Shown: positions 1 to 42,682 of the stretch, in pieces | Layout: every line of letters begins with the position of its first letter | How positions within the stretch are numbered: the stretch's first letter is position 1 | NCBI RefSeq assembly: GCF_947166265.1 | Contig: NZ_CAMVDO010000025.1 | Span: 1-42,682 of the forward strand | Direction of reading: 5' to 3' | Source: an uncultured Fibrobacter sp. | GTDB taxonomy: Bacteria > Fibrobacterota > Fibrobacteria > Fibrobacterales > Fibrobacteraceae | DNA: 42,682 nucleotides | The notes under the pieces: model-generated | Seen by the model: only the letters and a program-made list of their open reading frames with translations | Told to the model about the DNA's origin: nothing | Databases searched by the model: none | Made by a program: the position numbers and the translations under genes

Positions 1-418
1 GTACCAGACGCTCCGCTGCAACTTCCCGAACGGCGACATGGTGGGCCACACCGGTTCCTTCCGCGCTGCTACGATGGCTATCGAAGCTGTGGACATCGGC
101 CTCGCACGACTCCTCCCGGTGATTGACGCTCTCGGTGGTGTCGCTATCATCACGGCTGACCACGGTAACGCCGACGAAATGTATGAAATCGACAAGAAGA
201 CCGGCATGCCGAAGGTCAACAAGGACGGTTCCTTCAAGGCCAAGACGAGCCACACCCTCAACAAGGTGCCCTGCATCCTTTACGATAACGTAACGGGCGG
301 CAAGCTCGGCCTCAAGGAAGGCGACTGGGGTCTGTCGAACATCGCTGCAACGACCGCGAACCTCCTCGGCCTCGAGAAACATGAGGCTTGGGACGACTCG
401 ATGTTGATCATCAAGTAA
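1..418 (+). CDS. gpmI: 2,3-bisphosphoglycerate-independent phosphoglycerate mutase, C-terminal part (5' end outside window)
   Basis: The reading frame is open from base 2 and stops with TAA at 416-418, so only the last 138 residues are visible. The cofactor-independent mutase interconverts 3- and 2-phosphoglycerate in glycolysis, in the cytoplasm, using two metal ions. Seen here are the family's C-terminal phosphatase-domain signatures: N-F-x-N-G-D-M-V-G-H-T-G near the left edge and I-I-T-A-D-H-G-N-A-D-E-M, whose D-H-G-N residues bind metal, followed by K-T-S-H-T, whose His is also a metal ligand. The first ATG (base 38) lies inside the conserved core, so it is not the start. A rho-independent terminator about 170 bases downstream closes the unit. 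Assignment is secure; only the N-terminal half is unseen. Confidence 0.95.
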   Translation, partial: YQTLRCNFPNGDMVGHTGSFRAATMAIEAVDIGLARLLPVIDALGGVAIITADHGNADEMYEIDKKTGMPKVNKDGSFKAKTSHTLNKVPCILYDNVTGGKLGLKEGDWGLSNIAATTANLLGLEKHEAWDDSMLIIK

Positions 419-420
419 TA

Positions 421-441
421 GATTCTCGCCTTCGCGAGAAG
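421..441. repeat. Short palindromic repeat (TTCTCGC-CTTC-GCGAGAA type)
   Basis: A 7-bp perfect inverted repeat with a CTTC loop starts three bases after the gpmI stop. The same plan (ATTCCCGC-CTTC-GCGGGGAT) occurs inside birA at 15394-15413, so both look like members of one dispersed palindrome family. It has no T-run, so it is not a canonical terminator, although the hairpin could protect the gpmI mRNA end. Confidence 0.6.
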
Positions 442-453
442 GACGAAGTGTTA

Positions 454-572
454 GTGTCATCCTGAGTGTGGTTTGCTTCGACAGTGCTCAGCACAGGCTT
501 AAGCTCACGCTTCGCAAGCTCGCTAACCGAGTAAGGTCCCTGAGCCTGCCGAAGGGCGGAATCTAAGGATCT
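454..572. repeat. Dispersed intergenic repeat, copy 1
   Basis: This stretch begins GTGTCATCCTGAG and ends CTAAGGATCT. It is nearly identical over most of its length to 14770-14912: both share the segments GGTTTGCTTCGACA, CTCAGCACAGGCTTAAGC, TCACGCTTCGC, GCTCGCTAACCGA and AAGGTCCCTGAGC. It contains several short inverted segments and no credible ORF. Such GTCATCCTGAG...AAGGATCT elements are non-coding dispersed repeats; this copy sits between gpmI and its terminator. Confidence 0.75.
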
Positions 573-587
573 AGATTAGAATTATAG

Positions 588-616
588 AAAGGAACCCTTC
601 GGGGTTCCTTTTTTTC
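588..616 (+). terminator. Rho-independent terminator after gpmI
   Basis: The stem GGAACCC / GGGGTTCC around a TTC-type loop is followed directly by a run of seven T residues. The A-run on the left side would let it act weakly in the other direction too. It lies between the repeat and the promoter region of the next lipoprotein gene. Confidence 0.85.
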
Positions 617-729
617 GTCGCGCCATTCTGTAAAAATTCATTTACATTGCATTTTTATCATCCACTTTCACTTTTTTTTGTTTACATTTCTTTTCATAAC
701 AAAAAACATCTTTTTGTAAGGAGAAAATT

Positions 730-2175
730 ATGAAGAAAATGCAATGGATGCTCGCAACGTCCCTGGTATGTGGGGGAGCACTCTTTACCGCCTGTTCCGA
801 TGACAGTTCGTCGAGCAGCACACCGGATGAACCGAAGGCAAGCGCAGAACAGACCGCCTTTGTCGAAAACACTCGTGCCAACCTCAAGGATCTTGCAGAG
901 AACCTCAACTTCAGTTCTTGGCAGCTCGCCAACCACATGAATATGGAATTCAACGAAAGGGTTCTCAACAATGATGAAATTGATAACGCCATTACGAGAA
1001 CGATAAGCGCAGATATCTACAATAGTATCACCGCGGTGGAAAAGAAGAGTGAACTCGGCAAGCTGGGCTACGAAAACGTGGCTACAGTTGACCTTTCCAG
1101 GCTCAAGGCCTCCTTTACCCTGACCAAGGACGGAACGTTCGATGTCAAGGAAGCAAAGAACTTCGAAATCGTACTTCCGATTCGAAATCCGGAAACCAAG
1201 AAGGTTTCCGAAGAATCTCTTAAGCTGACCTTGAAGATGGGCGGAGATTCGTACAAGTTCATCAACAAGAAATTATCCTCCGACGAACTTGCAGTCGTGA
1301 TGAAGGTTCCGGAGGAAATTTCCTTCGCTATCTCGGCCAAGCCCGATGGCAAGTGGGCAGACCTCTTTACGGGTTCATTCAAGAACGACATCAGATCTAA
1401 CAGCAAGTCCGAATACGTGGACATAAGGAACACGTCCTTCAATATTACCGGTGAAGTAAACTCGACCCTCAAGGCGATCGAATTGGCAAACGGCGACAAG
1501 ACCAAGGCCGATGCCACAACCATCAAGTTCGCCATCGGCAAGGATGTCTCCAAGAAAAAGAACGGAGCAATGTTCGACTTCAAGCATAACAAGAAGAACA
1601 TGCTGTCCTTCTATGTCGAAAACCACATGGGTGACAGAGACGACGTAGACCTTTCTGAACTCACCAACAGCAGCAGCATCGTGGATGTTATCACAGCGCT
1701 CGCAGCCGGCACAGGCATCGACAGTCTGACCCTGACCTTGCTTGACGACATCACCATTTCGCTGAAGGTTTCCGACAACCAGAAGCTGATGAAGGCTCAG
1801 CAGGCCTTGGCAGACGCCCGTCGTAACTATGCCGACGAAAAGACCATCGAAAGCTACACCAAGCAGGTGAACAAGCTGGTGACAGCCTCCCTCACCGCAA
1901 AGGATGTGGACCAGACGATTCCGGTGACCTTCGAAACGGTGCAGTTCGGTGTTGACTTCTGGACGATGCCCGCCCTGCAGTTCAACAAGGACGAAGGCTA
2001 CGTTCCGCTGGTTGAAGTCCTTGACCAGAAGTCCATCGAATACGGTATCAACATCATCGACCACGCTGCCGAACCGATGCAGGATGCCATTGTGGTTGTC
2101 CGTCAGCTGATGCAGTACTTCCAGAAACTCGCCGGCCTGTATGACGACTATCAGGGCGATAACGACGCTGAATAA
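730..2175 (+). CDS. Fibrobacter-type lipoprotein, paralogue A
   Basis: A 481-residue exported lipoprotein of unknown function. The start is fixed by AAGGAG at 718-723 in front of ATG. The N-terminus is K-K, a hydrophobic stretch and F-T-A-C with the lipidation Cys at residue 22, then the low-complexity S-D-D-S-S-S-S-S linker. The mature part is mixed alpha/beta, with charged helical segments near residues 40-130 and 350-400, and shows no catalytic motif I recognise. It is a close paralogue of the protein at 3837-5291: the first 32 residues are almost identical, as are the C-terminal stretches around V-T-F-E-T-V-Q-F-G-V-D-F-W and N-I-I-D-H-A-A-E-P-M-Q-D. A surface or periplasmic location is inferred; function is unknown. 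Confidence 0.85.
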   Translation: MKKMQWMLATSLVCGGALFTACSDDSSSSSTPDEPKASAEQTAFVENTRANLKDLAENLNFSSWQLANHMNMEFNERVLNNDEIDNAITRTISADIYNSITAVEKKSELGKLGYENVATVDLSRLKASFTLTKDGTFDVKEAKNFEIVLPIRNPETKKVSEESLKLTLKMGGDSYKFINKKLSSDELAVVMKVPEEISFAISAKPDGKWADLFTGSFKNDIRSNSKSEYVDIRNTSFNITGEVNSTLKAIELANGDKTKADATTIKFAIGKDVSKKKNGAMFDFKHNKKNMLSFYVENHMGDRDDVDLSELTNSSSIVDVITALAAGTGIDSLTLTLLDDITISLKVSDNQKLMKAQQALADARRNYADEKTIESYTKQVNKLVTASLTAKDVDQTIPVTFETVQFGVDFWTMPALQFNKDEGYVPLVEVLDQKSIEYGINIIDHAAEPMQDAIVVVRQLMQYFQKLAGLYDDYQGDNDAE

Positions 2176-2195
2176 TAAGCTATAAACTCTTAAGA

Positions 2196-2230
2196 CCGCC
2201 CCAAAATGGGGCGGCTTTTGTTATTTTTTT
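2196..2230 (+). terminator. Rho-independent terminator
   Basis: A CCGCCCC / GGGGCGG stem with an AAAAT loop, then a T-rich tail running to 2230. It ends only about six bases before the Shine-Dalgarno sequence of the next gene, so that gene is either read through from upstream or uses a promoter overlapping the terminator. Confidence 0.85.
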
Positions 2231-2246
2231 GCTACAAGGAGAAAAT

Positions 2247-3761
2247 ATGAAAAGGCTAATTACGACATTGGCGGTCGCAACCACCGTATTTACAGGTTGC
2301 TCGGACGACAGCAGCAGTAGCAGCGCCCCTACCGTTTCGGACCTCGACGAGAAAATTGTCGGTAAGTGGATCAATACGGAAATCGGCGGTAAAAAGGCTC
2401 TCACAAACAAGAAGGCCGTTGTCACATTCGAATCGAACAAGAAAGGGACCGCAAGTATAGCCCTTGGGGACTCGGTATGGCAAGGGCAAACCGAATTTTC
2501 GTACAGCACCAAGGACAACGAAATTTCCTATACGTTCTGGGACAATTCCATAACGAAGACAGACTTCAAATGGATTGTCGAATCCGTCGATGAAAACAAC
2601 CTAAAGACAACCTTCCAAAGAAGTACTGTAATAGACGACGTTGTACAGGAAAGTTCCAATGAAATTTCCTACGTCCGCGTGACCGAAGACTACTCCCAGT
2701 CGATCATTGGCCTCTGGGAAGGTTCAAGTACCAGCAAGGAAGGTTCCACATTTGATGACGGCCAGAAACACCGCTGGGAATACCTGGACAACGGCACCTT
2801 CCGTTACTACGTTCAAGACGAAGACGGCAACTGGATTCCCAACCCCAATCAGACCAAGTCCGAATACTTTGTGGACGGACCGCTCCTCTGCACCCGCTGG
2901 GTGATTGACGGCAAAGAAAACCGCGAATGGTGGGAAGTGGAATCCATCAAGGACAACGTCATGAAATGGACCGCGCTCCGCGCGAAAGGCGACGGTTCCA
3001 CCTACACGGCAAGCTTCAAAATGAAAAAGGTCAAGCCTCTCACCAAGGCAGACATCGAAAAGAAGATGATCGGCAAGTGGATTCTTGCGGAAACCGACGG
3101 CAAGCAGGCCCTTACGAACAGGAAAGTGGTCACAGACATCGTATCGACCAAGAAACTGCGTCAAAGCTTATCCTACACGGACAGAAACGAATGGCTGGAC
3201 GGCGAGGAATTCAACCTTACCCTCAAGGACAATCTTCTGTCCTGGACCGTAAAGAATGACTTCTCCGAAAGAGTCTTCACGCACGAAGTGGTTGCGATTA
3301 CCGATAATGACATGTACACCTACCTTTCTTCGAACATGATCGAAGACGGGAAAAAGCAGCCGAGCGTATTCTCTCCGAAGGCGGTTCATTTTACCCGAGT
3401 TACCGAGGACTACTCCGAAGACATTTTGGGCATCTGGGAAGGCAAGATTACCAGCGAAAAGTCTGACTACGATGACCGCGAGGAACACCGCTGGGAATTC
3501 AAGAAAGACGGCACCTTCCTTTTCTACTTTAAGGAGAAAGGCAAGTGGAAAGTGAGCGATGACGCCTACGCCGACTACTTTGTTGAAGGCCCCCTGCTTT
3601 GCACCCGCTGGAAAAACAACGGCAAGAATCAGCAGGAATACCGCGAATGGTGGGAAATCGAAACCCTCAAGAAGGGAGGCATGAAATGGACCGGCCTCCG
3701 CGCAGATGAAGACGGATCCACCTACACCGCCACCTTCGAAATGAAGAAGGTCGAAGAGTAA
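2247..3761 (+). CDS. Internally duplicated lipoprotein (lipocalin-like repeats)
   Basis: A 504-residue lipoprotein. ATG 2247 is chosen over an upstream TTG because AAGGAG at 2236-2241 is correctly spaced. The signal peptide ends at T-G-C with Cys18, followed by S-D-D-S-S-S-S-S. The mature part is a tandem duplication: residues about 32-262 and 268-504 align throughout, sharing E-K-K/I-x-G-K-W, K-x-A-L-T-N, V-T-E-D-Y-S, H-R-W-E, Y-F-V-x-G-P-L-L-C-T-R-W, R-E-W-W-E and G-S-T-Y-T-A-x-F. Each half itself has two G-K/L-W-led modules of about 115 residues, reminiscent of small lipocalin-like beta-barrel domains (inference). It lies between the two paralogous lipoprotein genes. No enzyme motif is visible; ligand binding is a guess. 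Confidence 0.85.
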   Translation: MKRLITTLAVATTVFTGCSDDSSSSSAPTVSDLDEKIVGKWINTEIGGKKALTNKKAVVTFESNKKGTASIALGDSVWQGQTEFSYSTKDNEISYTFWDNSITKTDFKWIVESVDENNLKTTFQRSTVIDDVVQESSNEISYVRVTEDYSQSIIGLWEGSSTSKEGSTFDDGQKHRWEYLDNGTFRYYVQDEDGNWIPNPNQTKSEYFVDGPLLCTRWVIDGKENREWWEVESIKDNVMKWTALRAKGDGSTYTASFKMKKVKPLTKADIEKKMIGKWILAETDGKQALTNRKVVTDIVSTKKLRQSLSYTDRNEWLDGEEFNLTLKDNLLSWTVKNDFSERVFTHEVVAITDNDMYTYLSSNMIEDGKKQPSVFSPKAVHFTRVTEDYSEDILGIWEGKITSEKSDYDDREEHRWEFKKDGTFLFYFKEKGKWKVSDDAYADYFVEGPLLCTRWKNNGKNQQEYREWWEIETLKKGGMKWTGLRADEDGSTYTATFEMKKVEE

Positions 3762-3836
3762 ATCCCCGCTTTTCAACCTTGTTCAACGTTTACTTTCAAG
3801 TTTCAGCCAAAAAGCAACATTTTCAAGGAGAAAATC

Positions 3837-5291
3837 ATGAAAAAAATGCAATGGATGCTCGCGACGTCCCTGGTATGTGGGGGCGCCCTCTTTAACGCCT
3901 GTTCCGATGACAGTTCGTCGAGCAGCACACTGGAAGAACCGAAGCCCAGCGTAGAACGCACCGCCTTCGTGGAAAACACTCGCGCAAACCTCAAGGAACT
4001 TGCAGAGAACCTCAACTTCAATTCATGGGAACTCGCCAACCATATAAATATGGATTTTAACGAAAATGTTCTCAACAATCCTGAAGTCGAAAACGCCATT
4101 ACGCTTACCCTCAGCCGGGACATTTTTGAAAGCATCACCGACGTGGACAAGAAGAGCGAACTCGGCAAGATGGGCTACAAAAAAATGGCTACGGTCGACC
4201 TGAACAAGCTCAATTACAGCTTCACCCTGCAAAAGGATGGGACGTTCGATGTCAAGGAAGCCAAGAACTTCGAAATGATCCTTCCGCTGAAGAATCCGGA
4301 AACCCAAAAGATTCTCGAGAAATCTCTTAAGCTGACCATGAAGATGGGCAAGGATTCGTTCAAGCACATTCTCAAGAAGTTGTCCACCGACGAACTTGCA
4401 GTCGTGATGAAGGTTCCGGAGGAAATTTCCTTCGCACTCTCTATCAAGCCCGAAGGCAAGTGGATTGACCTCTACACTGGTTCGTTCAAGAACGAAGTCA
4501 AGATGAGCGGCAAGTCCGAATACCTCGACAGGATGACTTCCGCCTTCAACGCCACTGGCGAAATCAAGTCCTCTCTCGAAGCCGCCGAACTTGCTAGTGG
4601 CAAAAAGGTGGAAGCCGATGCAGCATCGATCGCATTTGCTATCGGACAGGATCCGGCAAAGCACATGGCAGGCGCAAAGATCGCTTTTGTGCATAACAAG
4701 AAGAACATGCTGGCCTACCGTATCGTGCAGACCCGTACAAATAAAAACCCCATCGACTTCTCGAACATGGCCAACAGTGACGGCATCGTGGACGTATTCT
4801 CGGTTATGACGGGATTGATCTCCGACTTGAGCATCGACAGCTCTTCGCTGACCTTGCTTGACGATGTCACCATTGCGATGAAGGTGTCCGATACAGGCAA
4901 GTTGCTCAAGGCTCAGCAGGAACTGGCCGCCGCCCGTCGCAGCTACGCCGACGAAAAGACCATCGAAAACTACACCAAGCAGGTGAACAAACTGGTGACC
5001 GCATCTATCACCGCAAAAGAAGTGGACCAGGAAATTCCAGTCACTTTCGAAACGGTGCAGTTCGGTGTTGACTTCTGGACGATGCCCGCCCTGCAGTTCA
5101 ACAAGGACGAAGGCAATGTTCCGCTGACTCAGGTTCTTGACCAACAGTCCATCGCCTACTGCCTCAACATCATCGACCATGCTGCAGAGCCCATGCAGGA
5201 CGCTCTCGTAGTTGCCCGTCAGCTTATACAGTACTTCCAGAAGATTGCTGGCCTGTATGACGACTATCAGCTCGATAAAGCCAACGACTAA
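3837..5291 (+). CDS. Fibrobacter-type lipoprotein, paralogue B
   Basis: A 484-residue lipoprotein with ATG preceded by AAGGAG. Its signal peptide matches paralogue A (730-2175) residue for residue except near the cleavage site (F-N-A-C instead of F-T-A-C), and the DNA around the start codon is also nearly identical. The central part has diverged and carries a few extra residues, while the C-terminal third is again closely matched. This pattern fits an older gene duplication with constrained ends or partial gene conversion. No domain I can name is present. A strong bidirectional terminator follows. Function unknown; probably outer-membrane or periplasmic-face lipoprotein. Confidence 0.85.
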   Translation: MKKMQWMLATSLVCGGALFNACSDDSSSSSTLEEPKPSVERTAFVENTRANLKELAENLNFNSWELANHINMDFNENVLNNPEVENAITLTLSRDIFESITDVDKKSELGKMGYKKMATVDLNKLNYSFTLQKDGTFDVKEAKNFEMILPLKNPETQKILEKSLKLTMKMGKDSFKHILKKLSTDELAVVMKVPEEISFALSIKPEGKWIDLYTGSFKNEVKMSGKSEYLDRMTSAFNATGEIKSSLEAAELASGKKVEADAASIAFAIGQDPAKHMAGAKIAFVHNKKNMLAYRIVQTRTNKNPIDFSNMANSDGIVDVFSVMTGLISDLSIDSSSLTLLDDVTIAMKVSDTGKLLKAQQELAAARRSYADEKTIENYTKQVNKLVTASITAKEVDQEIPVTFETVQFGVDFWTMPALQFNKDEGNVPLTQVLDQQSIAYCLNIIDHAAEPMQDALVVARQLIQYFQKIAGLYDDYQLDKAND

Positions 5292-5309
5292 TCAATAGGC
5301 GTTATACTC

Positions 5310-5344
5310 TAAAGGCCGCCCCATGAAATGGGGCGGCCTTTTCA
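5310..5344. terminator. Bidirectional rho-independent terminator
   Basis: AAGGCCGCCCC and GGGGCGGCCTT form an 11-bp stem around an ATGAAAT loop, flanked by A-rich sequence on the left and T-rich sequence on the right. It separates the convergent genes at 3837-5291 (+) and 5345-5869 (-), whose stop codon follows immediately. Confidence 0.85.
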
Positions 5345-5869
5345 TTACTTTCCCAGCGTGCCGCGGGAGTATTCGTTGATGCAGGTGACGGCCTTGCGCT
5401 TGCAGGGGGTGCTTTCGTCGTAGAACACGACGCGGTCGTTGCGGAACACCTCGCCGAAGATTTCCTTGCCGGCGGCGTTGCTCGCCTTGTTGTACTTAAC
5501 GTCGTAGAAGATGTCGGAATCGCGAGTGACGACGCGGATTTCGGCGTCGATCTTGTAGGCGCCATGCGAGCCCTTGAGCTTGAAGCCGTAGGGCATTTCG
5601 GTTATCGTAGTAAACTTGAGGTCGGGAGCCTCGAAATCGAGCTGCATCCAGGAGCGGGCGCCACCCTTGTCGCGGAGACTGAACCAGCCTTCTTGCGTAC
5701 CTTCGGTACTTTCGTTCGCCGATTCCATCGCCATGTTGAGAGACGCGACGTAGCCGTCGCGGGCAAGCGAAAGGTCTTCCTTGAATTCATGGTAGGTGTC
5801 CATGTCGCCATCGTAGGCGAAAAGGGGGGCTGTAAGGAACAAAGCCCCGAAAAAGGCAAAGTATTTCAT
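5345..5869 (-). CDS. Small exported protein of unknown function
   Basis: A 174-residue protein with a clear type I signal peptide (M-K-Y-F-A-F-F-G-A-L-F-L-T-A-P-L-F-A then Y-D-G-D). ATG 5869 is preferred; the longer frame would need a TTG. The mature part is about 155 residues, with charged N-terminal helices and later beta-type segments (F-T-T-I-T-E-M, I-D-A-E-I-R-V-V-T-R), and four Cys-free stretches before a C-terminal C-K-R-K-A-V-T-C pair that could form a disulfide. I do not recognise the family. No Shine-Dalgarno is visible; TAAATT ends seven bases before the ATG, which suggests a leaderless message. It is convergent with the lipoprotein gene and divergent from tRNA-Leu. Confidence 0.75.
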   Translation of the reverse strand: MKYFAFFGALFLTAPLFAYDGDMDTYHEFKEDLSLARDGYVASLNMAMESANESTEGTQEGWFSLRDKGGARSWMQLDFEAPDLKFTTITEMPYGFKLKGSHGAYKIDAEIRVVTRDSDIFYDVKYNKASNAAGKEIFGEVFRNDRVVFYDESTPCKRKAVTCINEYSRGTLGK

Positions 5870-5876
5870 AAAATGC

Positions 5877-5882
5877 AATTTA
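5877..5882 (-). promoter_or_regulatory. Putative -10 hexamer (TAAATT) for a leaderless transcript
   Basis: Read on the minus strand, TAAATT lies exactly seven bases before ATG 5869, where transcription would begin at the start codon. No matching -35 of TTGACA type is clear. The same arrangement recurs at several genes in the window. Confidence 0.4.
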
Positions 5883-5897
5883 GTAAAGACTTTTTTC

Positions 5898-5903
5898 TAT
5901 ATT
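5898..5903 (+). promoter_or_regulatory. Putative -10 hexamer (TATATT) of tRNA-Leu
   Basis: TATATTTA lies 14 bases upstream of the mature tRNA 5' end, as for the tRNA-Phe promoter's TATATTTG at 26610. The -35 region is poor. It faces the divergent minus-strand -10 candidate at 5877-5882, so the two starts nearly overlap. Confidence 0.5.
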
Positions 5904-5917
5904 TATGTCACGCCCGA

Positions 5918-6000
<83 letters not shown>

Positions 6001-6025
6001 TTAACGGCAACCAATGGAGCAGCCC

Positions 6026-6454
6026 ATGATCGAATTCTACCCGAACAGCATCTACTACCCGCGCGAAGCCGTCGAAGAAAAACTCGCGAAGGGTGAACTC
6101 GCCAGGACCGAAAAGCACCTGATGGGCTGGACGGAACGCCACCGTGGCGAAATCTGGGACTGCGCCCGTGAAGACGCGGAAGAACCGACCGACGAAATTC
6201 TCCTGGACAACCTGCGCGCCCTTTTGCTCTGCAAGGGTTCTCTGCAGCCCGCCGCCGAAATGGGCGACATGATCCGGGAAATCAAGAAAGAAGAATGGTA
6301 CCGTAACGAATCGCACCACGAAGACCCCAAAGAAGTGGCCGAGGAATGGCGCGCCAAGTACCTGATCAAGTGGCGCGAAGCCCGCATGTTCGAAGCGTTC
6401 ATCCTGATCGAAAAGCGTACCGAACAGTTGCTCTCTATCCTCAAGAGCAAATAG
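6026..6454 (+). CDS. Small helical protein of unknown function
   Basis: A 142-residue soluble protein. ATG 6026 is chosen because GGAG at 6016-6019 is six bases upstream; the ATG at 6014 overlaps that Shine-Dalgarno. The sequence is rich in Glu, Arg and Lys and almost entirely helical by eye, with W-T-E-R-H-R, W-Y-R-N-E-S-H-H and a C-terminal R-M-F-E-A-F-I-L-I-E-K-R segment. There is no signal peptide, membrane segment or nucleotide-binding motif. It follows tRNA-Leu by 25 bases and may be cotranscribed with it. Its stop codon abuts the stop of the convergent TonB-like gene with no intergenic base. Function not recognised. Confidence 0.75.
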   Translation: MIEFYPNSIYYPREAVEEKLAKGELARTEKHLMGWTERHRGEIWDCAREDAEEPTDEILLDNLRALLLCKGSLQPAAEMGDMIREIKKEEWYRNESHHEDPKEVAEEWRAKYLIKWREARMFEAFILIEKRTEQLLSILKSK

Positions 6455-6955
6455 TTAGTAGTTAGCCTTCCACACAATAGGCACCCAAACGACAAAACGT
6501 CCGCCAACGCTCCGTGGATAACGCCAATAGGTCTGGATTTGCGAAAGCACCAGGCCTTTCAAATTTTCGTCGTCGGTATTGCTGAATAGAATTTCCGGCG
6601 TAAACATTCCCAGGGAATCCAGCGTGAGCTTTAGCCCAATGACAACATCCTTTTTTTCGGAAGGGGCCGCATTTTTCAATTTCTTGAAATGCTCTGCGGA
6701 CGCCCAATGAAGCCCTGCCGCGCGGCCCTGTAGAAATTTTTCGAACTGAAACAGGTCGCGGTCCGCGGAATTTTCCAGCACATAGAAATCGTCTACCGAA
6801 GGCATCACCATACGTCCCGTAAACGCATTCCACTGTTTCTCGTTTACGACGGGTACAATCGACACCGGCGCCTGGTACGGCTTAATATGGTATATTGCGA
6901 ACAAAAGCCCCGCAAAGACAAGTATCAAAAAGAAGATGGGCAGATCGCTTTTCAT
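6455..6955 (-). CDS. Membrane-anchored protein with TonB-like C-terminal fold
   Basis: A 166-residue protein. ATG 6955 follows a GAGGGGG Shine-Dalgarno that overlaps the recJ stop; the longer frame would need TTG. Residues about 6-23 form one hydrophobic N-terminal anchor, then a periplasmic part. The last 60 residues (V-I-G-L-K-L-T-L-D-S-L-G, then a helix, then W-R-Y-P and V-P-I-V-W) have the strand-helix-strand pattern and W-x-F/Y-P motif of TonB/AgmX C-terminal domains. There is no Pro- or Lys-rich spacer, so a full trans-periplasmic reach is unlikely. It is the last gene of the ftsX-envC-holB-recJ unit. The TonB-like call is by pattern only; a paralogous fold occurs in the 36466-37404 product. 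Confidence 0.55.
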   Translation of the reverse strand: MKSDLPIFFLILVFAGLLFAIYHIKPYQAPVSIVPVVNEKQWNAFTGRMVMPSVDDFYVLENSADRDLFQFEKFLQGRAAGLHWASAEHFKKLKNAAPSEKKDVVIGLKLTLDSLGMFTPEILFSNTDDENLKGLVLSQIQTYWRYPRSVGGRFVVWVPIVWKANY

Positions 6956-6963
6956 AGGCCCCC

Positions 6964-8733
6964 TCAATCATCCGTTTCGATAGCCTTGATACAAAGCTGC
7001 ATGGATTTACGGTCGTTGAAGTAATTCCAGGTCGGTTCAAAGATGATCGAGACAGGCTTGTTCTTGTTGAGCAGAGTCTTGCACTTGCGAAGTCCAAAGG
7101 CTATCGCCGGGAATACGCGGCTGCCGGCCTGAGAAACATCCATCTGCAGATGCCCGCCACGAATTTCACGCAGGCGATGAATCTTGATGTTGTCCGCACG
7201 GAACGTCGGATAGGGGAAACTGCCACTGAAGGGTTCCAGCCGTTCCAGGAAATCGAGCACCGAGATCAACGCGTTATTCGGCCGTATCGAATCGCCAACA
7301 CGCATGTACTGCGACGATTCCACCACCAGTTCGTTCAGCGAGATTCGGATGTCGAACGGACAGGACTCCGCCTGCGGTTCCTCGACTTCGCCCTTATAAT
7401 CCTGACATTCCGCCGAAGCTTCAAGGCGCCTGCGGAGTTCATCGATCTTGTCGGCAGGAAGCGAGAACCCCGCCGCATTGGCGTGGCCACCCCAGCGGTC
7501 AAAAAGATCCCTGGAATCAAAAAGCGCCTTGTGCCAGTTGAAACCGGGTACCGCTCGGGCACTCGCATGCGCCATGCCGTCGCTTATCGAAAGCACCGCC
7601 GTCGGACGGTGATATTCCTGGGCAAGCTTTGCCGCAACGATACCGATGACCCCTACGTGCCAATCGTTACCCGCCACCACAAGGACTGTCGGAAGCTTGT
7701 CGCCATAGGTCGCCTTGACCTGTTCGAGCGCCATGTCGGTTATTTCGGCTTCCTTCTGCTTGCGCTTGCTGTTCCATTCGCGAAGTTCCGCCATGAGGGC
7801 GTTCGCCGCCGCCATGTTCGGACTCAACAAAAGCTTGAGAGCTGGATCGGGGCGTTCCATGCGGCCAGGTGCATTCAGGAGCGGAGCAAACTTGTACATG
7901 ACATCGATGCCACCCACGCTTCCGTGCGACTTCATGAGGTCGCCATACATTTCCTGCAAGCCGGGCCAGCAACTGCCTTCTATCGACTTGAGTCCAGCCT
8001 TGGTGAACGCCCTGTTTTCAGGCGTCATCTGGACCAGGTCGGCAAGAGTTCCAAGGGCAACAAGGTCCAGGAATTTACGTGGTTCGGGCATCGACAACCG
8101 CGAATAAAGGGCGCATACAAATTTGTACGAAACACCGACGCCGCAAAGCTCCGGATTCGGATACAGGTCACCTTCCTGGTGAGGATCCAGAAGGACGTCA
8201 CATTCGGGAAGGCCCTCGCCCGACGGCTGGTGGTGATCGATTACAAGAATCGACATTCCGAGTTTTTTCGCCTGCGCAATTTCAACATTTGCAGTAATGC
8301 CGGTATCGACCGTAATCACGTAGCGTGCCCCCGCCTGGTACATTTCCTCGACGGCAGACGAAGAGAGCCCGTACCCGTCGCCAAAGCGGTTCGGAAGGCG
8401 CCAATCCGACTCGATTCCCAGTTCGGCAAGTGCACGCGTCATGAGCGTCACGGCCGTCATCCCGTCCAGGTCGTAGTCACCGAAAACAAAAATCTTTTCG
8501 CCCTTTTCACGGACGTCCAGCAACCATGCGACCGCCTCTTCCATTCCCTTCATCAGGAACGGGTCGTTCACATCATCGGAATTGCCGCACAACATGCGGT
8601 GCGCCTCGGTCAAGGTTCGAATTCCCCTCGACACGAGAAAACGGGCAACGACATGGGGAATGCGCAAGCTTTGCGCCATCGAAGACGCAAGGCGTTCATC
8701 GCCATTCTCGAGCATTCCACTTTCCAAGGTCAT
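6964..8733 (-). CDS. recJ: Single-stranded-DNA-specific exonuclease RecJ
   Basis: A 589-residue cytoplasmic nuclease of the DHH family that degrades single-stranded DNA 5' to 3' in recombination and mismatch or base-excision repair. Visible motifs in order are D-Y-D-L-D-G at 86-91, V-D-T-G at 142-145, D-H-H at 166-168 with Q-P-S, then the DHHA1 part with D-W-H-V-G-V-I-G and G-G-H-A-N-A-A-G-F. These metal-binding residues are all present, so the enzyme should be active. The length is normal for the family. The ATG at 8733 overlaps the holB stop as TAATG, indicating translational coupling. Confidence 0.95.
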   Translation of the reverse strand: MTLESGMLENGDERLASSMAQSLRIPHVVARFLVSRGIRTLTEAHRMLCGNSDDVNDPFLMKGMEEAVAWLLDVREKGEKIFVFGDYDLDGMTAVTLMTRALAELGIESDWRLPNRFGDGYGLSSSAVEEMYQAGARYVITVDTGITANVEIAQAKKLGMSILVIDHHQPSGEGLPECDVLLDPHQEGDLYPNPELCGVGVSYKFVCALYSRLSMPEPRKFLDLVALGTLADLVQMTPENRAFTKAGLKSIEGSCWPGLQEMYGDLMKSHGSVGGIDVMYKFAPLLNAPGRMERPDPALKLLLSPNMAAANALMAELREWNSKRKQKEAEITDMALEQVKATYGDKLPTVLVVAGNDWHVGVIGIVAAKLAQEYHRPTAVLSISDGMAHASARAVPGFNWHKALFDSRDLFDRWGGHANAAGFSLPADKIDELRRRLEASAECQDYKGEVEEPQAESCPFDIRISLNELVVESSQYMRVGDSIRPNNALISVLDFLERLEPFSGSFPYPTFRADNIKIHRLREIRGGHLQMDVSQAGSRVFPAIAFGLRKCKTLLNKNKPVSIIFEPTWNYFNDRKSMQLCIKAIETDD

Positions 8734-9857
8734 TACTTGTACCCTTCAAAAATCTTGAGCGAGAGCGTCTGCAGGCACATCATCGGAGTAATTCGACGCG
8801 ACTCGATTCGGGACATGGTTTCCTGCACCGTCACTAGCGAAAGTTCCAGTGCCGTCGCATCGATACGGGGGAACTGCGCCATATCAACCTTGTGGGCAGT
8901 CTCTGGCATGCGAAGCGTTGCCCCCGCCTGTTCGCGAAGCAAGTCAGCAAGCAAGAAGGAGAGCACTTCCAAAAAGCGATTCGCCATGTACGGATCTTCC
9001 AGCGTGGTTTCCTTGAGCTGCAAGAAAAGTCCCGTATAATCGCCCTTCAGGGACTTCTGCAAAAAGTCGACCGAAAGGTCTAGCCACCCCTTTCCGTTTT
9101 CGGCATAGTAAAGCGCCTTTCCCGGCGAGCCTTCCGCAAGTCCTACAATATCGTCGGTCAAAGCAGATTCGTCAAAGTCCTCGCCCGCAAACTTCAATAC
9201 CTCGCCACGGACCTCGTTGTCGGAAAGCGGCAACAGGTGAAGCGCAAGGCAACGGGAACGGATCGTCTGCAGAATCTTTTCGCGCGAAGACGTCGTCAAA
9301 ATGAAATAGGTATCCGCAGGAACATCTTCCAGAGTCTTGAGGAAAGCATTTGCGGCAGACTCGTTCATACGGTCGGCATCGGAAACAATCACCGTACGTA
9401 CTCGATCGCCCTTCATGGCAAAGGCAGACGTCATCGCACGAATCAGGTCCACCGAAATAAACGCCCCCGCCGAGAATATATCTACGCGGTAAGGGTTCTT
9501 CTGGATTTCCTCGATATAGGCCTTCTTGAAATCCTCGATGGTTTTCGCCTTGCTTCCCGGAGCAACGTCGTCGGAACTGCGGGCATGCGCCTCGTCGGAT
9601 TCCATCGGCACGACCCACTTCTCGGTAGAACCGCTATCCTCTGCCATACGGCAGCCGAAACAATGTCCGCACGGACGCATATTCGGATCGGTACACTGCA
9701 GCGCCTTCGCAATTTCCATGGCGAGCGCCTTCTTGCCGATTCCGGCAGGGCCATCAATCAGCACCGCCTGCGGAAAGCGATTTTCACGGAGGGCCGACAT
9801 CACGCGGATGCGGGAGCGTTCCTGAGACACGGGGCCATGTAAAGTATATTCGATCAT
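8733..9857 (-). CDS. holB: DNA polymerase III delta' subunit (clamp-loader)
   Basis: A 374-residue AAA+ clamp-loader subunit that helps load the sliding clamp at replication forks. The ATG at 9857 overlaps the envC stop as ATGA and is preferred over GTG 9872. Residues 36-44 hold a P-loop G-P-A-G-I-G-K-K-A in which the usual Thr/Ser after Lys is Lys, as is common in delta' proteins. Four Cys at 55, 63, 66 and 69 form the zinc module, S-D-A-D-R-M is the Walker B-like segment, and T-S-S-R-E-K-I-L-Q-T-I-R-S-R-C contains the sensor/S-R-C motif. The C-terminal third is the helical collar. It lies between envC and recJ in one overlapping operon. A DnaX-like identity is less likely given the length. 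Confidence 0.9.
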   Translation of the reverse strand: MIEYTLHGPVSQERSRIRVMSALRENRFPQAVLIDGPAGIGKKALAMEIAKALQCTDPNMRPCGHCFGCRMAEDSGSTEKWVVPMESDEAHARSSDDVAPGSKAKTIEDFKKAYIEEIQKNPYRVDIFSAGAFISVDLIRAMTSAFAMKGDRVRTVIVSDADRMNESAANAFLKTLEDVPADTYFILTTSSREKILQTIRSRCLALHLLPLSDNEVRGEVLKFAGEDFDESALTDDIVGLAEGSPGKALYYAENGKGWLDLSVDFLQKSLKGDYTGLFLQLKETTLEDPYMANRFLEVLSFLLADLLREQAGATLRMPETAHKVDMAQFPRIDATALELSLVTVQETMSRIESRRITPMMCLQTLSLKIFEGYK

Positions 9858-11191
9858 TTCTGCTTTAACCACAGCAAGGGATCCACGGTCTGCGTACCCT
9901 CGCTTACTTGGAAATACAATTTAATTCCATTTAGCGACGCCACATCGCCGACTTCGCCAATTTCTTCGCAATTTCGCACCTCTTTGCCCTCCTGCACGCG
10001 GATAGACTTGAGATGCCCGTACACGGAGTAGGTTCCCCCCGCATGTTCAATAATGACAGAAGGGCCACGGCCATCGATTTCGGCGACCATCACCACCGTT
10101 CCAGCAGCGGCGGCACGAACCGCATCGCCCCGTTTTCCCCGGATTTCCACACCCAGGTTTCGCGTCATGATATGCAGCACCGGATGTTCCTGCAAACCGT
10201 AATTACTGATGACATCACCCTTCATCGGCATGCACTTCGGACCCTTGAGCGCTTCCGCCACCGTCACCTTCGGCTTTTCCACCGTCTTTGCCGGGGCCTT
10301 TTCCTTCTTCTTATCCTTCTTCGCCTTCTCGGCCTTTTCGCGGGCCTTGCGGGCGGCCTCTTCCTTTTTCGCCTGTTCGATTTCTTTCTTGCGGCGTTCT
10401 TCCAGTTTCTTGATAAGCGCAAGCATCGTCTTCTGGTTCTGCTCGAATTCCTTCAAGGCCCGGCGCTGCATGCTCTGGTCCTGCTTCAGGCTCAGGAGCA
10501 TCTTTTCCTGGCCGCTCATCTGCGAAACAAGCCCCTTCTCTTCGGCGGCTTTCTTGGAACGCAGCTGCTTGAGGTCGGACAGGTGTGCAGACTCCATCTG
10601 CTTCTTTTCGTCACGTTCCTGAATCAGCAGCGAAAGCGTCTCGATTTCTTCGCGATCCTGGTTCAGAATGTGGTGAACCCAGTAGACCTGACGGTCGGGG
10701 TTTCCTTCCTGGGTAAGCAAGCTATAAAGTACGCGCGCTTCCCCTTTGCGGCCGTTCACGTACAAGCTACGAATCCGCTTTTTCATGGCTTCCTTGCGCA
10801 CCACGATTTTACGGTCCAGCGAATCGATATCGGCAGAGAGGTTCACGATCGCCCGTTCAAGCATCAGTTCGCTCTTGGAAAGCTCGGTGATGTAGGTACG
10901 CGTCTGGTTCAGGTTCTGGTCAAGAATCGAAATCGTGTTGAGAACGCCCTTTTCCTCGGTTTCCAAAAGGGCCAGCTCCTGCCTCTTTTTCGCCAAGTCC
11001 GACTCGAGTTTCTTGAGGGCGTTTTTCTGTTCGTCAATCTGGGCGTCCGTCTTTTTAGTGACAGAATTCTGCTTGGACTTGGAAACGACAGACGTCTTCG
11101 AGGCCTTGGTCGAAGTAGCCTTTGGCTTTGCGGATGCGGCGGAAAAAGTAAGACCGACTAGCAGACAGAACAACAGAACGGAAAGGCGCAT
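9854..11191 (-). CDS. envC: EnvC-like murein hydrolase activator with degenerate LytM domain
   Basis: A 445-residue exported protein. A signal peptide (M-R-L-S-V-L-L-F-C-L-L-V-G-L-T-F-S-A-A-S-A) leads into a long coiled coil (residues about 45-260), a Lys/Glu/Ala-rich linker and a C-terminal M23/LytM-type domain (about 335-445). In active M23 peptidases zinc is held by H-x-G-x-D and H-x-H residues. Here the first site reads N-L-G-V-E and the last reads L-Y-F-Q-V instead of L-H-F-E-V, so only some ligands remain (E-H-A-G-G and Y-G-H-L persist). This matches EnvC-type regulators, which activate amidases rather than cut wall. It lies three bases after ftsX, its expected partner. Confidence 0.85.
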   Translation of the reverse strand: MRLSVLLFCLLVGLTFSAASAKPKATSTKASKTSVVSKSKQNSVTKKTDAQIDEQKNALKKLESDLAKKRQELALLETEEKGVLNTISILDQNLNQTRTYITELSKSELMLERAIVNLSADIDSLDRKIVVRKEAMKKRIRSLYVNGRKGEARVLYSLLTQEGNPDRQVYWVHHILNQDREEIETLSLLIQERDEKKQMESAHLSDLKQLRSKKAAEEKGLVSQMSGQEKMLLSLKQDQSMQRRALKEFEQNQKTMLALIKKLEERRKKEIEQAKKEEAARKAREKAEKAKKDKKKEKAPAKTVEKPKVTVAEALKGPKCMPMKGDVISNYGLQEHPVLHIMTRNLGVEIRGKRGDAVRAAAAGTVVMVAEIDGRGPSVIIEHAGGTYSVYGHLKSIRVQEGKEVRNCEEIGEVGDVASLNGIKLYFQVSEGTQTVDPLLWLKQK

Positions 11192-11194
11192 GCA

Positions 11195-12082
11195 TCAATC
11201 CTGTTCGCCACGCTTGATCGAAAGGAAACCGCGAACCGTGCGAAAACTGAAATACCCCGCAAGGAGCGTCACCAGCAATACGACCGAGAAAAGCACCAAC
11301 CCAAGTCCGCCCAGGTTCGCCTCGACAATCGGGAAAACTCCAGCCACAGAGCGCACCACCGCCGCAAGTAGGATTACGGCAAGACCGGAACCCACCAGGC
11401 CCTGAATGACGCCCTGCATCACGAACGGGAACTCGATAAAGAAATGGCTTCCGCCGGCATACTTCATGTTCTCTACCAGAAGCCTGCGCGACAAGAGAGA
11501 AAGCCGCACCGAATTGCAGATAATGAGCGAAAGCGTAAAGAGCAAGAGCACGCTTATGCAAATGGGCCAGAACACCATCCGAAATTTCCAGGCGGCAATC
11601 TTTTCGACCCATTCGACCGGAGCCTGCACCTCTTCGAAATAATCCTCGCGCGAAAGCGCGTTCTTGAGTTCAATCAGTGCCGCAGGGTCCCTACTGTCGT
11701 CGGCGAGCGTCACCCTGAAAAACGGAGGAATCGGGTTTCCTTCCACAAGGTCAAGCATCTCGCCCGAAAAATGCCTGCGGAAATCGGCCAGGGCGGAATC
11801 GGCGCTCACAAACGTAACCGACCCGATATGCTTGGTATGCTCCAGGTGCGTACGAATCACCTTCAGTGAATCTTCGGGAAGGGACTCGGGCAAGAATGCC
11901 TCGACCGCATAGAGATTCTTTTCCATGGAAAGGATGCGCATCACAGTGCCAAACGCCACAAAAGACGCCGAGAGCAACAGAGAACAAAGGAAAATTGTCA
12001 CCAGCGACGGCAATATTACCGTGCGGTGCTGTTTCATTCCGCGGAAAGATTCCGATATTAAATAACCCAGTTGTCCGAACAC
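11195..12082 (-). CDS. ftsX: Cell division protein FtsX
   Basis: A 295-residue inner-membrane protein of the FtsX/permease family, which with the ATPase FtsE controls cell-wall hydrolysis at the division site. Four membrane segments are visible: about 20-45, then a periplasmic domain (50-165), and 170-195, 220-245 and 262-285. The E-S-F-R-G-M-K-Q-H-R start and the M-K-Y-A-G-G segment are typical. The frame begins with GTG at 12082; an in-frame ATG at 12037 would lose the start of the cytoplasmic tail. No Shine-Dalgarno is present, and TATAAT ends seven bases before the GTG. No ftsE lies beside it: the upstream neighbour is the divergent ybbR-like gene. Downstream envC supports the identification. 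Confidence 0.88.
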   Translation of the reverse strand: MFGQLGYLISESFRGMKQHRTVILPSLVTIFLCSLLLSASFVAFGTVMRILSMEKNLYAVEAFLPESLPEDSLKVIRTHLEHTKHIGSVTFVSADSALADFRRHFSGEMLDLVEGNPIPPFFRVTLADDSRDPAALIELKNALSREDYFEEVQAPVEWVEKIAAWKFRMVFWPICISVLLLFTLSLIICNSVRLSLLSRRLLVENMKYAGGSHFFIEFPFVMQGVIQGLVGSGLAVILLAAVVRSVAGVFPIVEANLGGLGLVLFSVVLLVTLLAGYFSFRTVRGFLSIKRGEQD

Positions 12083-12089
12083 GAGGTGA

Positions 12090-12095
12090 ATTATA
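12090..12095 (-). promoter_or_regulatory. Putative -10 box (TATAAT) for the ftsX operon
   Basis: A perfect TATAAT on the minus strand, with seven bases between it and the ftsX GTG, so the transcript would start at or next to the start codon. The divergent ybbR-like gene starts 46 bases from ftsX, so promoters of both must share this gap. Confidence 0.5.
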
Positions 12096-12128
12096 ACTAA
12101 ATTTTAGGGGGTTCTTTACAGGGCAACT

Positions 12129-13136
12129 ATGGGAAACATCGTATTAAAGATAACGGCACTAATTTTTGGTATCGCCCTCTGGTTCTTGGTGATTTCGCAG
12201 AAGGATTTCCAGCTTTCCGTGGAGGTCCCGCTCAACTTTGTAAAGATGCCCGAGACCATGGCAATCGCCTCGAAGCCACCCCATACGCTCCACATCACGG
12301 TCGAAGGCAGGTCCTGGGATCTGATCCGCTTGCAGCAAACCATACGCGATCCGAAACAGAATTCCATCGCAATGGTCGTCGACATGCAACAGGCCGAACT
12401 GGGAGCCACGCGCATCCACTTGGACGGCAAGAACTTTGTCGCGGCGGGTTTCCCGGACATCCATTTCGTTGAACCCGAAAACCAGCTTCTGTTCGTAGAC
12501 CTCGATATCGACACCCGCATCACGCGAAATGTACCCATCAAGTCGGTGGCGACGTTCAATGCGGCCCAGGGTTACCTGATTGCCGACAACCCGCAGGTGT
12601 CCCCCGAAGAAATCGTCGTATCCGGTGCAAGGAACGCCCTTACGCGCATTATCGACATTCCCACGGATTCCGCCTATTTCGACACCCTGCGCGAAAGCCA
12701 GGCGTTCACCGTTCCGCTTGACTTTTCGACTCTTCCCGCCTTTGTCCGCCCGAGCGATTCCCTAGTCACCATTTCTATCGATATTCAGAAAATGGCAAGC
12801 AAGACCTACAGCGACATTCCCGTCAACCTGATCGGATTTTTCGACAGGAACGTCTACTCGCTCCAACCGACTAAGCTTTCCGTGGAAATCACGGGCGGAA
12901 ATATCGCACTCGATTCCATTACGGCAAGCAACATTGAAATCCTGATGGAATTCAACCGCTTTGCCATCGAAGACGCCGACAGCCTAGCCCCCACCGTGAA
13001 GCTTTCGCTCCCGGCACACATTAACCGCGAAATGTCTATCAAGGCGATTCAGCTCAAGCCCGAAAAAGTGACTCTCCTGAAAAAAGAGGAAAAGCCCGTC
13101 ACAAAAGCCGACTCGCTAGAAGAGGTTGTCCCATGA
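12129..13136 (+). CDS. YbbR-domain membrane protein (CdaR-like)
   Basis: A 335-residue protein with one N-terminal membrane anchor (residues about 5-24, ending A-L-W-F-L-V) and a large extracytoplasmic part. The start N-I-V-L-K-I-T-A-L-I-F-G-I-A-L-W-F matches the conserved N-terminus of YbbR proteins, and the rest is built of repeated beta-rich modules containing V-x-V-P-L-x-F and G-x-x-x-x-V-S-G-A-R segments, as in YbbR repeats. In Firmicutes such proteins regulate the cyclic-di-AMP cyclase; no cyclase gene is visible here, so the role is open. The stop overlaps the tsaD start as ATGA, so the two are coupled. Confidence 0.8.
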   Translation: MGNIVLKITALIFGIALWFLVISQKDFQLSVEVPLNFVKMPETMAIASKPPHTLHITVEGRSWDLIRLQQTIRDPKQNSIAMVVDMQQAELGATRIHLDGKNFVAAGFPDIHFVEPENQLLFVDLDIDTRITRNVPIKSVATFNAAQGYLIADNPQVSPEEIVVSGARNALTRIIDIPTDSAYFDTLRESQAFTVPLDFSTLPAFVRPSDSLVTISIDIQKMASKTYSDIPVNLIGFFDRNVYSLQPTKLSVEITGGNIALDSITASNIEILMEFNRFAIEDADSLAPTVKLSLPAHINREMSIKAIQLKPEKVTLLKKEEKPVTKADSLEEVVP

Positions 13137-14140
13137 TCTGGCTTGGAATAGAATCAAGCTGCGACGAAACCGCCTGCGCCGTATTGCAGGACGATCCTGT
13201 AAAAGTCCTCTCGAACCCGCTCTACAGCCAGATCGACGAGCACGCGCTATACGGCGGCGTCGTTCCCGAAATCGCGGCACGCGCCCACCTGCAGAAAATT
13301 TCACCCATCGCAGAAGCCGCCGTCAAGGAAGCCGGCATCGAACTCAAGGACATCGACGCCATCGCCTACACCACAGGCCCGGGCCTTATGGGACCGCTCC
13401 TTGTCGGAGCAAGCTTTGCAAAGGGACTTGCCCGCGACTTGCAGATTCCGGCATACGGCATGAACCACCTGGAAGGACACCTCGCCGCAGCCTGGCTCAC
13501 GCACCCCGAAATCGAGCCGCCGTTTTTGACACTCACCGTTTCGGGCGGGCACACGGAACTTGTACTTGAAGAGCCCGGTTTCAAGTACACCAGCATCGGG
13601 CGCACCCGCGATGACGCAGCAGGCGAAGCTTTCGACAAGTGCGGCAAGTTGCTCGGCCTCAAGTACCCCGCAGGTGCTACCATCAGCCGCCTCGGTAAAG
13701 ACGGCAACCGCAAATTCGTCGACTTTCCGCGAGCACTCCACGTTCACGACAACTGCGAATTTTCTTTCAGCGGCCTAAAGACCGCCGTGCTCCGCTACAC
13801 GGAAACGCACGATCCCGAATTCATTCAGAAAAACATCGGTGACATCTGCGCCTCGCTCGAAGATGCCATTGTCGATAGCCTTGTGACAAAGACCATTACC
13901 GCCCTCAAGAAGACCCGCATGAAAACCCTCGTGGTCGGAGGCGGCGTGAGCGCAAACGCCTGGTTGCGCACAAGGTTGCAGGACTACTGCGAAAAGCACG
14001 GGATCATGTTCTGCATTCCGGAACGCAGCCTGAGTACCGACAACGGAGCCATGATTGCAGCAGCAGCCATCCGTCGCAAGTTGCAGGGAAAACTCACCTC
14101 GGTGAACGAAGTCAAGCCCTGGATGCCTCTCGCCCTGTAA
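13133..14140 (+). CDS. tsaD: tRNA N6-adenosine threonylcarbamoyltransferase TsaD
   Basis: A 335-residue cytoplasmic enzyme that transfers the threonylcarbamoyl group to A37 of ANN-decoding tRNAs, acting with TsaB, TsaC and TsaE. Seen are G-I-E-S-S-C-D-E-T at 5-13, the metal-binding H-L-E-G-H at 112-116, T-V-S-G-G-H-T-E-L, S-F-S-G-L-K-T-A-V, V-V-G-G-G-V-S-A-N and the final D-N-G-A-M-I metal site. The length is typical for bacterial TsaD. The ATG overlaps the preceding stop (ATGA). A GC-rich hairpin with a weak U-tail follows. Confidence 0.96.
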   Translation: MIWLGIESSCDETACAVLQDDPVKVLSNPLYSQIDEHALYGGVVPEIAARAHLQKISPIAEAAVKEAGIELKDIDAIAYTTGPGLMGPLLVGASFAKGLARDLQIPAYGMNHLEGHLAAAWLTHPEIEPPFLTLTVSGGHTELVLEEPGFKYTSIGRTRDDAAGEAFDKCGKLLGLKYPAGATISRLGKDGNRKFVDFPRALHVHDNCEFSFSGLKTAVLRYTETHDPEFIQKNIGDICASLEDAIVDSLVTKTITALKKTRMKTLVVGGGVSANAWLRTRLQDYCEKHGIMFCIPERSLSTDNGAMIAAAAIRRKLQGKLTSVNEVKPWMPLAL

Positions 14141-14164
14141 CATTTCAGGGAAAGCACATAAAAC

Positions 14165-14184
14165 GGGGCCCCGAGCCCCTATTT
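14165..14184 (+). terminator. Possible weak terminator after tsaD
   Basis: GGGGC and GCCCC form a short stem around CCCGA, followed by TATTT only. The T-content downstream is modest, so termination would be inefficient. Confidence 0.35.
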
Positions 14185-14230
14185 CGTCACGCTTTTTTGA
14201 CGCCCCCTTTTCTTTTCTGTTTTTTCATTG

Positions 14231-14236
14231 TATATT
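14231..14236 (+). promoter_or_regulatory. Putative -10 box (TATATT)
   Basis: TATATT immediately precedes one ATG (14237) and lies six bases before a second in-frame ATG (14243). If it is the -10 element, transcription starts at 14243, giving a leaderless message. No good -35 is seen at 17 bases. Confidence 0.4.
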
Positions 14237-14242
14237 ATGGGT

Positions 14243-14704
14243 ATGCTAGACAGAATTATCTTCACGCTGATGCACAAAACGGCCAAAACGCTTGCCGTGT
14301 GTTTGGCATTCTGTCTTATACCCCTTGCAGGCGCTTGGGCACAAGATCTGGACAAGCCCGTAAGCGACGTCGAAGTTTTCCGCCCCGAAAAGCGCGACAC
14401 CAAGGTGGAACTAGTCGATTCGACCAAGAACAATTCAGTCACGCTGAACGTAGACATTTTCGCCGACGGAATCATCGGTTCCTACTACATTCTGTGGGAC
14501 GACGTCGACCTCTCCGAAGATATCAAGCAGCTGATGACCACGCGCGACTTTGCCCGCGACGAATTCTTTATGCAGAACATCGACCGCGAACAGTTCGAGC
14601 AGGAACGACTGTTGCAACTTTTCGAAGACAAGAAAAAGGAATACTTCGCCATTTTCCCCGAAGAAGCGCTGAAGATGATCGAAGACCAGCAGAAAGATAA
14701 GTGA
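14243..14704 (+). CDS. Small exported protein of unknown function
   Basis: A 153-residue protein with an N-terminal signal peptide ending A-G-A-W-A-Q. In-frame starts exist at 14237, 14243 and 14270 (M-H-K-T-A-K); none has a Shine-Dalgarno, and 14243 is chosen because of the -10-like box six bases upstream. The mature part is acidic: beta-type V-T-L-N-V-D-I-F-A-D-G-I-I-G-S-Y-Y-I-L-W-D, followed by a helical E/Q/K-rich C-terminus with F-E-Q-E-R-L-L-Q-L-F-E-D-K. I recognise no family. It lies alone between tsaD and a dispersed repeat. Periplasmic location is inferred. Confidence 0.7.
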   Translation: MLDRIIFTLMHKTAKTLAVCLAFCLIPLAGAWAQDLDKPVSDVEVFRPEKRDTKVELVDSTKNNSVTLNVDIFADGIIGSYYILWDDVDLSEDIKQLMTTRDFARDEFFMQNIDREQFEQERLLQLFEDKKKEYFAIFPEEALKMIEDQQKDK

Positions 14705-14769
14705 TTAGGAGAGTGGTATGAGGTCGCGGCGTTGCCGCTTTGAGGAGTGAGGGGTCAGGTATCAGGAGA

Positions 14770-14912
14770 GTGTCATCCTGAGCGTGGTTTGCTTCGACAA
14801 AGCTCAGCACAGGCTTAAGCTCACGCTTCGCGGGCTCGCTAACCGAAATAAGGTCCCTGAGCTTGCCGAAGGGCCGGAGCAACGGTCCGAAGTGAAAGAC
14901 GTCGAAGGATCT
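14770..14912. repeat. Dispersed intergenic repeat, copy 2
   Basis: This copy begins GTGTCATCCTGAGCG and ends CGAAGGATCT, in the same orientation as copy 1 (454-572). It carries about 24 extra bases near its right end (GCAACGGTCCGAAGTG region). Just before it, 14700-14769 is a G-rich run of AGGAG and GGGGTCAGG motifs with no ORF. It fills most of the gap between the exported protein and birA. Confidence 0.75.
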
Positions 14913-14940
14913 CTTGTTGAAAACATCTAGTGATTAGTTC

Positions 14941-15840
14941 ATGTTTAGCAGCGAAAAAAATTTCAGCGAATGGAGTCTCTCGGGATTCAGCGGCGCCCCC
15001 GCATTCCTTTTCGAAACGCTCGAAAGCACCCACAGCTTAATGAAGGCCCGCGCCGCATCCGGAAAAATTGTTCCCGGCACCTTGATGGTCGCCGACACGC
15101 AGACGGCAGGACGTGGCCGTCACGAACGCACCTGGGACTCCCCCGCCGGTCTCAACCTCTACTTCAACATCCTGATTCCGCTAGATGGAATCCCGCTCGC
15201 CTCGGCACCGCAGATTACGCAAGTGGCGGCGCTTACCTTCGCTGAAATTTTCAAGAGCCTCCAGGATGACGCCAACGCGAAAGGCCTCGGCAACCAGGAC
15301 ATTGGGAAAGTCACCGTCAAGTGGCCAAACGACATCCTCTGCGGAAAGCACAAGTTCTGCGGGATTTTAGCAGAGTTAGTATTTATAAAGGAGATTCCCG
15401 CCTTCGCGGGGATGACAAGCACACAAGGTTCTCCGAAGCCCGCCATCAGCATGGGCGTGGGAATCAACGTGAACAGTTCCCCCGCCGACTACGCCCACCT
15501 GGGCCGCAGCGTCACAACACTGAAAGATATTTGCGGACAAAAGATTAATCGCGAAAAATTATTGCAAATGCTCATCGGCAATCTGGAACGCGCCATCGGG
15601 CAGTTCCGCGCCTTCGGCATCCGCCCGTGGATTGCTGCGTGGAAACGCATGGACCAGTTCATCGGCGCCCGCGGAACTATAGTCGTGAACAACCGATGCA
15701 CCGACCAGAACCGTAACAGCGGCGAAGGCTCCATCAAAAAAACAGGCTCCATTCTCGACATGCAAGACGATGGAAGCCTGCTATTCAAATGCGACGACGG
15801 AACCATAGAAACCGTCTATTCCGCCGACTTAGAAGTGTAG
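14941..15840 (+). CDS. birA: Biotin--[acetyl-CoA-carboxylase] ligase with repeat-encoded insert
   Basis: A 299-residue enzyme that activates biotin as biotinyl-AMP and attaches it to a carrier-protein lysine. It has the catalytic G-R-G-R-H-E-R-T-W at 57-65, K-W-P-N-D-I at 127-132, C-G-I-L-A-E at 140-145 and G-V-G-I-N-V-N at 172-178, plus a short C-terminal beta domain. There is no N-terminal helix-turn-helix, so it is a ligase only and not a repressor. Between the strand G-I-L-A-E-L and the strand I-S-M-G-V-G-I-N-V, residues about 149-165 are F-I-K-E-I-P-A-F-A-G-M-T-S-T-Q-G-S, encoded by a dispersed palindrome; other BirA proteins have a short turn there. The frame is preserved. Confidence 0.92.
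   Translation: MFSSEKNFSEWSLSGFSGAPAFLFETLESTHSLMKARAASGKIVPGTLMVADTQTAGRGRHERTWDSPAGLNLYFNILIPLDGIPLASAPQITQVAALTFAEIFKSLQDDANAKGLGNQDIGKVTVKWPNDILCGKHKFCGILAELVFIKEIPAFAGMTSTQGSPKPAISMGVGINVNSSPADYAHLGRSVTTLKDICGQKINREKLLQMLIGNLERAIGQFRAFGIRPWIAAWKRMDQFIGARGTIVVNNRCTDQNRNSGEGSIKKTGSILDMQDDGSLLFKCDDGTIETVYSADLEV
15391..15416. repeat. Palindromic repeat inserted in frame within birA
   Basis: ATTCCCGC (15394-15401), a CTTC loop and GCGGGGAT (15406-15413) form a stem with one G-T pair, bounded by GAG and GAC. It belongs to the same style as 421-441, and its translation gives the E-I-P-A-F-A-G-M-T peptide that such repeats produce when they fall in coding sequence. Confidence 0.75.
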
Positions 15841-15846
15841 GGAAAG

Positions 15847-16374
15847 TTATAATCTTTCTTGATTACTCCATTCATCATATACTTGTTTAATAGCATAATA
15901 TGTAGAAGAAAAATCAAATTGCGCCCTATAATTTTCATCTCTCACAATATTTCTAATTTCCTCAAAATACGTCTTTTTAAACCTTGTCTTATCAATTTTG
16001 CCGTCGATATACTTCATGCATGCTTCCTCATATACATTCAAGTAATCCTGCTGAGCATCCCTAAGAAGATTGTCCACTAGTTCCACCAAGCCCGGATTCT
16101 TTGCGATATCCGGATTAATTCTTGACATCAGCGTATTTTGTATTGCCGATGCCAAAAAGCGTCTTGCTTCACTAATCATTTCTCTAACCTGTATTTCCAT
16201 ATTCCCATTAGACAATCGCGTATTCTCAGCAGCCAAAGCTACATTCTGCGAAGAGATCCTATTCGCCTCCAAGCTCGCCTTATTTGCTTTCGCACTTGCT
16301 TTGCAGGAAAAAACAACAGCCACTATTGAAATGATGATTGGTACAATAATTCCAATTATTTGAAGCGCAAACAT
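15847..16374 (-). CDS. Membrane-anchored coiled-coil protein, unknown, AT-rich island
   Basis: A 175-residue protein. The ATG follows the upstream gene's TAA directly, and its strong GGAGG Shine-Dalgarno lies inside the end of that gene, so the two are translationally coupled. Residues 4-23 form a single membrane helix (I-I-G-I-I-V-P-I-I-I-S-I-V-A-V-V-F) ending at S-C-K, then a coiled-coil segment (about 25-70) of Ala, Asn and Glu, then a soluble helical domain with R-R-F-L-A-S-A-I-Q-N, E-E-A-C-M-K-Y-I-D-G-K-I and Y-Y-A-I-K-Q-V-Y-D-E-W. Similar short TM-plus-coiled-coil proteins are common in accessory and defence regions, but no family is recognised. Codon use is AT-rich, unlike birA next door. 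Confidence 0.75.
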   Translation of the reverse strand: MFALQIIGIIVPIIISIVAVVFSCKASAKANKASLEANRISSQNVALAAENTRLSNGNMEIQVREMISEARRFLASAIQNTLMSRINPDIAKNPGLVELVDNLLRDAQQDYLNVYEEACMKYIDGKIDKTRFKKTYFEEIRNIVRDENYRAQFDFSSTYYAIKQVYDEWSNQERL

Positions 16375-16662
16375 TTAAACCTCCAGGTATTTTTTTGCTT
16401 TCTCAAGCGCCTTTAAAATTTCAGAATTGTTCGTACATCTTAAAACGAACATTCTTTCATTACACTTTCCATAATCTGGAAGCGACCTTGACAATTGTCG
16501 TTCAAAATCTTCTCTAAAGAAAATATTTTCTAAGTCATTAACAACCTCAAGCTTTCGCGAATTCTCAAATTCGTTCAAAATCTTATTCAATTCATCTTCT
16601 TTATCAGCGGCTTTTTTCAGCCTATATACATAAGAAGCTTTTCTTTCTTCATATAGAGACAT
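16375..16662 (-). CDS. Small helical protein, first gene of AT-rich pair
   Basis: A 95-residue soluble, highly charged protein, all helical by eye, with N-terminal S-L-Y-E-E-R-K-A-S-Y-V-Y-R-L-K and a central E-N-I-F-F-R-E-D-F-E-R-Q-L. Two Cys occur at residues about 67 and 75. ATG 16662 has a GGAG about ten bases upstream. It is followed without a gap by the membrane protein gene. It is divergent from the STAND-TPR gene across about 306 bases. No family is recognised; a regulatory or partner role for the membrane protein is inferred only from coupling. Confidence 0.7.
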   Translation of the reverse strand: MSLYEERKASYVYRLKKAADKEDELNKILNEFENSRKLEVVNDLENIFFREDFERQLSRSLPDYGKCNERMFVLRCTNNSEILKALEKAKKYLEV

Positions 16663-16968
16663 ATTCTATCTACTCCATTTTTTCATATAAATTTACCTTA
16701 TTTTACAAACAAAATATCAATCAAATTCTTTTTTTTCTCGCACAAATTTCTTATTCAACACAAACAAACATCGGCCCAACCTATTTGGCACACAAACAAA
16801 CTGAAATAAGGACCGAGCATCCACCAAGCCTCAAAAGAACCATAATCGCACATATTTCAAGAGACAAACCGGAGGTTGCCGTCTAGAAACAATAGCCTAC
16901 ACCATTCACCGCATCCAAATGATATATATTTATAGGCAGCAAGATCCCTTTTACAAAAAGAGGCATAT
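16663..16968. other. AT-rich divergent promoter region
   Basis: No gene is seen in these 306 bases. They separate the divergent minus-strand pair from the STAND-TPR gene and must hold both promoters. CACAAACAAAC occurs twice (around 16758 and 16790), an exact 11-base direct repeat that could be an operator or chance in A-rich sequence. Confidence 0.5.
16925..16930 (+). promoter_or_regulatory. Putative -10 box (TATATT) of the STAND-TPR gene
   Basis: TATATTTATAGG lies about 39 bases before ATG 16969, leaving a leader of about 30 bases that contains the AGAGG Shine-Dalgarno. The TATATTTA form matches the tRNA promoters in this window. The -35 is weak, which could mean regulated expression. Confidence 0.4.
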
Positions 16969-19938
16969 ATGGGCTTAAAAGTTCGTAAACAAGATTCCAC
17001 CTCTCAGGCGAGCCGTATTTTTACAGACCGTGAGGAGCCCCGTAAATCATTTTGGAAAAAATATGACGAATTCAAAACCATCATGCATGATGACGACGTA
17101 AGAGTTCTCGCGTACTACGGCATCGGCGGAATAGGAAAAAGTTCCCTGCTAAAAAAACTGATATCCGAAATGGATGAAAAAAAAGAAGAAGGTTCAATCA
17201 GCAAATCATCACATGTTTATTTCGATTTCAATATCAGTCAAGAATGCCGGTCTATACTAGAAAGTATTCGCAAAAAACTCGTTTGCGATTACAACTTTGA
17301 TTTTCCGCTTTTTGATATAGGCTGTTATGCATACGCACAGAAGATTGGGGTTGATACAAACAAGCCTACAACAAAAACTTTTATTGAGCGTAGTCGAACA
17401 CTCGATTTCTTGTTTGATCTAGCAAAAGAGCTCCCTCTCGTAGGGTTTGCCGCAAAAATCATAAAATTGGCAGACAAGGGATTCGCCGCATGCAAAGACC
17501 TCATTCAAGAAAACAAGGATGTCGTAGAAAAAATCGAGAACAAGTCCTCCGAAGAACTGTACGATTATCTACCCTGTTTATTTGCAAAGGACCTGGCATA
17601 CAACGTAAAAAACAACAAAGAACCATTAGTGATATTTCTTGACACATACGAACAACTTGTAAATGAAATGGCCCCTATCGGCGAACCCTTAAACAAAGAT
17701 CTTTGGCTAAGAGATGAGAAAAATGGCTTAATTGTAAATACTCCAAACGTTCTATGGGTCATCGCGGGCAGAGAAAAACTAAAATGGCAACAATTTACCG
17801 ATTGGGGAGAATCTTTGGAACAGCACATCCTTGGGAGTTTGTCAAAGCAGGATGCAGCAACCTTCTTGAAAAGTTCAGGGATTAACGATGAAATGTTTAT
17901 TGAAGGAATTTATAATTTAACTCAAGGAACACCCGTATATCTGGACTTGTGTGTAGATCGGTATAATTCAATTCTTGAGAAAGGCGAAAAACCAAAAATT
18001 GAACATTTCGGACAAAACATATACACCTTGATAGAACGATTCGCCCGATACATGGACGATTCCAAAAAAGACATTGTCTACATTCTGGCTTGCTTAAAAA
18101 ATTGGACCGACGAAATGGTCCTAGAAATCGGGCCAAGGATTATCCCCAACTTCAGTTCAACCACTTATGAAAAAGTTAAGGGATTCTCGTTCGTCATTCA
18201 ATCAGATAAATCAAGTTACAACTTACACCAAACCGTTGGCGATTCGCTCTATAAAAATTGCACCGAAATTATCCAGCAAAGAACATGCCTTGAGGCCATT
18301 GAGTATTGCACAAACAAACTCAACAACACAAACGTTTTTTCCAACGATTTTGATTACTATACCGGCTGGCTTTTAAAATATGCAATCAGCTATTACAAAG
18401 AGGATGACGCACTCCGTATTTTTTACATCGACAACATACGTGTTTATCTAAAGAAATTAAGCGATGTCTATCGTTTCAATTCCATTGATGACTTGTTTAC
18501 GCCATTTTGGGACAGAGCTTCCCAAAATCCAGAAAGTAGACTATTTGCTCTTGCGCAAAAAGACTATTCCATTTGGCTTCAGAGCAAAGGCAAATACCAA
18601 CAAGCTTTAGATTTAGCAAAGAGATCATACGATTCATACCTAAAATTACTTGGTCCAAATGATGCGGCAACTCTAAGAGCACAACGAGAATATGCTGCAG
18701 GATTGCATAATACTGGTGCTTACAAAGAAGCCTTAGAGATTAGGGCGGAAATTCTAAAGAGAAGAATTGTCATATTGGGTGAAAATAATTTAGAAACCAT
18801 TGAATCGTATGTAGACATGAGTAAATCGTATGGGGAATTCGGTTTATACGAACAAAAAATGGAGTGTGCAAAAAAAATTTTCAACCTACGAAAGCAATTA
18901 CTCGCCCCCAATGATCCCAAATTTTTACTAGCCAAAAACAATTTTTCCAAATGCTACAGATTGTTAGGACAAAATGATAAAGCCCACGAAATAAGTCTTC
19001 CTTTAATAAAAGAAGCTGAAGAAATACTAGGGAAAGAACACGAAATAACATTAGACATTATTGCAGAACACACATCAATCCTTGCAACCCTAGGTCGATA
19101 TGAAGAAGTTCTTTCTCTTCGAAAAACAATTCTCGAAAGAAGAATGCATTCTCTTGGAGAAAATCATCCGAAAACTATCGCAGCATTAAAAAGTCTAGCC
19201 AGCGCATATGACAACATGGGGCACTATGCAGACGCCTTGCCTCTACGCCAAAGCCGATTAAAAAAATGTCGTACCTTATATGGAGAATTACATCCTAAGA
19301 CATTGAAGGCTTCTTGGGGTTTAGCATATAATCTTGAGAAACTTGGACGATATCAGGAAGCACTCAACCTACGCAAAGAAATTTACGAAAAATACAAACA
19401 AACCCAGGGGGAAGACTTTCCCGACACTATTGACGCCTATGCAAACATAGCTATCAACTACAAAAATCTCGGATTATACGACAAGGCTCTTGAAATAAGG
19501 AAAAATGTCTTCGAGAAAAGAAAGGTTCTACTTGGTGATGAGCATCCTGATACAATAACAGCACAAACAAGCCTAGCCAGCGCATACGACGACATGGGTC
19601 ATTATGCAGACGCGTTGCCCTTACGTCAAAGCCGGTTAGAAAAATGTCGTTCTCTGTATGGCGAACTACATCCTAAAACTCTAAAGGCCCTTTGGGGGAT
19701 AGCATCTAATCTCGAGGATCTTGGACAATATCCAGAAGCTCTTACTCTACGCAAAGAAATCTACGAAAAATACAAACAAACCCAAGGGGAAGACTTTCCC
19801 GACACTATTGACGCCTATGCAAACATAGCCAGAAACTACAAGAATCTCGGACTATTCGACAAGGCTCTTGAAATAAGGAAAGCAGTCTTCGAAAAAAACT
19901 ACTTGGAGATAAGCACCCCGACACTATTGACGCAATGA
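16969..19938 (+). CDS. STAND-type NTPase with C-terminal TPR array (frame ends early at a slippery site)
   Basis: A 989-residue protein. Residues 51-59 are a P-loop, G-I-G-G-I-G-K-S-S; 219-226 (P-L-V-I-F-L-D-T) are Walker B; 261-270 (V-L-W-V-I-A-G-R-E-K) look like the sensor segment; and T-Q-G-T-P-V-Y-L at 318-325 matches the G-x-P motif of NB-ARC/NACHT-like domains. A winged-helix-like part (about 360-440) follows. From about 530 onward there are tandem 42-residue kinesin-light-chain-type TPRs, with L-G-x-x-H-P-x-T, L-A-x-x-Y and A-L-x-L-R. The 20-45 region (F-T-D-R-E-E-P-R-K-S-F-W) has no effector domain. STAND proteins with TPRs act as sensors, several of them antiviral. The frame ends 12 codons after A AAA AAC; TPR sequence continues in the -1 frame. 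The DNA is AT-rich. Confidence 0.88.
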   Translation: MGLKVRKQDSTSQASRIFTDREEPRKSFWKKYDEFKTIMHDDDVRVLAYYGIGGIGKSSLLKKLISEMDEKKEEGSISKSSHVYFDFNISQECRSILESIRKKLVCDYNFDFPLFDIGCYAYAQKIGVDTNKPTTKTFIERSRTLDFLFDLAKELPLVGFAAKIIKLADKGFAACKDLIQENKDVVEKIENKSSEELYDYLPCLFAKDLAYNVKNNKEPLVIFLDTYEQLVNEMAPIGEPLNKDLWLRDEKNGLIVNTPNVLWVIAGREKLKWQQFTDWGESLEQHILGSLSKQDAATFLKSSGINDEMFIEGIYNLTQGTPVYLDLCVDRYNSILEKGEKPKIEHFGQNIYTLIERFARYMDDSKKDIVYILACLKNWTDEMVLEIGPRIIPNFSSTTYEKVKGFSFVIQSDKSSYNLHQTVGDSLYKNCTEIIQQRTCLEAIEYCTNKLNNTNVFSNDFDYYTGWLLKYAISYYKEDDALRIFYIDNIRVYLKKLSDVYRFNSIDDLFTPFWDRASQNPESRLFALAQKDYSIWLQSKGKYQQALDLAKRSYDSYLKLLGPNDAATLRAQREYAAGLHNTGAYKEALEIRAEILKRRIVILGENNLETIESYVDMSKSYGEFGLYEQKMECAKKIFNLRKQLLAPNDPKFLLAKNNFSKCYRLLGQNDKAHEISLPLIKEAEEILGKEHEITLDIIAEHTSILATLGRYEEVLSLRKTILERRMHSLGENHPKTIAALKSLASAYDNMGHYADALPLRQSRLKKCRTLYGELHPKTLKASWGLAYNLEKLGRYQEALNLRKEIYEKYKQTQGEDFPDTIDAYANIAINYKNLGLYDKALEIRKNVFEKRKVLLGDEHPDTITAQTSLASAYDDMGHYADALPLRQSRLEKCRSLYGELHPKTLKALWGIASNLEDLGQYPEALTLRKEIYEKYKQTQGEDFPDTIDAYANIARNYKNLGLFDKALEIRKAVFEKNYLEISTPTLLTQ
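19192..19937 (+). repeat. 378-bp in-frame tandem repeat (three TPRs per unit)
   Basis: Unit 1 is 19192-19569 and unit 2 is 19570 to about 19937. Both begin with codons for S-L-A-S-A-Y-D and contain nearly identical blocks, such as the DNA for K-Y-K-Q-T-Q-G-E-D-F-P-D-T-I-D-A-Y-A-N-I-A. Each unit encodes 126 residues, that is three 42-residue TPRs. Unit 2 lacks seven bases relative to unit 1 at the frameshift point (19892-19898). High DNA identity points to a recent duplication. Confidence 0.85.
19893..19899 (+). promoter_or_regulatory. Candidate -1 frameshift heptamer A AAA AAC
   Basis: In the reading frame of 16969-19938 the codons are GAA AAA AAC, so the heptamer has the X XXY YYZ phase needed for -1 slippage. 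A shift here re-reads C19899 and continues as L-L-G-D-K-H-P-D-T-I-D-A-M, exactly the expected TPR sequence. An AAGGA at 19875-19879 lies 13 bases upstream, comparable to the stimulatory Shine-Dalgarno of E. coli dnaX, but the same bases occur in the other repeat unit. No convincing downstream hairpin was seen. Confidence 0.45.
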
Positions 19939-20468
19939 AATGTTTAGCTATTCTATACGAGAACTTCAATCATTTTGACGAAGCCATTTTCTGGAAAAAG
20001 AACCGTTTAGAATTGTATAGACAAAGCCCAAATAAAAACGATTTAAAAACTGTCATTGCACTAAATTCCATTGCCTGGTCTTACTTTCTAAAAGGTGATT
20101 CACAAGAAGGGCTTGTTTACGCCAAAGAAATGAAAGACAAAATTGAGAATAATCCAAACATTGGAAAAAAAGATTCAATCGATTATCTAGACACTCTAGC
20201 CTTGCTATACGCAACAACAAACCAACTAGACAAAGCCTATGAACTGGCAAAGAATTTGCTTAACGATACAGAGTTACTTTATGGAACTAATCAAAAGTTC
20301 CTAGCAAGCAGATATTATGCATTAGCATTTGTGTTAAACAAAATGAATAGAAAAAGCGAGGCGCTTCCCCTCGCCCAAAAGGCATATGACACAAGGATGC
20401 AATATCTAGGCGCATTTAATGAAGCTACAAAACGAGCAGAGACCCTTTTGAAGGAACTTCAATCCTAG
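19935..20468 (+). CDS. C-terminal TPR segment of the STAND protein in the -1 frame
   Basis: The frame opens in practice from 19899 (after the slippery site) and runs to TAG at 20466-20468; its first ATG is 19935, which overlaps the preceding TGA as ATGA. From 19935 it codes for 177 residues of further TPRs, such as L-A-I-L-Y-E-N-F-N-H-F-D-E-A, A-W-S-Y-F-L-K-G-D-S-Q-E-G and A-L-P-L-A-Q-K-A-Y, ending naturally. No Shine-Dalgarno precedes ATG 19935. It is best read as the end of a 1166-residue fused product made by -1 shifting, or as the 3' part of a frameshifted gene. Independent translation by coupling is possible but less likely. Confidence 0.75.
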   Translation: MKCLAILYENFNHFDEAIFWKKNRLELYRQSPNKNDLKTVIALNSIAWSYFLKGDSQEGLVYAKEMKDKIENNPNIGKKDSIDYLDTLALLYATTNQLDKAYELAKNLLNDTELLYGTNQKFLASRYYALAFVLNKMNRKSEALPLAQKAYDTRMQYLGAFNEATKRAETLLKELQS

Positions 20469-20472
20469 TTTT

Positions 20473-21216
20473 CTAGATTAAAAGTTCCCAAGAATCTTCA
20501 CTGCAACTTTGTGGAGCACGCAAGCCCCACGGTCCCTTGCCGTATTTTTGGAATAGTTTAAACTCTAATTCCTTACACTTACTTACTGGGCAGCATTGCC
20601 ATGAAACCATTATAGAATCACGATTACTCGGAGAAACGGACCAATAATCCTTGTCTCTCGCCCTGTCATCGTAATTCAGAGAGTAATACTGCTGAAAGCG
20701 CCAATGTATTCCCTGCCCATAAGCGGCACGGCCACATTTCATGACCTTTCCATTAAGGAACAGAATATAAACTCCCGGAGTACTTTCGGCAATTTCCAGG
20801 GCTTCAGACAAACGGACACGCTCACGATACTGAAATTCCCGAGCCCGTTGGTTTAGGCCAGATCTATCCCGTTCCAATTCTGCATCGGAACGGCGCTTCT
20901 TGGTTTGGCCGGCACTTTGTTTTGCCTTACGCTCATATTCAGCTCTAAGTTTTTCGCTTCTTTCTGCGGCACGCTCCATTTGATTGCGGAAGGAGCTTCC
21001 GTCAGAATGCTCATATTCCTTAGCTTCCTTGCCCCACATTTTTCGCGTGGCATTGAAGCTCGCCGATTTTGCACCATGAGCCAAATTAGCCAACGGCTCA
21101 CAACCAGAAGCAGCCCCCACTTCTTCAACCACTGTCGCAGCTAAGCCAGTAGCGGTCGTCACAACAGAAGCAGTCGCTTTAAGCGCAAATTTTCCTAAAG
21201 ACTTGAAGATGCCCAT
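20473..21216 (-). CDS. Protein with GIY-YIG/T5orf172-like C-terminal domain
   Basis: A 247-residue protein, convergent with the STAND gene and separated from it by four bases. ATG 21216 has AAGGAG seven bases upstream; the longer frame needs TTG. Residues 1-60 are Ala/Gly/Thr/Val-rich and could form a membrane-associated helix. Residues 70-145 are a charged helical linker rich in Arg, Glu and Lys. Residues 146-230 resemble the GIY-YIG superfamily: G-V-Y at 148-150, V-M-K-C-G-R-A at 158-164 in place of the Y-I-G strand (T5orf172 members have K-I-G here), W-R-F at 172-174 and K-E-L-E at 215-218 as the acidic site. Nuclease function is inferred from this pattern only. Confidence 0.6.
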   Translation of the reverse strand: MGIFKSLGKFALKATASVVTTATGLAATVVEEVGAASGCEPLANLAHGAKSASFNATRKMWGKEAKEYEHSDGSSFRNQMERAAERSEKLRAEYERKAKQSAGQTKKRRSDAELERDRSGLNQRAREFQYRERVRLSEALEIAESTPGVYILFLNGKVMKCGRAAYGQGIHWRFQQYYSLNYDDRARDKDYWSVSPSNRDSIMVSWQCCPVSKCKELEFKLFQKYGKGPWGLRAPQSCSEDSWELLI

Positions 21217-21355
21217 AAACAACTCCTTGTTTTAATTGTCGTTTATAAAAATAAACAAAAAAAAATGCAAGAAGCATTTATTTACAGAAATAAATATATA
21301 ATAGGCTAAAAAAGGGGGTTATTCAATTCCGTTCTGCAAGAATAAATTCCACAAT

Positions 21356-21589
21356 CTATTTTTTTTTGGTTTTGTAAAACAAGCTTCCCACAAGCGATAC
21401 GGCAAGCACCACGATCATCGCGGTTAGCCCCATATCGGCAAGGTTCTTGTATTCGCCAACGTGTCCCGATTCAATCAGCATGATGATGATCAGCGCAATC
21501 GCAGCGGCGGTCGCTCCCATGCGTTCGAACATGCGGATTTTTTCTTCGATCGTGAAAGGTTTCTTGAACGGTCCATTAGTAAAGGGCAT
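21356..21589 (-). CDS. Small two-helix membrane protein
   Basis: A 77-residue protein. ATG 21589 is chosen because GAGG lies eight bases upstream; GTG 21598 would overlap that site. It overlaps the last 14 bases of the ubiA-like gene, so it belongs to the menG-ubiX-ubiA unit. Two hydrophobic segments (about 28-44 and 52-72) are joined by a short acidic loop, with a K-T-K-K-K C-terminus inside and an amphipathic F-T-I-E-E-K-I-R-M-F-E-R N-terminus. No family is recognised. Between it and the GIY-YIG-like gene (21217-21355) is AT-rich sequence containing the short inverted repeat AAATGC/GCATTT and no other feature. Confidence 0.7.
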   Translation of the reverse strand: MPFTNGPFKKPFTIEEKIRMFERMGATAAAIALIIIMLIESGHVGEYKNLADMGLTAMIVVLAVSLVGSLFYKTKKK

Positions 21590-22487
21590 TGACGTCACCT
21601 CCCAAGCATATCCACACGATAAGTCCCGCCATCACAAGAACGCTGATGGCGACATTCGCCAAGAAAAAGTCGCGGTTCATGGCATCGAGGTCGTCGGATT
21701 TACGGAATAGATGGATATAGAGGATAGCGGCAGTCATGAGCCCCGTCACGCCCCACCAAGGGATTCCCATTCCCCAAAACATGCCGAAAGCCACGCATAG
21801 CGCAAGCATCGCGACATGGCTCCAAAACGCAATCTGCAAGGCGCGCTTACGACCAAAGCGGGCTGGCACCGAATGTAGCCCCATCGCGCGGTCGATTTCT
21901 TCATCCTGCGTTGCGTAAATAATGTCAAATCCGCCCATCCAGAGCATTAGAATCACAAGCAGAAAAATCGGGAAAACGGCAAACTCGCCGCGAATGGCAA
22001 TCCAGGCCCCGAGCGGACTCATGCCGATGGAAAAGCCCAGGAACCAGTGGCAGAGCCAGCTGAACCGTTTCCAGTACGAATAGGAAAGCAGCAAGAGCCA
22101 CACCGGCAACGCGAGCAGGCCCGCAAGCGGTTGCAAAAGGGCCGCGAACAAAACGAACAGCACCCCGTTTACGGCAAGGAAAGCCACCACGGATTTCTTG
22201 CTCAGGCGCCCTGCCGGCAAGTGGCGTTTCGCCGTACGCGGATTCTTGGCATCGATATCGGCATCGGCAATGCGGTTGAAACTCATCGCGCTGTTGCGGG
22301 CCGTCACCATGCACCCCACAATCAACAAGACAATCCGCAAAGTCTCCGCGACACTCATTCCGCGAAAACCGTTTGCCGCCACCCACATGGAACCCACCGC
22401 AAAGGGCATCGCAAAAAGCGAATGGCTAAAACGCACCATGTGCCCGAATTCTAGAATCTTTTTCAACATATCTGAATCATCTGTCAT
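21576..22487 (-). CDS. ubiA: UbiA-family prenyltransferase (quinone biosynthesis)
   Basis: A 303-residue polytopic membrane enzyme that attaches a polyprenyl chain to an aromatic acid. The two Mg-diphosphate motifs are visible: N-R-I-A-D-A-D-I-D-A-K-N-P-R-T near residue 70 and D-I-I-Y-A-T-Q-D-E-E-I-D near 190, with about nine hydrophobic segments between and around them. H-L-P-A-G-R and A-R-F-G follow them as usual. ubiX and menG lie upstream in the same unit, which suits menaquinone synthesis, where the UbiA-like MqnP acts in the futalosine route (inference). The start is uncertain: ATG 22487 lies inside the end of a palindromic repeat, and ATG 22469 (M-L-K-K-I-L) would be the start without it. 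Confidence 0.85.
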   Translation of the reverse strand: MTDDSDMLKKILEFGHMVRFSHSLFAMPFAVGSMWVAANGFRGMSVAETLRIVLLIVGCMVTARNSAMSFNRIADADIDAKNPRTAKRHLPAGRLSKKSVVAFLAVNGVLFVLFAALLQPLAGLLALPVWLLLLSYSYWKRFSWLCHWFLGFSIGMSPLGAWIAIRGEFAVFPIFLLVILMLWMGGFDIIYATQDEEIDRAMGLHSVPARFGRKRALQIAFWSHVAMLALCVAFGMFWGMGIPWWGVTGLMTAAILYIHLFRKSDDLDAMNRDFFLANVAISVLVMAGLIVWICLGGDVNALY

Positions 22488-22543
22488 TCTCGACCGAAGG
22501 GGAGAATCCAGCGCTGGATCCCGTCGCTACGCTCCAGGATGAC
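22483..22543. repeat. 61-bp palindromic element at the ubiA start
   Basis: The element begins GTCATTCT and ends AGGATGAC, which are near-perfect terminal inverted repeats, and it has a perfect central palindrome ATCCAGCGCTGGAT. On the minus strand it reads GTCATCCTGGAG...GAGAATGAC, like the other GTCAT-type repeats here. Its last bases supply the ATG annotated as the ubiA start. Confidence 0.75.
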
Positions 22544-22555
22544 TTTTTTTCATTT

Positions 22556-23161
22556 CTACTTTTTCTTCCCTTTTGCCTTCGTCTTCTTGACAGAACTCTC
22601 TATCTTGATTCCCTTCCAGGGTTTCACAATTTCGGCCCCCCCCGCAAGCGCCCCCAGATGCATCAGGATTTTTGCAACCACGGTATCCACCGCATCCTCA
22701 ATCGTCTTCGGGCGATCGTAAAAATGCGGCGAGGCAGGAATCACGATTCCCCCCTGGCGAGTCAGGCGAGTCATGTTGTCCAGGTGAATCAGGTTGTAGG
22801 GCATCTCGCGCGGCACCACAATCAGCGGACGACGTTCCTTGAGGCAGACATCCGCCGCACGGATCAGCAGGTTGTCGGCCGTTCCAGCCGTAATGCGCCC
22901 GATTGTTCCCATGGAACACGGCACCACGGCCATTCCCGCATAGTCGGCACTACCGCTTGCACACTCCGCAAAAAAATTCTTCACGTCGGGCAATTCGTCT
23001 ACATAGTCAAACAGGGCGTCCTGTTCCTCGTAAGCAACCACGCCCCTGCCCGGAGGCGTCACCAGGGCGGTCACATGATGCCCCAAACGTTTTAAATGCA
23101 TTGCTGTCCGAGTCGCATAAATGGCGCCACTCGCACCCGTCACCCCCAAAATGAACCTCAT
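22556..23161 (-). CDS. ubiX: Flavin prenyltransferase UbiX
   Basis: A 201-residue flavoprotein that makes prenylated FMN, the cofactor of UbiD-type decarboxylases. ATG 23161 with GGAG upstream overlaps the menG stop as ATGA; the longer frame starts at a weaker codon. It shows the N-terminal G-V-T-G-A-S-G-A-I-Y flavin loop, V-P-C-S-M-G-T-I-G-R-I and V-V-P-R-E-M-P-Y-N, with P-A-S-P-H-F-Y near the end. All are normal family marks. A Lys-rich tail of about 10 residues ends the protein. No ubiD gene is in the window. Confidence 0.94.
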   Translation of the reverse strand: MRFILGVTGASGAIYATRTAMHLKRLGHHVTALVTPPGRGVVAYEEQDALFDYVDELPDVKNFFAECASGSADYAGMAVVPCSMGTIGRITAGTADNLLIRAADVCLKERRPLIVVPREMPYNLIHLDNMTRLTRQGGIVIPASPHFYDRPKTIEDAVDTVVAKILMHLGALAGGAEIVKPWKGIKIESSVKKTKAKGKKK

Positions 23162-23838
23162 GTTCGTCTCCTCAGTAAAACGCGGTACGCAACCCCGAAA
23201 AAGCAAGGCTTCACATGCACCAGTTCAAAGCCGTTCGATTCCGCCAACTTGACAAAATCGGCAACCGGCAAGAAACGGAGCACCGAATTCACCAGGTATT
23301 CGTACGCCTCCCGCTTGCTAAAAAAAGCCCCCAGCACCGGAATAAAGAGCGGAGCCAGCCTCTTGTAGAAAAACTTGTTGAATGCGTTCCGGGGCGAAAA
23401 GAATTCGAGCACCTGCAGGTAACCTCCACCGCAAAGCACTCGCGCCGATTCTCGCAGGCCGCCCTCGGCATCGGGCAGATTGCGCATTCCAAATCCATTC
23501 AGCACCACATCAAACGACGCATCGCCAAAGGGCATCTTCATTGCATCCAGCTGCACCGGGATAGCCGTCATGGTCTTACCCGCGGCTCCCTTCAGCATTC
23601 CAAAAGAGAAATCGCCCAAGACAGCGACATCGGGCTTCCCGTTGAACTTTTCGAAAGTCACCGCAAAGTCGCCCGTGCCTCCGCAAAGGTCCAGCAGGCG
23701 TTTCCCCGGCTGCACACGTTTCAACTCACGGCAGCAACTGCGGCGCCACAAGATATCCTGAAAGCAACTCAACGTATGATTCAGAAAGTCATAGCGGTTG
23801 GCAATCTCGTCGAACATCTTGCGCACGGGGCTTTTCAT
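23158..23838 (-). CDS. ubiE: Demethylmenaquinone methyltransferase (UbiE/MenG)
   Basis: A 226-residue SAM-dependent C-methyltransferase that carries out the last step of menaquinone synthesis. ATG 23838 (M-K-S-P-V-R-K-M-F-D-E-I-A) is chosen over GTG 23886 because the family starts with V-x-x-M-F-D-x-I-A-x-x-Y-D-x-L-N, seen here as K-M-F-D-E-I-A-N-R-Y-D-F-L-N. Motif I is L-L-D-L-C-G-G-T-G-D, and N-G-F-G-M-R-N is also present. There is no Shine-Dalgarno; TATATTTG ends close before the ATG. It is the first gene of menG-ubiX-ubiA. In an anaerobe without ubiquinone the menaquinone role is the natural one (inference). Confidence 0.92.
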   Translation of the reverse strand: MKSPVRKMFDEIANRYDFLNHTLSCFQDILWRRSCCRELKRVQPGKRLLDLCGGTGDFAVTFEKFNGKPDVAVLGDFSFGMLKGAAGKTMTAIPVQLDAMKMPFGDASFDVVLNGFGMRNLPDAEGGLRESARVLCGGGYLQVLEFFSPRNAFNKFFYKRLAPLFIPVLGAFFSKREAYEYLVNSVLRFLPVADFVKLAESNGFELVHVKPCFFGVAYRVLLRRRT

Positions 23839-23845
23839 GGCGCCA

Positions 23846-23874
23846 AATATAGAAAAAAGGCGCCCGGGCTCCAA
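23846..23874 (-). promoter_or_regulatory. Promoter of menG-ubiX-ubiA
   Basis: On the minus strand TTGGAG (23869-23874), a 17-base spacer and TATATT (23846-23851, within TATATTTG) stand directly upstream of menG. Seven bases separate the -10 from ATG 23838, so the predicted transcript begins at the start codon. Confidence 0.6.
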
Positions 23875-23911
23875 TGCCACAAGCACCTTTCCAAAAACTT
23901 ATGGAGCTCTA

Positions 23912-26443
23912 TTAGTTGAACGTTGCCGTTACAGAAACACCTTCAGCAACCGTTACAATGCACTTTTCCGGAGCACCAGACACAGGTTCGCAACCCGCCC
24001 AGCCACCAAATACGGCACCGGCATCCTGCACAGCCATCAATTCCACCGTATTTCCAGCAAAGAGCTTGCCCTTATAACTTCCGTTCGGAAGGCTTGCGCC
24101 ATCCATAAGGATAGAACCCTTGCCATTTGCAGAAATGTTGACAGAAACAAGGTTGCTCACGCCAAATTCGCTCTGGATTTCAGTAAGGAACTCGGAATCA
24201 CGGCTTTTTGCCCAAGAGGTAAGCCTTTCACCATACGGATCAAACTCGCCATACGACATTCTCCGATCCTTATAAGCCTCCACCTTCATATCCCTTGCAA
24301 CATCATCCGCATTGAGCATGCCAGCAAGGAACGCTCTTTGCTTCTCAATATTCGAGGCATTCAGGTAAGAGTCAAGCATCACGGCGGCATTGTTGAGGAA
24401 CAGGCTCTTGAACTTGGGACTCTTGATCAAGCGAGTAAAAAGGACATGGAAGCAATGTTCCTTACCATCCTTAAACGCCTTTTCATTACTCGTGTAGCAA
24501 TTACCGGAAGTACGCCCACCTTGCTTAACCCAATCAAACATATTCATAGACGAGCTAAATCCGGCCACAGCCCAATCCGACTTCCAGTTAAAACCATGGT
24601 CAAGGTCATAGATCATGAACTTCCAAAGCGGCGATTCCGGAGCCTTCCAGACACGCACGTTGTTGTTCGGCCAGTCGCCGTTATGAGCATACATTTCGGC
24701 AAGCATGTAGCGAGCAAAGTTACCCATATCCATCTGCGATGCCATATAGGCGTACGCTTCGTCATTTGTACTAAAATCATTTGCTGCGGCAAATTCCAGC
24801 ATGGCAACATATTCGTCAATAGAACCGTTGCTCGCCTCAATTTCTTTACCCAGGTGCTTAATGAACGTAACCGAAGAGGCATCGATTCCGTAATTCGTTT
24901 CTACAAAGTTCTTGTTGAAACGTTCGCGCATATCGTGAATACCGTAGTAGGTTCCGTTGTAGAACACCACCACCTGACGGCTACGCTGGTAATCCACACC
25001 GCTTCCTTCAAGAATGGCGCCACCCACGGCATCAGTAAAATAGTCGCTCACAAAGCGGTTACCATTGTTGCGAAGGTTAAAGCCCTTGTACTTGTCATTC
25101 ACACCCTTGCGGGTTTCGAACAAAGGATAATGCAACCAGGTTCCGCCATACTCCTCGCGCATCACGACGGCAAGAGACTTCTTGCGTTCCATACGGCTCC
25201 AGCCACCCATCAAGGAAATACCAGCCTCGGCTTCCCAGGCCTTGTCCGTACTCTTGGAACCGTTTTCAAAATATTCCACATGGGCAGCCATTTCGCCCGA
25301 GTCGTTCGGATAAGATTCATTCGGAGCGTACATCTGGTCATGATCCATATCAGGTACACCACCATTCGTCTTCTTATAATACTTCACAAAGAAGCTCGGG
25401 TCCACGGTCACTGCCACCACAGGCATATTCACCGTCTCGCCGATAAAGTACGTATTCGTCACCACATCCTTGGTCAAGAGGCCCTGCTTGAACGCGGCAC
25501 AACGCAAAACCATCGTATGGTCAATAACCAGTTCGCTATTGAACTCGGGAGAGCTTTCGGTCGGAGCGGATCCATCCTGGGTGCAGCGCACCTTCATTCC
25601 TTCCGGAAGGTCAGTCGGGGCATTCAAGACTACCTTGTCATTGTAGAAACCGCCCTGGTTTCCGCTAAAGTTAAACTTGGGGGCAACGCCTTCGTATGCC
25701 GTACTTGCCGTATTCGGCTGCTCCGGAGTCGGCTTTTCAAAGTACTTCCACTCGCCGCCATCCACAATGCCCCAGCTCATTCCCGAACCGATTTCCGGGT
25801 AATGAATCGAATCACGGATTCCATAAGACCTGTCGATCAAGTAAACGGAGCCACCGTCCTTATTCAGTTTCCAATTGGTGTGCGGGCGATTATGCAGCGA
25901 GGCATCACCAGAATTACCTTCAATGACCGCCACATTGTTCTTATCGCAGAACACGACTACAAACGCTTTAGCGGCTATTGGGATATCGCCAAAGACCCAC
26001 TTGCGCGGTTTTTCCAGATTTTCGACAAGAGAATAGCCCTTCAAGTTCGCGGACGAGTCACCGGCATTGTAAATTTCAATCCAACCCGGATCGTCACCAT
26101 TTTCATCAAGCCAGTCGAGATTCACCGGCGAAATTTCGGTAATGACCAAGGCGGAATTTCCAACCCAGGTAAGCGTCGTATCGGCAGGAACATAAACCGT
26201 ATCGACCTTGTACACCGTATCGCCAGTCTCGGGGTCAATGTGTCTGACCGTGTCAAGCGTCGGTTCGAGGGTATCCACCCTTACGACCGTGTTGCCAGCC
26301 GAATCGGTTTCATATATGGTGTCGACCCTGACATCAGGCAAATCCGGCTCATCGGAACCCTTGGAAGAAGAATCGTCGGAGCAGGCAATTAAACCGGCGA
26401 AAACCAAACTCAGGCATGCCATCAGGGCAAAGCCGTTTTTCAT
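23912..26443 (-). CDS. CotH-kinase / lamin-tail-domain surface lipoprotein
   Basis: An 843-residue lipoprotein; ATG 26443 gives a signal peptide ending G-L-I-A-C (Cys21) and an S-D-D-S-S-S linker, while the longer frame needs GTG. Domains in order: a Thr/Asp-rich spacer with V-D-T repeats (about 35-90); a lamin-tail-like domain (95-225) with W-I-E-I-Y-N; a chitobiase-type C-terminal domain (about 265-330); a CotH-kinase domain (about 335-720) with Y-Y-G-I-H-D-M-R-E-R, N-N-N-V-R-V-W and I-Y-D-L-D-H-G-F; and a final beta repeat with G-G-W-A-G-C. CotH-family proteins are atypical kinases phosphorylating secreted proteins in some bacteria. A surface location is inferred. The gene stands alone between menG and tRNA-Phe. 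Confidence 0.85.
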   Translation of the reverse strand: MKNGFALMACLSLVFAGLIACSDDSSSKGSDEPDLPDVRVDTIYETDSAGNTVVRVDTLEPTLDTVRHIDPETGDTVYKVDTVYVPADTTLTWVGNSALVITEISPVNLDWLDENGDDPGWIEIYNAGDSSANLKGYSLVENLEKPRKWVFGDIPIAAKAFVVVFCDKNNVAVIEGNSGDASLHNRPHTNWKLNKDGGSVYLIDRSYGIRDSIHYPEIGSGMSWGIVDGGEWKYFEKPTPEQPNTASTAYEGVAPKFNFSGNQGGFYNDKVVLNAPTDLPEGMKVRCTQDGSAPTESSPEFNSELVIDHTMVLRCAAFKQGLLTKDVVTNTYFIGETVNMPVVAVTVDPSFFVKYYKKTNGGVPDMDHDQMYAPNESYPNDSGEMAAHVEYFENGSKSTDKAWEAEAGISLMGGWSRMERKKSLAVVMREEYGGTWLHYPLFETRKGVNDKYKGFNLRNNGNRFVSDYFTDAVGGAILEGSGVDYQRSRQVVVFYNGTYYGIHDMRERFNKNFVETNYGIDASSVTFIKHLGKEIEASNGSIDEYVAMLEFAAANDFSTNDEAYAYMASQMDMGNFARYMLAEMYAHNGDWPNNNVRVWKAPESPLWKFMIYDLDHGFNWKSDWAVAGFSSSMNMFDWVKQGGRTSGNCYTSNEKAFKDGKEHCFHVLFTRLIKSPKFKSLFLNNAAVMLDSYLNASNIEKQRAFLAGMLNADDVARDMKVEAYKDRRMSYGEFDPYGERLTSWAKSRDSEFLTEIQSEFGVSNLVSVNISANGKGSILMDGASLPNGSYKGKLFAGNTVELMAVQDAGAVFGGWAGCEPVSGAPEKCIVTVAEGVSVTATFN

Positions 26444-26586
26444 GTTGAATATGTACACACTGCCACCTATAAAAACGTTTCCCAGAAATTCCCGATTTCC
26501 AGGGTCATATTCTTTAACACCCGATAGGTAAATTTAGAAGATTATTAAAAAAAAAGGGAAAAAAAACAGTAATATTCTATTTACCC

Positions 26587-26615
26587 TTGACAAGCGTCAC
26601 ACGATGTGCTATATT
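26587..26615 (+). promoter_or_regulatory. Promoter of tRNA-Phe
   Basis: TTGACA (26587-26592), a 17-base spacer and TATATT (26610-26615, within TATATTTG). The mature tRNA begins 15 bases downstream of the -10. It is the best promoter match in the window. Confidence 0.8.
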
Positions 26616-26629
26616 TGGCCTACCAAGTC

Positions 26630-26702
<73 letters not shown>

Positions 26703-26709
26703 CGAAAAG

Positions 26710-26737
26710 AGACCTTGATTTTCAAGGTCTTTTTTTA
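26710..26737 (+). terminator. Rho-independent terminator of tRNA-Phe
   Basis: A perfect 9-bp stem, AGACCTTGA / TCAAGGTCT, with a three-base loop and a run of T residues, starts eight bases after the tRNA. Confidence 0.9.
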
Positions 26738-26749
26738 TTTTCCCTCCTA

Positions 26750-26781
26750 AAAAAGGAAAAGACCCCGATTCAATCGGGGTC
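26750..26781 (-). terminator. Rho-independent terminator of the HD-GYP gene
   Basis: GACCCCGAT / ATCGGGGTC (26761-26781) with a TCA loop. On the minus strand it is followed by TTTTCCTTTTTT, and it lies 15 bases after the stop codon of the HD-GYP gene. Confidence 0.85.
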
Positions 26782-26796
26782 CAACCATTTTAAGCA

Positions 26797-27909
26797 TTAT
26801 CGGCGGTAGAGACCGTAAATTTCGTCCCAGTGGTCTATGAGGACATCCACGAGTTCCGGCTGGAACTGTCCACCGCGCTGTTTCAGGAATTCTTCCTTGA
26901 CTTTTTCTTCGGGCCAGGGTTCCTTGTAGCAACGGGGACTCGACAGGGCGTCCAGAACGTCCGCAACCGAACAGATGCGCCCTGCCAGGGGAATCGCCTC
27001 GCCTGCAAGCCCGAACGGATAGCCCTTACCATCCCAGCGTTCATGGTGCGAACGGGCGATGGAGGCCGCAAAGCGAAGCAGCTTGCGCTTGGAATTGCAA
27101 AGCATGTTGTAGCCGATTTCGGAATGCGACTTCATGACGGCGTACTCTTCGTCGGTAAAGCGACCCGGCTTGTTCAGAATCGCATCGGGAATGCCCACCT
27201 TGCCAAGGTCATGCATCGGAGCCGCAAGACGGATACGGTCCACTTCCTCGTCGGGCATCTTGAGGAACTTCGCCAGCATGTAGGAAATTTCGGCAACGCG
27301 CTGGATATGGTCGCCCGTTTCCTGGCTACGGTACTCGGAAACTTCACCCAAGATATGAATGATTTCACGCTGGGTCGCTTCCAGTTCCGAGTTCAGCATC
27401 GCCGATTCCACAGTCTTTGCAGAATACACAGCCGTAAGAGCCAGGCGTTCCAGGTCCTGCGTCGAAAATACGGCAGACTCGCCCTTCTTGTTGATTGCCT
27501 GGAACACACCCATCACGCGGCCCATGGAATTCAGCAGGGGCACCGTCATCACGGATGTCGTGCGGTAAAGCGTCTTTTCGTCGCTACGGCGATCGAACCT
27601 CGGGTCCTTGTAGGCATCCTCGATCAACAGGGGCTCGGCAGTCTTTACGGAATAACCGACAAAGCCGGCATCTCGCGGAATGCGAAGCTCGCTCACCCCG
27701 TGGGCAACCTTGGTCCACAGTTCGCCGCTATCTTCGTCAATCAGCCAAAGGGAGCAACGGTCCGCAGAAACAATGGCACGCCCCAAGTCAGCCATCAGGA
27801 CCAGCAAGTTGTCCATCTTACGTTCTGCCGCAATTTTCGGCATGTAAGAGAACAACAAATCCAGAATTTTTTGCGATTCAACCGCTTGTCTTTGCTCTAT
27901 CTCCGTCAT
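26797..27909 (-). CDS. GAF-HD-GYP domain phosphodiesterase
   Basis: A 370-residue cytoplasmic protein. Residues about 25-175 form a GAF sensor domain (D-R-C-S-L-W-L-I-D, V-P-L-L-N-S, G-V-F-Q-A-I-N-K). Residues 190-370 form an HD-GYP domain with H-I-Q-R-V-A at 201-206, the H-D pair at 233-234 in M-H-D-L-G-K-V-G-I-P-D, H-H-E at 288-290 and D-G-K-G-Y-P at 293-298. All metal-binding residues are intact, so cyclic-di-GMP hydrolysis is likely (known family function). There is no receiver domain, so the input is a ligand or redox signal at the GAF domain. ATG 27909 has no Shine-Dalgarno; a promoter lies almost against it. It is monocistronic with its own terminator. Confidence 0.92.
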   Translation of the reverse strand: MTEIEQRQAVESQKILDLLFSYMPKIAAERKMDNLLVLMADLGRAIVSADRCSLWLIDEDSGELWTKVAHGVSELRIPRDAGFVGYSVKTAEPLLIEDAYKDPRFDRRSDEKTLYRTTSVMTVPLLNSMGRVMGVFQAINKKGESAVFSTQDLERLALTAVYSAKTVESAMLNSELEATQREIIHILGEVSEYRSQETGDHIQRVAEISYMLAKFLKMPDEEVDRIRLAAPMHDLGKVGIPDAILNKPGRFTDEEYAVMKSHSEIGYNMLCNSKRKLLRFAASIARSHHERWDGKGYPFGLAGEAIPLAGRICSVADVLDALSSPRCYKEPWPEEKVKEEFLKQRGGQFQPELVDVLIDHWDEIYGLYRR

Positions 27910-27918
27910 ACAATGTAA

Positions 27919-27947
27919 AATTTAGCTAAACTTAGCCGTTTTTCCAA
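27919..27947 (-). promoter_or_regulatory. Promoter of the HD-GYP gene
   Basis: On the minus strand TTGGAA (27942-27947), a 17-base spacer and TAAATT (27919-27924). Nine bases lie between the -10 and the ATG, so the leader would be only one to three bases long. Confidence 0.55.
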
Positions 27948-27995
27948 CTCCGCTTGGCCGAATCCCCCTAAATTTTTCTATCCTTGGGAAACCCT

Positions 27996-28076
27996 GGAGG
28001 AATAGGCTAATTGGTAAGTCAGCGGTCTTGAAAACCGCCGCCGTAAGGCTTGGGGGTTCGAGTCCCTCTTCCTCCG
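27996..28076 (+). tRNA. tRNA-Ser (anticodon TGA)
   Basis: GGAGGAA (27996-28002) pairs with TTCCTCC (28069-28075), and G28076 is the discriminator, as expected for Ser. The anticodon stem GCGGT/ACCGC holds CTTGAAA, giving TGA at 28029-28031. A class II variable arm (CGCCGTAAGGCTTG region) and the T arm GGGTTCGAGTCCC are present. CCA is not encoded. Confidence 0.94.
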
Positions 28077-28078
28077 CT

Positions 28079-28106
28079 AAAAAAGACCCCGCAGGGGTCT
28101 TTTTTA
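28079..28106. terminator. Bidirectional terminator between tRNA-Ser and comF
   Basis: AAAAAAGACCCC and GGGGTCTTTTTT are perfectly complementary around GCA. The hairpin serves tRNA-Ser on the plus strand and comF on the minus strand, whose stop codon begins five bases away. Confidence 0.9.
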
Positions 28107-28110
28107 ATTA

Positions 28111-28824
28111 TCATAAGTTCCACTCCATCCGGCAATCGGCCACATAATCCGCAGTCACCGAGGCCGGTTCGTCATAAATCAGCGTACAGACCTTGATCGG
28201 CAACGGGAAATCATGCCCAAAGGCCGCAATACACGCCGACGTCGTCGCACCCGTCGTAAAGACATCGTCCACCACGACAACCGTTCCCCGGACAGGCAAC
28301 TCTTTGGGCAAAGCGCATTCGAAAGCATCCGACACGTTCCGCTCACGAGCCTCCTTCGAAAGTTTAGTCTGCGATACAACGAACGTCTTTCGCCTAAGCC
28401 AACGACACACCCGGCCGCCAACCACCACCGCAAGCGCAGATGCAATCTTTTCCGCCTGATTGTAGCCGCGTTCCCGAAGCCTCGCCCTATGAAGCGGAAC
28501 AGGAACAAAATACAGTGGCTTGGGAAACATCGAAAGTTCCTCGCCAATAAAGCCCCCACGCACCGCCGATGAATGACGCACCAGGTAAGTCGCCATTCCG
28601 GGAATGCCCCCGTACTTGAGCGCATGCACCAGGCGTCGCGTCAGCGGACGCATCGGAAAGAGGCTGTAGGCATCTCCACCCGGCGACACCCCCGCCTTCG
28701 ATTCACGTTCCAGTTCCTTTATGCAATCCGGACAAAGCCACGGATCAAGGCGTTCTGCGACACCCCCGCACCCCAGACACTCCGTCCCAAATACAAAACG
28801 CCCGACATTTTCGAACCAACGCAT
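28111..28824 (-). CDS. comF: ComF-family phosphoribosyltransferase-like protein
   Basis: A 237-residue cytoplasmic protein. ATG 28824 follows GGAG by five bases. Cys16, Cys19, Cys31 and Cys34 form the N-terminal zinc module, and the C-terminal domain has F-V-P-V-P-L-H, R-G-Y-N-Q-A and the PRPP-binding loop V-V-V-V-D-D-V-F-T-T-G-A-T. ComF proteins aid natural transformation in several bacteria; the exact activity is unsettled, and carrying the gene does not prove competence. It follows rodA by about 105 bases, and a separate promoter is possible. Confidence 0.92.
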   Translation of the reverse strand: MRWFENVGRFVFGTECLGCGGVAERLDPWLCPDCIKELERESKAGVSPGGDAYSLFPMRPLTRRLVHALKYGGIPGMATYLVRHSSAVRGGFIGEELSMFPKPLYFVPVPLHRARLRERGYNQAEKIASALAVVVGGRVCRWLRRKTFVVSQTKLSKEARERNVSDAFECALPKELPVRGTVVVVDDVFTTGATTSACIAAFGHDFPLPIKVCTLIYDEPASVTADYVADCRMEWNL

Positions 28825-28929
28825 ATAGACTCCTCGGGACACACCAACACGGCGAAGCGTCCCTCTTCTATATACGCTCTTTTCTGAAAAATTAGGAAAA
28901 ATGTTTCTAGTAGCTGCACCGACAGTGCA

Positions 28930-30183
28930 CTATCTTCTTCTCGCCTGATACCTTAGGCAAAGCAAAAATCCCACCAGAACCATGCACGTCAGCGCAAAGG
29001 AGCCACCGTACGAAAGGAACGGCAGGGGAAGTCCCGTCACGGGCATAAGCCCAATCGTCATCGCGATATTCACCACAATGTGGAACAGGAAAATCGTCGA
29101 CGCCCCCATCACCATCAGGGTCACAAACGGATCGGACGACTGCTTGCAAATGGATGTCGCACGCCAAAGGAACAGCGCATACAGCACAAGCACAATGGCG
29201 CACCCCATAAAGCCGAACTGTTCACCAAGCACGCTAAAGATAAAGTCCGTATGTTCCTCGGGCAAAAACGCCAAATTCGTCTGCGTTCCGTTTCCAAAGC
29301 CCTTTCCCGTAAGGCCACCCGAGCCGATAGCCGTAAGCGACTGCAACACCTGGTAACCGTCGCCCAGCGGATCGCTCATCGGATCGAGGAATGTGTTCAC
29401 GCGTTTCTGCTGATGCGGTTCCAACATATTCCACGCCATGCTGCTCGCGTACCCCGCAAGGATATTCGCCATCAAGAAAATGCCGGTAAGGATTTTCGGG
29501 AGCCTGCGACGGACCAAGGCAAACACGACCGCACAAATCAAAAGCCCCCAAAGAATCTCGAAGAACATTTCCTGGGAATGCGAGAACAGCACCGAAAGCA
29601 GCGGGCTTACCAAAAGGAACATATCCGTAAGCGTAAGCCCCGCGAAAAAGAAACCGACCATCGTCACCGCAATGAACACGAGCGCCGTACTCAGGTCGGG
29701 CTGCTTGAGCACCAGGCCAAAAGGGACAATGAACAGGAAAAACGGCACCACGAAAGTCTTCACCTTATAGAGACTCACGGGATGCCTCGAAAGCCAGTAA
29801 GAAATGGTCAGCAGGTACGCAATCTTTGCAAATTCCGAAGGCTGCAACTTGAACACGCCAAGGTCTATCCAGCGTCCAGCACCCTTCACCACGTCGCCGG
29901 CAAAGAACAGAACGACGCAAAGCAATATGAGCGCAACCACATACAAAGGAACAGCGGCACGTTTCAGCCAGTCAATGCGCACAAAGACAAGCAGCCCGGC
30001 AAGGACCATGCCAAATAGGAAATAGAAAATCTGCTTGAACCAGAAAGTATCGATCAACGAGACATCTTCGTTCACCGTCGCCGAATACACGAGCGAAACG
30101 CCACAGCTCATCAGGGCGAGCGCAAGCACAATGAACAGCCAGTCGAATTTCAGGGACTGGTCCAGGAATCTTCCGGACTTCAC
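28930..30183 (-). CDS. rodA: Peptidoglycan glycosyltransferase RodA
   Basis: A 417-residue SEDS-family membrane protein with about ten membrane segments that polymerises lipid II glycan chains for cell elongation. Family marks seen are W-I-D-L-G-V-F-K-L-Q-P-S-E-F-A-K, K-Q-P-D-L-S-T-A-L with the catalytic-region Asp, G-K-G-F-G-N-G-T-Q and P-E-E-H-T-D-F-I-F-S-V-L-G-E. It starts with GTG 30183, which overlaps the PBP2 stop as GTGA, tying its synthesis to that of its partner transpeptidase. Confidence 0.94.
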   Translation of the reverse strand: MKSGRFLDQSLKFDWLFIVLALALMSCGVSLVYSATVNEDVSLIDTFWFKQIFYFLFGMVLAGLLVFVRIDWLKRAAVPLYVVALILLCVVLFFAGDVVKGAGRWIDLGVFKLQPSEFAKIAYLLTISYWLSRHPVSLYKVKTFVVPFFLFIVPFGLVLKQPDLSTALVFIAVTMVGFFFAGLTLTDMFLLVSPLLSVLFSHSQEMFFEILWGLLICAVVFALVRRRLPKILTGIFLMANILAGYASSMAWNMLEPHQQKRVNTFLDPMSDPLGDGYQVLQSLTAIGSGGLTGKGFGNGTQTNLAFLPEEHTDFIFSVLGEQFGFMGCAIVLVLYALFLWRATSICKQSSDPFVTLMVMGASTIFLFHIVVNIAMTIGLMPVTGLPLPFLSYGGSFALTCMVLVGFLLCLRYQARRR

Positions 30184-32039
30184 TTTTCGCCCTCCTCATC
30201 CATCGCCTTATTTTCGAAGTAGGCCGTCATCACCTTTTTCGCAATCGGTCCGGACACGGCGCCACCGCCACCGGCCGCTTCCATAATCACGGCAACGGCA
30301 ATTTCAGGATCGTACAGCGGAGCGACCGCGGCATACCACGCATGGGTCTTTTCGCCCTTTTTCCATTCACCGGAGCCCGTCTTTGCACCGACGCGAATTC
30401 CGGGAATGGCGCCACGCTTACCGGTTCCACCCGGATGGTTCACCACGGAATCCATCGCCGCAAGGAGAATGCGGTGCGTATATTCCTTCATGTTGCCCGG
30501 TCGCACAATTTCGGGTTCATAGCGGCGCACCACGTTTCCCTGGCTGTCACGCAGCTCCTTCATGAAATGCGGCCTGTAAACGCCTTTTCCCGTCGCAAGG
30601 GAACCAATCAGGGTCGCCTGCTGTAACGGCGTCACGATCTGTCCCTGTCCAATCGAGAGGTTCAGAATCAGGCCACGCGCCCAGCGCCACCCCAGGCGCT
30701 TGTTTCTCTGGTTAAACGAAGCCGAATCAGGGAGCCACCCCGCCTTTTCGCCAGGGATATCGATTCCAAGAGGCTTTTCGCCCAGACCGAAACGGCGTCC
30801 GAACTCGTTGATGCGGGCCATGTCGATATCGAGCCCCGCCTGGTAAAAGAACACGTCGCAAGAAAGTCGAATCGCGTTCACCACGTTCAGGTTTCCATGC
30901 GTTCCCCAGCATTTCTGGTAACGCGCACCGTACTGGTAGCCGCCCGTACAAGGCTTCGGATAGAACTTGTTCTCGGTAAGGATTCCGTTTTCCAACCCCG
31001 CACCCGCCGTCACAAGCTTAAAGACCGAAGCCGGAGGGTACGTCCCCGAAATCGCTCGGTTCGTAAGCGGTCTCATCGAATCGAGCGCCACGTGCGCCCA
31101 GCCCTTGTTGCGTTCACGCTTTTTCAGCGAGAATATGTTCGGGTCCAGTCGCGGCGAAGAAACCATCGCAAGAATTTCACCGTTTCTCGGGTCAATCGCC
31201 ACCAGCGCCCCCCTCGCCGAATCAGGAATAGCCTCTTCGGCCACCTTCTGCAAGCGAAGATCTATGGTCGAAACAAGCCGAAGCCCCGGAACGGAAGCCG
31301 TTCCCTCGACACCCTCGACCGTCCCCAGTTCGCGTCCGGAGGCGTTCACTTCCACAAGCTTCATCCCGTTCTTTCCACGGAATTCCTTGTCGTAGAACTG
31401 TTCCAGCCCCTTCTGGCCAATACGGTCGCCTTGCGAGTAATCCTTATATTCAGGCAGCTTCAGCTGTTCTTCCGAAATTTCACTCGTATAACCCAGCGCA
31501 TGCGAGGCGAGCGTTCCATACGGGTAATCGCGCCTCGATTCAATGACCGTCACCACGCCCGGCAATTCTTCGGAATGTTCCTCGATCACCGCCACCTGTT
31601 CCGCCGAGGCATCTTCCAGCAAGCGGATAGGACGGTTCTTTATCCAGCGCGAACGCTGAAACGCCGTATCCAGGGAAAGGGAATCAAAGAGCCTTTCTCC
31701 CGAGGTATCGCGAATTCCAAGCAACCTGTTGAACAGCGTGTCGCGCTCCGCCTTTTTCCGCGGCATATTCATCGACATCAGCGCAATCTGGTAAGAGGGC
31801 CTATTGCGAACCAGCACCTCGCCGTTGCGGTCGTAAATGTAGCCGCGTTCGGCCACCAGCACCACCTTGCGGATGCGGTTATTTTCGGAACGCTGCAGGT
31901 TCTCGTCGTAATGAGTATACTGGAGCGAAAACAGGCGCATCAAAAGGATTGCAAACAAGATAACAATCCCCGCCATGTAGATCAGGATATTCCAGTTCCT
32001 GTTCTGCAGAGCCTCGTTTTCGTTCATCGACTTATGCAT
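30180..32039 (-). CDS. mrdA: Penicillin-binding protein 2 (elongation transpeptidase)
   Basis: A 619-residue class B PBP that cross-links peptidoglycan with RodA. ATG 32039 (M-H-K-S-M-N-E-N-E) is preceded by a purine-rich AAGAAG; ATG 32027 is an alternative, and the longer frame is not needed. One N-terminal membrane helix (about 18-38) is followed by the dimerisation domain with E-R-G-Y-I-Y-D-R-N-G, then the transpeptidase domain with S-V-F-K at 338-341 (active Ser), S-C-D at 393-395 in the S-x-N position, and K-T-G at 553-555. It overlaps mreD upstream and rodA downstream. Confidence 0.93.
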   Translation of the reverse strand: MHKSMNENEALQNRNWNILIYMAGIVILFAILLMRLFSLQYTHYDENLQRSENNRIRKVVLVAERGYIYDRNGEVLVRNRPSYQIALMSMNMPRKKAERDTLFNRLLGIRDTSGERLFDSLSLDTAFQRSRWIKNRPIRLLEDASAEQVAVIEEHSEELPGVVTVIESRRDYPYGTLASHALGYTSEISEEQLKLPEYKDYSQGDRIGQKGLEQFYDKEFRGKNGMKLVEVNASGRELGTVEGVEGTASVPGLRLVSTIDLRLQKVAEEAIPDSARGALVAIDPRNGEILAMVSSPRLDPNIFSLKKRERNKGWAHVALDSMRPLTNRAISGTYPPASVFKLVTAGAGLENGILTENKFYPKPCTGGYQYGARYQKCWGTHGNLNVVNAIRLSCDVFFYQAGLDIDMARINEFGRRFGLGEKPLGIDIPGEKAGWLPDSASFNQRNKRLGWRWARGLILNLSIGQGQIVTPLQQATLIGSLATGKGVYRPHFMKELRDSQGNVVRRYEPEIVRPGNMKEYTHRILLAAMDSVVNHPGGTGKRGAIPGIRVGAKTGSGEWKKGEKTHAWYAAVAPLYDPEIAVAVIMEAAGGGGAVSGPIAKKVMTAYFENKAMDEEGEK

Positions 32040-32523
32040 GCTTCTTCTTTTTCTTTCCCAGATCCAGATAGAAGAAAATACCGCCGACAAGCATCGTGTA
32101 GATGCATTCGGGCAGGGACTTCGTCAAGAAAAGGTTCGTCACGACATCCTTGGAAAGCCCGGTAATGAGATAATAAATCATATCGCACACAAAAAAGCCG
32201 ACACCAAGAACACCCACCTTCGCAGGCAAATTCAAGGTCAAGAATCGTTCTTCCAGTTGTCCCACCGCGAATCCAAGCACCGTCATCGAAATGGTGTTTG
32301 CACCGATCCATTCCACAGGAGCATACACATCCTGCGTAAAGCCCGCCCAGAATCCCCAGAAACAGCCCGCCGCAGGGCCGAGTCGAATCGCCACCGCCAC
32401 AATGAAAACAACGACCAGATCAGGCCCCACATCCATGAACCGGAGCCAGTCCACCACCGTCGCCTGCAAGGCGAACACGATCACAAATAAAACAAATACC
32501 TTGAGCCACCGCAAGTTATTCAT
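32032..32523 (-). CDS. mreD: Rod-shape determining protein MreD
   Basis: A 163-residue membrane protein with about five hydrophobic segments. It shows the usual P-D-L-V-V-V-F near residue 34 and G-F-W-A-G-F-T-Q-D-V-Y-A-P near 57-69, and ends in a K-K-K-K-K-H-A tail. It links MreC and the Rod synthase in the inner membrane. Its start overlaps the mreC stop by eight bases, and its end overlaps the mrdA start. Confidence 0.88.
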   Translation of the reverse strand: MNNLRWLKVFVLFVIVFALQATVVDWLRFMDVGPDLVVVFIVAVAIRLGPAAGCFWGFWAGFTQDVYAPVEWIGANTISMTVLGFAVGQLEERFLTLNLPAKVGVLGVGFFVCDMIYYLITGLSKDVVTNLFLTKSLPECIYTMLVGGIFFYLDLGKKKKKHA

Positions 32524-33343
32524 CGAGCAGCTCCTTTACTATCCAGTCTGGATCCTTTTCCATGACGAACACTTCTTCCAGGCTCGAAAATTCCTGGAAC
32601 GGATCAACATCCATCTGGCGCATGACATCGAGGTCGGACTTGCGGACCTCCATTACCGTCCCCAGGGGAATGCCCTTCGGGAAAATGCCGCCCAGGCCAG
32701 AAGTCACCAGAGTATCGCCCACCCGGATTCCCGCATGCGCAGGAATCATCGCCGTAAGGCTATGACCATCCTTAGATTCCAGGAATCCCACCACACGCGT
32801 CCTGCGATCCATTACAGACAACTTAAGGTTTGGATCCACCAGCAGCTGTACGCGCGAATGATTCACCGAGGCCTTCGAAATCTTTCCGACCAGACCGTTC
32901 ATCGAAAACACGGGCATGTTTTCCTTCACGCCATGTTCCGTACCGCGGTTAATCACCATCGTCGTAAGGAAACGCCCCGGATTGTGGCCCACCACACGGG
33001 CTGTCACAATCGGGTAATCCCACTTGTCATCAAACCGAACTAGCGTATGCAGTCGGGCGAGTTCCAAGAGCCCTTCGCGGGCATGATAGGTTTCAAGCCT
33101 CAAGCGGGCATTCTCTTCTTTCAGCTGTTCGTTTTCCTGAACAATAGACTTGTAATGCCCTACCGCAGAAACAATCCGCTGCGCCGGGAAATACAGAGTC
33201 GAAAGCGCCGTCGAGACAACGCTTTCCCGCACGGGAACCGGAGCCTGCCGCATCAAAAGCCCAAGCACCAAGAAAAAGACAAAGGCAACGATTCCGTGCC
33301 TTTGCGAAAACAATTCGACTATAAAGCGAAACGCCCTAAGCAT
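32516..33343 (-). CDS. mreC: Rod-shape determining protein MreC
   Basis: A 275-residue bitopic protein with one membrane helix (about 17-32), a coiled coil (about 65-95: E-N-E-Q-L-K-E-E-N-A-R-L-R), and a periplasmic beta-barrel domain with T-A-R-V-V-G, V-I-N-R-G-T-E-H-G-V, M-P-V-F and V-T-S-G-L-G-G-I-F-P-K-G-I-P-L-G. These are normal MreC marks. It activates PBP2 by direct contact. It follows mreB by 14 bases. Confidence 0.93.
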   Translation of the reverse strand: MLRAFRFIVELFSQRHGIVAFVFFLVLGLLMRQAPVPVRESVVSTALSTLYFPAQRIVSAVGHYKSIVQENEQLKEENARLRLETYHAREGLLELARLHTLVRFDDKWDYPIVTARVVGHNPGRFLTTMVINRGTEHGVKENMPVFSMNGLVGKISKASVNHSRVQLLVDPNLKLSVMDRRTRVVGFLESKDGHSLTAMIPAHAGIRVGDTLVTSGLGGIFPKGIPLGTVMEVRKSDLDVMRQMDVDPFQEFSSLEEVFVMEKDPDWIVKELLDE

Positions 33344-33357
33344 CGATTTCTGTCAAA

Positions 33358-34380
33358 CTAGGTAGAAGATGCCACCAGGACCGGACGGTACTTGTCCAGG
33401 TCTTCCAGAACGCGGGCAGCACCCTTGCACACGCAAGTCAGGGCGTCGTCGATCACGTTGACAGACAGTCCCGTTTCCTTACGGATGCGTTCGTCAAAGC
33501 CGCGCAGCTGAGAACCACCACCCGTCATGATAATGCCCTTGTCGTAAATATCGGCAGAAAGTTCAGGAGGCGTAATGCTCAGGGCCTGCTTCACCGCTTC
33601 GATAATGGCCGTCACCGGTTCGTTCAGGGCTTCGCGGATTTCGGAGCTATTGATCGTCATGGTGCGGGGCATACCGGCAATAAAGTCGTGACCCTTGACT
33701 TCCATCGTCAGTTCTTCTTCAAGGGGGCTAGCAGAGCCGATCTGGATCTTGATCTGTTCGGCAGTGCCCTCACCAACGCAGAGGTTGTACATGGTGCGCA
33801 GGTAACGGACAATGGCTTCGTCCATTTCGTCACCGCCCACGCGCACGGACGCGTTACACACGGTTCCGTTCAAGGCAATCACGGCAATGTCGGAGGTACC
33901 ACCGCCAATGTCCACGATCATGTTGCCCACGGGGTCTTCTACGGGGATGCCCATACCGATAGCAGCAGCCATCGGTTCGTGCACCAGGTGAACTTCCTTT
34001 GCACCCGCCTGCTTTGCAGCATCAATCACGGCACGCTTTTCCACTTCGGTAATTCCCGAGGGAACACCCACCACCACACGGGGCTTCACCATCCACAGCG
34101 GGTACTTCTGCACACGCTTGATGAATGTCTGCAGCAACGTTTCCACCAGTTCGAAATCGGCAATCACGCCATCGCGCATCGGGCGCACCGCGCGGCTTTC
34201 GCCGGGAGTACGTCCAAGCATCTTCTTCGCTTCGAAACCGATAGCGGAAACACGGTTATTCTTGCTGTCCACCGCAATAACCGTAGGCTCGTTAATGACA
34301 ATTCCCTGACCCGCCACATGAACAAGCGTATTCGCCGTGCCAAGGTCGATACCGATATCGCAAGAAAAGAGGCCGAACAA
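33358..34380 (-). CDS. mreB: Rod-shape determining actin homologue MreB
   Basis: A 340-residue cytoplasmic actin-like ATPase whose filaments guide lateral-wall synthesis. It starts with S-C-D-I-G-I-D-L-G-T-A-N-T-L-V and contains G-V-P-S-G-I-T-E-V-E-K-R-A, V-D-I-G-G-G-T-S-D-I-A and T-G-G-G-S-Q-L-R-G, the phosphate and adenosine sites. The only start that keeps the conserved N-terminus (F-G-L-F-S) is TTG 34380, preceded by AAAAGGAT. A TATATTTC -10 candidate about 35 bases upstream gives a short leader. It leads the mreB-mreC-mreD-mrdA-rodA unit. Confidence 0.96.
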   Translation of the reverse strand: MFGLFSCDIGIDLGTANTLVHVAGQGIVINEPTVIAVDSKNNRVSAIGFEAKKMLGRTPGESRAVRPMRDGVIADFELVETLLQTFIKRVQKYPLWMVKPRVVVGVPSGITEVEKRAVIDAAKQAGAKEVHLVHEPMAAAIGMGIPVEDPVGNMIVDIGGGTSDIAVIALNGTVCNASVRVGGDEMDEAIVRYLRTMYNLCVGEGTAEQIKIQIGSASPLEEELTMEVKGHDFIAGMPRTMTINSSEIREALNEPVTAIIEAVKQALSITPPELSADIYDKGIIMTGGGSQLRGFDERIRKETGLSVNVIDDALTCVCKGAARVLEDLDKYRPVLVASST

Positions 34381-34414
34381 AATCCAATCCTTTTTTAAGA
34401 TTTAACTTACGCTA

Positions 34415-34422
34415 GAAATATA
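34415..34422 (-). promoter_or_regulatory. Putative -10 element (TATATTTC) of the mre operon
   Basis: It lies within the 49-base gap between the small lipoprotein gene and mreB, about 35 bases before the TTG start. No good -35 is seen; where it should be, the sequence falls in the end of the upstream gene. Confidence 0.4.
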
Positions 34423-34429
34423 GATTATT

Positions 34430-34795
34430 TCATTTCAGCGTGTCCGCGCCGAACTTCCATTCCTTCTTGTAACGGTCCCAACCGCGCGTACTCACGTCAT
34501 AGCGGTACTTGCGTTTCTCGTGCATGGCGATGTCCTTATAGATAAAGAAATCCACCTCGGCATACGCAGCATAAATGCGGGCCTCGGCACCGTCGAACAA
34601 CCTAAAGTCCTTCACGCGGTAATAAGGCGTATCGAGCAACACGTCCTTATCCTTGGAAGCCTTCATCGTCTCGGCGACCATAAACTTCAAATCGTCCTGC
34701 AAGTAGGAAGTTAATTTGTTTTCAATCCGTTCCGTCGGTTCGGAACAGCCAAGCAAGAATGCAGCAAAGAAAAGAGCAGTCAGCAGAAACTTCAT
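34430..34795 (-). CDS. Small lipoprotein of unknown function
   Basis: A 121-residue lipoprotein with signal peptide M-K-F-L-L-T-A-L-F-F-A-A-F-L-L-G-C (Cys17) then S-E-P-T. The mature part is charged and mixed alpha/beta, with T-S-Y-L-Q-D-D-L-K-F-M, Y-Y-R-V-K-D-F-R-L-F-D and a Trp/Lys-rich end. No family is recognised. No Shine-Dalgarno is present; TACTTT ends six bases before ATG 34795. It lies upstream of mreB in the same direction, so an elongation-related role is possible but only by position. Confidence 0.75.
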   Translation of the reverse strand: MKFLLTALFFAAFLLGCSEPTERIENKLTSYLQDDLKFMVAETMKASKDKDVLLDTPYYRVKDFRLFDGAEARIYAAYAEVDFFIYKDIAMHEKRKYRYDVSTRGWDRYKKEWKFGADTLK

Positions 34796-34850
34796 ATTGA
34801 TAAAGTAGAAAGAAAAATAATGTTTCAGGTAACAGGTTTACTTCAACTAG

Positions 34851-34883
34851 AGATTGCTTCGTCCTTCCAGTCCTCGCAATGAC
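34851..34883. repeat. Dispersed repeat fragment (AGATTGCTTC...CGCAATGAC)
   Basis: AGATTGCTTCGTCCTTCC and TCCTCGCAATGAC form imperfect inverted ends (ATTGC/GCAAT), the pattern of the GTCATTGCGAGG-type repeats seen in many bacterial genomes. It is followed to 34948 by a C- and T-rich run that repeats CCCCTG and CTCCTGTCCCC. No ORF is present in 34796-34947. Confidence 0.6.
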
Positions 34884-34947
34884 ATTTTCATTCCTCACCT
34901 CTCATTCTTGCCCCCTGTCCCCTGACGCCAGACTCCTGTCCCCTAAT

Positions 34948-34975
34948 TAAAAAACGCCCCTCTTTCGAGAAGCGT
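34948..34975 (-). terminator. Rho-independent terminator of the outer-membrane barrel gene
   Basis: On the minus strand ACGCTTCTC-GAAA-GAGGGGCGT forms a 9-bp stem with two G-T pairs and a GAAA tetraloop, followed by six T residues. It is 26 bases after the stop codon at 35002. Confidence 0.85.
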
Positions 34976-35001
34976 CTTCACATTCAAGTTCAAGGTTCCA
35001 A

Positions 35002-36309
35002 TTAGAACGAGTAGGTAGCATCGAGGCGAGAGAAGATGCGGCCTTCACCCTGGAACGGGTTACGGAACAGCAGGTCTTCAGCAACGGTCACGTCGATCTT
35101 CAGGCGTTCTTCGATGTTGATGCCGAAACCGAAACCGACGTGGTCTTCGTTGGAGCCGTCAGCCAGCGGATTGGTAGAGAAGAACGTACCGTCTTCCTTG
35201 CAGATGCCGTAGCGGCTATCCGTGTACTTGTTGTTGGAATTCACGTTGCAATCGGTGTAGAGGATCTTCTTCTGACCACCCACGCGGATCACGAACCAGT
35301 CCCACCAGATGTTACGTTCGATACCGAAGCTGATCTTTCCGCCCATATCGGTACGCTTGTCCCAATGCGGATCGTCTTCGTAACGGGAATCATAGACCCA
35401 AGCACCGCCATCCACGGACTTGTCGTAGAACCAGTCGTGAGCCTTCATCTGGTTCCAGATGAAGTCGAGACCGAGCCAGAAGAAACCGCGGTCCATGGCC
35501 ACGTTGATACCCATACCGGCCTGGGCATGCTTGTCATCGACACCGGGAGCCTGAGCGAGCTTCATGCTGACCGCGGGTACCAGTTCGCCGTCAATGGCTT
35601 CCATGGTGAAGAATGCACGGGCCTTGGCGAGGAAGGTGAAATCACCGTCGTCAAAGAAGTTGTGGCGTTCCGGACCATACTGGATACGGGCAAGGCCGAA
35701 GGATGCTTCGTAAGAAGTACCGCTGCTCGTCTGGATGTTCAAGCCACCGTCAGCCTGCACGATAGATGCAAAGGCATCGTCGTTCGTCTGATAGGTACCG
35801 CTTTCATCGAGGTCGCCACCGTCCTGGTGAGCAATGTAGATATGCAAGCCCCAAGCGTCGCCGCTAGAGAACGTGCCGCCCAAGAAACCGTCGAAGTTCG
35901 TCACGGTCTCAGGAACCTTCGCATAGGAGTTGTTGCTCGTCTGCACATAGTCGGGCAAATACATGGCGAGGTCGTAATTGATTCGACCGAAGAGGCCACC
36001 AATCGTGAACTTCGGGTCGGGGTTGTTGTCATCGCCAAAGGAAATCGAAAAGATTCCACCGAAAGACGGATGCTGCGGGTCCTTGTTGCCACCGGCAGTC
36101 ATATCGTTATCGGTATACGCACCGAAACCACCGATCAAGTAGTTGGAGTAAAGGTTCGCATTGGCCGGGTTGTCGAAAATGCTCACATCGTCCATGATGT
36201 AAGTCGTGTTCTTGCCCATGGATTCCACACGTGCAAAAGTTGCGAATGCGGAACCGACACCCAGGATACCGAAAGCGGTACCGACCGCAGCTGCAGTTCT
36301 TAAATTCAT
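35002..36309 (-). CDS. Outer-membrane beta-barrel protein
   Basis: A 435-residue exported protein. GAGGAG precedes ATG 36309. A signal peptide ends A-F-A (about residue 23), then a D-N-P-A-N-A motif near 47-52 of the type found at the start of FadL/PorV-like barrels, followed by many short alternating strands rich in Gly, Tyr, Phe and Asp. The C-terminal residue is Phe in D-A-T-Y-S-F, as BAM-inserted barrels require. Two Cys occur near residue 360-380. The gene has its own terminator and lies downstream of the Exb/TonB-like unit, separated by a strong terminator, so it is a separate transcript. Transport substrate unknown. Confidence 0.8.
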   Translation of the reverse strand: MNLRTAAAVGTAFGILGVGSAFATFARVESMGKNTTYIMDDVSIFDNPANANLYSNYLIGGFGAYTDNDMTAGGNKDPQHPSFGGIFSISFGDDNNPDPKFTIGGLFGRINYDLAMYLPDYVQTSNNSYAKVPETVTNFDGFLGGTFSSGDAWGLHIYIAHQDGGDLDESGTYQTNDDAFASIVQADGGLNIQTSSGTSYEASFGLARIQYGPERHNFFDDGDFTFLAKARAFFTMEAIDGELVPAVSMKLAQAPGVDDKHAQAGMGINVAMDRGFFWLGLDFIWNQMKAHDWFYDKSVDGGAWVYDSRYEDDPHWDKRTDMGGKISFGIERNIWWDWFVIRVGGQKKILYTDCNVNSNNKYTDSRYGICKEDGTFFSTNPLADGSNEDHVGFGFGINIEERLKIDVTVAEDLLFRNPFQGEGRIFSRLDATYSF

Positions 36310-36413
36310 CAGATAAACTCCTCTTGGAAATTCTGTCTTAAAGTTAGCTTTATTAAATCAAAATCGCAACAAAAATTTAAATAAATTCGTCTTTTTTTGT
36401 ACAAAAAGCGGCA

Positions 36414-36448
36414 TACAAAAAAACCGGACTTGATAGTCCGGTCTTTTT
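36414..36448. terminator. Bidirectional rho-independent terminator
   Basis: ACCGGACT / AGTCCGGT around TGAT, with A residues on the left and T residues on the right. It ends the Exb/TonB-like unit on the minus strand and separates it from the barrel gene. Confidence 0.88.
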
Positions 36449-36465
36449 TCAAGTTTTCCGAAAGA

Positions 36466-37404
36466 TTATTCGGAGAAGGTGAACGGGATCGTAACAGTGG
36501 TGTTACCAGACTTCACCTTGCTGAACTTCCAGCGGCTCACAGCGGTCTTGACTTCACCGTCAAATTCGCCGTAACCGGTCGTAGAAGAAGCAATGGAGAT
36601 GCTGATGATTTCGCCACCCGGAGCGATCGTGAACTTCAAGGTAACCTTACCCTGGAAGCCCGGTTTCTTCTTCAGGAACTTGTTGTAGATGTGGCGGAGA
36701 CCCGGAGTACGCTGACGCACAACCTTCATGATGTCTGCAGCGGAACGAGATCCACCACCGGCACCCATGTCGATATCGCGTTCAGACGGAGTCCTGATGG
36801 AGCCCTTAGCCTTGGTAGCGATACCACCGCCACCGCCGCCGAGAAGACCAGCCAGGCCGTCACCGATACCACCGGAACCACCTTCGGCATAACCTTCGTT
36901 AAAGCCACCGTCAGCCTTACCGCGACGACCACCGAGAACGGTCTTACCCGTCGTCTGGAGGCCAGCCACGTCCTTCAGCACCTTGTCGATGTCCTTGGAG
37001 AACTTCTGGTTCTTCATGAGGTCGTAGGCACCTGCAGAGGCATTCTTGGTCTGAGCCGTCAAGAGCTTAAGCACACCACGAGTCTGGGGAGCGTTGGGCT
37101 GACCCTTACCACGCGGCTTGCCACCACCACCAGCCTTCTTACGAGGCTTCTTGGGTTCTTCCTTCTTCTTCTCTTCCTTCTTCTCTTCCTTCTTTTCATC
37201 GATGGTCATAGAAGCGGTCAAGTCGGCAGCGGCAGAGTCGTCGAACACGACTTCGTCCACCACCTGTTCGTACATGGAAGCCCAAAGGCAGATAGCCAAA
37301 GCAACGACTAAAGAGATACCGGCGATAGCACCCATCTTCTTGTCGGATTCCGGCATCAGGGACGCTACTAACGGATCTACTGCGGGAGTATTCTTTTTAG
37401 CCAT
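36466..37404 (-). CDS. TonB-like protein with AgmX/PglI-type C-terminal domain
   Basis: A 312-residue protein with one N-terminal membrane helix (about 25-44), a Lys/Glu-rich spacer (about 69-90: E-K-K-E-E-K-K-E-E-K), Gly-rich low-complexity segments (near 93-105 and 160-205) and a C-terminal domain (about 215-312) with R-H-I-Y-N-K-F-L-K-K, G-K-V-T-L-K-F-T-I-A-P-G-G, W-K-F and V-T-I-P-F-T-F. This is the fold used by TonB/AgmX proteins to contact an outer-membrane partner (family knowledge). It starts two bases after ExbD1. Which outer-membrane protein it drives is unknown; the barrel and the TPR protein are candidates. Confidence 0.85.
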   Translation of the reverse strand: MAKKNTPAVDPLVASLMPESDKKMGAIAGISLVVALAICLWASMYEQVVDEVVFDDSAAADLTASMTIDEKKEEKKEEKKKEEPKKPRKKAGGGGKPRGKGQPNAPQTRGVLKLLTAQTKNASAGAYDLMKNQKFSKDIDKVLKDVAGLQTTGKTVLGGRRGKADGGFNEGYAEGGSGGIGDGLAGLLGGGGGGIATKAKGSIRTPSERDIDMGAGGGSRSAADIMKVVRQRTPGLRHIYNKFLKKKPGFQGKVTLKFTIAPGGEIISISIASSTTGYGEFDGEVKTAVSRWKFSKVKSGNTTVTIPFTFSE

Positions 37405-37406
37405 AG

Positions 37407-37901
37407 TTATTCCTCCCCGCCGTTCTTCTGCATCACGGCGAATGCAATGTGCGTATAGCCAGAGAAGCCACAGGTGGCCATGACCTTATACATTGCATCG
37501 TAAGGGATGTTCTTGTCGATCTGCACAATGATGTTACCGGCTTCGTCAGCAGGAAGGCCCATCTTCAGGGCGTGTTCCTGTTCCGTTGCGCGGCGTTCCT
37601 TAAGAACGGAGTCCACCTTGGTCACAAGAAGATCTTCTTGCTTCAAGACGTCTTCGGTAGGAACGATCTTTGCATTATCGACCACAACGTAGTTGTTATC
37701 GACCACGACCGTAAGAGCCACTTCCTTCGGCTGCACCTTGGAGGTAGACACCGGAAGGATAAGGTTTTCGGCCTGGGTCAAAAGCTGACCTTCAGCGTCC
37801 AAGTTCTTGATCATGAACACCAGAATGATGGTCATCATGTCCATCATGGACGTCAAAGAGAAAGGTACGTCTTCGCTAAATTTACGAGTCTTTCTAGCCA
37901 T
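37407..37901 (-). CDS. exbD: ExbD/TolR-type proton-channel subunit with intact Asp
   Basis: A 164-residue protein with a cytoplasmic N-terminus, one membrane helix (about 14-33: S-L-T-S-M-M-D-M-M-T-I-I-L-V-F-M-I) containing the Asp that carries protons in ExbD/TolR/MotB proteins, and a periplasmic domain ending in A-M-Y-K-V-M-A-T-C-G-F-S-G-Y-T-H-I-A-F-A-V. It is placed two bases from both neighbours. It is presumed to form the channel with the ExbB-like protein. Confidence 0.85.
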   Translation of the reverse strand: MARKTRKFSEDVPFSLTSMMDMMTIILVFMIKNLDAEGQLLTQAENLILPVSTSKVQPKEVALTVVVDNNYVVVDNAKIVPTEDVLKQEDLLVTKVDSVLKERRATEQEHALKMGLPADEAGNIIVQIDKNIPYDAMYKVMATCGFSGYTHIAFAVMQKNGGEE

Positions 37902-37903
37902 GA

Positions 37904-38791
37904 TTAACCTCCCAGCTTAGCAAGGTTGATCTTGCTGAAACCGGCTTCTTTAGCGCGGTCCATAAGTTGAATGATCTTGTCGAACTGGGTATCATCGTTA
38001 GCAACGATGATAATGTTATCCACGTCTTCGAGGTCAATGAACTGCGTATGGATCTGGATCAGGTCCTTAGCAATCAGATCGTAAGCAGACAGCGGGTAGA
38101 TGACGTTCTTTGCAGCCACATCCGGTTTCAGCGTACGAGCCGAGTTCGGAGTGAGAGTTGCAAGCACAGCGCCTGCGCTCGGCTTCTTCAGCATCGGCGG
38201 CGGGGTAAGACCCATGGCGCCTTCGCCAGGAGCAGCGAGGAATGCGTTGTTGCCGTCCACGTATGCGCTATCCGGCACATTTTCGGACTGAGAAGAATAC
38301 ACGGCCCAAATCACGCGGCCCGGGTCTTCTTCGGATTCCTTGTTGATGGCCCAGAGTTCGATGGTCTCGATTTCATAAAGATACTTGTCTTTATCCATCT
38401 CGGATCCATCCTTGCACTTAGGACCATGACCGCTTTCCACGGCCGACTTCACATCTTCGGGCGCATGCGTAATGAGCTGCGCATCGGACTTGCAACGGAA
38501 TGTCCACATTTCCTTGAAGTAGACATTCGGCTGGAAACCACCGCGGGCACCGATCACCAGGTAATCACCAGTGATAGCGAGCGAGAGGTTCAGAGCCTGC
38601 TGGTCCGGTTCCGGAGGCGTATCGTTGTCCATGTTCATCATGCTGCGTTCCGGCATGTTGATTTCAACGATAGCAAGCTTGGAGAAGGCGGTCATAGACA
38701 ACAGCATAGGAATCAGGATAGTGAACAAGCCCATCGCCGGCAACAGGTCCGGTTCTTCAGGCTTGGCTGGTTTCTTAAGTTGTCTTGCCAT
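37904..38791 (-). CDS. ExbD/TolR-like protein lacking the channel Asp, with large periplasmic insert
   Basis: A 295-residue protein, nearly twice the usual ExbD length. The membrane helix L-L-P-A-M-G-L-F-T-I-L-I-P-M-L-L lines up with the ExbD pattern T-P-L-I-D-V-x-x-x-L-L-I-F, followed by I-V-E-I-N-M-P-E where ExbD has I-E-V-N-L-P; the channel Asp is Gly here. An insert of about 110 residues (about 90-200) with four Cys and a Pro-rich loop (T-P-P-P-M-L-K-K-P) precedes the usual C-terminal helix-strand part (D-K-I-I-Q-L-M-D-R-A-K-E-A-G-F). It is probably a non-conducting, structural partner to the other ExbD (inference). Confidence 0.75.
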   Translation of the reverse strand: MARQLKKPAKPEEPDLLPAMGLFTILIPMLLSMTAFSKLAIVEINMPERSMMNMDNDTPPEPDQQALNLSLAITGDYLVIGARGGFQPNVYFKEMWTFRCKSDAQLITHAPEDVKSAVESGHGPKCKDGSEMDKDKYLYEIETIELWAINKESEEDPGRVIWAVYSSQSENVPDSAYVDGNNAFLAAPGEGAMGLTPPPMLKKPSAGAVLATLTPNSARTLKPDVAAKNVIYPLSAYDLIAKDLIQIHTQFIDLEDVDNIIIVANDDTQFDKIIQLMDRAKEAGFSKINLAKLGG

Positions 38792-38830
38792 GTTTTTATA
38801 ACTCCGTTAAAATTATCTCTCTATCTTCGA

Positions 38831-39451
38831 TTAAGCGAGGGAGTTGATAATCTTGAGGCCCTTTTCTTCCATTTCCTGGATGAGGCGTTCGGAGTTCATG
38901 TTGAGGAGACCCACGATGACCAGAAGAGGCACAGCGGAGAGAAGGCCGAGGAGCGTGGTACCCATAGCGATAGCGATACCGTCGGAAAGAGCCTTGGCAC
39001 GTTCTGCAGCCGGTTTGTTAGCCACGGCGTCGAAGGTGAAGATCAGACCGTAAATCGTACCCATAAGTCCGAGCAACGTAGAGATGGAAGCCATCACCTG
39101 GATAATGCTGATATAACGAGTAAGACGGGGAGCTTCGGTCAGGAACACTGCGTCGCAAGCAGCAGACATGTTTTCGCGACCACCGTTACGGGCAGCAACG
39201 ATTGCAGCCATCACGCGGGCGATCGGGAGCTTGGTTGCGTTGGCATAGCTCAGGGCTTCGTCATAGCGCTGGGCGGAAATGTGGGTGCCGAACTTAGCCA
39301 AGAAATCCTTACGGCCCTTAGCGCTCTTTACCATGATGTAAATAATGCGTTCGATAGAGAAACCGAGGCCAATCAGGAACACCACGAGGATGATCCACAT
39401 GAACTGCCAACCATCGGATTCGGGGCTGAAGGATTGAAGCATTTTAGACAT
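38831..39451 (-). CDS. exbB: MotA/TolQ/ExbB-type proton-channel protein
   Basis: A 206-residue inner-membrane protein. AAGGAG precedes ATG 39451. Three membrane segments are visible: about 16-38, then a cytoplasmic loop, 112-140 (S-T-L-L-G-L-M-G-T-I-Y-G-L-I-F-T-F) and 155-182 (M-G-T-T-L-L-G-L-L-S-A-V-P-L-L-V-I-V). The L-L-G-L-x-G-T and A-x-x-x-T-x-x-G-L motifs are those of the family. It forms a proton-driven motor with the ExbD subunits downstream. The gap of 187 bases after the TPR gene includes a hairpin, so it may also have its own promoter. Confidence 0.92.
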   Translation of the reverse strand: MSKMLQSFSPESDGWQFMWIILVVFLIGLGFSIERIIYIMVKSAKGRKDFLAKFGTHISAQRYDEALSYANATKLPIARVMAAIVAARNGGRENMSAACDAVFLTEAPRLTRYISIIQVMASISTLLGLMGTIYGLIFTFDAVANKPAAERAKALSDGIAIAMGTTLLGLLSAVPLLVIVGLLNMNSERLIQEMEEKGLKIINSLA

Positions 39452-39594
39452 TAGAGTACTCCTTTATTGAGTGTTTTGGTTTATTTTGAAAATTCTTTGT
39501 TCATATTTAATCTTTTTTAGGGCAAAATTGGAGATTCAAATGCGTAAAATCTTATTTACTGCACATAAAAAGCCGTTTTTGCCCTAATAGAATA

Positions 39595-39620
39595 GGGGAA
39601 CCCTATGAACTAGGTTCCCC
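39595..39620. terminator. Strong hairpin downstream of the TPR gene
   Basis: GGGGAACC / GGTTCCCC (8 bp) with a CTATGAACTA loop lies 19 bases after the stop codon at 39639. There is no clear T-run on the minus strand (TATTCTATT), so it may stabilise mRNA or attenuate transcription into exbB rather than end it fully. Confidence 0.5.
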
Positions 39621-39638
39621 GTAAAATTGTTTTTACCG

Positions 39639-42600
39639 CTACTTTTTCTTCTTCTTGGCCTTTTTCTTGGCCTTCGGAGCAGGAGCCGGAGCAGCTTCCG
39701 GTTCTTCGGCGGCTTCAGCAGGTTCGTCCATGGAAGCGTCTGCGCCACCCACAGAAGAGGTTGTCGAAGCGGAGCCAGCGTAGAGCTGCTTCTGGAGTTC
39801 GGCGAGTTCAGCCTTCAACTTTTCGTTTTCGGCCTTCGCATCCTTGATAATGTCGCGGTAGGTATTGATCTGTTCTTCCGGAGTCATGACTTCGGACTTA
39901 GCAATCTGTTCGAGACGAGCCTTCGTCTTGAAGTAGGCCGGATCGGAGAACAGGGTGGACGGGTCGAACTTTTCAATCTTGGTGTTCAAGGTCTCATTGT
40001 TCTCGTCAAGGCTCTTCAAGAGTTCGAAGAGCTTTTCAGTCCACTGGTTTTCGATGCCGTAGTGGGCCGCGGCCTTGATACCGGTTGCGCACTGCGGGAC
40101 AGCGAGTTCCTTAGCACCGTTAGAACGGTTAGTCAATTCTTCACGGTAGGCTTCCAAGTCTTCGTGAACGGCTTCCATAGCGTCTTCCTTGACCATGCCT
40201 TCGTATTCCACGTATTCCTTCACAATGGAAGCGGAGTCCGGCAACGGAGAGTTGGCGAACGCGTCAGCCACTTCGACGAACACGGCGCAGCCCTGGTAGT
40301 ACATTTCGATGTAGCCTTCTTCAGCTTCGATCACATCCTGGTTGTAGAAACCCTGGTCACGAGCGAGGTCGATGTTCTTCTGGAAGATCGGACGTGCCTG
40401 TTCGTAGTAGCTCGGGAGCTGCTGCACGATACCGATACGTTCGGCAAAGATTTCTTCTTCCTTCTTGCCGTTGAGTTCCTGTTCACGGATCTTGGCGGCC
40501 ATGGTCACAAAGAGCATACCCATCTTGTTCGTGGCCTTGAAGGTCCAGCGTTCAGATGCGTAGGTAGCGGACTTCGAGTACTGGCTCATTGCCTTCTGGA
40601 GGATGTCCACCAACTGCTTGATGATCTTTGCCTTTTCCTTTTCCTTGCCCTTCAGGACAATCGGGTCCATCTTGTGGTATTCATATTCACCGAGGTAGAA
40701 GGCTGCTTCAGCCGGAACACCCGGATCGGCGTTCTTGATCTGCAGACCGTACTTGTCGTAGGCTTCGAGAGTCTTGCGGTAGTCTTCGACGGCCTTGTCT
40801 TCTTCCTTAAGTTCCATGTAGGCACGAGCGGCACCGATATAGGCAGCAATCAGCTTTTCCTTGTCGTCGTTGCCGTAGTTCTTGATGAAGAAGTGGTATT
40901 CCTGAGCAGCGAGATCCCACTTCTTTGCGTTGCCGTAAGCCATCGGGATAGAGAACGCAGCGTCAAGTGCGTAGGAGCTCTTCGGGTAATCGCGGACGAG
41001 GTCCTTGTTACAACGAATAGCTTCGTCAGTCATCTTGGCTTCGTCATAGCTCAAGCAGGCGCTGTACAAGTAACCCGGAGTACGTTCATCCTTCGGATAG
41101 CGCTTGTAGGCGATTTCGTAGGTCAGAGCGGCAGACTTCTTGTCGGCAATGGAGTCGTAAGTCTGGGCGGCAGAACCGATAGCCATGAATGCCATGGAAT
41201 CCTGCGGGAAGTTGTTCGTGATGAACAAGTAGGTCTGGGCAGCTTCACGGTATTCAGCTTCGAAGTACTTCTGGTCGCTCTTCTTCAGGTTGGCGGCCTT
41301 CTTATGAGCGTCACCCGCACGCACGATACCCTTGATAGTCAAAGGAGACTTGGAGTACTGCTTGGGGAGAATCATGAAGGTTTCGGCGGCCTTGGTGTAG
41401 TTCTGGTTCTTTTCGTAGGCGGCACCGGCTTCGAACACGGCCTTGTCGGCAATGTCGATGAGCGGGTAACGCTTCACGAGAGCGAGGTAGGCTTCTGCAC
41501 CCTTTTCGTACTGGCCGGCCTTAACGGACTGTTCAGCCATCTGGAAGAGCACGTAGGCGATAGCCTTTTCGATTTCCTTGGCCATGGAGTCGTTGCGAGT
41601 TTCCTTGACCTGGGTGTACTGCTTGTACAACCATTCGAATTCCGCGAGGGATTCGTCATAGGAACCAGATTCCAAAAGGGACTGGGCAAGCATACGGCTG
41701 ATGAGCAAGATGTACTGATGCTTCGGGAAGTCCTGCTTCAGCTTGCGGAGCACGCCCACGGCCACCTTGAACTGCTTGGCGTCGTAGTGGACAATAGCTG
41801 CGTTGTAAGCAAGTTCTGCAGCTTCCTTGTTCTGGCCATACTTGGCCATGTACTTGTTCACCTGGTCGAAGTAAGCCTTCGTTTCCGGGAGGCTGTAAGC
41901 CTTCTGGGCATCGTCACCGGCCTTGTTCTTCTTGGCGACTTCACGAGCCTGATCCATCATGAGCACGGCGTTATACGCAGCTTCTTCCTTCTTCAGGAGA
42001 GCTTCGGAGCCCATCGGGCGGCGGCCGTAGCGGGTGGTATCGGTATCGACGATCCAGTTGAACATCTTGGCGGCGTTAGCATACTGTGCCATTTCCTGGT
42101 ACACAAGGGCCAAGTTGATGTGAACCTTGTATTCGTCCCAGGTCGGTTCCTTGGCGTAGCGCTTCAGGAACGCTTCGTAAGCCTTGATAGCTTCTGCATA
42201 CTGCTTCTTACCGGCTTCCAAGTCACCTTCCTTGGTGAGCTTAGCAGCGCGAGCGTGGTGGTACTGCGGAATGTCGAGCATAGCGCCACGGATAGCGGTT
42301 TCGGCGTTCTTCACCGATTCCGGATACTTCTGGTTCTTCTTGTACCAAGAAGAGTTGCGGTCATAGCGCTTCACCACGGTGTAGCGGTGCTGCTGGGCTT
42401 CTTCGAACTTCTGCTGGATGATGAGGATTTCGATCATCGCAATGTCAGCCAAAGGAGCGTCGATGTAGTCCGGGTTGATGGACATCAAGCGCTTGAAGGA
42501 CTGCACGGCTTCTTCGTTACGGTCGTGGTCCTTGTTCTTCATACCGATACGGTAGTACACGGAATCCTTGAACGGAACCTTCTTGTCCTTCAAGAATGCT

Positions 42601-42682
42601 TCAGCTTCCTGCACACCACCACCTTCGAGGTCAGAGAAGGAGGCCGCCATGAAGTCCATAGCTTCTGCGCGCAAGTCTGCAG
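39639..42682 (-). CDS. Large TPR-repeat protein (5' end outside window)
   Basis: The frame is open to the right edge of the window, so at least 1013 residues are visible and the true N-terminus is missing; the first Met codons seen lie inside a TPR. Nearly the whole length is tandem TPR-like helix pairs of the kind in BamD, CpoB and gliding proteins: A-x-x-x-Y-x-x-x-I-K-x-Y, A-Y-x-A-x-I-x-Y, A-x-x-A-F-x-I-P. A coiled coil (E-N-E-K-L-K-A-E-L-A-E-L-Q-K-Q) and an Ala/Pro/Glu spacer end in a Lys-rich tail (K-A-K-K-K-A-K-K-K-K-K). It lies upstream of exbB-exbD-exbD-TonB-like, an arrangement reminiscent of Agl/Glt gliding or Tol-type complexes. Periplasmic scaffold role inferred. Confidence 0.82.
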   Translation of the reverse strand, partial: ADLRAEAMDFMAASFSDLEGGGVQEAEAFLKDKKVPFKDSVYYRIGMKNKDHDRNEEAVQSFKRLMSINPDYIDAPLADIAMIEILIIQQKFEEAQQHRYTVVKRYDRNSSWYKKNQKYPESVKNAETAIRGAMLDIPQYHHARAAKLTKEGDLEAGKKQYAEAIKAYEAFLKRYAKEPTWDEYKVHINLALVYQEMAQYANAAKMFNWIVDTDTTRYGRRPMGSEALLKKEEAAYNAVLMMDQAREVAKKNKAGDDAQKAYSLPETKAYFDQVNKYMAKYGQNKEAAELAYNAAIVHYDAKQFKVAVGVLRKLKQDFPKHQYILLISRMLAQSLLESGSYDESLAEFEWLYKQYTQVKETRNDSMAKEIEKAIAYVLFQMAEQSVKAGQYEKGAEAYLALVKRYPLIDIADKAVFEAGAAYEKNQNYTKAAETFMILPKQYSKSPLTIKGIVRAGDAHKKAANLKKSDQKYFEAEYREAAQTYLFITNNFPQDSMAFMAIGSAAQTYDSIADKKSAALTYEIAYKRYPKDERTPGYLYSACLSYDEAKMTDEAIRCNKDLVRDYPKSSYALDAAFSIPMAYGNAKKWDLAAQEYHFFIKNYGNDDKEKLIAAYIGAARAYMELKEEDKAVEDYRKTLEAYDKYGLQIKNADPGVPAEAAFYLGEYEYHKMDPIVLKGKEKEKAKIIKQLVDILQKAMSQYSKSATYASERWTFKATNKMGMLFVTMAAKIREQELNGKKEEEIFAERIGIVQQLPSYYEQARPIFQKNIDLARDQGFYNQDVIEAEEGYIEMYYQGCAVFVEVADAFANSPLPDSASIVKEYVEYEGMVKEDAMEAVHEDLEAYREELTNRSNGAKELAVPQCATGIKAAAHYGIENQWTEKLFELLKSLDENNETLNTKIEKFDPSTLFSDPAYFKTKARLEQIAKSEVMTPEEQINTYRDIIKDAKAENEKLKAELAELQKQLYAGSASTTSSVGGADASMDEPAEAAEEPEAAPAPAPKAKKKAKKKKK

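Follow-up and report, generated by a model that had tools for sequence, protein, structure and literature searches.

A putative CGTC-1-type REP element lies in frame in a predicted surface loop of Fibrobacter BirA, probably a recurrent site of REP insertion

CGTC REPs are defined by a CGTC tag, which often takes the form TGTC, and those of family 1 have 8-bp stems starting with AT, 4-nt loops and a short tail (PMC3733652). The CGTC-1 family includes dRS3 of Neisseria and RPE-6 of Rickettsia, and RPE-4 belongs to the CGTC REP superfamily (Di Nocera et al. 2013, PMC3733652). CGTC REPs have no dedicated transposase, and many of their intragenic copies are in frame (PMC3733652). Xanthomonas campestris and X. 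oryzae carry REPs at about one position of recB (PMC3733652). Neither Di Nocera et al. (PMC3733652) nor the RepRanger survey mentions Fibrobacter, and a literature search on the encoded peptides and on Fibrobacter together with REPs returned nothing relevant.

The element described here lies in birA, within a 42,682-nt stretch of DNA from an uncultured Fibrobacter sp. (the window). The gene (14941..15840, plus strand) was assigned by Pfam, phmmer and fold match to a class I biotin protein ligase of 299 aa without the N-terminal HTH. Its product matches Pfam PF03099 (E 2.4e-14), and the BirA model matches biotin ligases (2ewn, Z 24.9, rmsd 3.2, 246 aligned). The phmmer alignment between E. coli BirA and Fibrobacter BirA (E 6e-20) starts at E. 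coli residue 77, which indicates that the N-terminal DNA-binding domain is absent from the Fibrobacter protein. birA was detected in 77 of 80 genomes of the genus, as one gene per genome, and its frame is open in nearly all 77. One exception is G068, in which the two halves of birA lie in different frames at the variable loop described below (G068:C238:3636-4443, L127); this break reflects either an assembly error or an insert that disrupts birA.

The REP element in birA is a 27-nt unit, GAGATTCCCGCCTTCGCGGGGATGACA (15391..15417, plus strand), which forms nine whole codons, E151-I-P-A-F-A-G-M-T159, and has the layout GAG-ATTCCCGC-CTTC-GCGGGGAT-GAC-A. Its hairpin (15394..15413) is composed of an 8-bp stem (15394-15401 / 15406-15413), which begins with AT as in CGTC-1 REPs and contains one T:G mismatch, and the loop CTTC (15402-15405). 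The asymmetric end of the element is formed by a GTC tag on the minus strand (15414..15416; TGTC when 15417 is included). Read on the opposite strand, the element is (T/C)GTC-ATCCCCGC-GAAG-GCGGGGAT-CTC(C). A reading of the letters and their open reading frames (the sequence-only reading) had described this palindrome, ATTCCCGC-CTTC-GCGGGGAT, as an in-frame insert at 15391-15416. The palindrome is indeed present in frame within the 299-codon ORF, but the repeated unit is somewhat wider than that span, running as (G)GAGAT...ATGAC(A) from 15391 to 15417. The 27-mer occurs once in the window, with 0 occurrences expected by chance. Five of the six reading frames of the unit are open; together with the length of nine codons, this suggests that a protein would remain functional after an insertion into a tolerant loop.

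In the genome of origin (G000, 3.77 Mb), the element pattern gave 89 strand-hits, corresponding to 47 distinct copies, and the reversed pattern, used as a control, gave 0-1 matches. The palindrome is thus recurrent, as had been predicted, and is not confined to birA. The ends of the unit are conserved among the copies. GAC is kept in 47 of 47, followed by A in 38, G in 8 and T in 1, and AT is present at the stem start of both arms in 46-47 of 47, with the stems ATCCCCGC/ATTCCCGC. The loops include CTTC, CTGC, CTAC and CATC. In the tail, G occupies position -3 in 96% of the copies, A position -4 in 89% and G position -5 in 62%. Conservation over the 47 copies covers A/G at -4/-3, the AT of both arms, the stem and loop, and GAC; it reaches background 1-2 bases past GAC and declines more slowly on the other side (GG 62%).

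These features suggest that the Fibrobacter element is a CGTC-1-type REP, whose defining features it shows except for the exact tail sequence. Both have an 8-bp AT stem, a 4-nt loop and a T/CGTC tag at one end, and both lack a dedicated transposase and have intragenic copies in frame. A short unpaired tail is present but is CTC(C) instead of the usual CCA, and the tag is mostly TGTC, in contrast to the CGTC that names the class. Head-to-head dimers predominate among CGTC-1 REPs, as a typical and not a defining trait, whereas the Fibrobacter copies are mostly single, some with a half copy ~20 nt further on. The 5-nt loops found in some birA hairpins of other species are a CGTC-2 trait.

The comparison with Rickettsia palindromic elements (RPE) made in the sequence-only reading was one of concept; the likeness is closer than that, as RPE-6, RPE-4 and dRS3 are all CGTC REPs (PMC3733652). 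Because RPE-6 belongs to the CGTC-1 type, which the Fibrobacter element fits, the analogy comes close to kinship. In both systems palindromes lie in frame within otherwise conserved protein genes and the gene is retained, which in Fibrobacter applies to birA, hemD and the gene for an FAD-dependent protein across species, and to acyltransferase and MrcB-like ORFs in the genome of origin. Rickettsia, the RPE host, lives as an intracellular parasite and has a small genome, whereas Fibrobacter is a gut bacterium with a 3.8-Mb genome, and the occurrence of several repeat types at one site in different species sets Fibrobacter apart from RPE. RPE-1 and others are also longer than the Fibrobacter element. 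GTAG REPs and REPINs are likewise short palindromes, dispersed in bacterial genomes and asymmetric at one end, but they have a GTAG tag and a linked RAYT, neither of which accompanies the Fibrobacter element (47 copies; the genome of origin and eight RAYT loci). Xanthomonas recB resembles Fibrobacter birA in that orthologues carry different REPs at one position; it involves two species only, in contrast to the three enzymes, many species, both orientations and nested repeats of Fibrobacter.

Five of the 47 copies are located within convincing genes, which encode BirA, an FAD-dependent protein (PF21688; G000:C3:177076-178704, L205), a membrane acyltransferase (PF01757), a methylase/HemD fusion (PF00590, PF02602; G000:C26:14447-16039, L175) and an MrcB-like protein (PF12102). 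Three frames of the unit are in use, giving EIPAFAGMT, DPRLRGDD and VIPAKAGIS. Bacterial genomes are coding for the most part, so five genic copies are far fewer than random placement would give, which suggests that most insertions into genes were probably removed. Copies under long ORFs in L066, L071, L074, L087, L012 and L068 were not counted as genic (antisense or spurious-looking frames), nor were those near GuaA (L016) and an HAD-like gene (L007), which lie upstream of the likely start. The palindrome ATTCCCGCATGCGCAGGAAT in an mreC-like gene (32727-32746, minus strand, MIPAHAGI) is REP-like but has no GTC tag and was likewise set aside.

Two of these proteins have further repeats in other species. 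One HemD loop, compared in 30 species, was observed with empty sites and with single, double and nested copies. Among the nested forms, a second palindrome takes the place of the 4-nt loop of the first in L184 and L198, and a 24-nt repeat-like piece lies inside the 4-nt loop of the first palindrome in L193 and L195, in frame in all four. A second HemD loop contains the repeat CCCTGAGCTTGCCGAAGGG, for which the genome of origin gave 126 strand-hits. HemD matches with one in-frame stop were reported for L176, L182, L184, L188, L193, L195, L197 and L198. REPs occupy a common loop of the FAD-dependent protein in the genome of origin, G001, G047, G005 and G055. Repeat-like pieces of other kinds occur in G002, G040 and G046, and in G002 (L235) they come with ~43 extra codons that leave the frame open. 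Other repeats were also observed in the window. An intergenic composite repeat, GTGTCATCCTGAG...CCCTGAGCNTGCCGAAGGG, has two copies (453-568 and 14769-14885; 94% and 84% in two blocks), and its CCCTGAGC part gives 126 strand-hits in the genome of origin and is present in the second HemD loop as well. Long direct repeats at 713-2014 and 3820-5130 (84-85% identical, ~3.1 kb apart) are probably duplicated genes.

The birA copy lies in a hypervariable region of the protein (codons L146-P165, with the loop at 150-165; 15376..15435, plus strand), recognized from a 69-species alignment, low pLDDT and the E. coli alignment. In an AlphaFold2 model built with 32 related sequences (mean pLDDT 84.9, pTM 0.85), loop 150-165 joins strands 137-149 and 166-175 and has a pLDDT of ~51, with values <50 at 156-161. 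The sequence-only reading had placed the added residues (about 149-165) at the turn that joins two core strands and had suggested modelling as a check for a surface loop. The model agrees on both counts, with the insert in a low-confidence hairpin loop between core strands, and the 27 nt are thus predicted to fall in a floppy surface hairpin of BirA. The E. coli counterpart of the loop, counted off the alignment, is formed by BirA residues ~192-199, a turn that takes part in the repressor dimer. This dimer turn would be dispensable in a ligase that lacks the DNA-binding domain, and loss of the domain is therefore a plausible explanation for the tolerance of inserts. A second BirA loop (residues 106-122; window 15256-15306) is also highly variable in length between species (L126, L106, L112), and no tagged hairpins were found in it.

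The birA genes of 69 species, represented by one genome each and many of these metagenome bins, were compared over the segment between strand ...GILAE and strand MGVGIN, which ranges from 10 to 40 residues. The proposal that related BirA proteins have only a short turn here is borne out in many species (10-16 residues), but not in the two nearest, G002 and G039, which have an unrelated loop sequence of equal length (25 residues in the segment compared). As so many other loops are 10-16 residues long, an unrelated sequence of the same length is not general among the relatives, and the alignment shows the element absent or replaced at the same site. Whole birA genes contain 12 tagged hairpins in 12 species, and all 12 are located in the loop (4.1 kb), with 0 in the other 57 kb. 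Perfect 8-bp AT-stems are present in 11 loops (ATCCCCGC, ATCCCCGA, ATGCTGAC, ATGCTGAA and ATGCCGAA, with hairpin loops of 4 or 5 nt); the copy in the window, ATTCCCGC, has its one mismatch, and L094 has a 7-bp version, TCCCCGC. Six stem sequences and both orientations were observed, including an inverted copy in L043 that translates as VIPAKAGIS. The CCCCGC element is found in 69 of the 80 genomes and is multi-copy in carriers, with exact matches reaching 70 in G015 and numbering 63 in G044, and the CCCCGA form in 52 of 80. The GCYGAA form is rarer, and the birA copy is its sole exact match in G045, G051 and G057, which gives no support to mobility of this form within these species.

Two other accounts of the hairpins bear on this distribution. 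The loop might be a fast-evolving, unconstrained turn in which the likeness to repeats is accidental or selected at the peptide level, and loops that are long yet without repeats (L111, L117), as well as the variation of the second BirA loop without REPs, would fit such a turn. This account is scarcely credible, as the whole unit matches 46 other loci at the DNA level, mostly outside genes, and tagged hairpins are restricted to the one BirA loop. It is also very improbable that the hairpin is retained as an RNA or regulatory element in the birA message, acting in stability, pausing or attenuation. REPs elsewhere are established to influence mRNA stability and termination (hypotheses in PMC3733652), but the hairpin is missing or different in most related birA genes, the stem of the copy in the window is imperfect, and Rfam gave no match at 14000-17000.

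The history of the hairpins was read on a BirA tree from which the loop columns had been left out. This tree requires 4 changes for the forward CCCCGC type and 2 for the CCCCGA type, and its well-supported branches force at least 3 of the former and both of the latter. Sister species differ at the site: L043 (inverted copy, 26 aa) is paired with L051 (11 aa) with 96% support, and L095 (25 aa) with L103 (15 aa) with 89% support. Hairpins gained once or twice in ancestors could instead have diversified their stems by compensated drift or by gene conversion from the dispersed repeats. Such a history is consistent with flanks that are partly common between types (GACAAGTGAGAATGCGCCGCG in L095, similar in L105), with several BirA loops that resemble decaying remnants, and with types C and D, which are compatible with a single origin. 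We consider it unlikely, although it keeps appreciable weight: the inverted copy of L043 is not derivable by drift, near-empty sites occur in sister species, the forced changes argue for repeated events, and the nested second repeats of HemD require new insertion. As drift, conversion and loss can account for part of the differences, the number of insertions is a range rather than a count.

Insertion of a CGTC-1-type REP in frame in the surface hairpin loop of BirA, where it would be translated as EIPAFAGMT, with the loop as a recurrent REP site, is very probably the correct explanation. Such a REP would enter the loop in frame and add nine residues, copies at less tolerant sites would be purged, and different REP types would enter, leave or replace one another in different species. 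We infer that the changes were insertions and not excisions or conversions, and the intact single-copy birA genes suggest that the insert is harmless to BirA. As the same loop contains different hairpins in other species, it seems that functional enzymes keep receiving small peptides from such repeats. A single-strand (Y1-type) transposase, no longer intact in the genome of origin, would mobilise them in trans. No intact Y1/RAYT transposase was found in this genome; its one Y1_Tnp trace is a C-terminal fragment within a frame of 87 codons (G000:C29:22489-22662), and current mobility is therefore doubtful. Y1_Tnp (PF01797) is present in 27 of the 80 genomes. The sequence scanned around eight RAYT-like loci of other species contains no tagged hairpins, and linkage thus gives no support to RAYT as the mobiliser. 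The element may have spread by mobilisation in trans, through past activity or by another route.

Intragenic CGTC REPs were already known; what goes beyond the reports we found is that, across a genus, single enzyme loops are filled repeatedly by REPs of several types, in some cases nested. The insertion of palindromes in frame, for which Rickettsia is the best-known case, is thereby extended to a genus of gut bacteria whose genomes measure 3-4 Mb. We tentatively raise the possibility that the loops of BirA, HemD and the FAD-dependent protein are standing landing pads for several palindrome families, with nesting, continual turnover and new in-frame peptides, amounting to an ongoing, genus-wide evolution of protein length. 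If so, such evolution would operate outside obligate intracellular bacteria. As filled, empty and nested sites are available in dozens of species, two questions can be put to the test: whether functional protein sequence arises from small palindromes, and by what means CGTC REPs move when no transposase is dedicated to them.
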